Origin: Candidatus Polarisedimenticolia bacterium
GTDB taxonomy: Bacteria; Acidobacteriota; Polarisedimenticolia; Gp22-AA2; AA152
Length of the DNA stretch: 64,000 nucleotides
Direction of reading: 5' to 3'
NCBI GenBank assembly: GCA_036004685.1
Contig: DASYRE010000037.1
Coordinates: forward strand, 33,217 to 97,216
Part shown: positions 1 to 64,000 of the stretch, piece by piece
Layout: the number at the start of each line of letters is the position of its first letter
Numbering within the stretch: position 1 is the first letter of the stretch
Program-made: the position numbers and the translations under genes
Notes under the pieces: model-generated
What the model was told of the DNA's origin: nothing
What the model saw: only the letters and a program-made list of their open reading frames with translations
Databases searched by the model: none

Positions 1-626
1 CGGTGCAGGACCAGCTTGTTGTTGACGAGGGTGCCTTGGAGGCTGCCTCGCCATCCCCCGTCGAGCTGGTATTCTCCCGAGATCAGGGTGCCCGATTGCC
101 TCAGCGTGAACACCCCCCGATTGCCGCTCGGGAGAATCGTCACATCCCAGACTCCGGCGAGGCTCTCGGGCTCGACGGGAGCGGCGCGCCTCAAGCTGGC
201 GATGCGTTCCTGCAGGAACCGCACGCGCTCGCGCGATTCGGCGATCTGTTCCCGCAGACGCCGCAGGTCCTCGCGCGCCGCCGCCTCGGCCTGCTCCGCG
301 GCAAACAGTCCCGAAGTCAGGTTGGCGAGGCTGTCCTCCGCGGACTCGGTCGCCTCTCCCCGGCGGACGAGGGCGCCGATTCGGGCGTAAAGCACCGAGA
401 TCTGATCCCGCAGATCCTCTCTCCGGCGCTCGGCATCCGCGTAGCCCGCCAGGCGCCGATCCAGCCGGCTTTTCTCCAGGTCGAGATCCACCTTCAGCGC
501 GTAGACGGCCGCGGCGGCGCCCTCCGGGGTGTCGGGCTCGTCCTGGGCGATCGCCCGGCCTGGGGTCGACCAAAACGCCAGAATCCCGAGGATCAGGCAC
601 GAGGCCACCGGCAGGGTGCGGATCAT
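1..626 (-). CDS. Exported coiled-coil protein, C-terminus cut by the window edge
   Basis: The reading frame opens with ATG at 626 and stays open to base 1, so the 3' end is missing. The N-terminus is a classical signal peptide (MIRTLPVASCLILGILAFW, then a cleavable AIA-QD), which predicts export. Residues about 35-140 are charged and heptad-like, with many E/R/L/A, so a coiled coil is likely. From about residue 145 the protein becomes beta-rich (GVWDVTILPSG, LISGEYQLDGGW), resembling small beta-sheet domains that end periplasmic proteins. The start codon overlaps the stop of the upstream Usg-like gene by 4 nt (ATGA), so it is the last visible gene of the psd-pssA operon. No function is recognised. 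Confidence 0.75.
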   Translation of the reverse strand, partial: MIRTLPVASCLILGILAFWSTPGRAIAQDEPDTPEGAAAAVYALKVDLDLEKSRLDRRLAGYADAERRREDLRDQISVLYARIGALVRRGEATESAEDSLANLTSGLFAAEQAEAAAREDLRRLREQIAESRERVRFLQERIASLRRAAPVEPESLAGVWDVTILPSGNRGVFTLRQSGTLISGEYQLDGGWRGSLQGTLVNNKLVLH

Positions 627-1669
627 GACTTTCTCCTTTTTAGGGAACCGGAGCTGACCAGCTCCTCCGCGATCCGCACGGCGTTCAAGGAGGCTCCCGT
701 GGCCAGATTGTCCGTGATTCCCCAGAGCCAAAAGCAGCCGGGAGCGGACGGGTCGGGACGGATCTCTCCCAGCACGATGTGATCTTCGCCGGCGAGCTCC
801 GCCGGCGTGGCGCCGCCCGCGCCTTCGCGGATTCGGATGGTCGGTTCCTGGGCGAGCGCCTTCCGGATGGCCTCCGTCGAGAGCTCCTGCCGGAACCGGA
901 GCCGGGAGACGGAGGCATGACAATGGAACACGGGCACGTGAAGCACCTTGAGCCCGTGAGCGAACGAGTGGTCGTTCAGGATCGTCGCCACCTCCCAGGA
1001 GAGCCGATCGTCTCGCGGTCCTTCCCCCGGCACGAGGGAGGCGGGAACGACGTTGAAGGCGAGCACGCGACCGAAAAGGTCCCGCGGCACCTCCGAGAAG
1101 TTCAAGAGTCCCACCGTCTGCCGGTAGAGCTCCTCGATCCCCTGCTCCCCCTCTTCCGAGACCGGCTGCAGGACGACGCTCACGACCTCGGCGAGAGGAA
1201 CGCTCCGGGCCAGAGGCGCGAGCACGGTCGAAAGGAATTGGGAAACGGGATGCGGGGAGGCGAGGACCCCCTCGTGGCGCTTCACGGCGGCCGGATTCAC
1301 GGAGGCATTGACCAGCGGCGCCGACGGCATGACGTTCGCCGAGCGCGTCAGATCGATGGCCACGAAATTCCCGCGTCCGGGCCAGTCCAGGAAGTCCTTT
1401 CCGCTCCCCGCGCGGCCGCACCAGAAGGCGAGATCGATCCGCTCCATCTCGTCGAGGTCGGGCCGGACGGCCAGGAGGGGCTCGCCGCCGAACTCCCCCA
1501 GGTTGCCCCCCTCCTCGACGGCCCCGGTGTCGAAGAGGCGCACCTCCCCCACCGGAAAGCGCCGCCGGGTCAGATGCCTCTTGACCCCTTTGCCGATCAG
1601 GGTCGAGGAATCGAAGAGAGCGATGTTCACCCGCTCGGCGCCGCCGGCGCGCTCAACGCTCTTGGCCAC
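623..1669 (-). CDS. Usg-1-type aspartate-semialdehyde dehydrogenase homologue, probably inactive
   Basis: 348 residues with the fold pattern of aspartate-semialdehyde dehydrogenase: an N-terminal NAD(P)-binding part starting NIALFDSSTLIGKGV and a C-terminal dimerisation domain ending in GASLNAVRIAEEL. In true ASADHs the catalytic cysteine lies in a NPNCST-type motif; here the aligned stretch is LASPHPVS (about residues 137-143), with proline where the cysteine should be. This is the hallmark of the Usg-1 branch of unknown role, so lysine/threonine-pathway activity is not expected. The chosen start is GTG 1669, with a GGAG 7 nt upstream; a second GTG at 1630 is possible. It overlaps pssA by 17 nt and the downstream exported protein by 4 nt. 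Confidence 0.75.
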   Translation of the reverse strand: MAKSVERAGGAERVNIALFDSSTLIGKGVKRHLTRRRFPVGEVRLFDTGAVEEGGNLGEFGGEPLLAVRPDLDEMERIDLAFWCGRAGSGKDFLDWPGRGNFVAIDLTRSANVMPSAPLVNASVNPAAVKRHEGVLASPHPVSQFLSTVLAPLARSVPLAEVVSVVLQPVSEEGEQGIEELYRQTVGLLNFSEVPRDLFGRVLAFNVVPASLVPGEGPRDDRLSWEVATILNDHSFAHGLKVLHVPVFHCHASVSRLRFRQELSTEAIRKALAQEPTIRIREGAGGATPAELAGEDHIVLGEIRPDPSAPGCFWLWGITDNLATGASLNAVRIAEELVSSGSLKRRKS

Positions 1670-2432
1670 GGCCAGGCTCCACGGGGAAAGGCCCTGCTCC
1701 CTCGCGGCTCTCCGCGCGCCCCGAGAAGAGGCCTCTCGGGATCACGCCGGACAGGACATAGAGGAAGCTGATTCCGAGCAGGACGGGCTCAGGCCAGGCG
1801 AAGATCGCCAGGAGGATCAGAGCGGGAGGGACCAGAAGCTGGTACGGGCGGCGGGCCCGGAGGTCCAGCTCCTTGAGGCTGCGGTACCGGGCCCGGGAGA
1901 TCATCAAGGCGGACAGGGTCACCAGCAGCAGTCCCACCAGGGCGCTCAGAACTGGGTCGTGCACGGCGGTGGGGTAGTAATAGACCAGCGCCGCCACGGC
2001 CCCCGCGGCGGCCGGAATCGGCAGGCCGACGAAATATCGCTTGTCGATGGTGGAGGCCTGGATGTTGAATCGCGCCAGCCTCAGAGCCCCGCAGAGGACG
2101 AAGGCGAAGGTCGCCGCAACCCCCGGGCGGCCCAGGTCCGACAGTCCCCAGGAGTAGGCGAGAAAGGCCGGGGCGACTCCGAAGGCGAGCAGGTCGGCCA
2201 GAGAGTCGAGCTCCCGGCCGAAATCGCTCGCCGTCCCCGTCATCCGCGCCACCATACCGTCCAAACCGTCCAGCAGAATCGACAGGGCGATGAACAGGGC
2301 CGCGAACTCATACTGCCCCTGCGCCGATCGAACCATCGAGAGGACGCCGAAAAACAGGTTCACCGAGGTCAGGACGCTGGGCAGCGTTGCCCCGCGCCGG
2401 AATCTCGGTCTACCTCCCGCTTTCTTGCGCAA
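1653..2432 (-). CDS. pssA: CDP-diacylglycerol--serine O-phosphatidyltransferase
   Basis: Integral membrane enzyme that makes phosphatidylserine from CDP-diacylglycerol and serine. The CDP-alcohol phosphotransferase signature D-G-x2-A-R-x8-G-x3-D-x3-D is complete at about residues 57-79 (DGMVARMTG, then FGRELDSLAD). Several hydrophobic helices follow, and the 259-residue length is normal for the Gram-positive/archaeal-type PssA. Translation begins at TTG 2432, inside the 3' end of psd, with AAGGAG 8 nt upstream. The 23-nt overlap with psd implies translational coupling, so both steps to phosphatidylethanolamine are made from one message. Confidence 0.93.
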   Translation of the reverse strand: MRKKAGGRPRFRRGATLPSVLTSVNLFFGVLSMVRSAQGQYEFAALFIALSILLDGLDGMVARMTGTASDFGRELDSLADLLAFGVAPAFLAYSWGLSDLGRPGVAATFAFVLCGALRLARFNIQASTIDKRYFVGLPIPAAAGAVAALVYYYPTAVHDPVLSALVGLLLVTLSALMISRARYRSLKELDLRARRPYQLLVPPALILLAIFAWPEPVLLGISFLYVLSGVIPRGLFSGRAESREGAGPFPVEPGRGQER

Positions 2433-3063
2433 TCGACTGCTCCTTCGCGGATGCCCGCGCCACGCCCAGGATGCTGCTGCCTCCCTTGACTCGGGAGCCG
2501 ACGGTCACCTCGGGACTCACTCCCGCCGGAAGATCCACCTCGATCCGGGATCCGAACTGGATCAAGCCGATGCGCTCGCCGAGCGCCACCTCGTCCCCCT
2601 CCTTCTTCCAGAAAACGATTCGCCGCGCCACCACTCCGGCGATCTGGACCAGCCGCACGGATCCCATGTCGCTCGAAATCGTAATCTCATTCCGCTCGTT
2701 TTCGCTCGCCGAGCGCGACAGGTTGGCCGGCAGGAACCGCCCTTCCTGGTATCTCACCCGATCGATGCGTCCCGCGACCGGGGAGCGGTTCATGTGAACG
2801 TCGAAAAGGGACAGGAAAATGGAAACACGCGTTCCCCCGGTGAGACCCAGGCTGCGGACTTCGGTCACTTTTCCGTCCCCCGGGGACACGAAGACGCCTG
2901 CGCCTCCGGGAATCTCCCGGGCCGGATCCCGGAAGAAGAAGGCGATGAAGCCGGAGAGGAGCAGGGCCATCGCGCCCAGCCAGGGAAACCCGAAGAGAAG
3001 GGCGGCGGCTCCCACCGACACTCCGGTGAGCAGGTAAGGAAAGGATTCACGTGCCAAAGGCAT
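2410..3063 (-). CDS. psd: Phosphatidylserine decarboxylase proenzyme (short, PSD-A type)
   Basis: 217 residues, the size of the short PSD family. It decarboxylates phosphatidylserine to phosphatidylethanolamine at the inner membrane. Two N-terminal hydrophobic stretches (residues about 10-45) anchor it. The body contains FLSLFDVHMNRSPVAG, a conserved psd block, and the self-cleavage site is FGS in LIQFGSRIEVDLP near residue 175; the serine becomes the pyruvoyl group. It is the first gene of the psd-pssA-usg-like-exported protein operon. A rho-independent terminator for the gene before it lies 24 nt upstream, so psd probably has its own promoter, which I could not pick out. Confidence 0.93.
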   Translation of the reverse strand: MPLARESFPYLLTGVSVGAAALLFGFPWLGAMALLLSGFIAFFFRDPAREIPGGAGVFVSPGDGKVTEVRSLGLTGGTRVSIFLSLFDVHMNRSPVAGRIDRVRYQEGRFLPANLSRSASENERNEITISSDMGSVRLVQIAGVVARRIVFWKKEGDEVALGERIGLIQFGSRIEVDLPAGVSPEVTVGSRVKGGSSILGVARASAKEQSIAQESGR

Positions 3064-3086
3064 TCGCCCGGCCTCTTGATTGGCAG

Positions 3087-3110
3087 AAAAAAAGGGGGTT
3101 CCCCCCCTTT
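3087..3110 (-). terminator. Rho-independent terminator after the DUF465 gene
   Basis: On the minus strand an 8-bp hairpin (AAAGGGGG pairing with CCCCCTTT, loop of 4) runs directly into seven T residues (A run at 3087-3093 on the plus strand). It lies 40 nt past the DUF465 stop and just before psd, so it separates the two transcription units. Confidence 0.8.
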
Positions 3111-3149
3111 CGACTCAATCCCGAATGTTCCGCCCGTCTCGCGACCGGC

Positions 3150-3398
3150 TCACCGCGGACCGGACGTCGCCAGATCGTCATTACGATAATGCCTCAGAAT
3201 CGATTCCATCTTGTCCTTGAGATGGAGCTTCTTCTTCTTGATCGTCACTTCCTCCAGTTTCTCGGATTCGTTGAGAAACCCTTTCCCCTGAAGCTCCTGG
3301 AGCCTGACCTCGCAGCTGGCGTGCGATTCCATCAATGCGCGGAACTCCACATTCTCTCGCTGCAGGAGCTCCCTGAGCTCCCGGAGATCGGTCTCCAT
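3150..3398 (-). CDS. DUF465 (YdcH-like) small coiled-coil protein
   Basis: 82 residues, almost entirely helical and charged. The pattern of a short N-terminal helix, ENVEFRALMESHASCEVRL, a G-x-L turn (GKGFLNES), then LEEVTIKKKKLHLKDKME is typical of DUF465/YdcH proteins; their function is unknown. Start ATG 3398 is preceded by GAGGAGG at a good distance. It is a single-gene unit: a promoter-like pair lies at 3470-3499 and a strong terminator at 3087-3110. Confidence 0.85.
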   Translation of the reverse strand: METDLRELRELLQRENVEFRALMESHASCEVRLQELQGKGFLNESEKLEEVTIKKKKLHLKDKMESILRHYRNDDLATSGPR

Positions 3399-3469
3399 GG
3401 CGGCACCTCCTCGCGGATGAAAGGGCGTATGGGATCGGCAGGACGATTCAGCATGGTCTTCTAAGTCTT

Positions 3470-3499
3470 AATTTAGCATTGTGTCTCGCTTTTGGGCAA
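3470..3499 (-). promoter_or_regulatory. Candidate sigma70 promoter for the DUF465 gene
   Basis: Read on the minus strand: TTGCCC (3499-3494), 18-nt spacer, TAAATT (3475-3470). It would give a leader of about 65 nt. It falls in one of the few AT-rich spots of this region, between rimI and the DUF465 gene. Confidence 0.5.
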
Positions 3500-3519
3500 G
3501 GCCTCCCGGCCGGAACGGC

Positions 3520-3972
3520 TCACGGAAGCTTCCGTCTCATCACCAGGGCATCCTCATGGGTGTCACTATAGTACCCCTTCCTCCGGGCGACGACCCGGAA
3601 CCCCAGCTTCTCGTAAAGGGAGAGGGCCACCCGGTTGGAAGGCCGCACTTCCAGGGTCACCCGCGTGCATTCCTGGGACCGGCCCTCCTCCATGAGGTGT
3701 CGGAGCAGCGCTTCTCCATGCCCGCGCCCTCGGGACTCTTCGCGGACCGCGATGTTGTTGACGCGGACCTCGGCATCCACCATCCAGGCGCACGCATAGG
3801 CCTCGATGCGACCGTCCCGGCCGCGCACGACCCGGCTGCAGGCAAAAGGGTTCTCTTCCATTTCATGCAGGAAATTCCGCGGACTCCAAGGAACGGAGAA
3901 GGTGGCCTCCTCGATGGCGACGACCTGGGCGAGATCTCCCGGACGCATCGGCTCGATACGCGTCCCTGTCAC
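3520..3972 (-). CDS. rimI: Ribosomal-protein-alanine N-acetyltransferase (GNAT)
   Basis: 150-residue GNAT acetyltransferase. It has the RimI start IEPMRPGDLAQVVAIE, the W-S/F region SVPWSPRNF, the acetyl-CoA loop SRGRGHGEALL (R-x-x-G-x-G), and the C-terminal LYEKLGFRVVARRKGYY, where the tyrosine is the usual general acid. Known members acetylate the N-terminus of ribosomal protein S18 and are often next to tsaB, as here. The start is GTG 3972, overlapping the tsaB stop as GTGA. Confidence 0.9.
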   Translation of the reverse strand: MTGTRIEPMRPGDLAQVVAIEEATFSVPWSPRNFLHEMEENPFACSRVVRGRDGRIEAYACAWMVDAEVRVNNIAVREESRGRGHGEALLRHLMEEGRSQECTRVTLEVRPSNRVALSLYEKLGFRVVARRKGYYSDTHEDALVMRRKLP

Positions 3973-4649
3973 CTCCGGGGGCGGATTTCGGCGTCCGGCG
4001 GGCGGATGTAATTGGGCTGGAGGGCGCTTAAGGACCAGGGCATCCTCCCGGCCTGCCGCTCGGCGGCCCAGCGAGCCAGGGTGCCGCCCAGAAAGCAGGG
4101 ATTAGGCTCGACCCAATCGGCCGAGCCGCGAACTTGAGCGATCAGATCGCAGTTCCTAAAGGCTCCGTCTCCGCAGAAGAGAACGGGGCCTTCCGGAAGC
4201 GCTTCCAGGAACTCCCGCGGCGATCCTCCCCGCTCCTTGAGCAGCGATCGTGGCGCCTCGGCGGCCGCATCGAACAACCCAGCATAGACCTCGCCGCGTC
4301 CGGCGTCGATCATCGGCGCCACCGGGAGTCCGCGATCCCGGTATGTCCGGGCCATGGCCTCGAGGGTCGAAAACCCGTGGGCGGGGATCCCGCCGGCCAG
4401 CGCCAGGCCCTTGACCGTGGCGATGCCGATGCGCAGTCCCGTGAACGTCCCAGGGCCCAGCCCCACCCCGAGCACTCCCACGTCGGCCATCCGGGTGCCG
4501 GACAGATCCAGGAGGAGATCCACGACGCGGAGCAACCGCTCCTGGTGATGGCCCGGAGCTTCCAGGTTGATTTCACCGAGGATCCGGCCGGCGCTCACGA
4601 GCGCGACGCTGCCGGCGGGGGTCGAGGTGTCGACGCCCAGGGCGATCAT
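3969..4649 (-). CDS. tsaB: tRNA threonylcarbamoyladenosine biosynthesis protein TsaB
   Basis: 226 residues of the ASKHA fold. The phosphate-binding start IALGVDTSTPAGSVAL and the GVGLGPGTFTGLRIGIATVKGLA block are diagnostic of TsaB (YeaZ), the partner and scaffold of TsaD in t6A37 synthesis on ANN-decoding tRNAs. Cytoplasmic. ATG 4649 follows directly on the TGA of the upstream GGDEF-PilZ gene, and its own stop overlaps the rimI start by 4 nt. TsaD itself is not in the window. Confidence 0.92.
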   Translation of the reverse strand: MIALGVDTSTPAGSVALVSAGRILGEINLEAPGHHQERLLRVVDLLLDLSGTRMADVGVLGVGLGPGTFTGLRIGIATVKGLALAGGIPAHGFSTLEAMARTYRDRGLPVAPMIDAGRGEVYAGLFDAAAEAPRSLLKERGGSPREFLEALPEGPVLFCGDGAFRNCDLIAQVRGSADWVEPNPCFLGGTLARWAAERQAGRMPWSLSALQPNYIRPPDAEIRPRR

Positions 4650-5858
4650 TCAGGCGCCGGCCCCGACGTTCTCGCGCTCGAGGAACTCCCTGATTTCGGC
4701 CTCCTGGTGCTCCCAGTCCAGGACGAAGGCGATCCCGACGTCGAAGCGTTCGGCTTTTCCGATCCCCTCCAGATCCTCCACCCGCACGACTCTCCCACGC
4801 AGCGTGATGGTCTCGGCGCCGGCCGGGTCGTGACAGCGGACGGCGACTTCCTCGCCAATGGAATAGGGCTTGCCGGTCTCGATCAGCAGCCCGCTGCGGC
4901 TGATGTTCCGCGCCGCGGAGGGCGAACCGGCGCTAGCGCCGTTGGCGGGCCGCAACTCGATCTTCAATCCGCGGCATCCCGCATCGAATCGGATGAAATC
5001 TCGCCGCTCCCGGTAGAAGACGGAGACCCCGTTGGGGCCCCGGGCCTTGGATTGGTAGAGGGCCTCCTCGGCTTTCGTGACGAGCCGATCGCCGACGGTG
5101 GCATCTTCGGGATACTGGGCCAGGCCGACGCTGAGGGTCATCTGAATCGGCTTGCCGTCGACGTCCCGGCGCACGAAATGCCTCTCGATCTCCCGCCGGA
5201 TCCGCTCCGCCACGAGGTAGGCGCCCATGCGTTCGGTCTCGGGAAGAAGCAGGACGAATTCCTCGCCGCTGTAGCGGGCCGCCACGTCGATGTCCCGGAT
5301 CTTGTTCTTGATGAGGATCGCGACTTCCTTGAGAAGGATGTCCCCCACCAGATCCCCGTGCCGCTCGTTGATCTCGCGAAAACTGTCCAGATCCATGTAG
5401 AGCAGCGCCAGATCGAGCTCGTAACGACGCGATCGGCGCAGCTCTTTCTGGAGGGCGGAGCGAAAATAGCGCTGGTTGTACAGCCCGGTGAGAGGATCGA
5501 GGGCGCTGGATCTCTCCGCCTCCTCGAGCACCTCCAGCTCGATGATCCGCGGCCGGGTCAGCTTGCGGTTGACGTTCAGGAGGTAGTCGAAAGTGGCCAC
5601 TCTCAGGCCAATCTCCCTCCCGACGCGCGTGATCAGGTTGATACGGTGCTGGAGAATCGCGTTCCAGAGAGCCCGGGCTTCTTCCTCCTCCATGAGAAGC
5701 CGGGTCAAAATCAGCAGGAGCGCGGCGTGGACCTGGATTCCCGTTTCGGCGCGGATTTGCGACAGGCGATTCAAAATCCGCTCCTCGTTGTGCGTGTCCT
5801 CGTCCAGGAGCGCCAGCAGCTCCCCCTTGACGCGCTCCACCTCGTCGACCGTGATCAC
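4650..5858 (-). CDS. Diguanylate cyclase with C-terminal PilZ-like domain
   Basis: 402 residues from GTG 5858, chosen because it overlaps the upstream stop as GTGA; the frame is open much further upstream, but that part is out-of-frame coding for the neighbour. Order: an N-terminal helical domain (about 1-115), a GGDEF domain with metal site LYMDLDSF, inhibitory I-site RDID and active-site SGEEF (first G replaced by S, a variant compatible with activity), then a PilZ-like domain with R-x3-R (RDFIR) and N-x-S-x2-G (NISRSG). It should make c-di-GMP and may also bind it through PilZ. Cytosolic, with no membrane segment. Paralogous to the next gene upstream and directly joined to tsaB downstream. 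Confidence 0.85.
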   Translation of the reverse strand: MITVDEVERVKGELLALLDEDTHNEERILNRLSQIRAETGIQVHAALLLILTRLLMEEEEARALWNAILQHRINLITRVGREIGLRVATFDYLLNVNRKLTRPRIIELEVLEEAERSSALDPLTGLYNQRYFRSALQKELRRSRRYELDLALLYMDLDSFREINERHGDLVGDILLKEVAILIKNKIRDIDVAARYSGEEFVLLLPETERMGAYLVAERIRREIERHFVRRDVDGKPIQMTLSVGLAQYPEDATVGDRLVTKAEEALYQSKARGPNGVSVFYRERRDFIRFDAGCRGLKIELRPANGASAGSPSAARNISRSGLLIETGKPYSIGEEVAVRCHDPAGAETITLRGRVVRVEDLEGIGKAERFDVGIAFVLDWEHQEAEIREFLERENVGAGA

Positions 5859-7078
5859 GAATCGCCCCGCTGGATGCCGCGTCCCTCGAGGCCTTCGAGG
5901 AAATTGTCCAGCGCTCCGGCATCCCCGGAAAGGAATCCCACCGCCACCCGGAAGCCTTCGGCCGGCGACCGGGGGCTCGGCGGAATGAGCCGCTCGACCC
6001 GGGCGCGGAGCCGCAGATCGGGTCGGGGAGGCCCCTCCGGAAGCCGGATCTCGAGCTCGTCTCCGACGCGGAACGGTCCCGGCGACTCGAGAAGCGCTCC
6101 CGTCGTGCCCAGCTCGCAGACCTTCAAACGCATCGGCTCCGCCGCCTCCGGCCCGAGAACCCCGCATTCAAGGGGCTTGCCCGCGACTCGAAAACGGATG
6201 CCGCGGCGCTTTTCCTGGAAATGGAGGACGGTGGAGTTTCCGCCGCCCGCGCGGGCCTGTTCGAGCGCCAACGAGGCGCACTGGAGAAGCCGCTCCGCCG
6301 TCTCTCCGTCGTCGGGGTAGGCGGCTACTCCCGCCGACATCGTGAGCAGGAGCCTCTCCCCCGCGCGACCGGGCTGCCGGGTGCGCTCTTCCACGGCCGC
6401 GCGAGCGCGCTCCGCGGCCGCACGGGCCCCGAGCCGCCGCGCCTCGGGAAGCAGCAGCGCGAGACGCGTCCCGCCGGCCCGCGCCACGACGTCGGTGTCC
6501 CGAAGACGGGCGCCGAGCGTGCGGAAGACCTCTTTCAGCGCCGCATCTCCCACGGTGCGCCCGTAGGCGGCATTCACGCGACCGAGGCCGTCCAGCTCGG
6601 CGAGGATCAGGCAGAAGCCGCGCGAGGCCCGGCGCGCGCGCCGGATTTCACGCTTCATCAGATCGAGGAACCAGCGGGAGGAAGCGAGGCGCGTCGCGGC
6701 GTTTGGCCGCGCGGCACGGAAGACGTTCTCGAGAAGCGCATCTTCGACGAGGGCCGGAGCCGCAAAGAACGCCTTTTCCTGCTGGAGGTAGTCCATGGCC
6801 GCCACGCGCCACCCAGGATCTCTTCCAAGATGCGAGGCCAGCGCTTCGCGGTGGGCGCCGAGGGAGTCCCAGAGGCCGGAGGCCTCCTCCTCGGAGAGCT
6901 CCGCCTGGATCACCAGCCTCATCAACGTCGAGCAAGTCGGCAATCCCTTCCGGCGGCAGACTTCCTGCAGGCGGGCCCGGGCCTCCCCCGGATCCCCCGG
7001 GGGGGACCCGTCGAGGATCAAGAGAAGCTCCTCGCGGGTCGTGGCATCCAGGCTCGGCGGGAACATCCAGGCGTGCAC
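5855..7078 (-). CDS. Degenerate GGDEF-PilZ protein, probable c-di-GMP receptor
   Basis: 407 residues from GTG 7078 (GGGAG upstream), with the same layout as its downstream neighbour: N-terminal helical domain, GGDEF-like domain, PilZ-like tail. The shared N-terminal block is easy to see (EEEASGLWDSLGAHREAL versus EEEARALWNAILQHRINL). The active-site loop reads AGGTRLA instead of GGDEF and the metal-site aspartate is replaced (AELDGL), so cyclase activity is unlikely. The I-site RDTD, five residues before the loop, is kept. The PilZ R-x3-R (RRGIR) is kept, but the D-x-S-x2-G motif is eroded (ELGTTG). First gene of the operon leading to tsaB and rimI. Confidence 0.82.
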   Translation of the reverse strand: MHAWMFPPSLDATTREELLLILDGSPPGDPGEARARLQEVCRRKGLPTCSTLMRLVIQAELSEEEASGLWDSLGAHREALASHLGRDPGWRVAAMDYLQQEKAFFAAPALVEDALLENVFRAARPNAATRLASSRWFLDLMKREIRRARRASRGFCLILAELDGLGRVNAAYGRTVGDAALKEVFRTLGARLRDTDVVARAGGTRLALLLPEARRLGARAAAERARAAVEERTRQPGRAGERLLLTMSAGVAAYPDDGETAERLLQCASLALEQARAGGGNSTVLHFQEKRRGIRFRVAGKPLECGVLGPEAAEPMRLKVCELGTTGALLESPGPFRVGDELEIRLPEGPPRPDLRLRARVERLIPPSPRSPAEGFRVAVGFLSGDAGALDNFLEGLEGRGIQRGDS

Positions 7079-7176
7079 CCTGCACTCCCTTGAAGCGACA
7101 GGACTTATCCTAGCCTCGCCTGGAAAGAGCTGTCAACCCTTCCCTGCCGCGCCGCGGGGGATATGCCGCGAATTGT

Positions 7177-7227
7177 GAAACTTCGTCCCTCTCGCCACGT
7201 TTCAATCTCGGAGGATGCGGGTAAAAT
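7177..7227 (+). promoter_or_regulatory. Candidate promoter region of the ECF sigma gene
   Basis: Two overlapping possibilities. An ECF-like pair GAAACTT (7177-7183), 15 nt, GTTTCA (7199-7204) would fit autoregulation by an RpoE-type factor. A housekeeping TAAAAT (7222-7227) with a weak -35 (TTTCAA, 7200-7205) is also present. Both are placed to transcribe the sigma gene at 7276. Confidence 0.35.
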
Positions 7228-7275
7228 GAGACCCTTCGGATCCGAAAACCCCTACCTTCCTCGCTCGGGTGGACG

Positions 7276-7911
7276 ATGAACCTGGTTGAGAAAAGATTCC
7301 CCCGCCGGGAAGCCGGGGCGGCCTCCTCCGCGGCTCGAGAGGCGTCCGCGCCGGCGCTGTCCGACGAGATTCTGGTGGCTCGGGTGAGGGCGGGCGAAGT
7401 TCACCACTACGAAGAAGTGATCCGACGCTACGAGCGGCCCATCGTCAACTTCATCTATCGGATGATCGGCGACTACGAACAGTCCCTGGATCTGGCGCAG
7501 GAAGTCTTCTTCAAGGCTTACCGTTCGCTGGATCGCTTCGACCCGACCTACCGTTTCTCCACCTGGATATACCGGATTGCCTCGAATCGCAGCATCGATC
7601 ACCTGCGCAAGCAATCCCCCGCCCTTCTGTCGCTGGACGACACGGGGGATCCGGACAGGGGAGACGGGGTCGTCCAGCTGAAGAGCCCCTCGCGCGGTCC
7701 GGAGGATCTTCTCGCCAGCCGGGAGCTCGGCGATCGGATTGGCGAGGCGATCGAGGCCCTCCCCGCCGCTTATCGGGAGCTGATCCTGCTGCGCCATCTG
7801 CAGGGAATGGCCTACGAGAACATCGCGCGCGTCAAGAGCCTGCCGCTGGGAACGGTGAAGAACCGGCTGTTCCGCGCCCGCGAGATCCTCCGAAGAAAGC
7901 TGGAGAGCTGA
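7276..7911 (+). CDS. ECF-family RNA polymerase sigma factor (RpoE-like)
   Basis: 211 residues. Region 2 (about 35-110) shows YEEVIRRYERPIVNFIYRMIGD, LAQEVFFKAYRSLDRF and STWIYRIASNRSIDHLRK; region 4 (about 150-205) shows LPAAYRELILLRHLQGMAYENIA and LGTVKNRLFRAREILRRKL. There is no region 1.1 or 3, so it belongs to the extracytoplasmic-function group. It directs RNA polymerase to a small stress regulon. The stop overlaps the start of the zinc-finger gene by 1 nt (TGATG), the usual sigma/anti-sigma pairing. The target genes are not shown by the sequence. Confidence 0.93.
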   Translation: MNLVEKRFPRREAGAASSAAREASAPALSDEILVARVRAGEVHHYEEVIRRYERPIVNFIYRMIGDYEQSLDLAQEVFFKAYRSLDRFDPTYRFSTWIYRIASNRSIDHLRKQSPALLSLDDTGDPDRGDGVVQLKSPSRGPEDLLASRELGDRIGEAIEALPAAYRELILLRHLQGMAYENIARVKSLPLGTVKNRLFRAREILRRKLES

Positions 7912-8510
7912 TGGAATCCTGCGCCCGCGTCATGCCCCTGGTTCCGCAGTATGCGGAGGGAGAGCTCTCCACCCCCGAGGCTTCGCGGGTGGCCTCGCAC
8001 CTGGAGTGCTGCGGCTCCTGCATGGTCCGGGTGCGCCGCCATCGCGAGCTCTTGTCGGCGCTGGACCGGCTTCCCCAGGTGATCCCTCCTTCCAGCTTCC
8101 GCGCGTCGGTGATGAGCCGGGTGATGGCCGCCTCGCCGCCCGCCCGGGCCGATCGCCCCCGCCATCTCCGGCTGGTCAAGGCGCTGTTCTGGACGGCGCT
8201 CGCGGGCGCGGGCGGGTCCACCGCCGGCACGGCGGTCTTGTTGTGGGGACGGGACGTCGCAGGAAGAACGGCGCTCTTCGATCCGAATTTCTTCGTGGAG
8301 TGGATCGCCAGCTTCAGTCGATTCGCTTTGTCCCTCCTCCTGGAAATCGCTACGCGCTCCGAAGTTCCCGGACCGTTGCTTCCTTTCCACACCGCGCTCA
8401 TCTCGGGGGGCTTCCTGACGGCGCTGTTGCTGGCCGCGCTCGCCGCCGGGGCGCTGGGGGTCGGATTCCTCGCGACGGTCCGAGCCCTGATGGGAAAATC
8501 GCGCTCCTGA
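7911..8510 (+). CDS. Putative membrane anti-sigma factor with zinc-finger (zf-HC2) domain
   Basis: 199 residues. The N-terminal 50 residues are cytosolic and carry the ZAS-type motif H-x3-C-x2-C (HLECCGSC), which in this family holds zinc and clamps the cognate sigma factor. Hydrophobic stretches follow near residues 85-105, 125-145 and 160-190 ([18 protein letters not shown]), so it has more membrane segments than the single one typical of RsiW/ChrR relatives. Translation is coupled to the sigma gene. The most likely role is sequestering that sigma factor at the membrane until a signal arrives. Confidence 0.8.
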
Positions 8511-8590
8511 GGCTTCCCGAGGCTTCCCCGAAGCTCCCCTCCCTCCCTGCCGGCACCGCGCAAGTCCTTTGATTTCCAAGGGAATAAATT

Positions 8591-8619
8591 TTGACAAAAC
8601 TTTGACTGAGCATTATATT
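8591..8619 (+). promoter_or_regulatory. Strong sigma70 promoter for prkA-yeaH-spoVR
   Basis: TTGACA (8591-8596, perfect) and TATATT (8614-8619), separated by exactly 17 nt, in an AT-rich island of an otherwise GC-rich sequence. Transcription should start near 8626, about 100 nt before the prkA start at 8725. It therefore rules out the upstream in-frame ATG at 8569. Confidence 0.8.
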
Positions 8620-8724
8620 GCGGATATGACGTCGACACGGGGGGAAGTCCGGCCGGTTCAACGGGATCCCGAAAAAACCACACACGATCGCGGCGAGGCG
8701 GTCAGCTTGGGAGGTGGGAAGGCC

Positions 8725-10791
<2,067 letters not shown>

Positions 10792-10880
10792 CCAGCCGTC
10801 CGGCGGCCCGCAGGAGTCGGGACATCCGCCCGGCTCGCCGCGCCCGCCCGACCCCCCGCCCCCCGAGGACGGATGCTGAA

Positions 10881-11983
<1,103 letters not shown>

Positions 11984-11987
<4 letters not shown>

Positions 11988-13471
11988 GCCTGCCCCCGCT
12001 GCTCGCCGCCTTGCAGAAGGAGATCGAGGGCCACGCGAAGAGCTACGGTCTCGACTTCTTCCCCGTCCTCTTCGAAGTGCTGGACTACCGCAAGCTGAAT
12101 CAAGTCGCGGCGTACGGCGGGTTTCCCACGCGCTACCCTCATTGGCGATGGGGCATGGACTACGAGCAGCTCCAGAAGGGCTACACGTTCGGCCTGCAGC
12201 GCATCTACGAGATGGTGATCAACAACGATCCGTGCTACGCCTACCTCCTCGAGTGCAACGCCGACGTCGATCAGAAAATCGTCATGGCGCACGTCTACGC
12301 GCATTGCGATTTCTTCAAGAACAACGTCTGGTTCTCGCGCACCAATCGCAAGATGATGGACGAGATGGCCAATCACGCCACCCGGATCCGGCGTTACATG
12401 GACCGCCACGGCGTCGAGAAGACCGAGGCGTTCATCGACACCTGTCTTTCGATCGAGAACCTCATCGATCCCCACTCCCTGTTCATCGTCCGGGAGCGGC
12501 CGGCCCGCCCGCAACAGGAGGAGCCGCGCCCCGCGATCCGCCGGCTCAAGAGCAAGGAGTACATGCACGATTACATCAATCCCCCCGCCTACATCGCGCG
12601 GGAAGAGAAGCGCCTCCAGGATCAGGCCGAGAGGAAGAAGAGCTTTCCGGAGGAGCCGGCCCGGGACGTGCTGAAGTTCCTCATCGAGTACTCTCCCCTC
12701 GACAACTGGCAGCGCGACATCCTGAGCATCGTCCGCGAGGAAGCCTACTACTTCGCGCCCCAGGGACAGACCAAGATCATGAACGAGGGATGGGCCACCT
12801 ACTGGCATTCCAAGATCATGACCGAGCGCTGCCTCACCGACGCCGAGGTGATCGACTACGCCGATCACCATTCGGGGACTGTCGCGGCGCACCCGGGGCG
12901 CCTGAACCCGTACAAGCTCGGGGTCGAGCTGTTCCGGGACATCGAGGACCGCTGGAACCGCGGACGATTCGGCAAGGAATACGAGGAATGCGAGACCCTG
13001 ACGGAGCGGCTGGCCTGGGATCGCAAGCTGGGGCTCGGCCGGGGAAAGATCTTCGAGGTCCGGCGATTCGGCAACGACGTCACCTTCATCGACAACTACC
13101 TCACCGAGGAATTCTGCCGCCGTCATAAGATGTTCGTCTACGATTTCAACCCGAAGACCGGCCTCTACCAGATCAGCAGCCGCAGCTTCCGGGAAATCAA
13201 GCAGAAGCTGCTCTTCCAGCTCACCAATCGAGGACTGCCCTTCGTGGAGGTGGCTGACGGCAACCATCGGAACAAGGGAGAGCTCCTCCTCCGGCACCGG
13301 TACGAAGGAGTCCCGCTGCGGTCCGACTATGCGCGCGACACGTTGCGGAACGTCCAGAAGATTTGGCAGCGTCCGGTGAATCTGGCGACCGTCGTGGACG
13401 ACAAACCCCGTATCATCACCTTCACCGGAGAGTCCTTCGAGGAGACGGAGGTCGGCGACCAGGTCGCCTGA
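11984..13471 (+). CDS. spoVR: SpoVR family protein (YcgB-like)
   Basis: 495 residues from ATG 11984, overlapping the yeaH-like stop by 4 nt. The N-terminal block [19 protein letters not shown], then [17 protein letters not shown], and the internal [18 protein letters not shown] segment are diagnostic of SpoVR. In Bacillus the founding member affects spore cortex, but the family is widespread in non-sporulating bacteria together with prkA and yeaH, as here. The histidine-rich EGWATYWH region resembles metal-binding hydrolase motifs. Function is unproven. Confidence 0.93.
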
Positions 13472-13481
13472 TCCGGAGCTC

Positions 13482-15143
13482 ATGCCGCATTCTCCCCCGC
13501 TCGCGTCCGAAGACGTCGCCGCGCCTCCCCCCCCGGTCCTCTGGGCCATGGCCGGCGGGAAGGGAGGGGTCGGCCGGACGCTCCTGGCCGCCAACATGGG
13601 GATCCAGATGGCCCGGCTGGGGAGGAAAGTGGCCCTCGCCGATCTCGACTTCCACGGCGCCAACCTCCCCTCCTATCTCGGACTCGGGCGGATCCCCCGC
13701 AGCCTGGAAGGCTTGCTGGAGTCGGACGACGCCGCCCTTCCGTCCCTGATGCGGGATACGTCCGTCGCGGGACTCAAGCTCCTGGCCGGCTCGCAACGCT
13801 CCCTCTCGCCGGCCGAGCGGGAGCTGATCCTCAAGCGGTTCCTCGACAAAACGGCTTCCCTGCCGGTGGACATCGTCCTGGTGGATTGCGGGTCGGGACG
13901 GGGGCCGGAGACGCTGGATCTCTTTCGCGCCGCGCGCCTCGGAATCCTCGTGACGAGCCCCGAGCCGGCTTCCTTCGAATCGCTCTATCTCTTCACCGAA
14001 TCGCTGATTCAGAGAATCCTGGAGTCCCGCCTTCCGGGGGAGGACCGGGAGAAGCTCGCCATCGCGGCGGCCCTCGAGGATCCTCAGAGCGACCATTCGA
14101 GCTTTCGCGCGGCCGTGGAGCGCCTGCGTGGCGAAGAACCTGAACTGTGCGGCAGAATCCTGGAGCTGCTGAAACCGCTTCGCCTCCGGCTGATCCTCAA
14201 CCAGGCCCGCGGCGATTCAGAGACGGAGATTACCGACCTCCTGCGGAGCGGTTTCGACAAGTTCTTCGGCCTGGAGCTGAAGCCGGTGGGCTGCGTGGAA
14301 TACGATCTTTCGGTCCTGCAATCCGTCCAGAAGCGCAAGCCGCTCTCCCAGCAATATCCCAACTCCCCGGCGACCCAGGGGATCGAGCGCACCGTCTCGG
14401 CGCTCCTCTCCCCGTTCCGGGAAGCCGACGTTGAACCGCCGCTCTCGCGGGACTTGAGCTCGCTCGATTATTACCGCCTTCTCGAGGTCCTTCCCGGCGC
14501 CCCCTCCAAGGAGATCCAGCAGTCCTACCAGCTGCTGAAGCGCGCCTACGATCCCGAATCCCCCTTCCGCCACCCCGGCCTGTCGCCCGGACGGGTGGAG
14601 CAAGTGGCCTCCTTGGTCGAGAACGCCTACCGAACCTTGATTTTTCTGGAGAGCCGGGCCGAGTACGATCGCCGGCTCGTCGCGGAAGGGATCCTCCGTC
14701 CCGAGGACGTGCGCCCGCCGGAGCCCGAGCTCCCCGCCTCTCCCGACGCCGCGCCGGCGGCCGAGGCCGCTGAAACCGTCACTACCGTTCCCGTCTCCGC
14801 GGCGGACGAATCGAAGAGCGAGCCTCCCGGACCGAAAGCCGCTTCCTCCTCGGAGGCGAAGATCCCCGGCCGTGGCGTGCCCGTCACCGGAGCCTCGCTG
14901 CGCGAGCACCGGGAGGGACGGAAGCTTAGCCTGGAGGCGATCGTTGAGCGCACCAAGATTCGCCCCTCGATCCTCGAAGCGCTGGAGGCGGATCGATTCG
15001 CCGAATTACCCGAGGCTGTTTTCCTGCGCGGCTTTCTGCGCCAGCTGGCGCTTTGCCTCGGGCTGGATCCGGCCGTCGTGAGCCGCGAGTACATGGCGCG
15101 AATCCATCCTCCCGAGAAGGCGATCCCCAAGCGCTCCCGCTAG
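13482..15143 (+). CDS. MinD/ParA-like ATPase fused to a J-like and a RodZ-type HTH domain
   Basis: 553 residues, three parts. Residues 1-290 are a MinD/FlhG-like P-loop domain: deviant Walker A GGKGGVGRT keeps the signature lysine K27 but has arginine R32 where the phosphate-binding lysine normally sits; VALADLDFHGANL and VDIVLVDCGSG follow. Residues about 325-395 look like a J domain (DYYRLLEVLPGAPSKEIQQSY ... SRAEYDR) but lack the HPD tripeptide. After a Pro/Ala/Glu-rich linker, residues about 468-540 form an HTH_25-like domain (ASLREHREGRKLSLEAIV ... RPSILEALEADRF) as at the N-terminus of RodZ. It lies 10 nt after spoVR, so probably in the same operon. A polar positioning or cytoskeletal role is an inference. 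Confidence 0.8.
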   Translation: MPHSPPLASEDVAAPPPPVLWAMAGGKGGVGRTLLAANMGIQMARLGRKVALADLDFHGANLPSYLGLGRIPRSLEGLLESDDAALPSLMRDTSVAGLKLLAGSQRSLSPAERELILKRFLDKTASLPVDIVLVDCGSGRGPETLDLFRAARLGILVTSPEPASFESLYLFTESLIQRILESRLPGEDREKLAIAAALEDPQSDHSSFRAAVERLRGEEPELCGRILELLKPLRLRLILNQARGDSETEITDLLRSGFDKFFGLELKPVGCVEYDLSVLQSVQKRKPLSQQYPNSPATQGIERTVSALLSPFREADVEPPLSRDLSSLDYYRLLEVLPGAPSKEIQQSYQLLKRAYDPESPFRHPGLSPGRVEQVASLVENAYRTLIFLESRAEYDRRLVAEGILRPEDVRPPEPELPASPDAAPAAEAAETVTTVPVSAADESKSEPPGPKAASSSEAKIPGRGVPVTGASLREHREGRKLSLEAIVERTKIRPSILEALEADRFAELPEAVFLRGFLRQLALCLGLDPAVVSREYMARIHPPEKAIPKRSR

Positions 15144-15214
15144 GACCCCTCCTCCTCACGCCTTCCTTTCCGAACGCGGAATAGATAGAATCCGGCCTCA
15201 ATTCTGGTGAAATC

Positions 15215-16591
15215 ATGCTCGAAAACGGGACTCTCGAAGACGTCCGGGATCTCGAAGGCTACTTCCAGTCCGGGGCGAAGCCTCACGAGGACTGGGGTGT
15301 CGGGATCGAGTACGAGCGGGCGGGGGTCTGCGCCGAAAGCGGCCGGGCCATCCCCTACCACGGCCGCGCCTCCCTCTCGTCGCTGCTGGCTCGGCTGGTC
15401 TCGATGGACGGATGGCATCCATCGTACGCCGGCGAGCACATCATCGCCTTGGAGAAGGACGGGGTCCGGATCACCGTAGAGCCCGGCGGGCAGCTCGAGC
15501 TGTCGGGAAAGGTGCACCGCCGGCTGGAGGACCTCCGCGAAGAGGTGGCCCGCTTCAGCGCCCGGATCCGCGATCATTCCCGGCCCCTGGGAATCGCGTG
15601 GCTCGGCGTGGGGCTTCAGCCCTTCTCCCCGCTCCACGAGATCGAATGGGTTCCCAAGCCCCGGTACGCCGTCATGTCCGCCCACCTGGCGTCGACCGGG
15701 GAGCTGAGCCATCGCATGATGAAGCAGACGGCCGGCGTCCAGGTCAATCTCGACTACGACGACGAAGCCGATGCCATGGACAAGCTTCGCACGGCGATGG
15801 CCGCCACCTCGCTGGTCACCGCGCTGTTCGCTAATTCCCCCCTCCTCGAAGGGAAGCCCACGGGATTCATGAGCTATCGCGCCTGGATCTGGCTGCACAC
15901 CGACCCGGCCCGCTGCGGGTTGCTGCCTTTCGCCTGGTCGGAGGAAGTCCGCTTCCGCGATTATCTCGACTACGCCCTGGACGTTCCTCTCATGTTCATC
16001 CAGCGCGAGGCGGGCTTCCGGCGCGTCACGGGCCTCACGTTCCGCGACTACCTCCGGACGGGCTTCCGGGAGCACCGGGCGACCCTGGCCGATTTCGAGC
16101 TCCACCTCACCACCCTCTTCCCGGAGGTCCGCCTTAAGCGGTATCTCGAGATCCGGGGCGGAGATTCGGGGGACGGCGCCTCCGCCGTCTGTCTGGTGGC
16201 GTTGTGGAAGGGGTTGCTCTATGATGCCGCCTCTCGCCGGGAGGCCTGGGGCCTGGTGTCCGGGTTCTCGACCCAGGAGAGGCTCGAATTCCACCAGCAA
16301 GCCTCGCGGATCGGCGCTCGGGCGCGACTGGGCCGGCGATCGGCGCTCGCCATGGGGACGGACCTCTACCGCATCGCGGCCGAGGGATTGTCGAGGCAGG
16401 GCGAGCCATCCTCTCTTCTCGATCCGTTGGCGGAGATCCTCTTCGAGGCCAAAAGCAGCCCCGCGCGGCTCTTACAGGAGCGATGGCTCGGCGAGTGGCG
16501 TCAAGAGCCGCTGCGGCTGATCGAGTTCTGCGGACGGAACACTTTGAAACCGACCCAGTCACCGGGAGGAAGCGGTGCCGAAGATTATTGA
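15215..16591 (+). CDS. gshA: Glutamate--cysteine ligase (plant/alphaproteobacterial GCS2 type)
   Basis: 458 residues. The sequence contains the family landmarks WGVGIEYERAG near the N-terminus (glutamate/Mg2+ site), ITVEPGGQLELSG, MMKQTAGVQVNLDYDDE and FMSYRAWIWLHTDPARCG. It joins glutamate and cysteine in the first step of glutathione synthesis. No gshB is seen in the window, so either it is elsewhere or gamma-glutamylcysteine is the end product. The gene overlaps the ftcD start by 17 nt, which links two glutamate-consuming enzymes in one message. Confidence 0.88.
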   Translation: MLENGTLEDVRDLEGYFQSGAKPHEDWGVGIEYERAGVCAESGRAIPYHGRASLSSLLARLVSMDGWHPSYAGEHIIALEKDGVRITVEPGGQLELSGKVHRRLEDLREEVARFSARIRDHSRPLGIAWLGVGLQPFSPLHEIEWVPKPRYAVMSAHLASTGELSHRMMKQTAGVQVNLDYDDEADAMDKLRTAMAATSLVTALFANSPLLEGKPTGFMSYRAWIWLHTDPARCGLLPFAWSEEVRFRDYLDYALDVPLMFIQREAGFRRVTGLTFRDYLRTGFREHRATLADFELHLTTLFPEVRLKRYLEIRGGDSGDGASAVCLVALWKGLLYDAASRREAWGLVSGFSTQERLEFHQQASRIGARARLGRRSALAMGTDLYRIAAEGLSRQGEPSSLLDPLAEILFEAKSSPARLLQERWLGEWRQEPLRLIEFCGRNTLKPTQSPGGSGAEDY

Positions 16592-17486
16592 GACGGTTCC
16601 GAATTTCAGCGAGGGCCGCCGCCTCGAGGTGGTCCAGGCCATCGTGCAAGCGGTGCGGAGCACCCCGCAGGGGGCGCGCGTCCTGGACGTCTCTTCCGAC
16701 GCCGATCACAACCGATCCGTTCTGACCATGGCGGGCGACGAGCAGGAGGTGCGCGCCTCCATCCTCGCCCTTTTCGAGGCCGCCCTGCAGCACATCGATC
16801 TCAGGAGCCACCGCGGCGAGCATCCGCGCCTGGGGGCGGTCGACGTCGTCCCCTTCGTCCCGGTCAAGGAGGTCGCGATGGCCGATTGCGTGCGGCTGGC
16901 GCGCTCGCTGGGGGAGGAGATCGCGGGGCGCTTCCAGGTACCCGTCTACCTCTACGAGGAGGCGGCCACCGCCGAGCACCGTCGCAACCTGGCGGACATT
17001 CGCAAGGGGGAATTCGAGGCCTTGCCCCGGAAGCTGAAGGAAGCCCTCTGGGCTCCCGATTTCGGACCCGCGGAGCCCCACGCTTCGGCCGGCGCGACGG
17101 TGATCGGGGCCCGCGAGTTCCTGATCGCGTTCAACGTGAACCTGGGCACGCCCGACGTGCAGATCGCCGAAAAGATCGCCCGCGCGATCCGGCACAGCAG
17201 CGGAGGCCTGCGGTTTTGCAAGGCCATGGGCGTGATGCTCTCCGATCGGCGCCTGGCCCAGGTCTCCATCAACATGGTCAATTTCAAGAAGACCCCGCTG
17301 CATCGCGTCGTGGAGATGATCAAGAGCGAGGCGGCGCGCTACGGAGTCCCGGTCGTCGGCAGCGAGATCGTGGGGCTCGTGCCCAACGACGCGCTCCTCT
17401 CCGCCGCCGACTTCTATCTTCGCCTGGAGGATTTCCACGTCTCGCAGGTCCTCGAGAACCGGCTAGCCGAGCCCGGAGGGGAGTGA
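16575..17486 (+). CDS. ftcD: Glutamate formimidoyltransferase
   Basis: 303 residues, the size of the stand-alone transferase without the cyclodeaminase half. Start GTG 16575 has GGGAGGAAGC just before it. Family landmarks: VPNFSEGRR at the N-terminus, SSDADHNRSVLTM, HRGEHPRLGAVDVVPFVPV and the FNVNLGTPD block. It moves the formimino group between N-formiminoglutamate and tetrahydrofolate in histidine degradation; some bacterial members may work with other formyl donors. No other hut genes are nearby. Confidence 0.9.
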   Translation: MPKIIETVPNFSEGRRLEVVQAIVQAVRSTPQGARVLDVSSDADHNRSVLTMAGDEQEVRASILALFEAALQHIDLRSHRGEHPRLGAVDVVPFVPVKEVAMADCVRLARSLGEEIAGRFQVPVYLYEEAATAEHRRNLADIRKGEFEALPRKLKEALWAPDFGPAEPHASAGATVIGAREFLIAFNVNLGTPDVQIAEKIARAIRHSSGGLRFCKAMGVMLSDRRLAQVSINMVNFKKTPLHRVVEMIKSEAARYGVPVVGSEIVGLVPNDALLSAADFYLRLEDFHVSQVLENRLAEPGGE

Positions 17487-19039
17487 CCTTTTCGCCGGTG
17501 AGAAGCATCGACTCGAGTCCCCGAGCCTTGTTCGCCCGCGCCCGCGGCTGCCTGAGGAATTCGCCTCTTCCCCGCCTGCTCGTCTGGCTGCCTTCCCGAT
17601 GCGCCTTCTCCGGGCCCGAGCTCCTGGGGCGCATCGAGCGGCTGAGCCGGGCCCTTTCCGGGGCCGGGCTTTCCGGCGGCCGCGTTCTCGCCGTTCTGTC
17701 CGATCCCCTCTCGGCCACCCTCGTCCTTCCCGCTCTCTGGAGCCTCGACTGCATCCCCTTTCTCGCCGACGGCCGCGCCACGCGCCCGGAAGTCGACGAG
17801 ATGATTCGCCGCTTCCGGCCGGATCACCTCCTGGAGGACGCCGGCGGCGTCCCCTCCCTCCGGCCGCCTCCTCTGCGACTCCGGCCGCTGCCGGCAAGGC
17901 AGCCGAGACTTTCGCTTCCCCGGGAGACCGTCCTGGTCCGCACCACCTCGGGATCCACCGGCCCGCCGCGCGGCGTCGCCTTGAGCGCCTCCCAGATGCT
18001 CGCCGATGCCTCGAACATTCTGGCCTCGCTGCGGACCCCTCCGGAATGGTGGGGACTCGCGGCCGTGCCGCTGACCCATGCTTTCGGCTTCTCCACCCTG
18101 CTCTCCCCGCTGCTGTTCCACAGCCGTCCCGTCGTGATGCTGAGCCAGCCGACGCCGGATCAGTTCCGCGCGGCGCTCCGCGGGCGGCGCTCCTTCTTCT
18201 TCCCCGGGGTCCCCTATCTCTTCGACATGCTGGGGCGGGCCCGGATTCCCCGGCGCGATCTGCGGCGCTTAAAGCTCTGCGTCTCGGCGGGCGCCCCCCT
18301 TCCTCCGGAAACGGCCCTTCGGTTTCGGGCCTTGTCGGGATCGCCGGTCCGCAATTTCTATGGCACCAGCGAGTGCGGGGCGATCGCCTGCGAGCGCTCC
18401 CGGCGGGCGGCGGCTCCTCCCGGTTGCGCCGGGAGGCCGATGAAGGGGATCCGTCTGTCGCTGGAGAAGAGGAAGGGAGCCGAGGGCCGCCGCCCGGAAT
18501 TCCCGCGGAGCGGCCGCGTCCTTGTGGAGGGAGAGTCCGTCGCCCTCGGGTACGTCGGGGCCGGCGCCCGCCTGCAGCTGTTCCGCGGCAGATTCGCGAC
18601 GGGCGACCTGGGGAAGGTCGACTCGAGGAACCGGCTGCACCTCCTCGGCCGGCTCGATCGGCAGATCAACGTCAGCGGGCGGAAAGTCTGGCCCGCCGAG
18701 GTCGAGAGCCTCTTCCGCGAGAGACGGGAAATCCGGGAAGCGGTGGCGGTCGGGATTCCCGATGCGGCCCGCGGCGAGGTCGTCGCCGTCGCCGTGGAAT
18801 CCGAAACCGAGGTGAGCGTGGCCTCTCTGTTGGGGCTCTGCCGGGCGAGACTCTCGTTGCACAAGATGCCGAAGAAGATCCAAGTCTTCCGGCGCCTTCC
18901 CCGAAACGCTCGCGGCAAGGCCGATACGGCTCGCATCCGCGAGCTTCTGACCCGGGCCCCTTCGCTGCCGGAGGTCCGTTGCACCTCGCCGGACGGCCTT
19001 GCTAAGATCCGCGCCGTCGCGCCCCTTCCAAGAAGATAA
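17483..19039 (+). CDS. Acyl-AMP ligase (ANL superfamily)
   Basis: About 518 residues from GTG 17483, which overlaps the ftcD stop as GTGA; GTG 17498 is an alternative. It has the ANL P-loop TTSGSTGPPRG, the A5-like YGTSECGAIACE, the hinge region FATGDLGKVDSRNRLHLLGRLDR and the C-terminal catalytic lysine in RNARGKADT. It activates a carboxylic acid as an acyl-adenylate; substrate and acceptor (CoA or carrier protein) cannot be told from sequence. A second, clearly related ligase lies at 41674-43080. The N-terminal domain is short and Arg-rich. Confidence 0.8.
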   Translation: MTFSPVRSIDSSPRALFARARGCLRNSPLPRLLVWLPSRCAFSGPELLGRIERLSRALSGAGLSGGRVLAVLSDPLSATLVLPALWSLDCIPFLADGRATRPEVDEMIRRFRPDHLLEDAGGVPSLRPPPLRLRPLPARQPRLSLPRETVLVRTTSGSTGPPRGVALSASQMLADASNILASLRTPPEWWGLAAVPLTHAFGFSTLLSPLLFHSRPVVMLSQPTPDQFRAALRGRRSFFFPGVPYLFDMLGRARIPRRDLRRLKLCVSAGAPLPPETALRFRALSGSPVRNFYGTSECGAIACERSRRAAAPPGCAGRPMKGIRLSLEKRKGAEGRRPEFPRSGRVLVEGESVALGYVGAGARLQLFRGRFATGDLGKVDSRNRLHLLGRLDRQINVSGRKVWPAEVESLFRERREIREAVAVGIPDAARGEVVAVAVESETEVSVASLLGLCRARLSLHKMPKKIQVFRRLPRNARGKADTARIRELLTRAPSLPEVRCTSPDGLAKIRAVAPLPRR

Positions 19040-19048
19040 GGAACGGGA

Positions 19049-19804
19049 ATGACCCGTGGAACCGCGGACCCCAGGGAGCCTCGCTCGTCTCGGGGCGGAG
19101 AAGCTGTCGAGAGCCGCTTCGCCGTGGTGATCCCGGCGTACGAGGCGGCCAACTCCATCGGCGACGTCGTCCGGCGGGCGCAATGCTTCCTGCCGCGCGT
19201 GGTGGTGGTGGACGACGGGTCGACCGATGCCACGGGATTGCGGGCGGAGGAGGCGGGAGCCCGGGTGCTTTCGCATCGCGCCAACCGGGGCAAAGGCGCC
19301 GCGCTGCGCACCGCCTTCCAGCGCCTGCACGAGGAGGCTCTGGAAGGGATCATCACGCTGGACGCCGACGGGCAGCACGATCCCGCCGATATCCCCCGGT
19401 TCGTCGAGACTTTCCGGCGGACCGGAGCCGACCTGATCGTCGGCTCGCGCGAAACGGCGTTTCCGCGGATGTCGCGCGGCCGGCGCTTCGGCAACCGGTT
19501 TTCCTCCTCGGCCCTCTTCTTCTTTTCGGGACTGAGGATCGCCGACTCCCAGAGCGGCTTCCGCTTCTACTCCGGCGCGTTTCTGAAGGGGGTTTCCTTG
19601 CGCGCCGAGGCCTACGACGCGGAGATGGAGCTCCTGCTGAAGGCGGCGGCCGGCGGCTACCGGGTGACTTCGCTGCCGCTCACCAACGTCATCGCCGACG
19701 GCCGGGCGGGCAGTCACTACCGGCCCTGGCTCGACACCTATCGCATCTGCGCGTGCGTCCTGCGCTACGCGCTGCGCCGCCGCCTGCTCGGCCGAAGATC
19801 CTGA
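19049..19804 (+). CDS. Glycosyltransferase family 2 (polyprenyl-phosphate mannosyl/glucosyl transferase-like)
   Basis: 251 residues with a GT-A fold: FAVVIPAYEAANSIGDVV, VVVVDDGSTDAT, the metal-binding TLDADGQHDPADIP (DxD-type) and SQSGFRFYSG, typical of DPM1-like enzymes. No membrane segments follow, so it would act at the cytosolic face, moving a sugar from a nucleotide donor to a lipid carrier. It lies 9 nt after the acyl-AMP ligase on the same strand and ends the gshA-ftcD-ligase-GT2 run. Confidence 0.85.
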   Translation: MTRGTADPREPRSSRGGEAVESRFAVVIPAYEAANSIGDVVRRAQCFLPRVVVVDDGSTDATGLRAEEAGARVLSHRANRGKGAALRTAFQRLHEEALEGIITLDADGQHDPADIPRFVETFRRTGADLIVGSRETAFPRMSRGRRFGNRFSSSALFFFSGLRIADSQSGFRFYSGAFLKGVSLRAEAYDAEMELLLKAAAGGYRVTSLPLTNVIADGRAGSHYRPWLDTYRICACVLRYALRRRLLGRRS

Positions 19805-19834
19805 CCGGCTCCCCCCCGGCGAAGCCCGGAAATG

Positions 19835-19860
19835 AAAAGGGCGGGAATCGCTTCCCGCCC
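19835..19860 (-). terminator. Rho-independent terminator of the radical SAM gene
   Basis: 9-bp perfect stem GGGCGGGAA/TTCCCGCCC (19839-19847 and 19852-19860) with a 4-nt loop. On the minus strand it is followed by TTTT (AAAA at 19835-19838 on the plus strand). The plus-strand side lacks a T run, so it mainly serves the minus-strand gene, 26 nt after its stop. Confidence 0.75.
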
Positions 19861-19885
19861 GATTCGCGATCCAATCCGCGAAGGC

Positions 19886-21937
19886 TCAGTGGCAGCACCC
19901 GCCCGCAGCAGCCCCCAACTCCTGCGCCGGCGTGGACAGGATTCTGAGTCCCGGGACGGCCACTGAAGTCGGGGTGGGAAGCTCGCCTACGGGCTGCCCG
20001 CCCTCCGGGAGCGGCACGCTCTTGCCGCCCGCGTACACGACGTGGCGTCCTTTGCGCGCGAACCAATCGGCCGTGGTCGCCGTCTGGTGCACCCTCTCGA
20101 CGATCTGCCTCCACCCTACCCCGGTGTTATAGGCGCAGAATGAAATCTCGCCCATCTGGGTCGCGTAGGGGATGATGCACATCTCGGTGCGCCGGAAATC
20201 GTAGTTGAACAGATCCTGGAACCACATCCCGGCCACCATCATGATGCGCCAGTCGTATCGCGCCTTGTCCGCCAGCCGGAGCCGGCCGCCGTTGTGGCCG
20301 TCGATGATCTTCAGGAGCTGCCAGAAGCCCAGTCCTTCGGGCGCCTCCTCGACGTGGAAATTCCGCAGGACCGACAGCCCCACCTGGGTCACCGTCATCA
20401 GCCGGCTCCGGGAGGAGTCGTTGATCACCTTCAAGTCCTCGAGGAGACGATCGGTGTCGAGGAATTGGGGGATCGGCAGCACCTCGTGGGTGACTTGATT
20501 CACGAGCAGCATCGTCCCGATGCCGCAGTTGGGATGGCAGCCGCATTTCAGGGAGCCGAACTGCGCCTCGACGCCGTCGAGCGTGTCCTTGAGGTCGGAG
20601 AACGGCCCCGACGCCGAGAGGGGGTACCAGTCGCGCAACGGCTCGGTGATCCCGAGCTGCGCCTTCAGGTCGTGGGCCAGGTGCGACAGCGTGTAGCGCT
20701 GGCGGTGACGGTCCTCGTCCGCGATTTCGTCGTCGCGCCCCGTGAAGGAGACCGGCTGGAACGAGACGGCGTTGATCTTGTCGATGTTCTCGACGGCGAA
20801 CTTGACGATGGGGCCCACCTGGTGGTTGTTGATCGTGTTCACCACCGTGACCACGAGCGTGACGTCGATGCCCGCCGCCTTGAGATTCTGCAGGGCCCGG
20901 AGCTTGACGTCGTAGAGGTTGCCCACCTTGCGGTGGGTGTTGTTCTCGTTCCCGACGCCGTCGAACTGAAGGTAGACGAGCCGCAGGCCGGCCTGCTTCG
21001 CCTTTCTCGCGAAATCCGGCTCCTGAGCGAAGCGGATTCCGTTGGAGGCGGCCTGGGTGGACTGGTACCCGAGCTTCTTGGCGTAGGCGACCGCGTCCAG
21101 GAAGTAGGGGGAGATGGTGGGCTCGCCCCCCGAGAACTGGACCGACAGCTGCCGGCGCGGCTTGATGCTGATGGCGTTGTCGAGGATCTCCTTGATGTCC
21201 TCCCAGGTCAGCTCGTGGACGTACCCCACCTGATTGGCATCCATGAAGCAGGGATTGCACATCATGTTGCATCGGTTGGTGAGATCGACGGTCAGGACGG
21301 CGCCCCGCCCGAATTTGATGGACGAGCTCCCATGATTGTGGAGATTGTCCTTCGCCATGACGAAATCCCGCCCCGGATAGAGTTTCTCCATGCGGCGCAG
21401 GAAATCGGCGTCCATCGCCATGATGTCTTCGAAATGGCCGTGCTTGGCGCAGTCCTTCTCCATGTAAATTCGGTTGTCCCGCTCGATGATGCGGGCCTTG
21501 ATCTCTCCCGGCTTGCCCTGGATCAGGAGCTGCCAGTCCTCCCGGCCTTCCAGAATGGCGGCGCGCACCTCCAGGACGCACTTGGGGCACAGCGAGTCGG
21601 TCTCGCGAGGGAATCCGAGGGGCGGCCGGCTGCGCTCCTCGGTCTTGAGGAGCGGCGCGTGAGCCCAGCGGGGCTGGAGGCGGCCATAGGGGACGAGGCG
21701 GTTGGCGGTCTGGAACGTATGCCACGCCGCGTTGGCGAGATGACGCGTCGCGCCGCCCAGCGAGCTCCGCAGCGCCCGCGCGAAGGGGCTCGCCGGCCGG
21801 CGCGCCACTTTCACGAGAGGGCCCTCCGGACGAGAGGCCTCCACCGCCCGGGCAGGCTCAGCGGCCGTGCCCCGCTTTCTCTTCTCCTTCTGTTCCTGAA
21901 AGACCTTCTGTTCCTGAAAGACCGCGATCTCGCTCAT
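19886..21937 (-). CDS. Radical SAM enzyme of the Tes/MJ0619-like family
   Basis: 683 residues from ATG 21937, with AGGAG upstream. A zinc-ribbon-like part comes first (C117-x2-C120 and C163-x2-H166), then the radical SAM cluster motif C223-x3-C227-x2-C230 (CNMMCNPC), the SAM-binding QFSGGEPT, YLQFDGVG, and the block SFQPVSFTGR. This order and these blocks match the archaeal tetraether lipid synthase family (MJ0619/Tes), whose members join lipid tails by C-C coupling. Extra cysteines (KCGCHPNCGIG, MCII, FCAYNTG and the final GGCCH) suggest more Fe-S clusters. The N-terminus, about 110 residues of basic low-complexity sequence, is an addition. The exact substrate is unknown. Confidence 0.72.
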   Translation of the reverse strand: MSEIAVFQEQKVFQEQKEKRKRGTAAEPARAVEASRPEGPLVKVARRPASPFARALRSSLGGATRHLANAAWHTFQTANRLVPYGRLQPRWAHAPLLKTEERSRPPLGFPRETDSLCPKCVLEVRAAILEGREDWQLLIQGKPGEIKARIIERDNRIYMEKDCAKHGHFEDIMAMDADFLRRMEKLYPGRDFVMAKDNLHNHGSSSIKFGRGAVLTVDLTNRCNMMCNPCFMDANQVGYVHELTWEDIKEILDNAISIKPRRQLSVQFSGGEPTISPYFLDAVAYAKKLGYQSTQAASNGIRFAQEPDFARKAKQAGLRLVYLQFDGVGNENNTHRKVGNLYDVKLRALQNLKAAGIDVTLVVTVVNTINNHQVGPIVKFAVENIDKINAVSFQPVSFTGRDDEIADEDRHRQRYTLSHLAHDLKAQLGITEPLRDWYPLSASGPFSDLKDTLDGVEAQFGSLKCGCHPNCGIGTMLLVNQVTHEVLPIPQFLDTDRLLEDLKVINDSSRSRLMTVTQVGLSVLRNFHVEEAPEGLGFWQLLKIIDGHNGGRLRLADKARYDWRIMMVAGMWFQDLFNYDFRRTEMCIIPYATQMGEISFCAYNTGVGWRQIVERVHQTATTADWFARKGRHVVYAGGKSVPLPEGGQPVGELPTPTSVAVPGLRILSTPAQELGAAAGGCCH
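21887..21922. repeat. Perfect 18-bp tandem duplication in the radical SAM N-terminus
   Basis: Two identical, adjacent 18-bp units (21887-21904 and 21905-21922) near the 5' end of the coding sequence. They encode the doubled VFQEQK. The copies show no mismatch, which points to a recent slippage event or an assembly artefact. Confidence 0.9.
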
Positions 21938-22067
21938 GAATCCACTCCTTCTCAACCGCCTCCGGCAAGACTCCGAAGGACCGTTGCAGACGATTGGACC
22001 AGATCCGAACCACCTCTCCGTTCGACCCCCGGCCGGGCACGGAATCCGGAGCGGGGCACCCCGATTT

Positions 22068-23144
22068 CTAGACTTCTTCCGATCCCGGACGAGGAATCCA
22101 GCGCGCCGGGCCCACCCTTCCTTCGAGGGGCGGCGCCTCGGCCGGCTTTTCGGGCGATCTTCGCGCTGCTTCACGCCGCCTGCCGGCAGCCACCTCCGTC
22201 AAGCGGCGGCTGAACCGGGTCGAGGATCCATGCACCCGCGCCTGCTTGAAGGCGGTCGCGGTCGCGGGAAGGGCGACGAGGTGGAGCGGCAGGCTGGCGG
22301 CGGCGCAGAAGGCCGCGCGACGGCGCGCGCGCGGCTCGAAATGCCTCCAGCGATTGGTGATCACGTCGCGGTAGTAATTCCCCACGATGCCATAGACGTC
22401 CCGGATCATCGGGAAGAGCCGGGCCGATACACCCCCCGGAACCGACCGGCCCGCCCGCAGCGCCTCGAGGAAGGAAGATCGATCGGAGGCTTCCGCTTCC
22501 GTCCAGGCCCAGGCGATTCGCTGCAACGCATGCGCATCGCTTCCTCCGACGCAGCCGGTCGGGCGCCCCCGGTCCCCGAGGACCTCCGCGAGCTGCGCGG
22601 CCAGCGCATTGGGGGCTCGGCGCTGCGCGGCGTTCCGCGTTTCGATCAGGGGAAACCGCGAGGCCAGATCGATAATCTGTTCGACCGAGATCCTCTCCCG
22701 GGCCAGGGACGATCCGAGGTGGTTCAAGGCGGCGGGAATGCGCTCCCGCGCCAGATACGCCGACAGCTCCACGGCGTCGCCGCGAAGCCGCTGGATCTCC
22801 CGGTGGGCCGCTTCATCGATGCCGTAGACGCCGACGTGGAACCGGCACCCCGTGCGCGGATCCCGGACGCTGACCTCCTCGGAGATGAAGAAGTCGGCGA
22901 ACTCGCCCTCCTTCTCCAGGAGCTCCAGGCAGCCGTCGATGGTGTCGTGATCGGTGAACGTGACCAAGTCCATCCCGCGGGCCTTGGCGCGCCGGTAGAC
23001 CTCGACGGGCTCCGAGTAACAGTCCCTGGCTGAAAGGACCGACATCTTGAGAAGGCGGGAATGCCGCGTATGGACATGGAGATCGGTCCGGAGCGCCCTC
23101 CGTGGAGATGTCGATGCCAAGCCTTTTCCCCCAAACGGACCCAT
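22068..23144 (-). CDS. PHP-domain metal-dependent phosphoesterase-like protein
   Basis: 358 residues. The PHP metal motifs are present: TDLHVHTRHS near residue 21, TFTDHDTIDG near 62, NHLG near 140 and GGSDAHAL near 200. Members hydrolyse phosphoester bonds in small molecules or act as histidinol-phosphatase-like enzymes. A C-terminal part (residues about 235-320) with ITNRWRHFEPRARR and a hydrophobic stretch is unusual and may touch the membrane. It begins 16 nt after the Rrf2 gene, so the two are probably co-transcribed. The substrate is unknown. Confidence 0.8.
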   Translation of the reverse strand: MGPFGGKGLASTSPRRALRTDLHVHTRHSRLLKMSVLSARDCYSEPVEVYRRAKARGMDLVTFTDHDTIDGCLELLEKEGEFADFFISEEVSVRDPRTGCRFHVGVYGIDEAAHREIQRLRGDAVELSAYLARERIPAALNHLGSSLARERISVEQIIDLASRFPLIETRNAAQRRAPNALAAQLAEVLGDRGRPTGCVGGSDAHALQRIAWAWTEAEASDRSSFLEALRAGRSVPGGVSARLFPMIRDVYGIVGNYYRDVITNRWRHFEPRARRRAAFCAAASLPLHLVALPATATAFKQARVHGSSTRFSRRLTEVAAGRRREAARRSPEKPAEAPPLEGRVGPARWIPRPGSEEV

Positions 23145-23160
23145 TTCGTCCGAAAAGAGA

Positions 23161-23592
23161 CTAGTAATGTGCCCCGAGGTGCGCCGAGAAATTGGTGGAG
23201 GCGAGGTCGGCGACGGTGGCTTCTTCCAGAACCGCCTGAACGCGCGCCTGGGCCTTCTCCATCACCTGCTGAAGAAGCAGACGGGCGCGGCCGGTGAGCC
23301 GGGCGCGTGACTCCTCGCGCGCTGGCGTGAACAGGGGTCCCTGAAGCGCCTCGATAACCTCGCGAAGGGTAATCTGGCTCGCCGGCCGGGCCAGGAGGAA
23401 TCCGCCCCGAAAGCCCCGCCGCGATCGCACGAGGCCGCTCCGGACCAGCCGCTGGAAGATCTTGGAAAGGAAGGTTTCCGGGATGCAGGTGGCGCGCGAG
23501 ACCTCGCGGAGCAGCATCGATCGGTCGTTCCCGGCGCGGGCCAGGTAGGTCAACCCCTCGATCCCGTATTCGACTCCCCGGTTCAGGTGCAT
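23161..23592 (-). CDS. Rrf2-family transcriptional regulator without Fe-S cysteines
   Basis: 143 residues from ATG 23592 (GGGAG upstream), giving the usual Rrf2 start MHLNRGVEYGIEGLTYLA. The winged helix (residues 1-80) includes the recognition region TCIPETFLSKIFQRLVRSGLV and the wing SRRGFRGGFLLA. The segment where IscR and NsrR carry three cluster-binding cysteines (about residues 85-105) contains none, so it is not an ordinary Fe-S sensor. It is placed before the PHP gene, which it may control. Confidence 0.87.
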   Translation of the reverse strand: MHLNRGVEYGIEGLTYLARAGNDRSMLLREVSRATCIPETFLSKIFQRLVRSGLVRSRRGFRGGFLLARPASQITLREVIEALQGPLFTPAREESRARLTGRARLLLQQVMEKAQARVQAVLEEATVADLASTNFSAHLGAHY

Positions 23593-23616
23593 CTCGTCTC
23601 CCAAGGAGCATCCCGA

Positions 23617-23660
23617 CCGCTTTCCGAAGGGGCGGTTCGGCCCGTAACTTTCGGAAGCGG
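23617..23660. promoter_or_regulatory. Imperfect inverted repeat in the Rrf2 leader
   Basis: Arms CCGCTTTCCGAA (23617-23628) and CTTTCGGAAGCGG (23648-23660) are near-perfect reverse complements (one extra T in the first arm). The dyad lies between the promoter at 23666-23694 and the Rrf2 start at 23592. It could be an autoregulatory operator or a leader hairpin. Confidence 0.45.
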
Positions 23661-23665
23661 CGATG

Positions 23666-23694
23666 TTTTTACCAGAAGCCCCGGCGCAAGTCAA
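23666..23694 (-). promoter_or_regulatory. Sigma70 promoter for the Rrf2-PHP unit
   Basis: On the minus strand TTGACT (23694-23689), 17-nt spacer, TAAAAA (23671-23666), with TGG just before the -10 (extended -10 type). The -35 box overlaps the stop codon of the ntrX-like gene. Confidence 0.65.
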
Positions 23695-25091
23695 GGCTCG
23701 GCTTCCCCGTCCTCCGCCGCGCGGGCCGGCGGGGCCTTGATTCCGTAAGCCCGAAGCTTTCGATAGAGATGGCTGCGCTCGACGCCGATGCGCTCCGCGG
23801 CCTTGGCGACGTTGCCGCCCGCTTCCTCGAGTTTCTTGGTGATGAACCGCTTCTCGAATTCCTCGCGGGCTTCCTTGAGAGTGTCGAATTCGTCGAGCCC
23901 CTGCCAGGGAACTCCCGGGCCCGCCGACCCCCGGCGCACGGCCGCCGGCAGATCGGCGAGGCCGATCGTCTCGGCCGACGTCATGATGACCATCCTCTCG
24001 AGGGTGTTCCTCAGCTCACGGACGTTCCCCGGCCATCCGTAGGCCATCAGCGCCTGCATCGCCTCGTGGGCGACGGCGCGCCGGCGACCGTACTCCTTGC
24101 CGAATTTCATCAGGAAGTGCCTGGCCAGAGCGGGGATATCCTCCCGCCGTTCCCTCAAAGGCGGGACTTTAAGAGGGATCACGTTCAAGCGGAAGTAAAG
24201 ATCCTCCCGGAACTCACCCCGCAGGATTGCCTGGGTCAAATCCTTGTTGGTGGCGGCGATGACCCTGACGTCGACCTGCCGGCTGACGCTCCCCCCCACC
24301 GGCTCGAAGGTCTGTTCCTGCAGGACCCGGAGAACCTTGGACTGCGTCCGCAAGCTCATGTCGCCGATCTCGTCCAGGAGAATCGTCCCGCCGTCCGCCA
24401 GCTCGAACTTCCCGCGCTTGTTCTCCACGGCGCCCGTGAACGCCCCGCGGACGTGCCCGAACAGCTCCGATTCGATCAGATCCTCCGGAATGGCGGCGCA
24501 GTTCACCTCGATGAAGGGCTCGTCGCGCCGCAGGCTCAGGGAGTGGATCTGCCGTGCGACAAGCTCCTTTCCCGTGCCGTTTTCCCCGAGGATTAGCACC
24601 CGGCCGTTCGTCGGCGCGGCCAGGGCAATCTCTTCGCGGAGCCTCCGAATCGGCGCACTGTCGCCGACCAGCGTCTCATCGGTCGACAGCGCCTCCTTGA
24701 GGAGCCGGTTCTTCTCCTCCAAGCGCCTCTGAGTCAGAGCGTTGCGCAGGGTGAGGGTCACTTTTTCGAGGGACAGGGGCTTCTCGATGAAATCATAGGC
24801 ACCGATGCGGGCCGCCTTGACGGCCGTTTCGATCGTCCCATGACCGGAAATCATCAGGACGGTCGGGGCGCCGGGGCGCGCGACGATCTCGCCGAGGATC
24901 TCCAGCCCGTCCCTTCCCGGAAGCCAGATGTCGAGAAAGACCGCCTGGTAGTCGTTCCGCGACACCATTTCCAGGCAGCGCTCCCCCGATTCGACCGAGT
25001 CGACTTGATACCCCTCGTCCTTCAGGATCCCGGAGAGGGAGGTCCGCACTCCTTCCTCGTCGTCCACGACCAGCACTCGCGCTCTCGGCAT
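23691..25091 (-). CDS. ntrX: NtrC/NtrX-family sigma54-dependent response regulator
   Basis: 466 residues in three domains. Receiver: DDEE near residue 10, phospho-acceptor D54 in VFLDIWLPG, with a lysine in FIEKPLSL. AAA+ domain (about 135-370): Walker A GENGTGKE, the sigma54-contacting GAFTGA, and ADGGTILLDEIGDM. C-terminal Fis-type HTH (NVAKAAERIGVERSHLYRKLRAYGI). It activates sigma54 promoters after phosphorylation. The sensor kinase gene stops 3 nt upstream. NtrX-type pairs control nitrogen, envelope or redox responses; which applies here is not visible. Confidence 0.92.
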   Translation of the reverse strand: MPRARVLVVDDEEGVRTSLSGILKDEGYQVDSVESGERCLEMVSRNDYQAVFLDIWLPGRDGLEILGEIVARPGAPTVLMISGHGTIETAVKAARIGAYDFIEKPLSLEKVTLTLRNALTQRRLEEKNRLLKEALSTDETLVGDSAPIRRLREEIALAAPTNGRVLILGENGTGKELVARQIHSLSLRRDEPFIEVNCAAIPEDLIESELFGHVRGAFTGAVENKRGKFELADGGTILLDEIGDMSLRTQSKVLRVLQEQTFEPVGGSVSRQVDVRVIAATNKDLTQAILRGEFREDLYFRLNVIPLKVPPLRERREDIPALARHFLMKFGKEYGRRRAVAHEAMQALMAYGWPGNVRELRNTLERMVIMTSAETIGLADLPAAVRRGSAGPGVPWQGLDEFDTLKEAREEFEKRFITKKLEEAGGNVAKAAERIGVERSHLYRKLRAYGIKAPPARAAEDGEAEP

Positions 25092-25094
25092 CGG

Positions 25095-27350
25095 TCATTC
25101 GCTCCGGCTCAAGCGGCCCGGCGCGTCCTCCTTTCGGGCGGGAAGCTCGACGATGAAGCGGGCCCCCCGCGGCTTCCGGCTCTCGGCGCGGATGTATCCG
25201 TGATGATCCGAGACGATTCGGTTCACGATCGCCAGCCCCAGCCCCGTCCCCTTCTTCTTGGTGGAAAAGTACGGCACGAACAGGCGATCGCGGTCCTCGG
25301 CCGGGATTCCGGGACCCTCGTCCGCGACCTCCACCCGCAGTGCCTCGACGTCCGGAAAGTAGGCGGTCGTGAGCGTGATCGTTCCCGCCCCCCCCATGGC
25401 GTCCCGGGCGTTGTCGATCAGGTTGACGAAGACGCGCCGGATCTGCTCCGGGTCCAGGAGCACCCTCGGCAGGCGCGGATCATACCGCTTCTCGAAGTGG
25501 AGCTTGCCGTCCATCCCGTCGTAGAGCGACACGGTGCCGTCGAGAAGCTGGTTGAGATCGCAGGGAACCGGACTCAGCGCCGGAAGCCGGGCAAAGCGGG
25601 AGAACTCGTCCACCAGGGTCTTCAGCGTCGCCACTTCGCGGATGATCGTCTGCGTCCCCTGCTCGAGCACCTCCGGGAGCTCGGGGCTCGATTCATGGAA
25701 GTTCTTGAGGATGCGCTGGGCGGACAGCTGGATGGGCGTCAGCGGATTCTTGATCTCGTGAGCCAGCCGGCGGGCCACCTCCCGCCATGCTGCCACCCGC
25801 TGGGCCCGCATCAGCGGCGTCAGGTCCTCCAGCACGATCAGCAGCCCCGGCGCCCCGCCCCGGCCGTCCGGCAGCGCCGTGATCGACACGGCGAGCGTCA
25901 GCGACATTCCTTCGACGTTCAAGGTGATTTCCCGGGCGGGGGTGAGGTCCGGCGCGCGGCGGCTGTTCTCCACCGCTTCGGCGATCTCCTTCAGGGCGGG
26001 TCGCGCGAGGAGCTCGCCGTAGGGCCTTCCCACAGGATCGGCCCGGCTGTCGAGGGCCAGGATCCGGAACGCGGCGCGGTTCAGGGTCGTGACCCGCCCC
26101 TCGGCGTCGAGGGAGATGACCCCCGTGGTGATGCTCTGCAGCAGGGCCTCGATGTACCGGCGTCTCTCCTCGATCTCCTGGTTGCTCCGGAGCAGCTCGC
26201 GATTCGAGCGCTCGATGGTCTCCTTGCCCGCCTTCAGCTCGTGGGTCATCCGATTGAACGACTCGGCGAGGATCCCCAGCTCGTCCCGCGTCCGGACGTG
26301 CACGCGAAAATCGAGATTGCCCGACGAGATCTCGCGCGTCCCCTGGGCCAGCATCCCGATCGGCTCGGTCACGCCCCGCGCCAGGTAGAGCCCGATCCAG
26401 GTCACGGAGAACAGGACCAGCAACGTGATGAAGGCGAAGGCGAAGATGTACACGTTCTTGATCGAGCCTCTCTGGGCCTTGTCCTGCCGGTAGCGCTCGT
26501 TATAGGCGTTGATCCGAGCGGTCAGGGCCGTGAAATCCTTGGGGATGTAGTATCCGGCCACGACCACGGCGATCGGCTTGCCCGAAACGTCCCGGGCCGG
26601 CTCGCCGCAGCGCACCACCAGCCCGCTTCCGAGATGGGAAATCCACTGGAAAGGCTCCCCCGAAAACCCCCGGGCCAGCACCGGCTGGGGGATGCCCTCC
26701 AAGTCGCCCGGCCGCGGCACGGAGGGATCCACGAGGCTCAGCGGAAGGTCCTCGTCCTTGCGGTAGAGGCTCACCAGATCGACTTTCTCCTCGCGCAGCC
26801 GCTCCCGCAGCGCCTGTCCGATCTCCTCCCGCCGGCCGGGGTCGAGAAGCCGGCCGCTTTCCATCCGGTCACGAATCCGGCGCGCCGAGACGGATCCGCG
26901 CTCCTTGTAATCGGCATAGAAGGCGTCGACGACCTCCTGAGAGCTCGCGGCGATCCGATCGACGGGCGTGGAGAACCAGCGATCGACGCTCCCCTGGATC
27001 GCATGCAGCGCCGCCCAGAAGATGATCCCCGAGGGGACGAACCAGAGGGCCAGCATCGTGAAGACCAGCTTCGTCTTGAAACGCGACCCCAGGATGTTGC
27101 GCCGCCGCTCGATGAGGACCTTGATCAAGTTCCTCATTAGCAGGCTGAGAAGGGTCAGAATCAGGATGACGTTGGTGATGCCGAGGAAGGAGAGGAGTAC
27201 CGAGCTGGTGATGTAGGGCCAGGAGAAATCCCTGGCCCGGCGCGCCAGAAGATAGCCGGCCAGGAACAGGATGACCAGAATCCCCAGGGCCAGCAGAATC
27301 AGCCGATCGACTCGGACCCGTCGGGGACGGTGGCTACCGGCCGGCATCAT
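25095..27350 (-). CDS. ntrY: NtrY-like membrane sensor histidine kinase
   Basis: 751 residues. Three or so N-terminal membrane helices (LILLALGILVILFLAGYLL, SSVLLSFLGITNVILILTLL, FTMLALWFVPSGIIF), a periplasmic sensing domain of about 190 residues, another helix (FAFAFITLLVLFSVTWIGLY), a HAMP segment, a PAS domain (residues about 375-480), then HisKA with LAHEIKNPLTPIQLSAQRI and HATPase boxes NLIDNARDAMGG, DEGPGIP and GTGLGLAIV. This architecture is that of NtrY. It phosphorylates the regulator encoded downstream. Its start overlaps the DUF4390 gene by 17 nt. Confidence 0.92.
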   Translation of the reverse strand: MMPAGSHRPRRVRVDRLILLALGILVILFLAGYLLARRARDFSWPYITSSVLLSFLGITNVILILTLLSLLMRNLIKVLIERRRNILGSRFKTKLVFTMLALWFVPSGIIFWAALHAIQGSVDRWFSTPVDRIAASSQEVVDAFYADYKERGSVSARRIRDRMESGRLLDPGRREEIGQALRERLREEKVDLVSLYRKDEDLPLSLVDPSVPRPGDLEGIPQPVLARGFSGEPFQWISHLGSGLVVRCGEPARDVSGKPIAVVVAGYYIPKDFTALTARINAYNERYRQDKAQRGSIKNVYIFAFAFITLLVLFSVTWIGLYLARGVTEPIGMLAQGTREISSGNLDFRVHVRTRDELGILAESFNRMTHELKAGKETIERSNRELLRSNQEIEERRRYIEALLQSITTGVISLDAEGRVTTLNRAAFRILALDSRADPVGRPYGELLARPALKEIAEAVENSRRAPDLTPAREITLNVEGMSLTLAVSITALPDGRGGAPGLLIVLEDLTPLMRAQRVAAWREVARRLAHEIKNPLTPIQLSAQRILKNFHESSPELPEVLEQGTQTIIREVATLKTLVDEFSRFARLPALSPVPCDLNQLLDGTVSLYDGMDGKLHFEKRYDPRLPRVLLDPEQIRRVFVNLIDNARDAMGGAGTITLTTAYFPDVEALRVEVADEGPGIPAEDRDRLFVPYFSTKKKGTGLGLAIVNRIVSDHHGYIRAESRKPRGARFIVELPARKEDAPGRLSRSE

Positions 27351-27927
27351 GCACGTCGGGGGCCGCGGGGGCGAGCGGAACTCTCGCCCAAGGGGTGTCC
27401 CGATCCCAGGGAATGAAGAACAGGACGAAGCGGGGCGGGAAGTCCGATTTTACACGGACGGCGAACTCCCCGGGAGGCGTGAAGCCGGACACCGGCCCCA
27501 GCACGATTCCATGGATCTCCGTCATCCACCGGCGCATCTCCGCCGGCTTGTCCGTCGTGGAGCTTCTCTCCACCTGCGCGTCGACGCTGAGCAGGAGATT
27601 GTACTGGCGGGAGAGACTGTCGTAACGCGTCGAGGCAAGGACGCGGCGCTGCACCGTCCGATCGTCCATCCAGAAGCGGCGGCGCCGCACCACTTCAATG
27701 CGGTAATCGAGAACCACCTCGAGGCCGGAATCGATCTTCCCGAGAGTCTCCGCGTCGAACGCCGATTCGAGCCGGAACGAGGCGACGTATTGTCCGTCCG
27801 AGCGCTCCACGGCCAGCCCGACGATCGCGGGAGGGCGCGCATCGGGCTGCGGCAGCGCCTCCCCGGCCGGCGCGGGCGGCGCCAGGGAGAGGACGAGAAA
27901 GAGGGCTGCTGAACCGTTCCGGGGCAT
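27334..27927 (-). CDS. DUF4390 exported protein
   Basis: 197 residues with a signal peptide (MPRNGSAALFLVLSLAPPAPAGEA). The remainder is beta-rich and fits DUF4390 (FRLESAFDAETLGKIDSGLEV, RRRRFWMDDRTVQRR, SGFTPPGEFAVRVKS, PRFVLFFIPWDRDTPW). In proteobacteria DUF4390 genes precede ntrY-type kinases, as here. A periplasmic partner of the kinase is plausible. First gene of the DUF4390-ntrY-ntrX operon. Confidence 0.85.
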   Translation of the reverse strand: MPRNGSAALFLVLSLAPPAPAGEALPQPDARPPAIVGLAVERSDGQYVASFRLESAFDAETLGKIDSGLEVVLDYRIEVVRRRRFWMDDRTVQRRVLASTRYDSLSRQYNLLLSVDAQVERSSTTDKPAEMRRWMTEIHGIVLGPVSGFTPPGEFAVRVKSDFPPRFVLFFIPWDRDTPWARVPLAPAAPDVHDAGR

Positions 27928-27949
27928 TCTCCGCGCCTGGGAGGCGGAT

Positions 27950-28027
27950 CGCCAATCCGGCGCGCCGCCTGCCGGGCCAGTTTAGAAGAAGCGGTCGCGG
28001 AATGACAAGCTGCCGCGCGGATTGGCG
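27950..28027. repeat. Inverted repeat in the gap between lpxC and the DUF4390 gene
   Basis: CGCCAATCCGGCGCG (27950-27964) and CCGCGCGGATTGGCG (28013-28027) are reverse complements apart from one inserted base. About 48 nt separates the arms. It lies upstream of the DUF4390-ntrYX operon and its right arm is just past the lpxC stop; it could be a looped operator or a structured 3' end. Confidence 0.45.
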
Positions 28028-28052
28028 GCGGCCGAGGGCGGCGGGGCGGAAA

Positions 28053-28982
28053 TCAGGCCGAGACGGGTTGGCCGGGGAGAACGCCGGCCTTCTGATCCTC
28101 GAATCTCCGGAGCAGGTGCACGGGAAGGAACTCCCTGCCGGAGCCGAGAGTCCAGGCCTCGGGAGCCCGAAGAATCCTCTCCACCAGGGCTCCGTGAAGC
28201 CGGTGGCCCCCCTTGAAGGCGACGATATGCCCCCGGAGCGGATGTCCCAGAAGGGCCAAATCGCCCATCAGGTCGAGAATCTTGTGCCGGACGCATTCGT
28301 CTTCGAAACGCAGGGATCCGAACACAAACCCGTCGTCTCCGATGACCACGGCATTGTCCGGGCTCCCCCCGAGCGCGAGCCCTTCGCGGCGCATCGCTTC
28401 CACGTCGCGGTGAAGGCAGAAGGTCCGGGCCGGCGCGATCTCCTCGACGAAATTCTGGGCCGTCAGACGGATCTCTTTTTCCTGGTATCCGATCGAGGTG
28501 CCGGGAAAATCGATGGCATAAGTGGCCCGAAAATCGTTCGAGGGAAAAACGGCGATTCTCTTTTCGCCCTCGCTCACGAAGAGCGGGCGGTGAATGGTCA
28601 GGAAACGCCGCTCGGTTCTCTGCCGGAGCACTTCGGCTTCCAGGATCGCGGCGACGAACGGAGCCGAGCTCCCGTCGGCGATCGGCACTTCAGGGCCGTC
28701 CACTTCGATGCGCGCGTTGTCGATTCCCAGCCCGGTGAGAGCGGCGAGGAGATGCTCCACGGTGCCAATCCGGATGCCGTTCCGGGCCAGCGTCGTTGAA
28801 AGGCGGGTCGTCTCCAGAAATTCCCGGCGGGCCGGTATTTCGTATCGATCCTGATCCGTGCGCACGAAGACGAGACCGCTGTCGGGCGAAGCAGGCAGCG
28901 CCCGCATCCTCACCGTCCGTCCGGTGTGAAGGCCCGGGCCTTCGAGGACGATTTCGCGTTTCAAGGTTTTTTGATCGAACAT
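28053..28982 (-). CDS. lpxC: UDP-3-O-acyl-N-acetylglucosamine deacetylase
   Basis: 309 residues. LpxC is the committed step of lipid A synthesis and shows that the host has a lipopolysaccharide-type outer membrane. The zinc ligands are visible: H in GTVEHLLAAL (near 80), the H-x3-D pair in HKILDLMGDLALLG (near 240), and the catalytic base region FKGGHRLHGAL. The usual start FDQKTLKREIVLEGPGLHTG is present. It stands alone, with 125 nt after it and 335 nt of non-coding DNA before it. Confidence 0.95.
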   Translation of the reverse strand: MFDQKTLKREIVLEGPGLHTGRTVRMRALPASPDSGLVFVRTDQDRYEIPARREFLETTRLSTTLARNGIRIGTVEHLLAALTGLGIDNARIEVDGPEVPIADGSSAPFVAAILEAEVLRQRTERRFLTIHRPLFVSEGEKRIAVFPSNDFRATYAIDFPGTSIGYQEKEIRLTAQNFVEEIAPARTFCLHRDVEAMRREGLALGGSPDNAVVIGDDGFVFGSLRFEDECVRHKILDLMGDLALLGHPLRGHIVAFKGGHRLHGALVERILRAPEAWTLGSGREFLPVHLLRRFEDQKAGVLPGQPVSA

Positions 28983-29317
28983 CCGCTTCCCCCGAGCCTG
29001 GCGCGTTTCGAGTCCCGGTTCGGCTAAGAGCAGTCTCTATGCCAGGCCGGGAAGAAGCCAAATTTGCTTGTCTATCATTATGTTAATAAATTAGTTACAT
29101 GAATCAACCCGACTGAGAGTGGCTTACTCCATGGAAGCCGGAGTCTCATTCCTGCCACAAATGCTGTGGTGTTTGTGCACATCGCCGGGAGGAAACCTCG
29201 CGTGAAGCTTCCTCGCCTGGAGGTGGAATCGGTTAAGCCGGTCTGGTACGATTCCGCGAAGCAAAAAGGACTCCGTCCCGACCAGCCGCCTCGATCTCGC
29301 CAGGAGTGTCCTAGAGC
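28983..29317. promoter_or_regulatory. Divergent intergenic region of lpxC and the TPR gene
   Basis: 335 nt with no gene. It includes the most AT-rich stretch of the neighbourhood (29065-29105). On the minus strand TTGATT, 16 nt, TAACAT could drive lpxC; on the plus strand TTGTCT, 17 nt, TTAGTT could drive the gene at 29318. These are weak matches. The plus-strand leader half is unusually rich in stem-loops (separate entry). Confidence 0.4.
29111..29255 (+). other. Stem-loop-rich 5' leader of the secreted TPR gene
   Basis: Four successive dyads can be folded by eye: GAGA/TCTC around GGCTT/AAGCC (29115-29147); CCACA/TGTGG (29155-29169); GAGGAA/TTCCTC (29189-29214); GGAATCG/CGATTCC (29225-29255). 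No known riboswitch or T-box core was recognised. It may be a structured leader RNA; chance pairing in GC-rich DNA cannot be excluded. Confidence 0.3.
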
Positions 29318-30853
29318 ATGAAAGCGTGGGTGCGAGCCAGTTTCTTGCCGATCCTCGTGGCGCTCTTCGCGGGTTCGGCGGCCCTTTCTGGGGAAGGGTC
29401 TCCGCCGCCCCCCCAGCCCGGATCGGACCTCTCCCAGACCCAGCCCGCCGAGCCGGAAGGGGAGCTGGTTTTCGAGCCCGCGCCCGAGCCGGCCATCCCC
29501 AACGAATATGTGATGGGAATCGGTTATCTGGGCGGATTCCGGGACGCCTGGGGAACCGAGAAGCTGTTCGACCCGATTAACGCGCGCCTCTTTCTGGCTC
29601 TTCAGGACGGCGCCGATCGAAAAGACCTGGCGCGCGTTGGGGTGCCGGATCTCGACCTGGCGCTGCAGGATCTGATTGCCGGCAGGATGGTTCGGGAATC
29701 CTCGAGCGGCCTCCGCCCCGCTTTCCCGCTAATTCGCGAGGCGGCCCGCGAAACCTTCGGCGCGGCGGTCCAATCGGCGGCGAAGGGAGCTTACGTTTCG
29801 CTGCGGCCTTCTTTGAAGAAAATCCGCAAGGCCGCCGAAAAGGAGAAAGTCGTTCCCTGGCTTTACACTCTCCTCTGGTCGGAAATGCTTGAGTCCCGCG
29901 CCGCCGAAGCGTCGCTCGCCGAGACGGGAGCGTTGAAAGCGCAGCGCCTGCGGGACGAGGGTTACCTTTGGATCCTGATTCCCGGAGACCCATACTCCAC
30001 CGGCGTAGATCGGTACAGCTCGGGAAGCGAGACGCTCCATTACCTCTGGACCGCCACCTCCTACCTCAATCCCGTGGTCGAGGAATTTTCCACCCGGCGC
30101 GAGATTCTGGATCGTGCCTTGAGCCAGCGTCCCTGGGAGAAGGAGGGGACCGCCGAGGCGCTCACGGAGCTCGGCGTCCTGGATGCGCAGAAGCGGGTGC
30201 GCGTTCCGGTACTGCGCAAAGACAGCAAGCTTCTCGCGGAGCTCCGCCAGGCCTCGCGACGGTACGCGAAGAAGGTCCTCGACCTCCTCGATCCGGATGC
30301 GGCGGCGCGGCTGCTCGGCGCGTCGAGGGATGAGGCGATCGCCGCCGAGTTCTCGGCAGTGGGCTTTCGGTTCATGGAGAAAGCGGTGCAAGACGGCTTC
30401 CTGAAGCGGCCGGCATACCTCTTCCAGGCCGACTCCTCCGAGGAGGGTCTCGTCGAGGCGCTGGTGATCACGGAAAACGAGCAAAACGACCCCCTCGAGC
30501 GAGCTTACTACCTTTACGATCGGGAGGACTTCGAGGGAGCTATCGGGCAGGCCGACCAGGCGCTGAAACTCCGGCCCGGAGATCCGGAGACGCTGTTTCG
30601 CAAGGGAATCTCCTACATGAAGCTCCGAAAGTACGCGGAGGCGCTCCGGAACTTCGAGCAGGCGGCGTCGCGTCCGGCCCGAACGGAGGATGTTTGGCGC
30701 GGCTGGACCCTCGTCCGAATCGGCAACGTCCTCGACATGATGGGGCGCCGGGAGGAAGCCTTGAAACGTTACGAAGAGGCCTTGAAGTACGCCGACGTGG
30801 GAGGCTCCCGTGACGCGGCGCGTGCCTGGCTCGAAAACACTTATCACGACTGA
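29318..30853 (+). CDS. Secreted protein with C-terminal TPR repeats
   Basis: 511 residues. Signal peptide MKAWVRASFLPILVALFAGSAALSG, then a short Pro-rich stretch, then a mostly helical body of about 340 residues that I do not recognise. The last 120 residues carry TPR units (AYYLYDREDFEGAIGQADQA, ALFRK-like GDPETLFRKGISYMKLRKY, VLDMMGRREEALKRYEEAL). TPRs mediate protein contacts, so a periplasmic scaffold is likely. It has a long, possibly structured leader and is followed by another TPR gene. Confidence 0.7.
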   Translation: MKAWVRASFLPILVALFAGSAALSGEGSPPPPQPGSDLSQTQPAEPEGELVFEPAPEPAIPNEYVMGIGYLGGFRDAWGTEKLFDPINARLFLALQDGADRKDLARVGVPDLDLALQDLIAGRMVRESSSGLRPAFPLIREAARETFGAAVQSAAKGAYVSLRPSLKKIRKAAEKEKVVPWLYTLLWSEMLESRAAEASLAETGALKAQRLRDEGYLWILIPGDPYSTGVDRYSSGSETLHYLWTATSYLNPVVEEFSTRREILDRALSQRPWEKEGTAEALTELGVLDAQKRVRVPVLRKDSKLLAELRQASRRYAKKVLDLLDPDAAARLLGASRDEAIAAEFSAVGFRFMEKAVQDGFLKRPAYLFQADSSEEGLVEALVITENEQNDPLERAYYLYDREDFEGAIGQADQALKLRPGDPETLFRKGISYMKLRKYAEALRNFEQAASRPARTEDVWRGWTLVRIGNVLDMMGRREEALKRYEEALKYADVGGSRDAARAWLENTYHD

Positions 30854-30901
30854 CGCTCCGATCCCGCCGGCCTCCCCTTTCTCCGTCAATCGATTGACTT
30901 G

Positions 30902-32122
30902 ATGGCTTTCCACGTGGTACCTTTCGCCGCCATTCGTCACCGGGGTCGCACCGTGCCCCCACCGGGTCGAAAAAAGTCCGAGACCTCCCACTCAACGCCG
31001 CTTCCTGACGCGCCCGCCCCGAGGCGGAAGGTCAAGCAGAGGAGCGGGAATCCTCTCGATCGGGCGGAGCGTCTCTTCGGGCTCGGCCGCTACGCCGCCG
31101 CCATCGAGGCCTGGAAGAGAATCATCCGGGAGGGCGACGCCCCGGCCGGCGCCCTCTGGATCCGGATCGGAAACGCCCACGAGCTCATGGCGAATCTGCC
31201 CAAGGCCCGCGCGGCCTACCGCCGCGCCGCGTCGCTCCAGCCCGAGGATCCTCACGCCTGGTTCAACCTCGGCAACGCGCACGCCAAGGGGAAGAGCCTG
31301 CGGCGCGCCCTGCCTCACTACCGGCGGGCCTTGGCGCTCGATCCGGGAATGCAGGCGGCCTGGAACAATCTCGGCAATGCGCACGAGCGGACCGGCAATT
31401 TGGGCGAGGCGACACGCTGCTATCGGCGGGCGGCGGAATCGACCGATCCGATGTATCAATCGCTTTATAACTACGGCAACATGCTGTCGCACTCCGGGGC
31501 GCTCGCAGAAGCTCTGCGCGCCTATCGCCGCTCGATCGGTCTCTGCCGGGACGATGAGCGCGTTTGGTATAATGCCGGCTGTGCGTGCTCAAGACTCGGC
31601 CGGCATCCCGACGCGGTGCGTTGTTTCGAGACGGCGGTGGAGCTCGACCCGAGGGATTCCGCGGCCTGGTACAACCTCGGGAATTCCTTTGCCGCGCTCA
31701 GAAGATCCCCCGAGGCTCGCCGCGCCTATCGTCGCGCCTTGCAGCTGGATGGGCAGGATTTTGAAGCCTGGAACAATCTGGGAAACGCCTACGCCGACGA
31801 TGGCGGCTCTTGGCGGGCCGCTCAGTGCTACCTTCGATGCCTCCGGATCAATCCCCGCTACGCGCCGGCCTGGAACAATCTTGGGAACGCCTATCGACTC
31901 CGGGGCCGCCGCCGGGAGGCGCTGCGCTGCTATCGCAAGGCTCTCGCCGCTCGGGCGCGGTCGCGGCTTCCCGGCCTCCCGGACCGGACGACGATGTTGT
32001 CGGTCCTGGACGGGATTCGCCATACCCTGCTCTCCCTCCCGGGAGAGGGAGCGCGCGACCGCCGTCCCCCTCGGGACTCACGCTCTCCGAGATCCCGCTC
32101 GCGCGTCTCGTCTTCCTTTTGA
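30902..32122 (+). CDS. TPR repeat protein
   Basis: About 407 residues of near-uniform TPR units of 34 residues, with repeated signatures such as AWFNLGNAHAKGKSLRRALPHYRR, written here in parts: AWNNLGNAHERTGN, VWYNAGCACSRLGR, AWYNLGNSFAALRR, AWNNLGNAYADDGG and AWNNLGNAYRLRGR. The N-terminus is basic, with no signal peptide, and the C-terminus is Arg/Ser-rich. ATG 30902 is taken as start, but no good ribosome site precedes it; GTG 30953 is possible. Likely a protein-interaction scaffold; partner unknown. Confidence 0.7.
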   Translation: MAFHVVPFAAIRHRGRTVPPPGRKKSETSHSTPLPDAPAPRRKVKQRSGNPLDRAERLFGLGRYAAAIEAWKRIIREGDAPAGALWIRIGNAHELMANLPKARAAYRRAASLQPEDPHAWFNLGNAHAKGKSLRRALPHYRRALALDPGMQAAWNNLGNAHERTGNLGEATRCYRRAAESTDPMYQSLYNYGNMLSHSGALAEALRAYRRSIGLCRDDERVWYNAGCACSRLGRHPDAVRCFETAVELDPRDSAAWYNLGNSFAALRRSPEARRAYRRALQLDGQDFEAWNNLGNAYADDGGSWRAAQCYLRCLRINPRYAPAWNNLGNAYRLRGRRREALRCYRKALAARARSRLPGLPDRTTMLSVLDGIRHTLLSLPGEGARDRRPPRDSRSPRSRSRVSSSF

Positions 32123-32161
32123 GCATCTTCCCGCCAATCTTGAGAACCGAGGAGGGACCCG

Positions 32162-33250
32162 ATGTCACCGCCGACCCGCAGCGGGACGGAGACTGAGCTC
32201 GCCCGCATCCTGAAGGAGAGAGTCGAACAGTTCCGCGCCGGCGTCGACGCGCTCAGCCAAGAGCTCCTGCAGCCTTTTCCGGCGTTTCCGCTGTCGGACA
32301 TCGCCCCGCAGAGCGAGACGGCCGATTCCGGCTTCCTGGCGGAGTCGGTCCGTTCCCTGGCCGGCTCGGAAGACCAGATCGCCCTGCTGGATCACCTCCT
32401 CGAGGGGGCTTCCCGCTGCTTCTCGCGCGTCTGTCTCTTCATCGTCCAGGAGGATGCGGCCCGCGGGTGGAGCTCGGTGGGACTTCCCGAGGCCGAGAGC
32501 GGGGATCCGGCGAAGAGCCTCTCGGTCGATCTGCGCGAAGAGTCGATCCTTCTCGAGGCGGTGGAATCCCGTTCCGCGGTGCGGCGCGGGGTGGCCGACG
32601 GGAGAATTCGATTTCTCCCTTCTCCGCGACCGGGCGATCGTCTTCCCGAAATGGCGATGGCGGCGCCGATCCTGGTGCGGGACCATGTCGCGGCCGTGCT
32701 CTATGCGGATGACGGCGGCGACAGGCGCCGAGCCCGCGACGCGGGCTCCGTCGAGGTGCTCACCAGCGTGACGTCCCTGGTGGCCAACCATCTGGCCGTC
32801 CTGTCGCATCCCGACGAGGCAGCCGAGGAAGAGATCGAATCGCCCACGACTCTGGAAGTGCGCGTTCCAGCGGGCGAGGAGGGGGGGAGCTTCGTCGCGG
32901 ACGCCGGCGGGTTCGCGGATCCGTTCGAAGAGGACCTTGCTCCGCCCGGGCCGGGCGCCGGCCGTCCCGACGTGCCTGAGGAGGAGAAGGCGCTCCACGA
33001 AGACGCGCGCCGGTTCGCCCGGCTGTTGATTTCCGAGCTGCTGCTCTACAACGAGGATCTCGTCCTCCTGGGGCGTAAGCGCCGAGACCTCTACGCGCGC
33101 CTGAGGGAGGACATCGATCGGAGCCGGCTGGCTTACGAGCAGCGCGTTCCCCGCAGCGTCTCCGCCAAGGCCGATTATTTCCGCGAGGAGCTGGTCCGGA
33201 CTCTCGCCGGAGGCGATCCGACCGCTCTGGGTCCCGAGATGGCGGGCTAG
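32162..33250 (+). CDS. GAF-like domain protein of unknown function
   Basis: 362 residues, start ATG 32162 after GGAGGG. Residues about 60-215 have the alternating strand pattern of a GAF domain (LLEGASRCFSRVCLFIVQED, then PEMAMAAPILVRDHVAAVLYADD). An acidic linker of about 60 residues follows. The C-terminal 100 residues are helical and charged (FARLLISELLLYNEDLVLLG, LREDIDRSRLAYEQRVP). No membrane segment, kinase or cyclase motif. It may be a sensor or scaffold in the cytosol. It lies 39 nt after the TPR gene. Confidence 0.6.
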   Translation: MSPPTRSGTETELARILKERVEQFRAGVDALSQELLQPFPAFPLSDIAPQSETADSGFLAESVRSLAGSEDQIALLDHLLEGASRCFSRVCLFIVQEDAARGWSSVGLPEAESGDPAKSLSVDLREESILLEAVESRSAVRRGVADGRIRFLPSPRPGDRLPEMAMAAPILVRDHVAAVLYADDGGDRRRARDAGSVEVLTSVTSLVANHLAVLSHPDEAAEEEIESPTTLEVRVPAGEEGGSFVADAGGFADPFEEDLAPPGPGAGRPDVPEEEKALHEDARRFARLLISELLLYNEDLVLLGRKRRDLYARLREDIDRSRLAYEQRVPRSVSAKADYFREELVRTLAGGDPTALGPEMAG

Positions 33251-33277
33251 CCGGTAATTTCCGAAGGAGGGCGTGCC

Positions 33278-33502
33278 GTGAAGAAGCCGAAGAAGAAAAA
33301 GGAAAAGACCGAGGCGACGCAACCCGCTTCGAAGGAGCTGATGGAGCGGAGAAAGAACTATCTGAAACAGCTCCAGGAGCGGCGGGCCCGCGAGAAAGAG
33401 GAGTTAAGCCGCATGCTGGGCAAGAAATCGAGCAGCCACCGCTATCCCGGGGGCGGCTTCAAGAAGGACACTTTCTCTCCCGGGCACAGCGGCAACAAGT
33501 GA
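33278..33502 (+). CDS. Small lysine-rich protein
   Basis: 74 residues from GTG 33278, with GGAGG upstream. The N-terminus is a run of Lys/Glu (KKPKKKKEKTE), the centre is an amphipathic helix (LMERRKNYLKQLQERRAREKEELSRML), and the end is Gly/Ser/Lys-rich. No family recognised; a nucleic-acid or ribosome contact would suit the charge. It follows the GAF-like gene by 27 nt. Its stop is only 12 nt from the convergent propeller gene. Confidence 0.55.
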   Translation: MKKPKKKKEKTEATQPASKELMERRKNYLKQLQERRAREKEELSRMLGKKSSSHRYPGGGFKKDTFSPGHSGNK

Positions 33503-33514
33503 TCGATTCCCGGC

Positions 33515-35755
33515 TCAACGGGATCCATTCGCCCGGAACAGCGTCTTGGCGGTGGCGGAGTTTCCCTCCGCATCGTGGGCCCGCACCACGAAGGCGTATT
33601 CCCCTGGGCTGAGGGCGGAGATCTCGACGCGATAATCCTCGCGGCTCGAGTCGGTGATCCCGTCGACGGGATTGATCGCCTTCCACTCCGCCGCGTTCAG
33701 GGAATACTCCACGATTCCAAGCATCGAGAACGAGTCCTCCACGCCGAACTCCAGCTTGGCCGTCGATCCCGCCACGGAGGCCTTGATCGGCGTGACCCGC
33801 GGAGGGTTGTTGTCGATGTCGAACGGCTCGCTGAGCCTTTCGGAGGAAAGGGCTGCCCCGTCCGGATTGGACGGAGAATCGTCCGCGACGACGCGCACGA
33901 GGTAGGTCCCGTCCGACATGGACGTCGCGTCCCAGCTGAAGAAGGGATCCGTGAGATCCTTTTCCATCAGCTTCCACTCCTTCTCGTCGACGCCGCGATA
34001 GTAGACCGAGTACTGGAGATCGTCGCCGTTGGGATCCTGGGAATTCCACTGGACCGCCCGCCCGTCCTTGTCGTTTTGCGGCCGGGGCTGCTGGGGGGGG
34101 CGCCTGGCCGGGTGCTCGCGGTCGGCGCCGCGTCCAGCCCCCCCCGCTCCCTCCGAAGGAGCTGCCGCCGTGGCGTTGTTTCGATTGGGCCGCTGAAACA
34201 CGACTCCCGGGGACTGCACTTCGACCGACTTGAGCTCCGGAGGAAGGTTGCGCTGCAGGAAATTCAGCGTGACCTCGCCGAGCCGGGGGGCCGCCTTGCC
34301 GTCCGAGCTCTTCAGGGTGGCCCGCCATTGGACGTAGCGGGCTCGCGGGCGGTCGATCAGCGTCTCGGGGTTGCGGGCGGCGGGCGACCAGTCGGACCAA
34401 GTGGCGTCGGGATCCGAGGTGTTTCCCGTGCGGACCTGGAGGGCAATCGAGGAGCCCGCCGGTGTCTCCCCTTTCCAGGCGATTCTTCCCCAGCTCGAGA
34501 AGACCTTCGCGTCGAAGGGGACGGTGACGAACGTCCCTTCCGAGGCGATTCTCGCGCCCAGACGGTACAGCGCGCCGAGATTGTTGCAGGCGACCAGGAA
34601 AGAACCGCCCGGCTCGGGAAGGAGCGCGCTGACCTGGGCCGATTCGGCCTTCCCCAGCAACGTGGCCTCGCCCCGTCCGGGATCGACCCGATAGATCCTC
34701 CCGTCCGTTCCCGCTCCCGCGATCAAAGTGCCGTCCCGGTCCACCGCCAGGGAAAGAATCAGGTCGCCCATGCCGGTCCAGATTTCGCGCGTGTAGCCAT
34801 CGGGCTCGACGAGGACAATCCTCGACTCGACGGCCGCCATCGAGGGGGGCGCCGGGGCCGCCGGCTGCGGCGTGGGAGGCGGCTGCGGCGGCTCCGGCGG
34901 GGGCTGCCCGGGAGCCCGTTCCTCCTCCGCCGGCGACGGGCGTGGCGACGCAGGGGGAGGCGAAGTCCGCGCCGCCGCCCCCCGGCCCGCCGTCTGACCC
35001 GCGGCGGCGAAGTAGATCGTGCCGCGGGGATTTGCGGCCAGCGCGGTGACCTCGCCGAGCGGGGAGTTCGCCAGAACGGTACTCTTTCCAGACCGATCGA
35101 TCCGAAGAACGAGCCCTTTGCCGTCCGTTCCGGCGATCAGCCCGCCTCCGGAGGCCGGGATGAGAATTCGCACGTGGGTTTCGTCGGTGTCGAGGAAAAC
35201 TTCCCCCTTGCCGGAAGGCGATACCCGATAGATCCTTCCCTCCGTCCCGGTGGCGGCGTAGAGATCGCCGCCTTGGTCGAACGCCAGCGACCAGATGTAG
35301 GTCTCCCCGGGAGCGAAGAAGTCGCTGGCCTTGCCAGAGGGACTGACGCGATAGATCTTGCCCCGGGGTGAGGTCCCCACGTAGAGGTTGTCTTTCGAGT
35401 CCACCGCGAGGGCGTGGACTTCGAGCTCCGGCGTGTCGAGGAAAAGCGACAGCTTGCCGCCCTTCTCCAGCCGGTAGACCTTTCCCTCGCTCCCTCCTCC
35501 CGCGTAGATGTTGCCGCGGGAATCCCGGGCCAGCGCCCACAGGTAGGGATCGGCCGACTGAGCCAGACTCTCCAGCGCCGGCCCGAGAGTCAGGGATCCG
35601 TCGTTCAGGAGCGACACACCCTTGAGATCCCCCTGCTCTCTCTCGCCGCGCGTCCGGTGTCTCCAGGTCTGGGAGGAAGCTGCCCAGATCGGCGCCGCGA
35701 GCGCCAGCGCCGCGAGCGCCACGAACCCGTATCGAGCCATGCCTCGATGCATCAC
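33515..35755 (-). CDS. Secreted beta-propeller protein with C-terminal Ig/FN3-like domains
   Basis: 746 residues. Signal peptide ending PIWAASSQ. Residues about 65-270 and 310-400 contain repeated blades (GNIYAGGGSEGKVYRL, DNLYVGTSPRGKIYRV, GDLYAATGTEGRIYRV, GTLIAGAGTDGRIYRV), a six- or seven-blade propeller interrupted by a 40-residue Pro/Ala-rich linker near 270-305. The second half has fibronectin-like beta-sandwiches (YSVYYRGVDEKEWKLME, TYLVRVVADDSPSNPDG, LSPGEYAFVVRAHDAEGNS). A ligand-binding or structural role at the cell surface is likely. Third gene after the unknown/S55 pair. Confidence 0.72.
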   Translation of the reverse strand: MMHRGMARYGFVALAALALAAPIWAASSQTWRHRTRGEREQGDLKGVSLLNDGSLTLGPALESLAQSADPYLWALARDSRGNIYAGGGSEGKVYRLEKGGKLSLFLDTPELEVHALAVDSKDNLYVGTSPRGKIYRVSPSGKASDFFAPGETYIWSLAFDQGGDLYAATGTEGRIYRVSPSGKGEVFLDTDETHVRILIPASGGGLIAGTDGKGLVLRIDRSGKSTVLANSPLGEVTALAANPRGTIYFAAAGQTAGRGAAARTSPPPASPRPSPAEEERAPGQPPPEPPQPPPTPQPAAPAPPSMAAVESRIVLVEPDGYTREIWTGMGDLILSLAVDRDGTLIAGAGTDGRIYRVDPGRGEATLLGKAESAQVSALLPEPGGSFLVACNNLGALYRLGARIASEGTFVTVPFDAKVFSSWGRIAWKGETPAGSSIALQVRTGNTSDPDATWSDWSPAARNPETLIDRPRARYVQWRATLKSSDGKAAPRLGEVTLNFLQRNLPPELKSVEVQSPGVVFQRPNRNNATAAAPSEGAGGAGRGADREHPARRPPQQPRPQNDKDGRAVQWNSQDPNGDDLQYSVYYRGVDEKEWKLMEKDLTDPFFSWDATSMSDGTYLVRVVADDSPSNPDGAALSSERLSEPFDIDNNPPRVTPIKASVAGSTAKLEFGVEDSFSMLGIVEYSLNAAEWKAINPVDGITDSSREDYRVEISALSPGEYAFVVRAHDAEGNSATAKTLFRANGSR

Positions 35756-35774
35756 TCCTCCGCGGTGACGGACG

Positions 35775-37583
35775 TCAGCGCACCTGGACGCTCATCCGGC
35801 GGCCGCCGGTGAGGACGAAGTCGGTCTTCTGCGAGTCTTCGAGCAGGGGGAGATCGGGATAGGGATACTCCTCGGCCGCGTAACGGCTGCTGCCGAGCGT
35901 GAACATCACGGAAAGGGGCAGCGAGGGGAGCGCCTCGCCCTGCACCACCGCCCCCAGGCTGCGCCGTGCCAATTGAAGATAGACTTTTTCGTCGGACCGG
36001 AGTCCGTTGAGGAAACGGATGACGTCGTCGACGTCCTCAGCCCCGGTGAATCGGCGCTGCAGGAGATTTCCCTCGATCTGGTTGAGGTTCCGCGCGCTGG
36101 ACACGGTGAGGAGGAGGGGCCCTTTGGGAGTGTCGGGGGGCACTCGCACGCGGAATCTCCGGAGGAACGGCTCCGCCCGGTAGGGCTGGATGGAGACGCT
36201 TACCGTGAGGTCCTCCCCCGCCCTCGCGGTGGCCGGTGTCACGGAAACCTCCCCGATTCGCGCCATCCGGGCCTGTGGAATCGATTCGGCCCGCATCGCC
36301 AGCGATTTGACCCGCACCTCGCTGAAGCGGTTCCCGTAAACGGCGTTGAAGATCGTCGCCACGTCGCGCGCCACGTCGGCGGGAGTCCCGGACTGCGGTC
36401 CGCCCTGATTGGCATCCACCGCGGCATAGACCACCGGGGGGTGCCCTTCCAGATCGATGCGGAGCTCGGTGCGCAGCGTCTCCTCGGCGGAGTACTCCAC
36501 GATCCGCTGCAGGCTGGCCTGAACGGCGATCCCCAGAAGCAGCGGCGTGAGGATGCGGTTCTCCACCACTTCGTAGTTCATCCGCCTCTCCCCTTCGGGC
36601 GAGGCGTGCACGATGCTGACGGGAAGCATCCGGGGAGCCGGGCCGATCTCTCCCTCGATGCCCGTGAGACGATCCCCTTTGAGCGTGCCGATGGTGCTGG
36701 TGGCGTTGGAAATCTTGAACGATCCCATGGCGGAGGGATAGGTGACGACGATTTCGGCCCGGAGCATCGGGTAGTCGACGGGTCCGGTGCCGAAGAAGGG
36801 ATGCCCGAAGGCCCAGATCCGGTTGCCCTCGACGTGGGTCAGGGTTCCCGTCGCCGCGATGCTGAGGTCACCCGAGATCAGCGCCACCGCCAGCGGGACC
36901 CCCGGCTCGATCGGGTATTCGCCGCCTGCACTCCCCCCTCCCCCGCCTTGCACCGGCTCGAAGCCGCGGGCGCGGAAGAGAGGCGTCGCCATCCGGATCA
37001 CCGATTCGGGGAAGCCGGAGAAAACGAGAGGCGTGCCGATGCGGCGCATCGCCGCGCCGGCCTCCGGAAGGTCGGAGGAGTCCCCGGACGCGGCGGCCGG
37101 GGGGGCGGTCCATTCCGCCAGCAGCGCGCCCGCGCTCGTCGGGCTCGCCGTGGAGCGCGCCGGCGTCTTTCCGGGGACTTTCAGCATGTCCGCGATCGGG
37201 GTGATGCCGGCGATCGCCTCCTTCTCGAAAGCCCCCAGCCGGTACGAGATCGCTCCGACGAGCTTCCCGTCGAGCATCACGGGACTCCCGCTCATGCCGG
37301 CGATCACTCCGGTGCGCTCCACGTTCTTCCCGTGAAGCCTCGAGACGATCATGTCCTGGCCGGGTCCGATGGCGTTCTTCAGAATCCCGAGAAACTCGAC
37401 CTCGAACTCTTCCGGAACGTGGCCCTGGAACACGGTGCGGCCGACTCCCGTCATGCCGGGCCGAATCTGCTCGGGGGGATAGAACGAGCCGTCGGCCGAG
37501 CCGCGCGGCGCCGCCCCCACGAGGCTGCACAGGATTGCGGCCGCCGCGGCCAGAGCGATTCTTGACCGCCGTCTGCGCGTCAT
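35775..37583 (-). CDS. S55 (SpoIVB-type) serine peptidase domain protein
   Basis: 602 residues with a signal peptide (AAAAAILCSLVGAAPRGSA). Residues about 35-135 match the start of S55 peptidases: PPEQIRPGMTGVGRTVFQG, EFEVEFLGIL and the catalytic-serine motif VIAGMSGSPVMLDGKLVGAI. The other members of the catalytic set could not be placed with confidence. SpoIVB is known for regulated intramembrane signalling in Bacillus, but such genes also occur in Gram-negative bacteria with unknown targets. Residues 400-600 form an extra beta-rich domain. Gap of 7 nt to the upstream unknown gene and 19 nt to the propeller gene, so one operon. Confidence 0.75.
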   Translation of the reverse strand: MTRRRRSRIALAAAAAILCSLVGAAPRGSADGSFYPPEQIRPGMTGVGRTVFQGHVPEEFEVEFLGILKNAIGPGQDMIVSRLHGKNVERTGVIAGMSGSPVMLDGKLVGAISYRLGAFEKEAIAGITPIADMLKVPGKTPARSTASPTSAGALLAEWTAPPAAASGDSSDLPEAGAAMRRIGTPLVFSGFPESVIRMATPLFRARGFEPVQGGGGGSAGGEYPIEPGVPLAVALISGDLSIAATGTLTHVEGNRIWAFGHPFFGTGPVDYPMLRAEIVVTYPSAMGSFKISNATSTIGTLKGDRLTGIEGEIGPAPRMLPVSIVHASPEGERRMNYEVVENRILTPLLLGIAVQASLQRIVEYSAEETLRTELRIDLEGHPPVVYAAVDANQGGPQSGTPADVARDVATIFNAVYGNRFSEVRVKSLAMRAESIPQARMARIGEVSVTPATARAGEDLTVSVSIQPYRAEPFLRRFRVRVPPDTPKGPLLLTVSSARNLNQIEGNLLQRRFTGAEDVDDVIRFLNGLRSDEKVYLQLARRSLGAVVQGEALPSLPLSVMFTLGSSRYAAEEYPYPDLPLLEDSQKTDFVLTGGRRMSVQVR

Positions 37584-37590
37584 GCGTCGT

Positions 37591-38085
37591 CTATTCCTTT
37601 TCCTGGTTTTTGAAGCTGCGCTTGATCGATTCGACGATGAAGTTCTGCATGGAGGGTTTCTGCCTCTTGACCGCCTCGTAGACCAGGCAAGGCAGCTTCA
37701 AGGAGATCTGCACTCCGTCCTCCGTCAGAGAATCGAGCCACTTGACGAATCGATCCCAGTGGTCCCAATGGAGCGGCTCGACGGCGCCTTTCCCGTAGAG
37801 CTCGATGAGCGCGACCTCGTCCTTGAGCTTGAAGATCACGCTTTCAGAATCGTACTCCCTGAAATCGGAGTAAGCAAAAAACTTCACTTCCCCCGCCGTC
37901 TGCTCCTTCCCCTTTACGGAGATTTCCGGCTGCTTGTTGCAGCGCATGATGATCGAATCGCTCTTGGATTTGAAGTGAAACGCCAGGATGGGATCGGTCG
38001 TCCGATCGTTGTCGGTGGGGGTTTTCAGCGCCCGATAGACCCGCCTGGCGATCGCCCCGTTCGTCGTATAGACGTCCCTCGCCAT
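37591..38085 (-). CDS. Unknown protein with ribbon-helix-helix-like C-terminus
   Basis: 164 residues. Residues 1-120 are not recognised: a mixed alpha/beta domain with many charged residues. Residues about 125-160 follow the RHH/Arc pattern of a strand (VQISLKLP) then two short helices (CLVYEAVKRQ, SMQNFIVESIKRSFKN), so DNA binding is possible. The base composition looks lower in GC than its neighbours. GGAGG lies 9 nt before the ATG. A perfect -35 promoter sits at 38135-38162. First gene of the operon with the S55 peptidase and propeller protein. Confidence 0.6.
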   Translation of the reverse strand: MARDVYTTNGAIARRVYRALKTPTDNDRTTDPILAFHFKSKSDSIIMRCNKQPEISVKGKEQTAGEVKFFAYSDFREYDSESVIFKLKDEVALIELYGKGAVEPLHWDHWDRFVKWLDSLTEDGVQISLKLPCLVYEAVKRQKPSMQNFIVESIKRSFKNQEKE

Positions 38086-38134
38086 CTATATTAACCTCCA
38101 CCAAAAGACATAGCGGACTTCACGGCGCGGGAAT

Positions 38135-38162
38135 ATTAGAGATTCTCGCCGCCCGATGTCAA
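38135..38162 (-). promoter_or_regulatory. Sigma70 promoter of the RHH-S55-propeller operon
   Basis: Minus strand: TTGACA (38162-38157, perfect), 16-nt spacer, TCTAAT (38140-38135); TAATAT two bases on is an alternative -10. Leader of about 43 nt to the ATG at 38085. Confidence 0.7.
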
Positions 38163-38251
38163 GAACGCTCCGGCGGTGACGCGCCGCAGGGTCGCGCGCG
38201 CCGCCCGCGGCCCGCTTTCCCGCCCAGACGCACTTCGCTGCTTCTTTTTCC

Positions 38252-38280
38252 TTGCTGGATCGATGGTTTCGCGGTATTAG
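38252..38280 (+). promoter_or_regulatory. Candidate sigma70 promoter for the HEYFH protein
   Basis: TTGCTG (38252-38257), 17-nt spacer, TATTAG (38275-38280). It would give a leader of about 53 nt before ATG 38340. Confidence 0.5.
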
Positions 38281-38339
38281 GAAAACCAACGGGCTGTTTT
38301 CACCGAAAGGCACGTCCAACAAGGCTTTTGGAGGAATCG

Positions 38340-38987
38340 ATGAACCGGGCCGGCCGGTGGGTGGGGATCTCTTTGCTCGGGGTGGGCGTGGCGGGGGCCG
38401 CTCTCGCCGGGGTGCCCATCGCCACAAGCGACGATTATTCCAAGATCCTGCGGGAGTTGCGCCCGGATTATGCGCGTTACGTGGGGAAGATTCGGGTCGG
38501 TGAGACTCGCTTCCATCCCACGAACCTCTACATGGGCCTGGTTCGCAACGGCGGCCGGGACCCCAACCGGCTTGCGGACGCCCCCGCCCTGGGGCGGGGA
38601 GTCCGCAACGACATCATCGTTTACGCCGATTCCCGCGAAGCGGGACGAAGCCTGGGCTGGGCCATGCTCTTGATCGATCACGAATACTTCCACGCCCGTC
38701 ACCTGGCGCGCGGCGACCGGACCCCGGTGCCCTCGTTCGGCGATCCCGAGATTGATCGCCATTACTACGAAGCGGTGGCCTGGGGCTACAACCTCGCCCA
38801 GGCGGACGAGGACCAGTATCCGACCCTGACCCACGCCGACTACCTGGAAGCCTTCCGCAACTACTCGATGCACTTCGAGGCTTTCCGCGACTACGTCCTG
38901 CGCCACGACCGGACCGCCTGGGCCCATTACCGGCGGTTCCTCCCCGATCCCGTCGTCCGGGAGCCGCTCATCCTCGCGCAGAAATAG
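38340..38987 (+). CDS. Exported protein with an HExxH metal-binding motif
   Basis: 215 residues from ATG 38340, preceded by GGAGGA. Signal peptide (WVGISLLGVGVAGAALAGV). The motif HEYFH at residues 114-118 has the H-E-x-x-H form of zinc metallopeptidases, in a hydrophobic helix (AMLLIDHEYFHARH), and an E in YYEAVAWGYN about 26 residues on could be the third ligand, as in gluzincins. No known peptidase family was recognised. Likely a periplasmic metalloprotein; enzyme activity is inferred from the motif only. Confidence 0.6.
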   Translation: MNRAGRWVGISLLGVGVAGAALAGVPIATSDDYSKILRELRPDYARYVGKIRVGETRFHPTNLYMGLVRNGGRDPNRLADAPALGRGVRNDIIVYADSREAGRSLGWAMLLIDHEYFHARHLARGDRTPVPSFGDPEIDRHYYEAVAWGYNLAQADEDQYPTLTHADYLEAFRNYSMHFEAFRDYVLRHDRTAWAHYRRFLPDPVVREPLILAQK

Positions 38988-39082
38988 GCTTCCCGTCGCT
39001 AGATCCTCCCTGCCGACCGCCGCTCCCTCCGCGTTCTGATCCGGCTCGGGTTTCCCCGTCACCGTCATTCCCTTGCGCCGCG

Positions 39083-39111
39083 TTTACAAGCCGGCCGGAA
39101 CGGGATATTTT
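39083..39111 (+). promoter_or_regulatory. Sigma70 promoter for the CNNM/CBS gene
   Basis: TTTACA (39083-39088), 17-nt spacer, TATTTT (39106-39111), about 34 nt between the expected transcription start and ATG 39152. Confidence 0.7.
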
Positions 39112-39151
39112 GGGTCGCCCGGCTCCGTTCGCCGGGCAGAAAGGACCCGCG

Positions 39152-40210
39152 ATGACTTCCTTGGAAATCTCCATCCGCCTTTGCCTGGCGGCGGTCCTGG
39201 TGATGGGCAACGCGTTTTTCGTGGCGGCCGAGTTCGCCATCGTTCGAGTCCGTCCGACCCGCATCCGGCACCTGGAGCAATCGGGCGATCACCGGGCGCG
39301 CATCGCGGCCGGCATCCTCCATCACCTGGATGAGTACCTTTCCGCCTGCCAGCTGGGGATCACGATCGTGAGCCTCGGACTCGGGTGGATCGGCAAGGAC
39401 GCCTTCGCTCCCCTTTTCGCCGCCCTCTTCTCCCTGATGGGAATCGCTCCCGTGTGGGTTCGCTCGGCATCGATGACCTCCGCCTTCGCCCTGATCACCG
39501 TGGTCCACATCATTCTGGGCGAGCTGGTGCCGAAGTCGGCGGCGATCCGCCGCCCGGGGCGAAGCGCCCTCCGAATCGCTCTTCCGCTGCGGCTTTTCTA
39601 CGTCATCTTCTACCCCATCCTCTTCCTGATGAACCGGCTCTCCATGCTCTCGTTGCGCGTCCTCGGGATCAAGCCCGGCGAGCGGGAGATCCGGCAGACC
39701 GAGGAGGAGCTGAGGATGGTCCTCACCGAGTCGACGCATCACGGGATCCTCTCGCCCGCCGAGATGGAGATCATGCACCGGGCCACCCGCTTCTCCGATC
39801 GGCGGGCGCAGGACGTGATGGTCTCCCGGGCGCGGACGGTCGTCTGGGACTCCCGCCGCCCCGTGGAGGAGAACCTGATGCGCGCCCGCAAATCGGGCCA
39901 CACCCGCTACCCCGTGGCTGACGCCGAGGGGAAGCGGTTCGTGGGAGTCATCAACATCAAGGACCTCGCCTGGCTGACCGAGGCCGAGTGGGTGAAGCTG
40001 GATCTCGATCGCTTCCTGCGCGCCATCGTGACCGTGTCTCCCAGGGACCCGATCGATGCGGTCATCCGCGAGATGCGCCGGCGGCGGATCCATATCGCCG
40101 CCGTGGAAGACCAGGGCCAAGCCATCGGCATCCTGACGATGGAGGACATCATCGAGGAGATCTTCGGCGAGATTCAGGACGAGTTCGAGCCGAGCCCCTC
40201 GCCCGCCTGA
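39152..40210 (+). CDS. CNNM-CBS membrane protein (CorC/HlyC-like family)
   Basis: 352 residues from ATG 39152 (AAGGA upstream). The N-terminal CNNM domain (about 1-170) has three or four membrane helices (LCLAAVLVMGNAFFVAAEFAI, LGITIVSLGLGWIG, ALITVVHIILGELVPKSAA) and the conserved NAFFVAAEFA and GELVPKS blocks. A CBS pair (about 215-335, ARTVVWDSRRPVEE and IEEIFGEIQDEFE) follows. The family is linked to Mg2+/Co2+ efflux and stress tolerance. The short C-terminus lacks the CorC_HlyC domain found in longer homologues. Confidence 0.88.
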   Translation: MTSLEISIRLCLAAVLVMGNAFFVAAEFAIVRVRPTRIRHLEQSGDHRARIAAGILHHLDEYLSACQLGITIVSLGLGWIGKDAFAPLFAALFSLMGIAPVWVRSASMTSAFALITVVHIILGELVPKSAAIRRPGRSALRIALPLRLFYVIFYPILFLMNRLSMLSLRVLGIKPGEREIRQTEEELRMVLTESTHHGILSPAEMEIMHRATRFSDRRAQDVMVSRARTVVWDSRRPVEENLMRARKSGHTRYPVADAEGKRFVGVINIKDLAWLTEAEWVKLDLDRFLRAIVTVSPRDPIDAVIREMRRRRIHIAAVEDQGQAIGILTMEDIIEEIFGEIQDEFEPSPSPA

Positions 40211-40233
40211 AGCGGCGGCTCGCCAGGAGCCGC

Positions 40234-40263
40234 TTGCCCGCCGCGGCACGTTTTGTTTAGGAT
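40234..40263 (+). promoter_or_regulatory. Candidate promoter for the halogenase-like gene
   Basis: TTGCCC (40234-40239), 18-nt spacer, TAGGAT (40258-40263), giving a leader of about 52 nt to ATG 40322. Confidence 0.4.
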
Positions 40264-40321
40264 GGCAGCTTCCAAGACGTTTCGGCCGGACGACGCTTCC
40301 GCCGGCCTGAAGGAGGAATCG

Positions 40322-41677
40322 ATGCTCGAAATCCGCGCCGCCGAGGCGCCGGCGGACGTCGCCATCATCGGCGGAGGACCCGCGGGATCGACCGCCGCGG
40401 CGCTTCTCGCTTCCGCCGGCCGGCGCGTCGTCCTTTTCGAGAAGGAGAAGTTTCCCCGGTTCCACATCGGGGAATCGCTTCTTCCCTTCAGCACCGACCT
40501 GGTCAGGCGCCTCGGGATCGAGACGAAGCTCCAGGCGGAGCAGGTGAAGAAATGGGGCGCGCGGCTGATCTCAAGCGACGGCGCCGTGACCCGGTACATC
40601 TGCTTCGAGGAAGGGCTCGTTCCCGGCTACCCCAGCGCTTATCAGGTCCTCCGCTCGCGCTTCGACGAAATGCTCCTGCAGAACGCCGCGGATCGAGGGG
40701 CCGAGATCCACCAGGGCGTTTCGGTCGTGGAGGCGACCGCCTCGTCCCGGAGCGGGTGCGAGCTGACGGTGCGCGACGCGGCAGGAAATCTCAGCCGGCA
40801 TCGGGCGCGGTTTCTTCTCGATGCGAGCGGCCGGGATGCCTTCCTCGCGTCCCGCAAGGGGCTTCGCCGGATGACGCCTCATCTTCGCAAGGCGGCCGTC
40901 TTCGCTCATTACGAAGGGGTCGCCCGGGATGAAGGACGCGCCGCCGGGGACATCATCCTGGTCATCCTCAAGGACGCCTGGTTCTGGATGATCCCCCTCG
41001 CGGGCGGCCGGACGAGCGTGGGGCTGGTCCTCGAGGGAGCGGCCTTAAAAGGAAGCGGCCTGGCCCCGGGGGACCTGCTCGAAGAGTCGATTCGGCGCTG
41101 CCCGGCGGCCCGGATGCGGATGTCGGGAGCCCGGCGGGTGTCGGGCTATTGGACCGCCAGCGATTACAGCTACCGCTGCCGCGAGGTGGCCGGCGACGGC
41201 TATCTGCTGCTCGGGGACGCGGCAGCCTTCATCGACCCCGTCTTCTCGACCGGAGTCTGGCTGGCCATGTCCTCGGCGGAGATGGCCGCCGACACGCTGC
41301 ACGCGGCGCTGGGCTCGAAGGGGCGGAAGGAGAATCTCTCGCCCTCGGTCTTCGCCGCTTATGAGCGCAAGGTCATCCGCCACGTCCGCCATTACACCCG
41401 GATCGTCAGCGCCTTCTACCGGCCCGGGTTCATGGATCTCTTCCTGCAGCCTTCGACTCGGCTCGGAGTGAAGGAATCGGTGATCACCCTCCTGGCGGGA
41501 CACATGCAGCCGCCTTTCTCGGTGCGCTGGCGCCTGGCCCTCTTCTATCTCGGACTGCGCATCCACCGCTTCTTCCCATTGCGGCCCGCCGTCCCCCTGC
41601 TGGGCGCGATGGAAGCGCCCGGGCCGGAAGCCGCGCGCGCCCCCGCGGCGCTGAATTCCGAGGACCTCCGGGCCTAG
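40322..41677 (+). CDS. Flavin-dependent halogenase-like monooxygenase
   Basis: 451 residues from ATG 40322, with GAAGGAGGAA upstream. FAD-binding GGGPAGSTAAALL at residues about 15-27, FPRFHIGESLLP typical of the halogenase/oxygenase branch, the W-x-W-x-I-P motif as WFWMIP (near residue 222), and GDAAAFIDPVFSTGV near 300. W-x-W-x-I-P plus the DPxFSxG block is the hallmark of flavin halogenases, although many environmental members hydroxylate or act on carrier-bound substrates. A reductase partner is not seen nearby. Its stop shares the bases CTAG with the stop of the convergent acyl-AMP ligase. Confidence 0.75.
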   Translation: MLEIRAAEAPADVAIIGGGPAGSTAAALLASAGRRVVLFEKEKFPRFHIGESLLPFSTDLVRRLGIETKLQAEQVKKWGARLISSDGAVTRYICFEEGLVPGYPSAYQVLRSRFDEMLLQNAADRGAEIHQGVSVVEATASSRSGCELTVRDAAGNLSRHRARFLLDASGRDAFLASRKGLRRMTPHLRKAAVFAHYEGVARDEGRAAGDIILVILKDAWFWMIPLAGGRTSVGLVLEGAALKGSGLAPGDLLEESIRRCPAARMRMSGARRVSGYWTASDYSYRCREVAGDGYLLLGDAAAFIDPVFSTGVWLAMSSAEMAADTLHAALGSKGRKENLSPSVFAAYERKVIRHVRHYTRIVSAFYRPGFMDLFLQPSTRLGVKESVITLLAGHMQPPFSVRWRLALFYLGLRIHRFFPLRPAVPLLGAMEAPGPEAARAPAALNSEDLRA

Positions 41678-43080
41678 TCCTCCGGAAGGCGGGCTTGCCG
41701 CAGAAGCAGGCGGCGATCCAGCTTCCCCCGCTCGCTGCGCGGCAGCTCCGGCAGGAACAGGATTCGGCGGGGCAGCTTGTAGGCGGCGACGCGCTCCCGC
41801 AGGAACCTCATCACCTCTTCCCGCGTCATCCCGGCCCGGGCGACCAGGCAGGCGAGAAGCGATTCGCCCCGGGCCGCGTCCGGGATCCCCAGCACCGCAG
41901 CGTCGGCGACTCCGGGAAGCGCCAAAAGCGCCGCCTCAACCTCGCGCGGGTTCACCTTCCGTCCCGAGACGTTGACCAGGCTTCCGAGGCGGCCGGTGAG
42001 GTGGAGCAGCCCCGGCGCGTCGATCCGGCCGAGGTCCCCCGTGCGGAACGTCTCTGCCCTGAATTCCCCGTTGGCCGAATCCCCCGAGCCGCCGACGTAG
42101 CCGGAGGCGACATTGGCGCCCCGGACGACGACCCGCCCCTCCTCCTCGAGCAGCACCTCGACGCCGGGAAGCGGCGTTCCCACGCAACCTTCCGAGCTTT
42201 CCGCGGCGAGACCGTCCGGCGAGGCGTCGTAGGTGATGCCTCCGGTCTCCGAGGAACCGTAGAAGGCGCGGACCGGCAGGCCGAAGCGGCTCCGGAAGGC
42301 GCGGGCGGTCGACGGCTTCAGCAAGGCGCCGGCGCACAGGCAGGTCTTCAGTCCTTGGGGGGCGAAACGGACCTCGGGCGAGCGCCCGAGAAGATCGTAG
42401 AAGTACGGGACCCCCGGGAAGACCGCCGGCCGCTCGATCGCCAGCGCCGGGACGAGCTGCTCGGGCAGGGGCGAGACGAGGAGAAGAGGAGATCCCTGCA
42501 GGACGAGCGGCATCAGCAGACTGTCCATGCCGTAGGAATGGGAGAGCGGAATCGCCCCGATGTTCAGGTCCTCCGGCCCGATGTTCATCCCCTTGATCAG
42601 GTGCTCCGTGTCGGCGAGGAGCGAAGCGGCGGTTACGGCGATTCCGCGCGGGCTTCCGGTGCTGCCGGAGGAGAGCTTGATCACGGCGGTGCCGTCCGGG
42701 AGGGCGCCTCCGGCCGGGCCTCGCGGCCCTTCGGCGACGAGGTGCGCCGGACCTTCGCGCAGCAGGATCCGGGGGGAGAAGGCGCGGCGCAGCGCCTGCC
42801 GCTCCGGGAGGGAAAGCTGAGGCTCCGCGGTCAGGACCACGGCGTCGCAGGCCCAGCAAGCCAGGACGCCGATCACGAACGGGACGCCGGTCAGCCCCTC
42901 CAGGAGGACGACGTCTCCCGCCTGGATCGAGGCGCCCCGCAGCTCCCGGATGCAGGCGGCGACGCGGTTCTTCAGATCGTGGCCCGGGACGGGGGGGCCC
43001 TGGGTCCCGCACCGCACGATCTCGCGCGTCGTGGAGGCGGAGGCTTCGAAACGCAGAAAAAGTTCCAGCGGCGCCATCAT
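41674..43080 (-). CDS. Acyl-AMP ligase (ANL superfamily), second copy
   Basis: 468 residues (ATG 43080 or 43077). P-loop LSSGSTGSPRG, A5 motif YGSSETGGITYD, hinge FRTGDLGRIDAPGLLHLTGRLG, and C-terminal catalytic lysine in RSERGKLDRR. Layout and several blocks (VFPGVPYFYDLLG versus FFPGVPYLFDMLG) show that it is a paralogue of the ligase at 17483-19039. It lies tail to tail with the halogenase-like enzyme, suggesting that they could act on the same carboxylate, though convergent genes are not an operon. Confidence 0.82.
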   Translation of the reverse strand: MMAPLELFLRFEASASTTREIVRCGTQGPPVPGHDLKNRVAACIRELRGASIQAGDVVLLEGLTGVPFVIGVLACWACDAVVLTAEPQLSLPERQALRRAFSPRILLREGPAHLVAEGPRGPAGGALPDGTAVIKLSSGSTGSPRGIAVTAASLLADTEHLIKGMNIGPEDLNIGAIPLSHSYGMDSLLMPLVLQGSPLLLVSPLPEQLVPALAIERPAVFPGVPYFYDLLGRSPEVRFAPQGLKTCLCAGALLKPSTARAFRSRFGLPVRAFYGSSETGGITYDASPDGLAAESSEGCVGTPLPGVEVLLEEEGRVVVRGANVASGYVGGSGDSANGEFRAETFRTGDLGRIDAPGLLHLTGRLGSLVNVSGRKVNPREVEAALLALPGVADAAVLGIPDAARGESLLACLVARAGMTREEVMRFLRERVAAYKLPRRILFLPELPRSERGKLDRRLLLRQARLPED

Positions 43081-43149
43081 GGCGTGGGAGATTCTACCGC
43101 GAAGCGCGAAGCGGCGAGGCCCCCGGGCGATCGCTCCGGGCCCCGGCGC

Positions 43150-46002
43150 TCAGGAGCGCTGCGACTCCACGTCGGAGAGCAGCGCCCGGACCTCGGGCTG
43201 CGCCGGATCGAGGGAGAGCGATTCCTTGAGACTCTCGATGCACTTCTGAATCTGTCCGGTCTCATGGTAGGCCACGGCGAGGCCGTTGAAGAGGGCCGGC
43301 GAGCGGAATCCCCGCCGGCGCGTCTCTTCGAACTGAGCGATCGCCTCGCGGTGGCGTCCCGCCTTCCCCAGGGCGGCGCCGAGGTTCATCCGGGCCTCGT
43401 AGTTCGTCGGCTCTTTCGCGACGGCCCGGCTGAGGATGCGGATCGACTCCTCCAGCCGCCCGGTCCGGGCGCACAGCGAGCCGAGGTTGGCGAGCACTCC
43501 CGCGTAATCGGGATCCAGCTCGGCCGCCCGCCGGAGATGCTTCTCGGCGCCCGCCCAGTCCCCCTCGCGCTCGAGGATCAGCCCCATCAGGTTGTGATGT
43601 CCCACCGAGTTCTCGTTCAAGGAGAGGCCGCGCGCCACCTCCGGCTTCAGCGTCGCCTCCTCCCCTTTCTTCTTCAGAATCTCGAACAGTCTCGCCGCCG
43701 CTTCCGGTCCGGCGGGATCCTCCCGGACGGCCTGCCGGTAGAGGGCTTCCGCCGCGGCCGCTTCCCCCTTCGCCTCACGCAGCCGGCCGAGGGAGAGGGA
43801 GGCCTCGGCGACGCCGGGACGGCTTTCGCGCAGCCGGGAGAAGTAGGCGATTCCCTCCTCGAGGCGTCCCGATTTCTCGAACAGGCCGGCCAGGCTGCTC
43901 ATCACTCCGCGCTCCGATCCGCCTGAATCGACGATCTTCCGGTAGACCTCCAGCGCCTTGTCCGTCCGGCCGGTGGCCTGATCCAGCGAGGCCTGCGTCA
44001 TCAGCGCCGGCAGGTAGTCGGGGACGATCCGCAGCGCCGCGTCGATTTCCGCCTGGGCCTTCGCGAAGTTCTTCGATTTCAGGTGAAGTGCCGCCAGGTT
44101 GGAATGATAGGTCACCGTGTCGCCCGTCAGCTCTCCGCTCGGGGCCTCGTCCCGGCTTCCCCCGCCCCCGTCTCCCGAGGCGATGTAGCCCAGAGAGCGC
44201 AGGCTCTCGATCATCTGCCGATCGGCTTCGGTCGTCGCCGTGGCGGACGACTCGGGCCGCGCTCCGAGCTCGTAGGTCTCGACTCTCTCGAGCGCCAGGC
44301 TCTTGGCTTCCGCCGGCCTGAGCGCTTCCGCGAGGACGCGCCCCTTCATTTCGCGCGACGGAGGGATCCCGGCCAGCGCCAGTACCGTCGGGGCGACGTC
44401 GAGCAGCGACACGGTGTCCAGGGCTCCGGGACGGACCCCGGGGCCGGCGATCAGGAAGATTCCGTAGAGACGGTGCCATTTACCCGGCTTCCCCTCGATA
44501 TAGGGAGGATCGTCGGTGGGGCGGCCGGAGCCGTTCTTGAATCCGTGGTCGGAGAGCAGCACCACGGTGGTGCGCGGATCGGCGTGCTGGAGGATCTCGC
44601 CGAGCAGGCGGTCCTGGTAGCGATAGAAAGCCTCCACGACGCCGTGGAACTGCCGGTACTCGTCGTCGGTCACCATGGCCATCTTCGGCGGCATCATGTG
44701 GGCGAAGCGATGCCCGACTTCGTCGATCCCCTGGAAATAGAGCATCGTCAGATCGCTCTGCCCGCGCCCGAGCAGCTCCAGCGCCAGGGTCTGGTAATTG
44801 CGGGTCGAGGCGAGAATTCTCGTCAGATGGTTCACCGGGTCGGCATAAGCCTTGCGGGGATCGCCTTCCTGGATCCGCGCGCGCCGCTCCTGGAAATCCA
44901 CCGCCGTGACGTCCGCGAATTTACGGACCTCGCCGAGGGTGATGTCGGCGTCGCTGACGAGGCGGCCGCGCGCCGTGGCGAGGAAGTCCTCCGGATAGGT
45001 GGCGCCGGGAAGCTTCTCGGCGTCGGCCTGATAGCCGAACAGCGAGTAGGAGACGCGATCCGAGATCATCACTCCGCGGATCGGCTCGGAGGGCCAGGAG
45101 GCCCACCAGGCGACGACGTCCACCGTTCTCCCCATTTCGCTGAAGATGTTCCAGAGCGCCTCGACCTTGCGGAACCGCGACGAGATCGGCACCCGCTCCC
45201 CGGTGCCGGGATCCTTGACGAGAAAATCGACGATCCCATGCTCCTCGGGCGTCCGGCCCGTGGCCACCGTCGTCCAGAGCAAGGGCGAGAGGATCGGCTG
45301 CATCGATTTCAGGTTGGCCCAGGCGGCCGCCGACTTGAGCCGGGCGAGCGTGGGGAGCTTGCCCTCCCGGATCCAGGGATCGATCAACTGCCAGTCGGCC
45401 CCGTCGAGTCCGATGAGCAGAATCTTTCTCCCGGTGCTCCGGGAGCGCGCTTGCAGCGCGGTGATCGCCGAGGCCCTGCGGGCCTCGGGCGCGCCGGCGG
45501 CGCTGCCGAGGACGAGACGCACTTCCTGCAGGCCCAGAGCGGCCAGCTCCCCGGCCACCGCGTCCGGAATGCTCCGGCTCTCCCCGGCGGTCCATTTTGC
45601 CGCCGATTCTCCCGACAGCCAGGCGGAGAGGGTCCTTTGCACCGCCTCCTGCAGGAAGACCCGGACGGGGCGGCCGCGCGCCCGCTCGTCGAAATCGCCC
45701 AGGCGCGCCGGATCGATCCGCCCCGAGAAATGGTACGGCAGGCGCAGACTGACGCCTTCGGAAGAAGTGAAATCGCCCGTTCCGTCGACCGCGAGCCGGG
45801 CCGAGGGATAACGATGCACGGTCTGCAGCAGGGGGATCCGGAAATGCAGGCCGGGGGCGAGGACTTTCGGGGAGCCGAGGCCGAATCCGCCGCGCTGCAC
45901 CGCCTGGAACCCCGCCGGGACCCGGGTCAGCGTGGCGCACAGAACGAGGATCGGGAGCAGGAAGAGGGAGGCCGGGAGCCATGGACCGGGTTTTCTCGGC
46001 AT
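43150..46002 (-). CDS. SPFH - alkaline-phosphatase-superfamily - TPR fusion protein
   Basis: 950 residues. Residues 11-27 form a membrane anchor (ASLFLLPILVLCATLT). Residues about 28-175 look like an SPFH/band 7 domain (VPAGFQAVQRGGFGLGSPKVLAPGLHF, written here only in part: GFQAVQRGGFG, LAPGLHFRIPLLQTVHRYP, RVFLQEAVQRTLS). Residues about 192-560 are an AlkP-superfamily phosphodiesterase: metal-site LIGLDGADW, probable nucleophile Thr in WTTVATGRTPEEHG, FQGIDEVGHRF and LLSDHGF. Residues about 620-945 are TPR repeats. No substrate can be named. A phosphodiesterase facing the periplasm, tethered and assembled by its own SPFH and TPR parts, fits the order. Confidence 0.78.
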   Translation of the reverse strand: MPRKPGPWLPASLFLLPILVLCATLTRVPAGFQAVQRGGFGLGSPKVLAPGLHFRIPLLQTVHRYPSARLAVDGTGDFTSSEGVSLRLPYHFSGRIDPARLGDFDERARGRPVRVFLQEAVQRTLSAWLSGESAAKWTAGESRSIPDAVAGELAALGLQEVRLVLGSAAGAPEARRASAITALQARSRSTGRKILLIGLDGADWQLIDPWIREGKLPTLARLKSAAAWANLKSMQPILSPLLWTTVATGRTPEEHGIVDFLVKDPGTGERVPISSRFRKVEALWNIFSEMGRTVDVVAWWASWPSEPIRGVMISDRVSYSLFGYQADAEKLPGATYPEDFLATARGRLVSDADITLGEVRKFADVTAVDFQERRARIQEGDPRKAYADPVNHLTRILASTRNYQTLALELLGRGQSDLTMLYFQGIDEVGHRFAHMMPPKMAMVTDDEYRQFHGVVEAFYRYQDRLLGEILQHADPRTTVVLLSDHGFKNGSGRPTDDPPYIEGKPGKWHRLYGIFLIAGPGVRPGALDTVSLLDVAPTVLALAGIPPSREMKGRVLAEALRPAEAKSLALERVETYELGARPESSATATTEADRQMIESLRSLGYIASGDGGGGSRDEAPSGELTGDTVTYHSNLAALHLKSKNFAKAQAEIDAALRIVPDYLPALMTQASLDQATGRTDKALEVYRKIVDSGGSERGVMSSLAGLFEKSGRLEEGIAYFSRLRESRPGVAEASLSLGRLREAKGEAAAAEALYRQAVREDPAGPEAAARLFEILKKKGEEATLKPEVARGLSLNENSVGHHNLMGLILEREGDWAGAEKHLRRAAELDPDYAGVLANLGSLCARTGRLEESIRILSRAVAKEPTNYEARMNLGAALGKAGRHREAIAQFEETRRRGFRSPALFNGLAVAYHETGQIQKCIESLKESLSLDPAQPEVRALLSDVESQRS

Positions 46003-46028
46003 GAGACGGACTGCCCTCCTGCGTGGAA

Positions 46029-46034
46029 ATTATA
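46029..46034 (-). promoter_or_regulatory. Extended -10 promoter of the SPFH-AlkP-TPR gene
   Basis: A perfect TATAAT on the minus strand, preceded by TGG (extended -10). No good -35 is seen 17 nt upstream (CGGCCG), which the extended element may compensate for. The ATG at 46002 lies about 20 nt beyond the expected start. Confidence 0.55.
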
Positions 46035-46069
46035 CCAGACCGATCCCGGGGCGGCCGCCATCGCGGGGT

Positions 46070-46098
46070 TTGAACGGCGCCGGGCGCTCTGCTATATT
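46070..46098 (+). promoter_or_regulatory. Sigma70 promoter of the ABC exporter operon
   Basis: TTGAAC (46070-46075), 17-nt spacer, TATATT (46093-46098). It points away from the minus-strand TATAAT at 46029-46034, so the two units are fired from one short gap. Confidence 0.7.
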
Positions 46099-46127
46099 CC
46101 GCCGCGATTCGCCCACGGGAGTGACTC

Positions 46128-47090
46128 TTGGAACGACCCGCCGTCCGGGCCCGCGGACTGGTGAAGCGTTACGGATCCGTCGTCGCGCTGGACGGGGTCG
46201 ATCTCGAAGTCCCGCCGGGCGAGACCTTCGGGTTGCTCGGACCCAACGGCGCGGGGAAGACGACGACCGTCAAGATCCTCATCACCCTGGCGCAGCCCGA
46301 TCGGGGCATGGCCGAGGTGGGCGGCGTCGACGTCGTGAGGGATCCCGTCCGGGCCCGGAGGCTCTTCGGCTACGTCCCTCAGGAGCTCACCGCCGATCGT
46401 TCGCTGACCGCCCGCGAGAGCCTGCGCTGGTTCTCCGACCTGTATCACCTTCCCCGCTCCGGACGCGAGGCGCGCGTCGCGGAGGCGCTCCGGCTCGTCG
46501 GCCTCGAGGAGGCGGCGGACCGCCCGACCCGCACTTTTTCGGGAGGGATGAAGAAGAAGCTGGATCTGGCGTGCGGCCTGATCCATCGGCCGCGGATCCT
46601 GTTCCTCGACGAGCCCTCGCTGGGGCTGGACGTCAAGGTCCGCTCGGATCTCTGGCGCCACGTCGCCTCCCTGAAGGCGTCGGGGGTCACCGTATTCCTC
46701 AGCACCAATTACATGGACGAGGCGGATCGTCTCTGCGATCGGGTGGCGATCATCGATCGCGGGCGGATTGCCGTGTCGGGGACCCCCTCCGAGCTGCGCG
46801 CCGCGCTCGGGGGCGACGTCGTCACCCTGGAGGCGCCGCAGCCGGACGGCGAGCCGCTGGCGCCGCTCGCCGCGCCGTTGTCCTCCCTCCCCTTCGTGAA
46901 GGAGACGCGGCTTCACGGCTCGCGCCTCACCGTCTACGTCGAGGCGAACGAGACGGCGGTCCCCCGAATCCTCGAGCTGGCGTCGCGCCACGGGACGAGC
47001 GTTCACCGCATCTCCTATTCCCGCCCGGGTCTCGACGAAGTTTTTCTCAAATACACCGGCCACCGGTTCGAGGACGCGCCCCATGACTGA
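46128..47090 (+). CDS. ABC-2 type transporter ATP-binding protein
   Basis: 320 residues. Walker A LLGPNGAGKTTTVK near residue 40, Q-loop VPQELT, ABC signature FSGGMKKKLDLA near 138 (one change from LSGGQ-type), Walker B RILFLDEPSLGLD and the H-loop position replaced by FLSTNYMDEAD. A C-terminal tail of about 90 residues resembles the DrrA/CcmA-type drug and polyketide exporters. TTG 46128 is taken as start because GGGAG lies 6 nt before it. The stop overlaps the permease start by 8 nt. Confidence 0.9.
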   Translation: MERPAVRARGLVKRYGSVVALDGVDLEVPPGETFGLLGPNGAGKTTTVKILITLAQPDRGMAEVGGVDVVRDPVRARRLFGYVPQELTADRSLTARESLRWFSDLYHLPRSGREARVAEALRLVGLEEAADRPTRTFSGGMKKKLDLACGLIHRPRILFLDEPSLGLDVKVRSDLWRHVASLKASGVTVFLSTNYMDEADRLCDRVAIIDRGRIAVSGTPSELRAALGGDVVTLEAPQPDGEPLAPLAAPLSSLPFVKETRLHGSRLTVYVEANETAVPRILELASRHGTSVHRISYSRPGLDEVFLKYTGHRFEDAPHD

Positions 47091-47850
47091 CTTCATCCAG
47101 GAGACGCGGGCCCAGATGGTCCGGTGGCTCATTCACCTCCGCCGCGAGCGGTTCAGCCTGATCTTCGCCCTGGTGTCGCCCATCACGTTCCTCGTCTTCT
47201 TCGGCGGAGCCTTTTCGGGAATGGCACCGGCGGCGCTCCCGGGCGGAAGCTACCGGACCTTCATCCTTCCCGGAATCATCGCCCTGACGGTTTTCGGCAG
47301 CAGCCTCTCCGGCGGGATCGAGCTGCTGTTCGACAAGGAGTCGGGCACCCTGACGCGCATCCTGGCGGCGCCCATCTCCCGCGCCTCGATCCTGGTGAGC
47401 CGCTTCCTCTACGTCAACCTGGTCGCTTCGCTGCAAGTGCTGATCGTCGTGACCCTCGCCTACCTTCTCGGGGTGCGTATCGCCACCGGGCTGGCCGGTC
47501 TCGTCGCCCTGCTGATCCTCGGGCTCTTCCTGGGCTTCTCCCTGACGATCGTGTCGCTGGTGCTGGCCTTCAGCCTGACGAACCACGGAGAGTTCTTCGC
47601 CATCCTCAGCTTTCTCACCCTGCCTCTGGCTTTCCTGTCGACCGCCTTCGTGCCGCTGGAGAAGATGCCGGGGTGGATGGCGGCTCTGGCGCGCGTCAAT
47701 CCGATGACCTATGCGGTGAACGGCATGAGGACGCTCGTCGTTTCGGGCTGGGACTGGCCGGGACTCCTGCGGATGGCGGCCGTCCTCCTCGTCTTCGACG
47801 CCGTCAGCCTCGTCCTCGGCTCGCTCGCGCTGAGGCGGCGTATTTCCTGA
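47083..47850 (+). CDS. ABC-2 type transporter permease
   Basis: 255 residues with about six membrane helices. Landmarks: VSPITFLVFFGGAF, the TFILPGIIALTVFGSSLSGG block, KESGTLTRILAAPISRASI (EAA-like), FLTLPLAFLSTAFVPLEKMPGWM and the NPMTYAVNGMR signature of DrrB/NodJ-type exporters. With the ATP-binding protein it forms an efflux system for an amphiphilic compound, polysaccharide or lipid; the cargo cannot be told from sequence. Confidence 0.9.
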   Translation: MTDFIQETRAQMVRWLIHLRRERFSLIFALVSPITFLVFFGGAFSGMAPAALPGGSYRTFILPGIIALTVFGSSLSGGIELLFDKESGTLTRILAAPISRASILVSRFLYVNLVASLQVLIVVTLAYLLGVRIATGLAGLVALLILGLFLGFSLTIVSLVLAFSLTNHGEFFAILSFLTLPLAFLSTAFVPLEKMPGWMAALARVNPMTYAVNGMRTLVVSGWDWPGLLRMAAVLLVFDAVSLVLGSLALRRRIS

Positions 47851-47905
47851 TCCGCCGAGCCCTGACTCGACGCGCCAACGCCGGCCGCCGCGGCGCTCGA
47901 CCGTT

Positions 47906-47935
47906 TTGCCGCCCCGAAAGGAGATCGTGTAGACT
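47906..47935 (+). promoter_or_regulatory. Weak promoter-like pair before the HtrA gene
   Basis: TTGCCG (47906-47911), 18-nt spacer, TAGACT (47930-47935). Transcription would start only a few bases before ATG 47945, which would make the message nearly leaderless; no Shine-Dalgarno is seen at the proper distance. Confidence 0.3.
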
Positions 47936-47944
47936 CCCGGGACC

Positions 47945-49096
47945 ATGGGACCATGGCTGTTGCGGATTCTCGCGCCGCTCGCGGCGCTTCTCGTCGCCTC
48001 GAACTCGTGCGTGCAGGGCGGATCCTCGTCACCCCCTTCGTCGCGCGCCGCCGCGACGGCGCCCGCAGCGGGCCGCGCCGCCGATCGCCCCTCCCCCCCC
48101 GCCCCTGCGCCGGCGCCTTCCGCCGACCTCGGGACGGACGAGCGCGCCACGATCGAGGTCTTCGAGGCTGCCTCACGCTCCGTCGTCTTCATCACCACCA
48201 GCGCGCTGCGCCGCGATTTCTGGTCGATGAACGTCTTCGAGGTCCCGCAGGGATCGGGGTCGGGCTTCGTGTGGGACGATCAGGGCCACGTCGTCACGAA
48301 TTATCACGTCATCGCCGGGTCCAACCGGATCACCGTCGTGACGGCCGACCACTCGGAGTACCGCGCGGCGATCGCCGGATCGGATCCGGATCACGATCTG
48401 GTGGTCCTCGAGATCCAGGCCCCGAAGAAATCGCTGATCCCGCTGGCGATCGGCAGCTCGAAGGACTTGCGCGTCGGCCAGAAGGCCCTGGCGATCGGCA
48501 ATCCCTTCGGCCTCGACCATACCCTGACGACGGGCGTGGTGAGCGCCCTGGGGAGGACGATTCGCTCGATGAGCGATCGAACGATCGAGGAAGTCATCCA
48601 GACTGACGCGGCGGTGAATCCCGGCAACTCGGGCGGCCCTCTTCTCGACAGCTCGGGCCGTCTCATCGGGGTGAACACGCAGATCATCAGTCCGAGCGGC
48701 GCCTTCGCGGGGATCAGCTTCGCGGTCCCGGTGGACACAGTAAGGAGGATCGTTCCGCAACTCATCGCGCACGGTAAAATCATCCGGCCGGGGCTCGGAG
48801 TGCACCTGCTCTCCGACGGCATCGCGGCACGCTACGGGATCAAGGGCGCCGTCCTGATGAGACTCGCCCCTTCCAGCGCCGCGGGACGGGCGGGCCTGAA
48901 GGGGGCCGTGGAGACGGCGACGGGCCAGGTCATCTTGGGCGACGTGATCACCGCGATCGACGGAGAAGAAGTGGAGACTGCCGACGACTTGATGACCATT
49001 CTCGATCGCCACAAGGTCGGGGACCGGGTCACCGTCGAATACGTGCGCGGCGACGCCAAGCGCCAGGCGGTGGTCACGCTGCAGGAGATCGAGTGA
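47945..49096 (+). CDS. HtrA/DegP-like periplasmic serine protease
   Basis: 383 residues. N-terminal signal/anchor (LLRILAPLAALLVASNSC), a Pro/Ala-rich stretch (residues 25-65), then a trypsin-like domain with catalytic H121 (TNYHVIAG), D151 (DPDHDLVVLEI) and S229 (NPGNSGGPLL). One PDZ domain (about 280-375) follows (RPGLGVHLLSDG, GDVITAIDGEEVETADDL). HtrA proteases degrade or refold damaged envelope proteins. The SNSC near the signal end is not a proper lipobox. Confidence 0.93.
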   Translation: MGPWLLRILAPLAALLVASNSCVQGGSSSPPSSRAAATAPAAGRAADRPSPPAPAPAPSADLGTDERATIEVFEAASRSVVFITTSALRRDFWSMNVFEVPQGSGSGFVWDDQGHVVTNYHVIAGSNRITVVTADHSEYRAAIAGSDPDHDLVVLEIQAPKKSLIPLAIGSSKDLRVGQKALAIGNPFGLDHTLTTGVVSALGRTIRSMSDRTIEEVIQTDAAVNPGNSGGPLLDSSGRLIGVNTQIISPSGAFAGISFAVPVDTVRRIVPQLIAHGKIIRPGLGVHLLSDGIAARYGIKGAVLMRLAPSSAAGRAGLKGAVETATGQVILGDVITAIDGEEVETADDLMTILDRHKVGDRVTVEYVRGDAKRQAVVTLQEIE

Positions 49097-49109
49097 TCGG
49101 GGCCGGCGG

Positions 49110-50006
49110 GTGAGCGCCCGGCCGGCGGTGGCCGTGCTCGGGCTGGGGATCATGGGCGGGCCCATGGCCCGCAACCTGCTGCGCGCCGGCCACCGGCTCA
49201 CCGTCTGGAATCGCACCCCTTCCAAGGCCGCGACGCTGGTCCCGGAAGGCGCGACCCTGGCGTCCTCTCCGCGGGAGGCGGCGCGCGACGCCGAGATCAC
49301 CATCGTGATGGTGGCCGATCCGCCCGCCCTCGATGCGGTCCTCGGCGGACCGGACGGGGTTTGGGAGGGGCTGCGCCCCGAAACGATCCTGGTGAACATG
49401 GGAACCCAGGCCGTCGCGCAGATCGAGGGGATCGCCCGGCAGGCGGAACGCGCTCACGTCGGATTTCTCGACTCTCCGGTGACGGGAAGCCGGAGCGGCG
49501 CCGTCGACGGGACGCTGACCTTGCTGGTCGGCGGGGACGCCGCCGTCCTGGAGAAGGCCCGCGGCGTCCTGACGGCGGTCGGCCGGACGATTCTTCACGT
49601 AGGGCGCTGCGGCGACGGGACGCGCGCCAAGCTCGTTCTGAACCTGATCCAGGCGGGCATGCTCGCCGTCTTCTCGGAGGGGCTGGCGCTCGGCAAGCGC
49701 CTCGGACTCTCGCCCGACACGATCCTGGAGGTCCTGCAGCACTCGGCCGGCAACGCGGCGCTCTTCCGTTACAAGGGGTCTTTCCTGATGAGGCGGGATT
49801 TCTCCGCCAACTTCTCGCTCAAGCTGATGCACAAGGACCTCAGGCTGATCCTGGACGAGGCGGCGGGACTGGGAGCGGAGCTGCCGACCAGCCGCGTCGT
49901 CGGCGACCTCTTCTCCGACGCGATGGCGGGCGGATACGGCGAGGAGGACTTCATTTCGATCGCGCGGATCGTGGAGCGGCGGGCGGGAACGAAGATCGAG
50001 TCCTAG
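49110..50006 (+). CDS. NAD(P)-dependent beta-hydroxyacid dehydrogenase (3-hydroxyisobutyrate dehydrogenase family)
   Basis: 298 residues from GTG 49110. Rossmann motif VLGLGIMGGPMARNLLRAGH at the N-terminus, substrate loop DSPVTGSRSGA near residue 125, catalytic lysine in RCGDGTRAKLVLNLI near 170, and the C-terminal all-helical dimer domain (KLMHKDLRLILDEA). Relatives oxidise 3-hydroxyisobutyrate or reduce tartronate/succinic semialdehyde; substrate unassigned. It follows the HtrA gene by 13 nt. Its stop is 6 nt from the convergent CBS gene. Confidence 0.9.
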   Translation: MSARPAVAVLGLGIMGGPMARNLLRAGHRLTVWNRTPSKAATLVPEGATLASSPREAARDAEITIVMVADPPALDAVLGGPDGVWEGLRPETILVNMGTQAVAQIEGIARQAERAHVGFLDSPVTGSRSGAVDGTLTLLVGGDAAVLEKARGVLTAVGRTILHVGRCGDGTRAKLVLNLIQAGMLAVFSEGLALGKRLGLSPDTILEVLQHSAGNAALFRYKGSFLMRRDFSANFSLKLMHKDLRLILDEAAGLGAELPTSRVVGDLFSDAMAGGYGEEDFISIARIVERRAGTKIES

Positions 50007-50012
50007 GCTTTC

Positions 50013-50519
50013 TCAGGCCTTGTGGCGGGCGAGGAAGCGAAGCACTCCGCGGATCGACAGGAATCCCACCGGGGAGCCGTCGCGCACCACCGGCACGTGG
50101 CGATAATGGCCCACCGCCATCCGGTGCAGCGCGAACGCCAGGGCGTCGTCTTCGCTGAGCGCCTGGGGATCGGGCGTCATGTGATCCCGCAAGGGAACCG
50201 CCGCGAGGTCGACGTTCTCTCCCGCGATCCGGTTCAGGACGTCGCGCTCCGTGAAGATCCCCACCAGCCTCCCCTCATCCACCACCAGGACGCTTCCCTG
50301 GCGCGTGCGCTGCATGAGGCGAATCGCCTCCAGCAGCGAGGTGGAGGAGGAGACGACGTTCGGGGCGTGCAATCCCACGTCCCGGAGCGGAGTGCCCAGA
50401 AGGGTCGTGTGCATCCCGCCGCTCGGGGTCGGGATGTCCAGCGACGCCAGCTCCTGCCCGCACTGCTCGCAGGCGTCGGTCCCGGCGAGATTGTCGTGGC
50501 CGCAATCGGGGCAGATCAT
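50013..50519 (-). CDS. Zinc-ribbon/CBS-pair protein
   Basis: 168 residues. An N-terminal zinc ribbon (CPDCG at 3-7, CEQCG at 17-21) precedes two CBS repeats (about 45-105 and 110-168; landmarks GIFTERDVLNRIAGENVDL and YRHVPVVRDGSPVGFLSIRG). CBS pairs usually sense adenine nucleotides. It is the last gene of the CBS-korA-korB-CBS operon and shares blocks with the CBS protein at the other end (IFTERDVLN-IAG-VDL, YRHVP). A regulatory link to the oxidoreductase is an inference. Confidence 0.85.
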   Translation of the reverse strand: MICPDCGHDNLAGTDACEQCGQELASLDIPTPSGGMHTTLLGTPLRDVGLHAPNVVSSSTSLLEAIRLMQRTRQGSVLVVDEGRLVGIFTERDVLNRIAGENVDLAAVPLRDHMTPDPQALSEDDALAFALHRMAVGHYRHVPVVRDGSPVGFLSIRGVLRFLARHKA

Positions 50520-50543
50520 GACGCGCCTCGATCCGATCGCCCC

Positions 50544-51584
50544 TCAGGCGACCGTCCAGGTCTCGGTTCCTCGAATCAGCTTCTCGATGTCGCCGGGCCC
50601 TTTCCGGCGGGCGATCTCCTCCCCCTGTTGGGTGAGGATCTCCTCCAGGGTCGGGCGCTGCGCGGAATAGAAGACTCCCACCGGAACCGGGAACTCGGGA
50701 TAGCTCATCCGGGAGAGGAGATACGCCAAGGTCGGCTCGGGGGCGTTCTCGTCGTGGACCAGCAGATCCTTTTCGGTGACGCCGTCCCGGCCCAACGTCA
50801 CCACTTCGGGATCCAGGCCGTTGAGCCGGATCCCCTTGTCCCGGTTCTTCCCGAAGACCATCGGGTGGCCGTGCTCCAGCACGAGCACCCGTTCCGATCT
50901 CACGTCCTTCGCCGTGAAGTCCTCGAACGCGCCGTCGTTGAAGATGTTGCAGTTCTGGTAAATCTCCACGAACGACGTCCCCTTGTGCTGCGCCGCCCGA
51001 TGGACGATCTTGGCGAGATGGACCGGATCGATGTCGATGCTCCGGGCCACGAACGTCGCCTCCGAGGCGATGGCCACGCAGACCGGGTTGATCGGCTGCT
51101 CGGCCGTCCCGAAGGGGCTCGACTTCGTCTTCTTTCCGAATTCGGAGGTCGGCGAGTACTGTCCCTTCGTCAGCCCGTAGATTCGGTTGTTGAACAGGAG
51201 GATGTTGATGTCCAGGTTTCGCCTGAGGCAGTGGATCAGGTGGTTCCCGCCGATGCTCAGCCCGTCGCCGTCTCCCGTCGCCACCCAGACCGAGAGGTCC
51301 GGGCGCGAGATCTTGAGTCCCGACGCCAGCGTCGCCGCCCTGCCGTGGATGCTGTGGAAGCCGTAGGTGTTCATGTAGTAAGGGAAGCGGCTCGAGCAGC
51401 CGATTCCCGAGATGAAGACGATCTTCTCCCTCGGGATCCCGAGCTCAGGCATGACCCGCTGGACCTGGGCCAGGATGGAGTAATCGCCGCATCCCGGGCA
51501 CCACCGGACCGTTTGATCGGTGACGAAATCCTGCCGTGTCAGTTTCGGGGGCTCGAGGAGCCCCGTTCCTTCCGTCTGCGCCAT
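50544..51584 (-). CDS. korB: 2-oxoacid:ferredoxin oxidoreductase, beta subunit
   Basis: 346 residues. It carries the TPP/Mg2+ site WVATGDGDGLSIGGNHLIHCL and NNRIYGLTKGQ, and the Fe-S cysteine region WCPGCGDYSIL near the N-terminus plus GIGCSSRFPYY. With the alpha subunit it oxidises 2-oxoglutarate (or a related 2-oxoacid) with CoA to the acyl-CoA, CO2 and reduced ferredoxin; the reductive direction is used in the reverse TCA cycle. The alpha gene ends 10 nt upstream. Confidence 0.93.
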   Translation of the reverse strand: MAQTEGTGLLEPPKLTRQDFVTDQTVRWCPGCGDYSILAQVQRVMPELGIPREKIVFISGIGCSSRFPYYMNTYGFHSIHGRAATLASGLKISRPDLSVWVATGDGDGLSIGGNHLIHCLRRNLDINILLFNNRIYGLTKGQYSPTSEFGKKTKSSPFGTAEQPINPVCVAIASEATFVARSIDIDPVHLAKIVHRAAQHKGTSFVEIYQNCNIFNDGAFEDFTAKDVRSERVLVLEHGHPMVFGKNRDKGIRLNGLDPEVVTLGRDGVTEKDLLVHDENAPEPTLAYLLSRMSYPEFPVPVGVFYSAQRPTLEEILTQQGEEIARRKGPGDIEKLIRGTETWTVA

Positions 51585-51594
51585 CAGTCTTTCC

Positions 51595-53454
51595 TCACAG
51601 CATCTCCTCGATCTTGCGGACGATCTCGGAGATCTTGAAGGGCTTTCCCTGGACCTTGTTCAGCCCGACGGCGTCCACCAGGAAGTGGGCGCGAATCATG
51701 AAACGGAGCTGACCCAGGTTCAGCTCCGGAATGAGGACCTTGTCGAATTTGGCGAGGACTTCCCCGAGATTCCTGGGGAAGGGATTCAGATATCGGAGAT
51801 GGGCGGCGGAGACTTCCGCCCCGCGGGACTGCATCTCCTCCACCGCGGAGGTGATCGACCCGTGGGTGCTGCCCCAGCCGAGCACGAGCACCTTGCCGGA
51901 GTCGCGGCCGTGGACCTCGATATCGGGGATGTCCTCGGCGATCCGCGCGATCTTCTCGGCGCGGAGCCGCACCATCTTCTCGTGATTCAGGGGATCGTAG
52001 CTGACGTTCCCGGTCACGTCCTCCTTCTCCAGGCCGCCGATCCGGTGCTCGAGGCCGATCGTACCCGGGATCGCCCAGGGCCGCGCCAGGGTCTTCGGGT
52101 CGCGCCGGTAGGGCTGGAAGGTCGACGCATCGGTGTGGAAGTGCACCGAAATCTCGGGAAGCTCCGACAGCGCCGGGATCCTCCAGGGCTCCGCTCCGTT
52201 GGCCAGATAGCCGTCGGAGAGGTACAGGACCGGCGTCATGTAGCGGACGGCGATGCGGAACGCTTCGAGGGCCATCGTGAAGCACTCGGCCGGAGTCGCC
52301 GGCGCCACGACCGCGACCGGGCACTCGCTGTTGCGTCCGAAGACCGCCTGGAACAGATCGGCCTGCTCCGTCTTCGTGGGCAGCCCCGTGCTCGGCCCGC
52401 CGCGCTGCACGTCGATCACGACGAGCGGCAGCTCGGTCATCACCGCCAGGCCGATCGCCTCGCTCTTCAGCGCCACGCCCGGGCCGCTGGTGCCGGTGAG
52501 CCCCAGGGCGCCGCCGTAGGAGGCGCCGATCGCCGCTCCGATCGCGGAGATCTCGTCCTCGGCCTGGAAGGTCCGCACCGGAAAGTTCTTCAGCCGCGAG
52601 AGCTCGTGCAGGATGTCGCTGGCCGGCGTGATCGGATAGGAACCGTAGAAGAGCGGGCGCCCGGAGAGGACCGAGGCCGCGACGCAGCCGAGCGCCGTCG
52701 CCTCGTTGCCGGTGATCTTCCGGTACGTGCCGGGCGCGAGGTGCGCTTTGCGCACGCGGTAGTGGGTGGTGAAGATCTCCGTCGTCTCGGCGTAGTTGTA
52801 ACCGGCCAGGAGCGCGGCCCGGTTGGCCCGCGCCACCTCCTCGTTCCCCTTGAACTTCTCCTTGATCCACTGCTCCGTGTAATCGACCGGCCGCTCGTAC
52901 AGCCAGAACACCAGCCCGAGCGCGAAGAAGTTCTTGCATCGCGTGGCGGCTTTCGCTCCCAGCGTCGTGTCGCCTACCGCCCGCAGGGTCATGCTCGTCA
53001 GCGGCAGCTCGAAGAGACGGTAGCCGGCGAGGCTTCCGTCCTTCAGGGGATGGCTCTTGTATCCCGCCTTCGTCAGGTTCTGGGCGGTGAAGGCATCCGT
53101 GTCGACGATCAGAATCCCTCCATCCTCCAGATCCAGGATGTTCGTCTTCAGCGCGGCGGGGTTCATGGCGACCAGCACGCCGGGCTGGTCCCCGGGGGTG
53201 TGGATGTCACGCGAGGAAAAGCTGATCTGATAGCCGCTCACCCCGGGAAGCGTGCCGGCGGGGGCGCGAATCTCCGCGGGATAGTCGGGCAGGGTGGCGA
53301 GGTCGTTGCCGGCGATGGCCGTCGTGTCCGCGAACTGCGTCCCGGTCAGCTGCATGCCGTCACCGGAGTCTCCCACGAATCGGATGACGACGGTGTCGAG
53401 CTCCTGGACCTGGCTCTTCGGTTCGGGAACTTGCGCTTCCGCTTGTGTGCTCAC
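51595..53454 (-). CDS. korA: 2-oxoacid:ferredoxin oxidoreductase, fused gamma-alpha subunit
   Basis: 619 residues from GTG 53454. The first 200 residues are the gamma part (VVIRFVGDSGDGMQLTGTQFA), the rest the alpha pyrimidine-binding part (YGSYPITPASDILHELSR, AEDEISAIGAAIGASYGGALGLTGTSGPG) with the C-terminal transketolase-like domain (VLVLGWGSTHGSITSAVEEM). This gamma-alpha fusion plus a separate beta subunit is the usual two-subunit KOR. Placed between two CBS-domain genes (gaps 16 and, after korB, 24 nt). Confidence 0.93.
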   Translation of the reverse strand: MSTQAEAQVPEPKSQVQELDTVVIRFVGDSGDGMQLTGTQFADTTAIAGNDLATLPDYPAEIRAPAGTLPGVSGYQISFSSRDIHTPGDQPGVLVAMNPAALKTNILDLEDGGILIVDTDAFTAQNLTKAGYKSHPLKDGSLAGYRLFELPLTSMTLRAVGDTTLGAKAATRCKNFFALGLVFWLYERPVDYTEQWIKEKFKGNEEVARANRAALLAGYNYAETTEIFTTHYRVRKAHLAPGTYRKITGNEATALGCVAASVLSGRPLFYGSYPITPASDILHELSRLKNFPVRTFQAEDEISAIGAAIGASYGGALGLTGTSGPGVALKSEAIGLAVMTELPLVVIDVQRGGPSTGLPTKTEQADLFQAVFGRNSECPVAVVAPATPAECFTMALEAFRIAVRYMTPVLYLSDGYLANGAEPWRIPALSELPEISVHFHTDASTFQPYRRDPKTLARPWAIPGTIGLEHRIGGLEKEDVTGNVSYDPLNHEKMVRLRAEKIARIAEDIPDIEVHGRDSGKVLVLGWGSTHGSITSAVEEMQSRGAEVSAAHLRYLNPFPRNLGEVLAKFDKVLIPELNLGQLRFMIRAHFLVDAVGLNKVQGKPFKISEIVRKIEEML

Positions 53455-53470
53455 AATCGATCGGACTCCT

Positions 53471-53950
53471 TCAGCCGCCTTCTGGCTTCCGCATCACCTG
53501 ATGCAGTCGCGGAGGCAGGTTCACCACCTCCGCAGGGAAGTGTTCGGCGATGTATTCGACGAGATCCTTGGCGCATACCATTCCCGCTTCGCGTCCTTGC
53601 GCGTCCGCGAGTGGGACGTGCCGGTACCCTTTGTCCACCATCAGCTGAATCGCCTCCTGGAGCGTGTCGTCCGGATTCAGCGAGCTGGGATCGCGGATCA
53701 TGTGGTGGCGAATCGCCTCGGTGAGATCGACCTTCGAGCCGGCGATCTTGTTCAGCACGTCCCGCTCCGTGAAGATCCCGGCCACGCGGCCCTCCTCACA
53801 CACCAGGGTGCAGCCGCTGCCGGAGGCCTTCATGGCTCGGAGGGTGTCGGAAAGGGTGGTGTCGGGGGTCACCCGGACCGGCTCGCTGAGCCGCAAGGTG
53901 CGGATGCGCTCGCTCTGGAGCGCTTCGACGACCGTCGCGCTAAGCTTCAT
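53471..53950 (-). CDS. CBS-pair protein
   Basis: 159 residues, essentially just two CBS repeats (about 18-75 and 85-145; landmarks GIFTERDVLNKIAGSKVDL and YRHVPLADAQGREAGMVCAKD). It begins the CBS-korA-korB-CBS operon, with a promoter at 54029-54057 and two dyads in the leader. Related to the terminal zinc-ribbon/CBS protein. Adenylate sensing is known for such pairs; the target is not visible. Confidence 0.85.
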   Translation of the reverse strand: MKLSATVVEALQSERIRTLRLSEPVRVTPDTTLSDTLRAMKASGSGCTLVCEEGRVAGIFTERDVLNKIAGSKVDLTEAIRHHMIRDPSSLNPDDTLQEAIQLMVDKGYRHVPLADAQGREAGMVCAKDLVEYIAEHFPAEVVNLPPRLHQVMRKPEGG

Positions 53951-53977
53951 AACCCACGGATTCGACGAACGTTAACC

Positions 53978-53999
53978 GTCCTGATTCAGGACCGGGTCC
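53978..53999. promoter_or_regulatory. Two overlapping perfect dyads in the KOR-operon leader
   Basis: GTCCTGA-T-TCAGGAC (53978-53992) and GGACC-G-GGTCC (53989-53999) overlap by 4 bases. They lie between the promoter (54029-54057) and the first gene (ATG 53950). They could be an operator for a dimeric regulator or leader hairpins. No familiar consensus was recognised. Confidence 0.55.
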
Positions 54000-54028
54000 C
54001 CAAGGTCCGTGGGCCCGGGTGCTCGGAC

Positions 54029-54057
54029 AATATAGTGTCGAAATCGGCCGCGCTCCA
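54029..54057 (-). promoter_or_regulatory. Promoter of the CBS-korA-korB-CBS operon
   Basis: Minus strand: TGGAGC (54057-54052), 17-nt spacer, TATATT (54034-54029). The -10 is strong and the -35 modest; leader about 72 nt. The rest of the 305-nt gap (54060-54255) holds the upstream region of the AhpD-like gene; no clear promoter was seen for that gene. Confidence 0.55.
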
Positions 54058-54255
54058 CCGCCGGGCCCGACCTTCCCCACCGGCCGGACAGAATGCCTGG
54101 TCCCAAGCTGTCGGGCAGACGATAGTTTACTGCGTCCGGCCGCGGCGCTCAAGCCCGCCCGCCGCGGCGCGGCCTTCACGATCCGCGGAAGCGATTCCGG
54201 CGGGGTGTGTTATCTTCATCGCGTCGGTCTTCCTCGCACGAGCTGGGAGGTTACG

Positions 54256-54579
54256 ATGTCGCCCAAGATTCCCCGGAGCTACCGCCGACTGAAAGACCAG
54301 CAGCCCCTCATGATGGAAGCCTACGAGAAGCTCGGCGAGGCGTGCGCCGCCGCGGGCCCGCTGAGCGAGCGGGAAAAGGCGCTCGTCAAGATCGGCCTCT
54401 CCACGGGAGCCCGCCTCGAGGGAGGCCTGCACTCTCACGTGCGCAAGGCGCTGGAAGCGGGAATGCAGCCCGAGGAGATCCGCCACGCCGTGCTCCTGGC
54501 GCTGCCGACGCTCGGGCTCCCGACGATGATGGCGGCGCTCACCTGGGCCGAGGACGTCCTGAGCGATCCGGAAGAATAG
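54256..54579 (+). CDS. Carboxymuconolactone decarboxylase/AhpD-like family protein
   Basis: 107 residues from ATG 54256 (GGGAGG upstream), one domain. The family helix pattern LSEREKALVKIGLSTGARLEGGLHSHVRKALEAGMQ, given here in parts as KALVKIGLSTGARL and LHSHVRKALEAG, is clear. AhpD-type members use a C-x2-C pair in this helix for peroxide reduction; here the two cysteines are missing, so a non-redox or decarboxylase-like role is more likely. Its stop is 13 nt from the convergent rhomboid gene. Confidence 0.83.
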   Translation: MSPKIPRSYRRLKDQQPLMMEAYEKLGEACAAAGPLSEREKALVKIGLSTGARLEGGLHSHVRKALEAGMQPEEIRHAVLLALPTLGLPTMMAALTWAEDVLSDPEE

Positions 54580-54592
54580 AGGCCCACGACCC

Positions 54593-55597
54593 TCAGCGTC
54601 GAAGCAGCTCGACGTTCGCCGGGTATTCGATCAGCATGGCGACGAACGCCCCGATCAGGATCACCAGGCTCAACGTCGTCAGCACGGCCCAAATCTTCCG
54701 CGCCCGTTCGGTGCGCGGCTCGCCGGGGTCGATCCCCAGGGCCAGCAAAGCGCCGCACGCGAATCCTCCGGCGTGGGCGGCGTTGTCGATTCCCGGCAGG
54801 AAGAGCATCACGATCGCGGGAGTGATCCAGCGCATCAGCTGATCCGACATGGCCTTCCCCCGCGCGCCGGCCCGGAACCTCCCGAAGATCACTCCGAATC
54901 CGAGCAGTCCGAACAGGGGTCCCGAGGCCCCTACGCTGGCGGTGTCCGGTCTGAATAGGGTGCTCACCGAGAAGGCGACGATGTCGCTGACGAGATAGAC
55001 GACGAGAATCTTGCGCCACCCGAACTCCTCCTCCAGCATCGGACCGAGGATCGATAGCGCGTAGCAGTTCATGGCGAGGTGGAGGATCCCCCCGTGGAGA
55101 AATCCGGCCGTGACGAGCCGCCAGTATTGGCCGTTGAGAATGGCGGAGGTCCATTTCTCTCCAAATACGAACTGGGCCTCCCCGCGCGGGGATAAGATGC
55201 TGAACAACCCCCGGGTCGGTTCCGCACCCCAGGTCATCAGCTGAATCGCGAGGATTGCCACGTTCGCGGTGATGAGAATCGCGGTGAGCGAGGAGAACTG
55301 CGGCAGGACCGCGGCGAACAGCCGGCCGATGCCGCCGCGCGGCACGTCGCGCATCGAAGCGCCGCAGGCGGGACAGGTCGCCAGGCTCCGGTCGACCAGC
55401 TCGCGGCAATGGCGGCACATCCTCACCTTCGCCCGCACGCCGCGGTCGGTCATCTCCCAGGAGGCGAGCTTCGACTCGAGCGACATCTTCCACTGGCTCT
55501 TCTTCCACTCCCAGCGGGAGCCGCGCATCCCCAGGAGCCCCATCAGGGACATCGCCAGATCGAAGAGGGAGCGGAGGAGCTGCGCCACGAGCTGCAT
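54593..55597 (-). CDS. Rhomboid intramembrane serine protease with N-terminal zinc ribbon
   Basis: 334 residues. Zinc ribbon at 61-78 (CRHC ... CPACG), then six or more membrane helices. Catalytic serine S226 in GASGPLFG and catalytic histidine H275 in DNAAHAGGF, with the conserved W-R region QYWRLVTAGFLHGGILHLAMN. It cleaves membrane-protein substrates inside the bilayer. It begins 9 nt after dnaE2, so it is probably read from the lexA operon. Confidence 0.9.
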   Translation of the reverse strand: MQLVAQLLRSLFDLAMSLMGLLGMRGSRWEWKKSQWKMSLESKLASWEMTDRGVRAKVRMCRHCRELVDRSLATCPACGASMRDVPRGGIGRLFAAVLPQFSSLTAILITANVAILAIQLMTWGAEPTRGLFSILSPRGEAQFVFGEKWTSAILNGQYWRLVTAGFLHGGILHLAMNCYALSILGPMLEEEFGWRKILVVYLVSDIVAFSVSTLFRPDTASVGASGPLFGLLGFGVIFGRFRAGARGKAMSDQLMRWITPAIVMLFLPGIDNAAHAGGFACGALLALGIDPGEPRTERARKIWAVLTTLSLVILIGAFVAMLIEYPANVELLRR

Positions 55598-55606
55598 CGG
55601 CAGAGT

Positions 55607-58600
55607 CTAACCGATCCTCGCGGCGCGCGCGGCCGGGCGCGCGGGGCGCTTTCCCGCTTCGAGCCACCGCGCCTCTTCCACCGTGAGCGTCAGCGCCGAA
55701 TAATCCGCCTCCACCTTGCCGCGCAGGAGAAACGGGCGGGTGTTCGTCAGGATCCGGCAGAATCGGTCGTACGCCCGGGGAAAGAAGGTGGTCTCGTAGA
55801 TGTCGGTGGTGTCCTCGAAGGAGAGGAACTCCATCGGCTCCCCCTTGCGGGTCTCCACCAGCTTGCCGGTGATCAGCCAGCCGACGGTGGTGACGCGCCG
55901 GCCGGCGTGGCGCCCCAGGTCCCGGGCGGCGATGGTGCCGATTCCGGAAAGCGCCCGCCGGTAAAGCGTCAGCGGATGCCGGCTCACCAAAAAGCCCAGC
56001 GTGTCGGCTTCCTCCCTCAGGATTTTCTCCCCGTCCACTTCCGGGGGCTCCGGCAGATCGGCGCGCTCCGGCTCGAACAGGGAGGGCTGCCTTCCCGTCG
56101 CGGCTCTTCGATCGGCATGGGCGGCGAGGCGCCAGGTCAGCGCCGGCCGGCTACGGCGTCCCGCGATCGAGTCGAAACAGCCGGAGCGGATCAGCAGCCG
56201 CACATCCGATGGATCGGCGTCCACCCTCGCCAGGAAATCGGCGATCGATCGGAAAGCTCCCCGGCGCCGCCGCTCCTCGAGCAGCGCCTCCACCGTCGCC
56301 TCCTTCAGCCCCTTCACCTGCATGAATCCCACTCGCACGCTTCCCCGCTTCTCCGGCGGGCCGGAAGTTTCTGCCTCCAGGGCCCTCCCGTTCGCCGGCC
56401 TCGGGTGGCTCACTCCGGTGTAATGCATCGCGGAGGCGTTCACGTCCGGCAGGAGCACCTCCAATCCCATCCGGCGCGCCTCGGAGACGTAGGCGAGCGC
56501 CGAGTAATACCCCCCCTGGTTGCTGATCACCGCGGCGATGAACTCCGCCGGGTAATGGGCCTTGAGGTAGCACGCCTGGAAAGAGACGAGGGCATAGGAG
56601 GCGGAGTGCGGCTTGCAGAAGGAATAGCCCGAGAACGACAGGATCATCTCCCAGACCTTGTCGGCCACCTCCCGGTCCACCCCCCGGGCGACGGCCCCCG
56701 CGAGAAACTGCCGGCGGTAATCCTCGAGGCGCCGGCCGGGCCACTTGTGGGACAGGATTTTCCGGAGTCCGTCCGCCTCGATGGTGGAGAGCCCGCCCAT
56801 CTCCATCGCCACCTTCGCGACGTCTTCCTGGTAGCACATGATGCCGTGCGTCTCCGTGAGGATCCTGCCCAGGATGGGATGGAGCGGCCGATAGGCGCCG
56901 CCGCGCAGCCTCCGGACGTATTCCCGGATGTACTCGTTCGCCGCCGGCCGGATCATCGAGGAATGGATCACCAGGTGCTCGAAATCGCCCCGCCGGGTCT
57001 TCTGCTGGAGCTGGCGCATGGCGGGCGACTCCACGTAGAAGACCCCCATCGTCTTGCCGTCGCGCATCAGCGCTAGCGTCGCCGGATCGTCGAGCGGGCT
57101 GAAGGCGTCGTGGCGGATCTCCGTCCCGTGGTTCCGCCGCACCGCCGCCAGGATGTCCCGGATGACGGAGAGCGAGCGGTTCCCCAGGAGGTCGATCTTC
57201 ACCAGTCCCGCTTCCTCGGCCTGGTCTTTTTCCCATTGCACGACCGGCACTCCCTTGGCCGCCCTTTGAACGGGAACGTGCCGGTCGATCCCGTCCGGAG
57301 CGATCACCACGCCGCCGCAATGGACCGAGAGGTTCCGGGGGGAGCCGGCGAGGCGCTTCGCCCAGGCCAGGATCTCCATCCAGGGAGGCGGCAGCCGCAG
57401 CCCGCGGAAAAGCGGATCGCGCCCGACCGCCTCTTCCGGATCCTCGGGGCCTCCATACCGGCTCAACCGGGACGTCACGGCGCCAATCTCGGCCGGCGGC
57501 AGCCCATACACTTTCGCCACCTCCCGCACCGCCGCGCGCGGTCTCAAGGTGACGTGATTCGCGATCATGGCGGCCTGCCCGCCGCCGTAGGTGTCGAAGA
57601 CATATTTCAGGATGTCGTCCCGCTCGTCCCAGCAGAAGTCGACGTCGATGTCGGGGGGGTCCTTCCGCCCGGGGTTCAGGAAGCGATCGAAATAGAGATC
57701 GTGCCGGAGCGGATCGACGTGCGTGATGCCCAGGGAATACGAGACGAGGCTGGCGGCGGCCGATCCGCGGCCGCAGGTCCTCGGCGATTGCTGCACGATT
57801 CCCTGGACCACCAGGAAGTAGTCGGCGAAGCGCTTCTCGCGGATGATGGCGAGCTCGTAGTCGAGGCGCGCGCGGGCGGCGGCGGTGATCGAGCCGTAGC
57901 GCCGGATCACTCCCGCTTCCGCGTGCTCTTTGAGCAGCGCGAAGGCGGCCTCGGGATCCCGTCCCTGGAAGCAGGGGAAGATCAGCCGTCCCCAGGGAGG
58001 CTCCTGCCGCTCGCATTCCCCGGCGATCCGGCCGGCGTTCTCCACCGCCTCGGGGCAGAAGGAGAAGATCCGTTCCAGCTCTTCCGGGGATCGAAGCCAC
58101 GATCCTTTCGAGGCCAGCTCCTCCGGGGGGACCCGATCGCGCGTCGTGTTCAGCGCGATGGCCCGGAGCAGCCGGTGCATCTCCCAATCGCCGGGATCGG
58201 TGAAGTAGATCTCGCCGGCCGCCGCCGGCGGCAGCCCGAGCGCGCGCGCCTCCTGCAGGCGCGCCAGCGAGCCCGTCGCGCGCCCCTCCCCGCCCGCCGT
58301 CAGCGCCAGGTAGAGATCCCGCCCCCCTCCCGTCTCGAACAAGGCGCGCAGCACCGGCAGGGAGGCGCAGAGAATCACCAGCCCTTCCCGCTCCGCCAGC
58401 GCCTCGGCGAGCCGCAGCGCCGGCTCCTGATGCCGACGGGTGAGAAGCCGGCAAAGCCGGGAATAGCCCGCGTCGCTTTTCACCAGGCAGAAAGCGCGTC
58501 CGTCCGCGCCGCGGATCTCCGCTCCCAGCAAGGGCCGGATCCCGGCGGCGCGGGCCACCTCCCAGAACCGGATGATGCCGTAGACGCCGTCGGTGTCGGT

Positions 58601-58717
58601 GACCGCCAGCCGATCGAACCCGCGCCGCGCCGCCGCCGCGATCAGCTCCTCGGGCGAAGCCGTTCCCCGCATGAGGCTGTAATGGGAATGCACCGCGAGG
58701 GGAACGAAACGGCTCAC
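55607..58717 (-). CDS. dnaE2: Error-prone DNA polymerase III alpha subunit, DnaE2/ImuC
   Basis: 1036 residues from GTG 58717, which overlaps the imuB stop as GTGA and has GGAGGG upstream; an ATG at 58729 is less suited because the ribosome site would lie inside the gene. PHP domain at the N-terminus (VHSHYSLMRG), catalytic aspartates in PPDIDVDF and the later KIDLLG block, HhH region and C-terminal OB fold. It lacks the long beta/tau-binding tail of replicative DnaE1. Translesion synthesis during SOS. Confidence 0.93.
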   Translation of the reverse strand: MSRFVPLAVHSHYSLMRGTASPEELIAAAARRGFDRLAVTDTDGVYGIIRFWEVARAAGIRPLLGAEIRGADGRAFCLVKSDAGYSRLCRLLTRRHQEPALRLAEALAEREGLVILCASLPVLRALFETGGGRDLYLALTAGGEGRATGSLARLQEARALGLPPAAAGEIYFTDPGDWEMHRLLRAIALNTTRDRVPPEELASKGSWLRSPEELERIFSFCPEAVENAGRIAGECERQEPPWGRLIFPCFQGRDPEAAFALLKEHAEAGVIRRYGSITAAARARLDYELAIIREKRFADYFLVVQGIVQQSPRTCGRGSAAASLVSYSLGITHVDPLRHDLYFDRFLNPGRKDPPDIDVDFCWDERDDILKYVFDTYGGGQAAMIANHVTLRPRAAVREVAKVYGLPPAEIGAVTSRLSRYGGPEDPEEAVGRDPLFRGLRLPPPWMEILAWAKRLAGSPRNLSVHCGGVVIAPDGIDRHVPVQRAAKGVPVVQWEKDQAEEAGLVKIDLLGNRSLSVIRDILAAVRRNHGTEIRHDAFSPLDDPATLALMRDGKTMGVFYVESPAMRQLQQKTRRGDFEHLVIHSSMIRPAANEYIREYVRRLRGGAYRPLHPILGRILTETHGIMCYQEDVAKVAMEMGGLSTIEADGLRKILSHKWPGRRLEDYRRQFLAGAVARGVDREVADKVWEMILSFSGYSFCKPHSASYALVSFQACYLKAHYPAEFIAAVISNQGGYYSALAYVSEARRMGLEVLLPDVNASAMHYTGVSHPRPANGRALEAETSGPPEKRGSVRVGFMQVKGLKEATVEALLEERRRRGAFRSIADFLARVDADPSDVRLLIRSGCFDSIAGRRSRPALTWRLAAHADRRAATGRQPSLFEPERADLPEPPEVDGEKILREEADTLGFLVSRHPLTLYRRALSGIGTIAARDLGRHAGRRVTTVGWLITGKLVETRKGEPMEFLSFEDTTDIYETTFFPRAYDRFCRILTNTRPFLLRGKVEADYSALTLTVEEARWLEAGKRPARPAARAARIG

Positions 58718-59904
58718 GGCGCCCTCCACCCGTCCCGCGCCCGCCGCGGCGCGACCGCGGCCTCGCCGTGGCGCTCCCGGATCCGCGCCAGCGCCGTCTC
58801 GAGGCGCGCCTCGCGCCCGGCCCGAACCGCACCCTCCGCCGGAGACGCGAAAAGGGAGAGCTGCCGCGGCAGCGTCCGGAGATCCGCCAGCTCCAGTTCC
58901 AGGTGCCGGATCCGGATCCGGCGCCGGCGCGCCGTCTCGAAGAGCCGCCCCGCCGTGGCGCGGAGAAGGAACTCCGAGGCGGTGGGCCGCGCCGGCCTTT
59001 CTTCACGGGCCGCCGTGACCCCGTCGGCGTAACGCAGCCGCACCGCGACCCGCGCCGCCTCCTTCTCCAGCTTCCGCAGCCGCGCCGCGCCCCGCACCAC
59101 CAGGCGATCCAGCGCCTGGCGGTGGACCGCTTCTTCGTTGGAATCCTCCGCCAGCGTCTCCTCTTCCAGCACTCCCGGTGCCGCCGTGGGGGAGCGCACC
59201 GGCGACTCGTCGATGCCGCGGGCCTCCCGATAGAGAGGCCAGCAGCGCCGTTGGCCGAGCAGGAGACGCAGCTGCGCCAGCGTCAGCGCCGCCAGCTCTC
59301 TCACCTGGATCACGTTGACTTCCGACAGGATCTCGCGGGAGGGAGGGTCCACCGAGGGGAGGAAATCGACTCCCAGGGGCGCCAGAAAGGGGGCTTCGCC
59401 GCCGGGAAAAACGTCGACCAGACGCTCCGGGCGGACGACCCGCGCCGCCACCCGGCTCACCAGCTTGTTGGAGGCGACCCCCAGGGTGGAGGCGAGACGC
59501 AGGCGCCCGAAGAGCTCCCGGTGGATCCGGCCGGCCGAATCGGCCGCCTCGCCGAACAGACGCCGTGTCCCGGTCATGTCGAGGAAGACGTGTCCTTCCC
59601 CCGCCGGCTCCAGCAGGGGCGAGTAGCCGGAGAGCAGCTTCAGGATGGCTTCAGAGGCGCGGCGGTACAGGGATGGATTGGACGGCAGGATCGTCAGATC
59701 GCGGCAGATCCGGAGCGCCCGAACGAGAAGCATCCCTCGAAAAACCCCCGCCGCGCGCGCTTCGAGCGACGCGACGAGAACCGGCGCCCGCGTCGAAGAG
59801 GAGGGGGCCACCACGACCGGACGCTCCCGCAGGCGCGGCGCCACCACCCTCTCCACGGCGATCGGAAAGGCGGGAATGTCGAGGTGCAGGATGGCGCGGT
59901 GCAT
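58714..59904 (-). CDS. imuB: ImuB-like catalytically inactive Y-family polymerase
   Basis: 396 residues. Y-family palm with D9 in ILHLDIPAF, then YSPLLEP, and where active polymerases have a D-E pair (SIDEA) it reads GEGHVFLD, so the two catalytic acids are G and H. Loss of those acids is the mark of ImuB, the platform protein of the mutasome. The little finger and a C-terminal part with LSLF (LPRQLSLFA, a beta-clamp-type motif) are present. It follows lexA by 10 nt. Confidence 0.87.
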   Translation of the reverse strand: MHRAILHLDIPAFPIAVERVVAPRLRERPVVVAPSSSTRAPVLVASLEARAAGVFRGMLLVRALRICRDLTILPSNPSLYRRASEAILKLLSGYSPLLEPAGEGHVFLDMTGTRRLFGEAADSAGRIHRELFGRLRLASTLGVASNKLVSRVAARVVRPERLVDVFPGGEAPFLAPLGVDFLPSVDPPSREILSEVNVIQVRELAALTLAQLRLLLGQRRCWPLYREARGIDESPVRSPTAAPGVLEEETLAEDSNEEAVHRQALDRLVVRGAARLRKLEKEAARVAVRLRYADGVTAAREERPARPTASEFLLRATAGRLFETARRRRIRIRHLELELADLRTLPRQLSLFASPAEGAVRAGREARLETALARIRERHGEAAVAPRRARDGWRAP

Positions 59905-59914
59905 GGACGGAGAC

Positions 59915-60523
59915 TCACGATTGAAACTTCCGGATCAGGCCGATGACGACGCCGCGAATCTCCAGATCTCCCGCCCCCTCCTCCAGGAACAGGGGCTGCA
60001 GGGCGGGATTGGCCGGGCGCAGCTCCACGCGGCCTCCTTTCCGGTAGAACCGCTTCACCGTCGCCTCGCCGTCGATCACGGCCACCACCGTCTGGCCGTT
60101 CTGGGCGACGGCCTGCCGCTTCACGACCACCACGTCGCCGTCCCGGATGCCGTCGTCGATCATGCTGTCGCCGCGCACCCGCAGCGCGAAGTTCTCGCCG
60201 CTTCCCAGCAGGCTTTGCGGGATCTCGATCTTCTCGCTGCCTTCGATCGGCTCGATCGGCTTGCCCGCCGCCACGGTCCCCAGCAACGGGATGGAGAAGG
60301 AGGGCGCTCCGTGCTCGACGAGCCGGAGGGCGCGCTTGCGGTTTCCCCAGGGGCTGCTGAGGTATCCCTTCTCCTCGAGCTTCCGGAGGTGCTTGGCCAC
60401 GGCGTTGGTGGATCGCAGGCGCAGCGCCCGGCCGATCTCCTGATAGGTGGGCGCCTCCCCTTTCCGGGCGATGTAGTCCCGGATGAACTCGTAGATCTCC
60501 CTCTGCCGCGCCGTCAGGTACAT
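59915..60523 (-). CDS. lexA: LexA repressor
   Basis: 202 residues. N-terminal winged HTH (TARQREIYEFIRDYI, TYQEIGRALRLRSTNAVAKHL), autocleavage site between A86 and G87 (VAAG), catalytic dyad S120 (GDSM) and K157 (EATVKRFY). It represses SOS genes until RecA* triggers its self-cleavage. It heads lexA-imuB-dnaE2-rhomboid. Upstream I found neither CTGT-N8-ACAG nor GAAC-N4-GTTC, so its operator differs from the E. coli and Bacillus forms. Confidence 0.95.
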   Translation of the reverse strand: MYLTARQREIYEFIRDYIARKGEAPTYQEIGRALRLRSTNAVAKHLRKLEEKGYLSSPWGNRKRALRLVEHGAPSFSIPLLGTVAAGKPIEPIEGSEKIEIPQSLLGSGENFALRVRGDSMIDDGIRDGDVVVVKRQAVAQNGQTVVAVIDGEATVKRFYRKGGRVELRPANPALQPLFLEEGAGDLEIRGVVIGLIRKFQS

Positions 60524-60548
60524 CGCCCAACCTCGGTCGCCGGCATCC

Positions 60549-60923
60549 TCACCTTCCCGGAGCGTGGCTGGCAGGAAAGTGAGGGTTCTCGATGATGCCG
60601 AAGACGTTCCCGAAAGGGTCGGTGACGGTGGCCACGCGGATGTCGTCTCCCACCTCCTGGACGGGGCCGTGGGCGGTGGCTCCCCGCGCCAGCAGGCGCT
60701 GCAACGCCGCGGCGGCGTCGGCGACCCCCCAATAGGCGACCAGGCCGCCGCGGGAGGAGCCTTCGATGTCGGGATCGAGGCCCAGCTCGAACCCGCCCAC
60801 GTTGAAGCCGACGTAGAACGGCTTGTCGAAGTAGGGCCTGATTTTCAGGACCTGGCTGTACCACGCCTTCGCTTTCTCCAGATCGTCCACAGGATAGATG
60901 ACGGTCCTCAGTCCCTGGAACAT
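60549..60923 (-). CDS. VOC family (glyoxalase-like) protein
   Basis: 124 residues from ATG 60923 (AAAGGAGG 6 nt upstream). Two beta-alpha-beta3 modules: LRTVIYPVDDLEKAKAWYSQVL and GVADAAAALQRLLARGATAHGPVQEV, given here only as landmarks in pieces (YPVDDLEKAKAWYSQVL; VGDDIRVATVTDPFGNVFGIIENP). Members bind a metal and act as lyases, dioxygenases or bleomycin-binding proteins. Its own promoter lies at 60972-61000; it is 25 nt before the lexA start on the same strand. Confidence 0.85.
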   Translation of the reverse strand: MFQGLRTVIYPVDDLEKAKAWYSQVLKIRPYFDKPFYVGFNVGGFELGLDPDIEGSSRGGLVAYWGVADAAAALQRLLARGATAHGPVQEVGDDIRVATVTDPFGNVFGIIENPHFPASHAPGR

Positions 60924-60971
60924 TCCGGCCTCCTTTCCGAAAGGGCCCGCTCGGCGAAAAGTGATAGTAAT

Positions 60972-61000
60972 AAGGTAGGTGAAAGGAGGGTGAAAGTCAA
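60972..61000 (-). promoter_or_regulatory. Promoter of the VOC gene
   Basis: Minus strand: TTGACT (61000-60995), 17-nt spacer, TACCTT (60977-60972). It lies at the very end of the DUF72 coding region, whose stop begins at 60999, and would give a 43-nt leader to ATG 60923. Confidence 0.55.
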
Positions 61001-61881
61001 TCCCTGAACAACGATCCCTGCCCCTTGGGAGGAAGCGTGAGGACCCGGGGTCCAATCTGCGGGTAGGCGGCCACCAGATCGGGCGGCGCTTCGACCCTGC
61101 GGCCCAGGAGCATCGACAAGAGCGTCAGGGACGCCAAGGGCGCCTTCCCACGGAAATGGTTGTTGGCGATGATGAAGAGATCGGCGGTCTGCTCGGCCAT
61201 GCGCCGGATTCGATCCACCCAAGGGGCGAGCTCCTCCTCGGCGTAGAGATAATCGTAGCGACCGTCCCGTCCTTCCCGGCGGAACCAGTCGCGGGCGTTG
61301 CGCCCGTGGAACCGCGCATAGCCGACCCGCGAGGTGACCACTTCGGTGGGCCGGAGAGACCGGGCCACTCCCGGCTGATCGACGTTGCAAAAGCCGGCTT
61401 GCCGCGCGCGCAGAAGGTCGAAGAACGGCTCCTTCGCCCAGGCCTGATGCCGCACTTCCACGACCAGGGGGTACTCGCGGAAGGCCTCGAAGATCGACTC
61501 CATGACGTCCCGGCTCTCCGCGGTGGGCCGGAAGGAATAGGGAAACTGGATCAGCACCGCGCCGAGCCGGCCGGCGGCCGCCAGCGGATCGAGAGCCCCC
61601 CGGAAGGCGGCTTCGTCTCCCGGCCTCAGCTCGTCGCGCCGGTGGGTGAAGTTCTGAAAGAGCTTCACCGTGAAGCGGAATTCCGGCCGATCCCGGACGC
61701 GCGCCGCCCAGGAAGCCGCGTAGGCCGGCTCGGGAATCCGGTAGAAGGAGGTGTTGATTTCGAGCGTGTCGAAGAAGCGCGCCAGATAGGCGAGGCGATC
61801 GAAGCTCCGCGTCTTGCGCGCGGGGTAGACGATCCCTTCCCAGTCGGGGTAGGACCATCCGGCGACGCCGAGGCGGATCAT
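60997..61881 (-). CDS. DUF72 family protein
   Basis: 294 residues. Blocks typical of DUF72 (TIM-barrel-like): IRLGVAGWSYPDWEGIVYP at the start, EINTSFYRIP, RFTVKLFQNFTHR, VVEVRHQAW and FIIANNHFRGKAP at the end. Function unknown, widely conserved. It does not share a strand with the SGNH gene beside it, from which it is separated by 25 nt. Confidence 0.9.
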   Translation of the reverse strand: MIRLGVAGWSYPDWEGIVYPARKTRSFDRLAYLARFFDTLEINTSFYRIPEPAYAASWAARVRDRPEFRFTVKLFQNFTHRRDELRPGDEAAFRGALDPLAAAGRLGAVLIQFPYSFRPTAESRDVMESIFEAFREYPLVVEVRHQAWAKEPFFDLLRARQAGFCNVDQPGVARSLRPTEVVTSRVGYARFHGRNARDWFRREGRDGRYDYLYAEEELAPWVDRIRRMAEQTADLFIIANNHFRGKAPLASLTLLSMLLGRRVEAPPDLVAAYPQIGPRVLTLPPKGQGSLFRD

Positions 61882-61906
61882 CGAAGCGAGTCTACCAACT
61901 CATGGT

Positions 61907-63151
61907 ATGGTGCGCGAGATGCGCGAGGGCCCGCGGCCTCTTTTCATTCTTCTCTATCTCCTCCTGCTGGCCGCCGCCACCGGCGTCCTCGGGGAAGCCC
62001 TCCTGCGGATCTTCTTCCGGCGCGAGCTCGAAAGGGCGCCCCTCGCGGCGGAGCGGAGCGCGGAGCATCTCTTCTGGCGGCGGAGTCCTTCCCTGGGATG
62101 GGACCACGTCCCGGGCGCCTCGGGATATTTCACCAACGGCGCCTTCCGCGGGGAAGTCCACATCGACGCCGCGGGAAACCGGATGAATTCCAGCGCCGGC
62201 ACTTACGTCGCCGGCTATCGGGACATCCTGTTCCTGGGGGACAGCACGACCGTCTCCATGGAGGTCGACGACGGGAAAACCGTCCCCGCCCGTCTCGAGC
62301 AGGCGCTGCGCCGGCGGGGCTTGGGCTACAACGTCGTCAACCTGGGCGTCCGCGGCTATGGAACCGATCAGTCGGTCCGCAAGGCGCTGGAGTTCGCCGC
62401 GAGCCGGGAGCCCGTCGCGGCGATTTACCTGTACGTGGAAAACGATCCCTTCGACAACAACGTCCTCCGGGAAGCCGGACGCAAGTTCGGCAAGGGCGTC
62501 TATCTCCGTCCGGAAGGAAGCGCCGATTTCATCGCTTACGATTATCCCGTTCCGGCCTATCCCGGCGATTTCGTCGGACTGGTCGTCCTCGACGGAGGTT
62601 GCATCCCGCGCGTCCGCACGGGCGTCGCCCGGAAGCCGGAGCCTCGGCGGCTCGACGCGCCCCGGCGCTTCCTCGACGATCACCTCTTCCTGGCGCGCGG
62701 CCTGGGAAGGATCCGTCGCTTCTTCGAGGAGCCGGATCCGGCGGACGTCGATCCCGAGGCCATGACGCGGGGCCGCGACTGGGCCTGCTACTCCGCGTAC
62801 ACCGACGCCGGCGAGCCGCGCGCCCGCTGCCATGAATACTTCGACTCCCAGATGGAATTCCTCCTCGGCGCGCTCCGGAGGATCCCGTCGCTGCGCGCCA
62901 TCCACCTGGTGCAGTTCCCCGATTCGTTCCGCGCGCGCGCCCTCGCCGCTCGCGGCAAGGCGGCCAGCGCCGAGGCTTTCCGGCGTCTCCTCGCCCGGAA
63001 GACGATCGACAGCTATCTGGACCTCACCGATCTCCTGGAGCGGGAAGGACGCAGCCGCGCCGACTTCCAATGTCCCTATGACGAGCACTTCTGTGAGAAA
63101 GGGATCGACTGGATCGCCGCGGAGATTGCCGCGCACGTCGTCTTCCCGTGA
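61907..63151 (+). CDS. SGNH/GDSL-like protein with N-terminal membrane anchor
   Basis: 414 residues. One N-terminal helix (LFILLYLLLLAAATGVLGE) then a periplasmic domain. Catalytic serine motif FLGDSTT (block I) near residue 110, NLGVRGYGTDQS (block II/III) near 146, and the D-x2-H pair as YDEHFCEKG near residue 395. Such proteins remove or transfer acyl groups on polysaccharides or lipids; the substrate cannot be told. The start ATG 61907 has no ribosome site; ATG 61919 is possible. Confidence 0.72.
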   Translation: MVREMREGPRPLFILLYLLLLAAATGVLGEALLRIFFRRELERAPLAAERSAEHLFWRRSPSLGWDHVPGASGYFTNGAFRGEVHIDAAGNRMNSSAGTYVAGYRDILFLGDSTTVSMEVDDGKTVPARLEQALRRRGLGYNVVNLGVRGYGTDQSVRKALEFAASREPVAAIYLYVENDPFDNNVLREAGRKFGKGVYLRPEGSADFIAYDYPVPAYPGDFVGLVVLDGGCIPRVRTGVARKPEPRRLDAPRRFLDDHLFLARGLGRIRRFFEEPDPADVDPEAMTRGRDWACYSAYTDAGEPRARCHEYFDSQMEFLLGALRRIPSLRAIHLVQFPDSFRARALAARGKAASAEAFRRLLARKTIDSYLDLTDLLEREGRSRADFQCPYDEHFCEKGIDWIAAEIAAHVVFP

Positions 63152-63172
63152 GCCGCGGCGCCGCCTCCCGTC

Positions 63173-63201
63173 TTGACATCCTCGTCCCGGAGGCCTAACT
63201 T
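63173..63201 (+). promoter_or_regulatory. Sigma70 promoter of the small exported protein gene
   Basis: TTGACA (63173-63178, perfect), 17-nt spacer, TAACTT (63196-63201), followed by a leader of about 42 nt with GGAGAG before ATG 63249. Confidence 0.7.
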
Positions 63202-63248
63202 GCGGCATCGACTTCCCTCTTTCAGGCCGTCCCGACGGAGAGCTGCCA

Positions 63249-63833
63249 ATGCGGATCGGCTCCCTGCTCCTTCTGGGCGCATTCGCTCTCGGAACGGCCG
63301 CCCGCGCGGCGGGAGAGGAAGGCTCCTCGAAATCGGCGGAAGCCCGCCGGCCGCGGGGCCCTTATCTCCTGCGCCAGATCTTCGGAGACCAGCCCCGGTC
63401 CGCGCCGGAAGTGTTCGGCATCGTGCCGGGGATCCGGCGCGCCGACCTCCCGGCCGGCCTCGATCTCGGGAAGGAGGCGGCGGAGGCCGGCTCCCCGACG
63501 GCGTTCGTGAAGGAAATCTCGGGGCGCGCGACCGTGTCCTTCGTTTTCGCGGGCCGCGACGCCGAAGCCCGCCTCGACCACATCACCGTCACCGTCATGC
63601 AGGCGCCGCACATCACCTCGAAATCGATCCTCCTGCACCTGACCAAGATCTACGGCCCCCAGGATTCCGGGCTCGCCGAATCGCCTGAAATCCTCGGAAG
63701 CTGGCAGCATGGAACGATACTACTCCGGCATTTCGCCTCCGACAGCTTCTTCGAAATGACCCTGCTGTCCCCGGCTCCGCCGGCGCGATCGGGTTCCGGG
63801 GCGGCGCCGTCGACCGAACGCCGCCCTCCTTGA
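63249..63833 (+). CDS. Exported protein of unknown function
   Basis: 194 residues. Signal peptide (LLLLGAFALGTAARAAG). The middle (residues about 65-165) has a mixed alpha/beta pattern with FVKEISGRATVSFVFAG, RLDHITVTVMQAPHITSK and SWQHGTILLRHFASDSFFEMTLL; the ends are Pro/Arg-rich. No family was recognised. It has its own promoter. Confidence 0.6.
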   Translation: MRIGSLLLLGAFALGTAARAAGEEGSSKSAEARRPRGPYLLRQIFGDQPRSAPEVFGIVPGIRRADLPAGLDLGKEAAEAGSPTAFVKEISGRATVSFVFAGRDAEARLDHITVTVMQAPHITSKSILLHLTKIYGPQDSGLAESPEILGSWQHGTILLRHFASDSFFEMTLLSPAPPARSGSGAAPSTERRPP

Positions 63834-63862
63834 CAAGGGCGGCCGCCGAATCTAGCCTTCCT

Positions 63863-64000
63863 AGTGTTGCGTTTCGGAAATCATGTTAACACCGAGGTCG
63901 CCGAGGCGCCCGGATCGCAAGGCGCGCCAGAGCGTCGCGTACCCAAGGCGGTACGCAAGCGAGGCGCAACGCGGCGAGCCGGGATGGATCGGGGGCCGAA
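63863..64000. repeat. Possible dispersed repeat element at the right edge
   Basis: 138 nt of non-coding, strongly patterned sequence running off the window. It contains a perfect dyad GCGTACC-CAAGGC-GGTACGC (63937-63956) flanked by CG-rich GCAAGGCGCG and GAGGCGCAACGCGGCGAG blocks, a pattern resembling dispersed palindromic elements of many environmental bacteria. Only one copy is inside this window, so its repetitive nature is unproven. Confidence 0.4.

What the first reader, a model, noticed from the sequence alone, without database searches (positions are those of the whole stretch)
43150..46002. 950-residue SPFH-AlkP-TPR fusion
A membrane anchor and band-7-like domain, an alkaline-phosphatase-superfamily phosphodiesterase and about ten TPRs in a single chain. 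SPFH proteins build ring-like microdomains, so this may form a multivalent phosphodiesterase cage at the membrane. I do not know of a described system with this order.
Basis: partly seen in the sequence, partly recalled or inferred. Interest (0 to 1): 0.68.

Follow-up and report, generated by a model that had tools for sequence, protein, structure and literature searches.

The report
SPFH-anchored phosphatase-like TPR protein family
A soil-type Acidobacteriota bacterium carries six versions of a protein that joins a prohibitin-like membrane base, a two-metal phosphate-ester enzyme and a long protein-binding arm; this combination is conserved across its relatives but I found no description of it, so it is a real, uncharacterised enzyme family rather than a chance fusion.

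Summary
Window 43150-46002 (-) is one 950-residue ORF: transmembrane helix, SPFH domain, alkaline-phosphatase-superfamily (AlkP) domain, nine TPRs. Residues 1-191 alone pass Pfam's Band_7 cut-off and fold as SPFH (pLDDT 91; prohibitin Z 15.6). All seven metal/nucleophile residues of the AlkP site are invariant in 37 homologues. It is not a one-off: this genome has six full-length paralogues, and 32 of 41 genomes of its class carry about 72, several in conserved gene neighbourhoods. Outside this group the same AlkP-TPR unit mostly has a lipoprotein signal where the SPFH base sits, so the unit works outside the cytoplasm at a membrane. Two parts of the interpretation are weaker. The 'cage' lacks the coiled-coil wall of known SPFH cages: a 15-residue helix runs straight into the enzyme. 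'Phosphodiesterase' is not established: the nucleophile is Ser, and the phosphate-binding Asn of NPPs is an invariant Phe, although the fold is closest to NPP/ENPP. Best reading: an inner-membrane-anchored periplasmic AlkP enzyme with a TPR docking arm, substrate unknown, SPFH as membrane-proximal base that may oligomerise. New variant of a known kind.

The parts
43150..46002 (-). SPFH-AlkP-TPR protein, 950 aa, whole ORF
45931..45981 (-). transmembrane helix, residues 8-24; N-terminus cytoplasmic by positive-inside rule
   Evidence: model helix 8-24; N-flank more positive than C-flank in 34 of 37 homologues
45508..45930 (-). SPFH (SPFH1+SPFH2) domain, residues 25-165
   Evidence: Band_7 25.3 bits over cut-off; AF2 pLDDT 91.4; prohibitin Z 15.6, erlin, HflK/C, stomatin
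45445..45489 (-). short helix residues 172-186, at the place where cage-forming SPFH proteins have the long CC1 coiled coil
44287..45435 (-). AlkP-superfamily catalytic domain, residues 190-572
   Evidence: PF01663 1e-30; closest solved folds ENPP3/ENPP1/XacNPP Z about 27
45403..45405 (-). Asp200, metal ligand
   Evidence: invariant in 37; aligns with the DG motif of PhnA/XacNPP
45286..45288 (-). Ser239, predicted nucleophile
   Evidence: aligns with the catalytic Thr of PhnA (Ala in the mutant entry 3t02) and with XacNPP Thr90; invariant
45223..45225 (-). Phe260 in place of the phosphate-binding Asn of NPP/SPAP
   Evidence: Asn role from PMC3145672
44710..44724 (-). Asp427 and His431, metal ligands
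44545..44550 (-). Asp485-His486, metal ligands
44473..44475 (-). His510, metal ligand
   Evidence: invariant; role assigned by family knowledge
44122..44190 (-). flexible linker, residues 605-627
   Evidence: 610-626 pLDDT under 50
43156..44115 (-). TPR superhelix, residues 630-949, nine repeats plus cap helix
   Evidence: OGT-like TPR superhelix
46128..47850 (+). divergent DrrA/DrrB-like ABC transporter pair, a conserved neighbour of this copy (not part of the protein)
   Evidence: same neighbours beside the 62%-identical orthologue L135

Best explanation
It is an inner-membrane-anchored periplasmic enzyme of the alkaline-phosphatase superfamily. One N-terminal transmembrane helix (N-terminus inside) holds the SPFH domain against the outer face of the inner membrane. 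The SPFH domain carries, without a coiled-coil wall, a two-metal AlkP domain in which Ser239 would attack a phosphate ester and form a covalent phospho-enzyme, released by water (hydrolase) or by another alcohol (transferase). A flexible linker then presents a nine-TPR superhelix that docks a partner or a protein substrate. The SPFH base sets the height above the membrane and may assemble several copies side by side. Shown by computation: domain order, SPFH and AlkP folds, intact metal/nucleophile set, invariant Phe260, paralogue family. Inferred: topology, catalysis, docking role of the TPRs. Not shown: substrate, mono- versus diester, oligomerisation.
For: SPFH fold. AlkP fold nearest NPP/ENPP, Z about 27 over 274 residues. 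Asp200, Ser239, Asp427, His431, Asp485, His486, His510 all invariant in 37 proteins with 38% mean column identity. Positive-inside charge bias in 34 of 37. The closest AlkP-TPR relatives without SPFH mostly have a lipobox at that place (36 of 42 non-SPFH rows), so the shared unit is extracytoplasmic and membrane-tethered. Strong selection on the AlkP domain (median pairwise identity 41.5%, against 19.5% for SPFH and 24.7% for TPR). Ancient paralogue lineages with conserved neighbourhoods.
Against: No substrate evidence. Phe260 replaces the Asn that binds the phosphoryl oxygen in NPP and SPAP, so a non-phosphate ester or a loss of activity is conceivable, though the invariance argues against loss. 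Topology is by charge rule only. SPFH proteins may face either side of the membrane. The docking role of the TPRs is analogy.
Confidence: 0.6

Rival explanations
1. Multivalent ring or cage: the SPFH domains assemble into a ring of many subunits, with AlkP domains in place of the coiled-coil wall and TPRs as outer arms; the paralogues, and the SPFH-TPR protein without AlkP, could co-assemble.
For: SPFH fold is clear; all known SPFH complexes are homo-oligomers or built of two related SPFH paralogues (PMC12624060); the genome has six paralogues plus a conserved SPFH-TPR protein lacking AlkP.
Against: No CC1/CC2/cap region, and PHB1/2 assembly depends on CC2 contacts; SPFH is the fastest-evolving domain (19.5% median identity, one invariant residue). 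No oligomer could be predicted with these tools.
Confidence: 0.15
2. The SPFH domain is only a monomeric spacer and anchor, exchanged in evolution for the lipoprotein anchor of AlkP-TPR enzymes (compatible with the best explanation; it settles the open point on oligomerisation the other way).
For: Relatives have a lipobox at the same place; SPFH diverges fastest; no coiled coil; AlkP-TPR is found in several other phyla.
Against: A complete, confidently folded SPFH1-SPFH2 domain is kept across an old family, more than an anchor needs.
Confidence: 0.4
3. The protein belongs to an outer-membrane uptake or envelope-glycan pathway: the AlkP trims phospho-esters of imported or exported glycans or lipids.
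For: Oar-like TonB-dependent receptor directly upstream on the same strand in seven of the 80 loci and in L136; TMEM260-like mannosyltransferases near short lipoprotein AlkP-TPR in ten loci; LptF/LptG permease convergent with one lineage in 15 loci.
Against: The window copy has none of these as direct neighbour; other lineages sit beside ruvC/ruvA or metK/ahcY, which points to no pathway; convergent genes need not be linked in function.
Confidence: 0.2
4. Degenerate enzyme used as a binding scaffold.
For: NPP/SPAP phosphate-binding Asn replaced by Phe.
Against: All metal ligands and the Ser are invariant in 37 proteins and in the lipoprotein relatives.
Confidence: 0.08

Closest known systems
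SPFH proteins (prohibitin, erlin, stomatin, HflK/HflC, QmcA)
   Same: N-terminal membrane helix followed by SPFH1-SPFH2; fold match Z 11-16; HflK/C-like periplasmic placement by charge rule
   Different: No CC1/CC2 coiled coils or C-terminal cap; an enzyme and TPRs follow instead; SPFH sequence strongly diverged
NPP/ENPP phosphodiesterases (XacNPP, ENPP1, ENPP3)
   Same: Closest solved fold of the AlkP domain (Z about 27); same bimetal ligand set
   Different: Ser instead of Thr nucleophile; Phe260 instead of Asn111; fused between SPFH and TPR
Phosphonoacetate hydrolase PhnA
   Same: Best sequence match among solved structures (E 2e-10); nucleophile position aligns
   Different: Score far below the NCBIfam PhnA cut-off (26 against 408 bits); Ser instead of Thr, Phe instead of Asn
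AlkP-TPR lipoproteins of Acidobacteriota, Myxococcota, Krumholzibacteriota, Eisenbacteria and others
   Same: Same AlkP-TPR unit, 34-41% identical, same active-site residues
   Different: Lipobox signal instead of TM-SPFH base; shorter TPR part in many
Own-genome SPFH-TPR protein (L015:10477-11754)
   Same: SPFH and TPR parts related to this protein; conserved across the order
   Different: No AlkP domain, 426 aa

Membership tests
SPFH domain superfamily | Band_7/SPFH profile match | tested here: met
   25.3 bits over the 23.6 cut-off for residues 1-191; 29 of 38 homologues match at E 0.01
SPFH domain superfamily | SPFH1-SPFH2 fold after an N-terminal membrane segment | tested here: met
   AF2 pLDDT 91.4; prohibitin Z 15.6 over 190 residues
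Cage-forming SPFH proteins | long coiled-coil (CC1/CC2) after SPFH2 | tested here: not met
   one 15-residue helix 172-186, AlkP starts at 193; 101-residue CC1 in erlin
Cage-forming SPFH proteins | ring or cage oligomer | not testable with these tools
   no complex prediction or EM
Alkaline phosphatase superfamily | AlkP fold, two-metal ligand set and nucleophile | tested here: met
NPP phosphodiesterases | Thr nucleophile (Thr90) | tested here: not met
   Ser239
NPP phosphodiesterases | Asn111 bound to the phosphoryl oxygen | tested here: not met
   Phe260 in 37 of 37 by sequence alignment; Asn role PMC3145672
NPP phosphodiesterases | phosphodiesterase activity | not testable with these tools
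   needs assay
SPAP-type alkaline phosphatases | Thr89 and Asn110 (half of the four-residue signature) | tested here: not met
   Ser239 and Phe260 at the equivalent positions of XacNPP/PhnA; the Lys171/Arg173 equivalents were not located
TPR proteins | tandem 34-residue helix pairs | tested here: met

The most novel reading that the evidence does not exclude
An SPFH ring whose walls are enzymes: the AlkP domains take the place of the coiled coils and project TPR arms outward, giving a periplasmic, membrane-seated array of phosphate-ester enzymes, perhaps mixed from several paralogues and the AlkP-less SPFH-TPR protein.
Probability: 0.15. Interest if true: 0.85.

Novelty: new variant of a known kind. 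Interest (0 to 1): 0.52.

Why it matters
SPFH proteins are normally scaffolds whose molecular jobs are hard to pin down. Here nature has fused the SPFH base in one chain to an enzyme that can be assayed, in up to six paralogues per genome kept across a large Acidobacteriota clade, so what an SPFH base contributes could be tested by swapping it for the lipoprotein anchor that relatives use. The AlkP subfamily itself (Ser nucleophile, invariant Phe at the phosphate-binding Asn position) has no substrate that I could find.

Tried and rejected
Chance or frame artefact: rejected, six paralogues and about 72 class copies. N-terminal domain not SPFH: rejected. Incomplete enzyme site: rejected for metals and nucleophile. 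Filing as NPP or PhnA: rejected on Thr and Asn. Using the window's neighbourhood for function: the downstream AMP-ligase is not conserved in the 62%-identical orthologue, where an APH-like gene stands there; only the divergent ABC pair, DegP-like protease and dehydrogenase are. Literature: no paper holds SPFH with AlkP-superfamily and TPR terms; word searches in the Hinderhofer 2009 survey of prokaryotic SPFH proteins (PMC2636767) and in a 2026 Pseudomonas survey (PMC13086221) found no such fusion. Subscription papers could not be searched. First alignment with the SPFH-TPR protein included gave no conserved stretch for a collection scan. A census centred on another phylum was not possible, so the absence of SPFH fusions outside Acidobacteriota rests on the 80 best loci of one scan, which favours SPFH-bearing Acidobacteriota.

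Full report
Observation. The ORF at 43150-46002 (-) is exactly as described, 950 aa. The genome (G000) is a 3.84-Mb assembly whose named relatives are Acidobacteriota metagenome genomes.

Domains. Pfam gives Phosphodiest 195-492 (1e-30), TPRs over the C-terminal third, and Band_7 27-127 slightly under threshold. Submitted alone, residues 1-191 exceed the Band_7 threshold; 29 of 38 homologous N-termini match Band_7. In the own-genome paralogues Band_7 is over threshold in four of five, and an alignment-based profile finds the fifth (G000:C13) at 2e-37. AlphaFold2 on residues 1-191 with 38 sequences gives pLDDT 91.4. The best solved folds are prohibitin, erlin, HflK/C, stomatin, QmcA, flotillin and vault (prohibitin Z 15.6, 190 residues).

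Full model. The 950-residue model (pLDDT 87.8, pTM 0.73) has helix 8-24, SPFH, a 15-residue helix 172-186, AlkP from 193, a low-confidence linker 610-626 and 19 TPR helices 630-949 (nine repeats and a cap). The AlkP part is nearest to ENPP3, ENPP1 and XacNPP (Z about 27, 274 residues at 2.8-3.0 A), then PafA and sulfatases. No long coiled coil follows SPFH2, unlike erlin and prohibitin, whose CC1 helices form the cage wall and whose CC2 contacts matter for assembly (PMC12624060).

Active site. Profile alignment to PhnA and XacNPP places Ser239 at the nucleophile; in entry 3t02, whose sequence differs from 3szy in having Ala for the catalytic Thr, it is that Ala which aligns. Asp200, Asp427/His431 and Asp485-His486 fall on known metal ligands, and His510 is the remaining invariant His. 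All are invariant in 37 homologues and in nine diverse relatives, most of them lipoproteins. This answers the second refutation criterion at the sequence level; metal geometry was not measured. Position 260, which falls without gaps on the Asn that binds a phosphoryl oxygen in NPP and SPAP (PMC3145672), is Phe in 37 of 37. The fold therefore says NPP-like, but the substrate class cannot be read from it.

Topology. The flank before the membrane helix is more positive than the one after it in 34 of 37 (mean +3.0 against +0.2; for the window protein itself the two are equal), so the N-terminus should be inside and the rest in the periplasm. Relatives without SPFH mostly carry a lipobox before AlkP, which agrees.

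Family. The own genome has six full-length copies (window, C36, C25, C23, C31, C13), one AlkP-only lipoprotein (C49) and one SPFH-TPR protein without AlkP (C16). Full-span matches (my count): about 72 in 32 of 41 genomes of the class, in all 12 genomes of the order. In the rest of the phylum the profile finds SPFH in ORFs of over 900 codons in at least four sampled genomes (the list is truncated). In a tree of 86 AlkP domains the SPFH label needs 7 changes against 29 after shuffling: strongly clustered, but one origin is not shown, and support at the base is weak. SPFH-bearing rows with a stated phylum are all Acidobacteriota.

Neighbourhoods. Paralogue lineages sit in old conserved places: yebC-ruvC-X-ruvA-ruvB; dnaE-metK-ahcY-X facing LptF/G and parB/parA; X next to truA; X next to moeA/prfA-like genes (truA; parA/parB and moeA/prfA recognised by eye). 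This suggests ancient, separately maintained roles but no pathway. The window copy keeps its divergent ABC-2 transporter, a DegP-like protease and a dehydrogenase with the orthologue in G128. Oar-like TonB receptors stand directly upstream of several members, and TMEM260-like mannosyltransferases beside the short lipoprotein forms. An envelope-glycan or uptake role is possible.

Mechanism and verdict. I commit to an inner-membrane, periplasmic AlkP enzyme with Ser nucleophile, a TPR docking arm and an SPFH base; chemistry and substrate are inferred. The SPFH domain evolves fastest (19.5% median identity against 41.5% for AlkP), which fits an anchor or spacer better than a strict cage, but oligomerisation is untested. 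The domain combination is, as far as the searchable literature goes, undescribed; each part is of a known kind.

Noticed in passing
L010:3600-8807, L046:236-6096; also L045, L049, L050, L052: A lineage of this family sits inside the Holliday-junction operon, yebC-ruvC-[SPFH-AlkP-TPR]-ruvA-ruvB, with ruvC stop and family start overlapping by 4 bases in L010 and L046.
   Followed up: partly
L013:6399-18725; also L058-L060, L062, L064, L067, L068, L070, L076, L098, L102, L106, L109: Another lineage follows dnaE-metK-ahcY and faces a convergent LptF/LptG permease and parB/parA across much of the class.
   Followed up: partly
L015:10477-11754; G201:C217, G128:C211, G145:C80, G161:C26, G119:C104, G019:C13: SPFH-TPR protein of about 430-450 aa without the AlkP domain, conserved across the order: a possible partner or ancestor.
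   Followed up: partly
L048, L055, L057, L061, L111, L113, L118, L136: Oar-like TonB-dependent receptor (CarboxypepD_reg plus barrel) directly upstream on the same strand of SPFH-AlkP-TPR or AlkP-TPR genes.
   Followed up: partly
L082, L086, L087, L088, L094, L095, L097, L099, L100, L101: TMEM260-like (DUF2723) mannosyltransferase with TPRs in the neighbourhood, often adjacent, of short AlkP-TPR lipoproteins in Acidobacteriota and Myxococcota.
   Followed up: partly
window 33515-37583: Beta-propeller protein and SpoIVB-type S55 peptidase-like protein; homologues stand next to SPFH-AlkP-TPR genes in L040 and L043 (peptidase also in L041, L042).
   Followed up: partly
window 40253-43080: Tryptophan-halogenase-like FAD enzyme convergent with an AMP-binding acyl ligase just downstream of the finding; not conserved beside the nearest orthologue.
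   Followed up: partly
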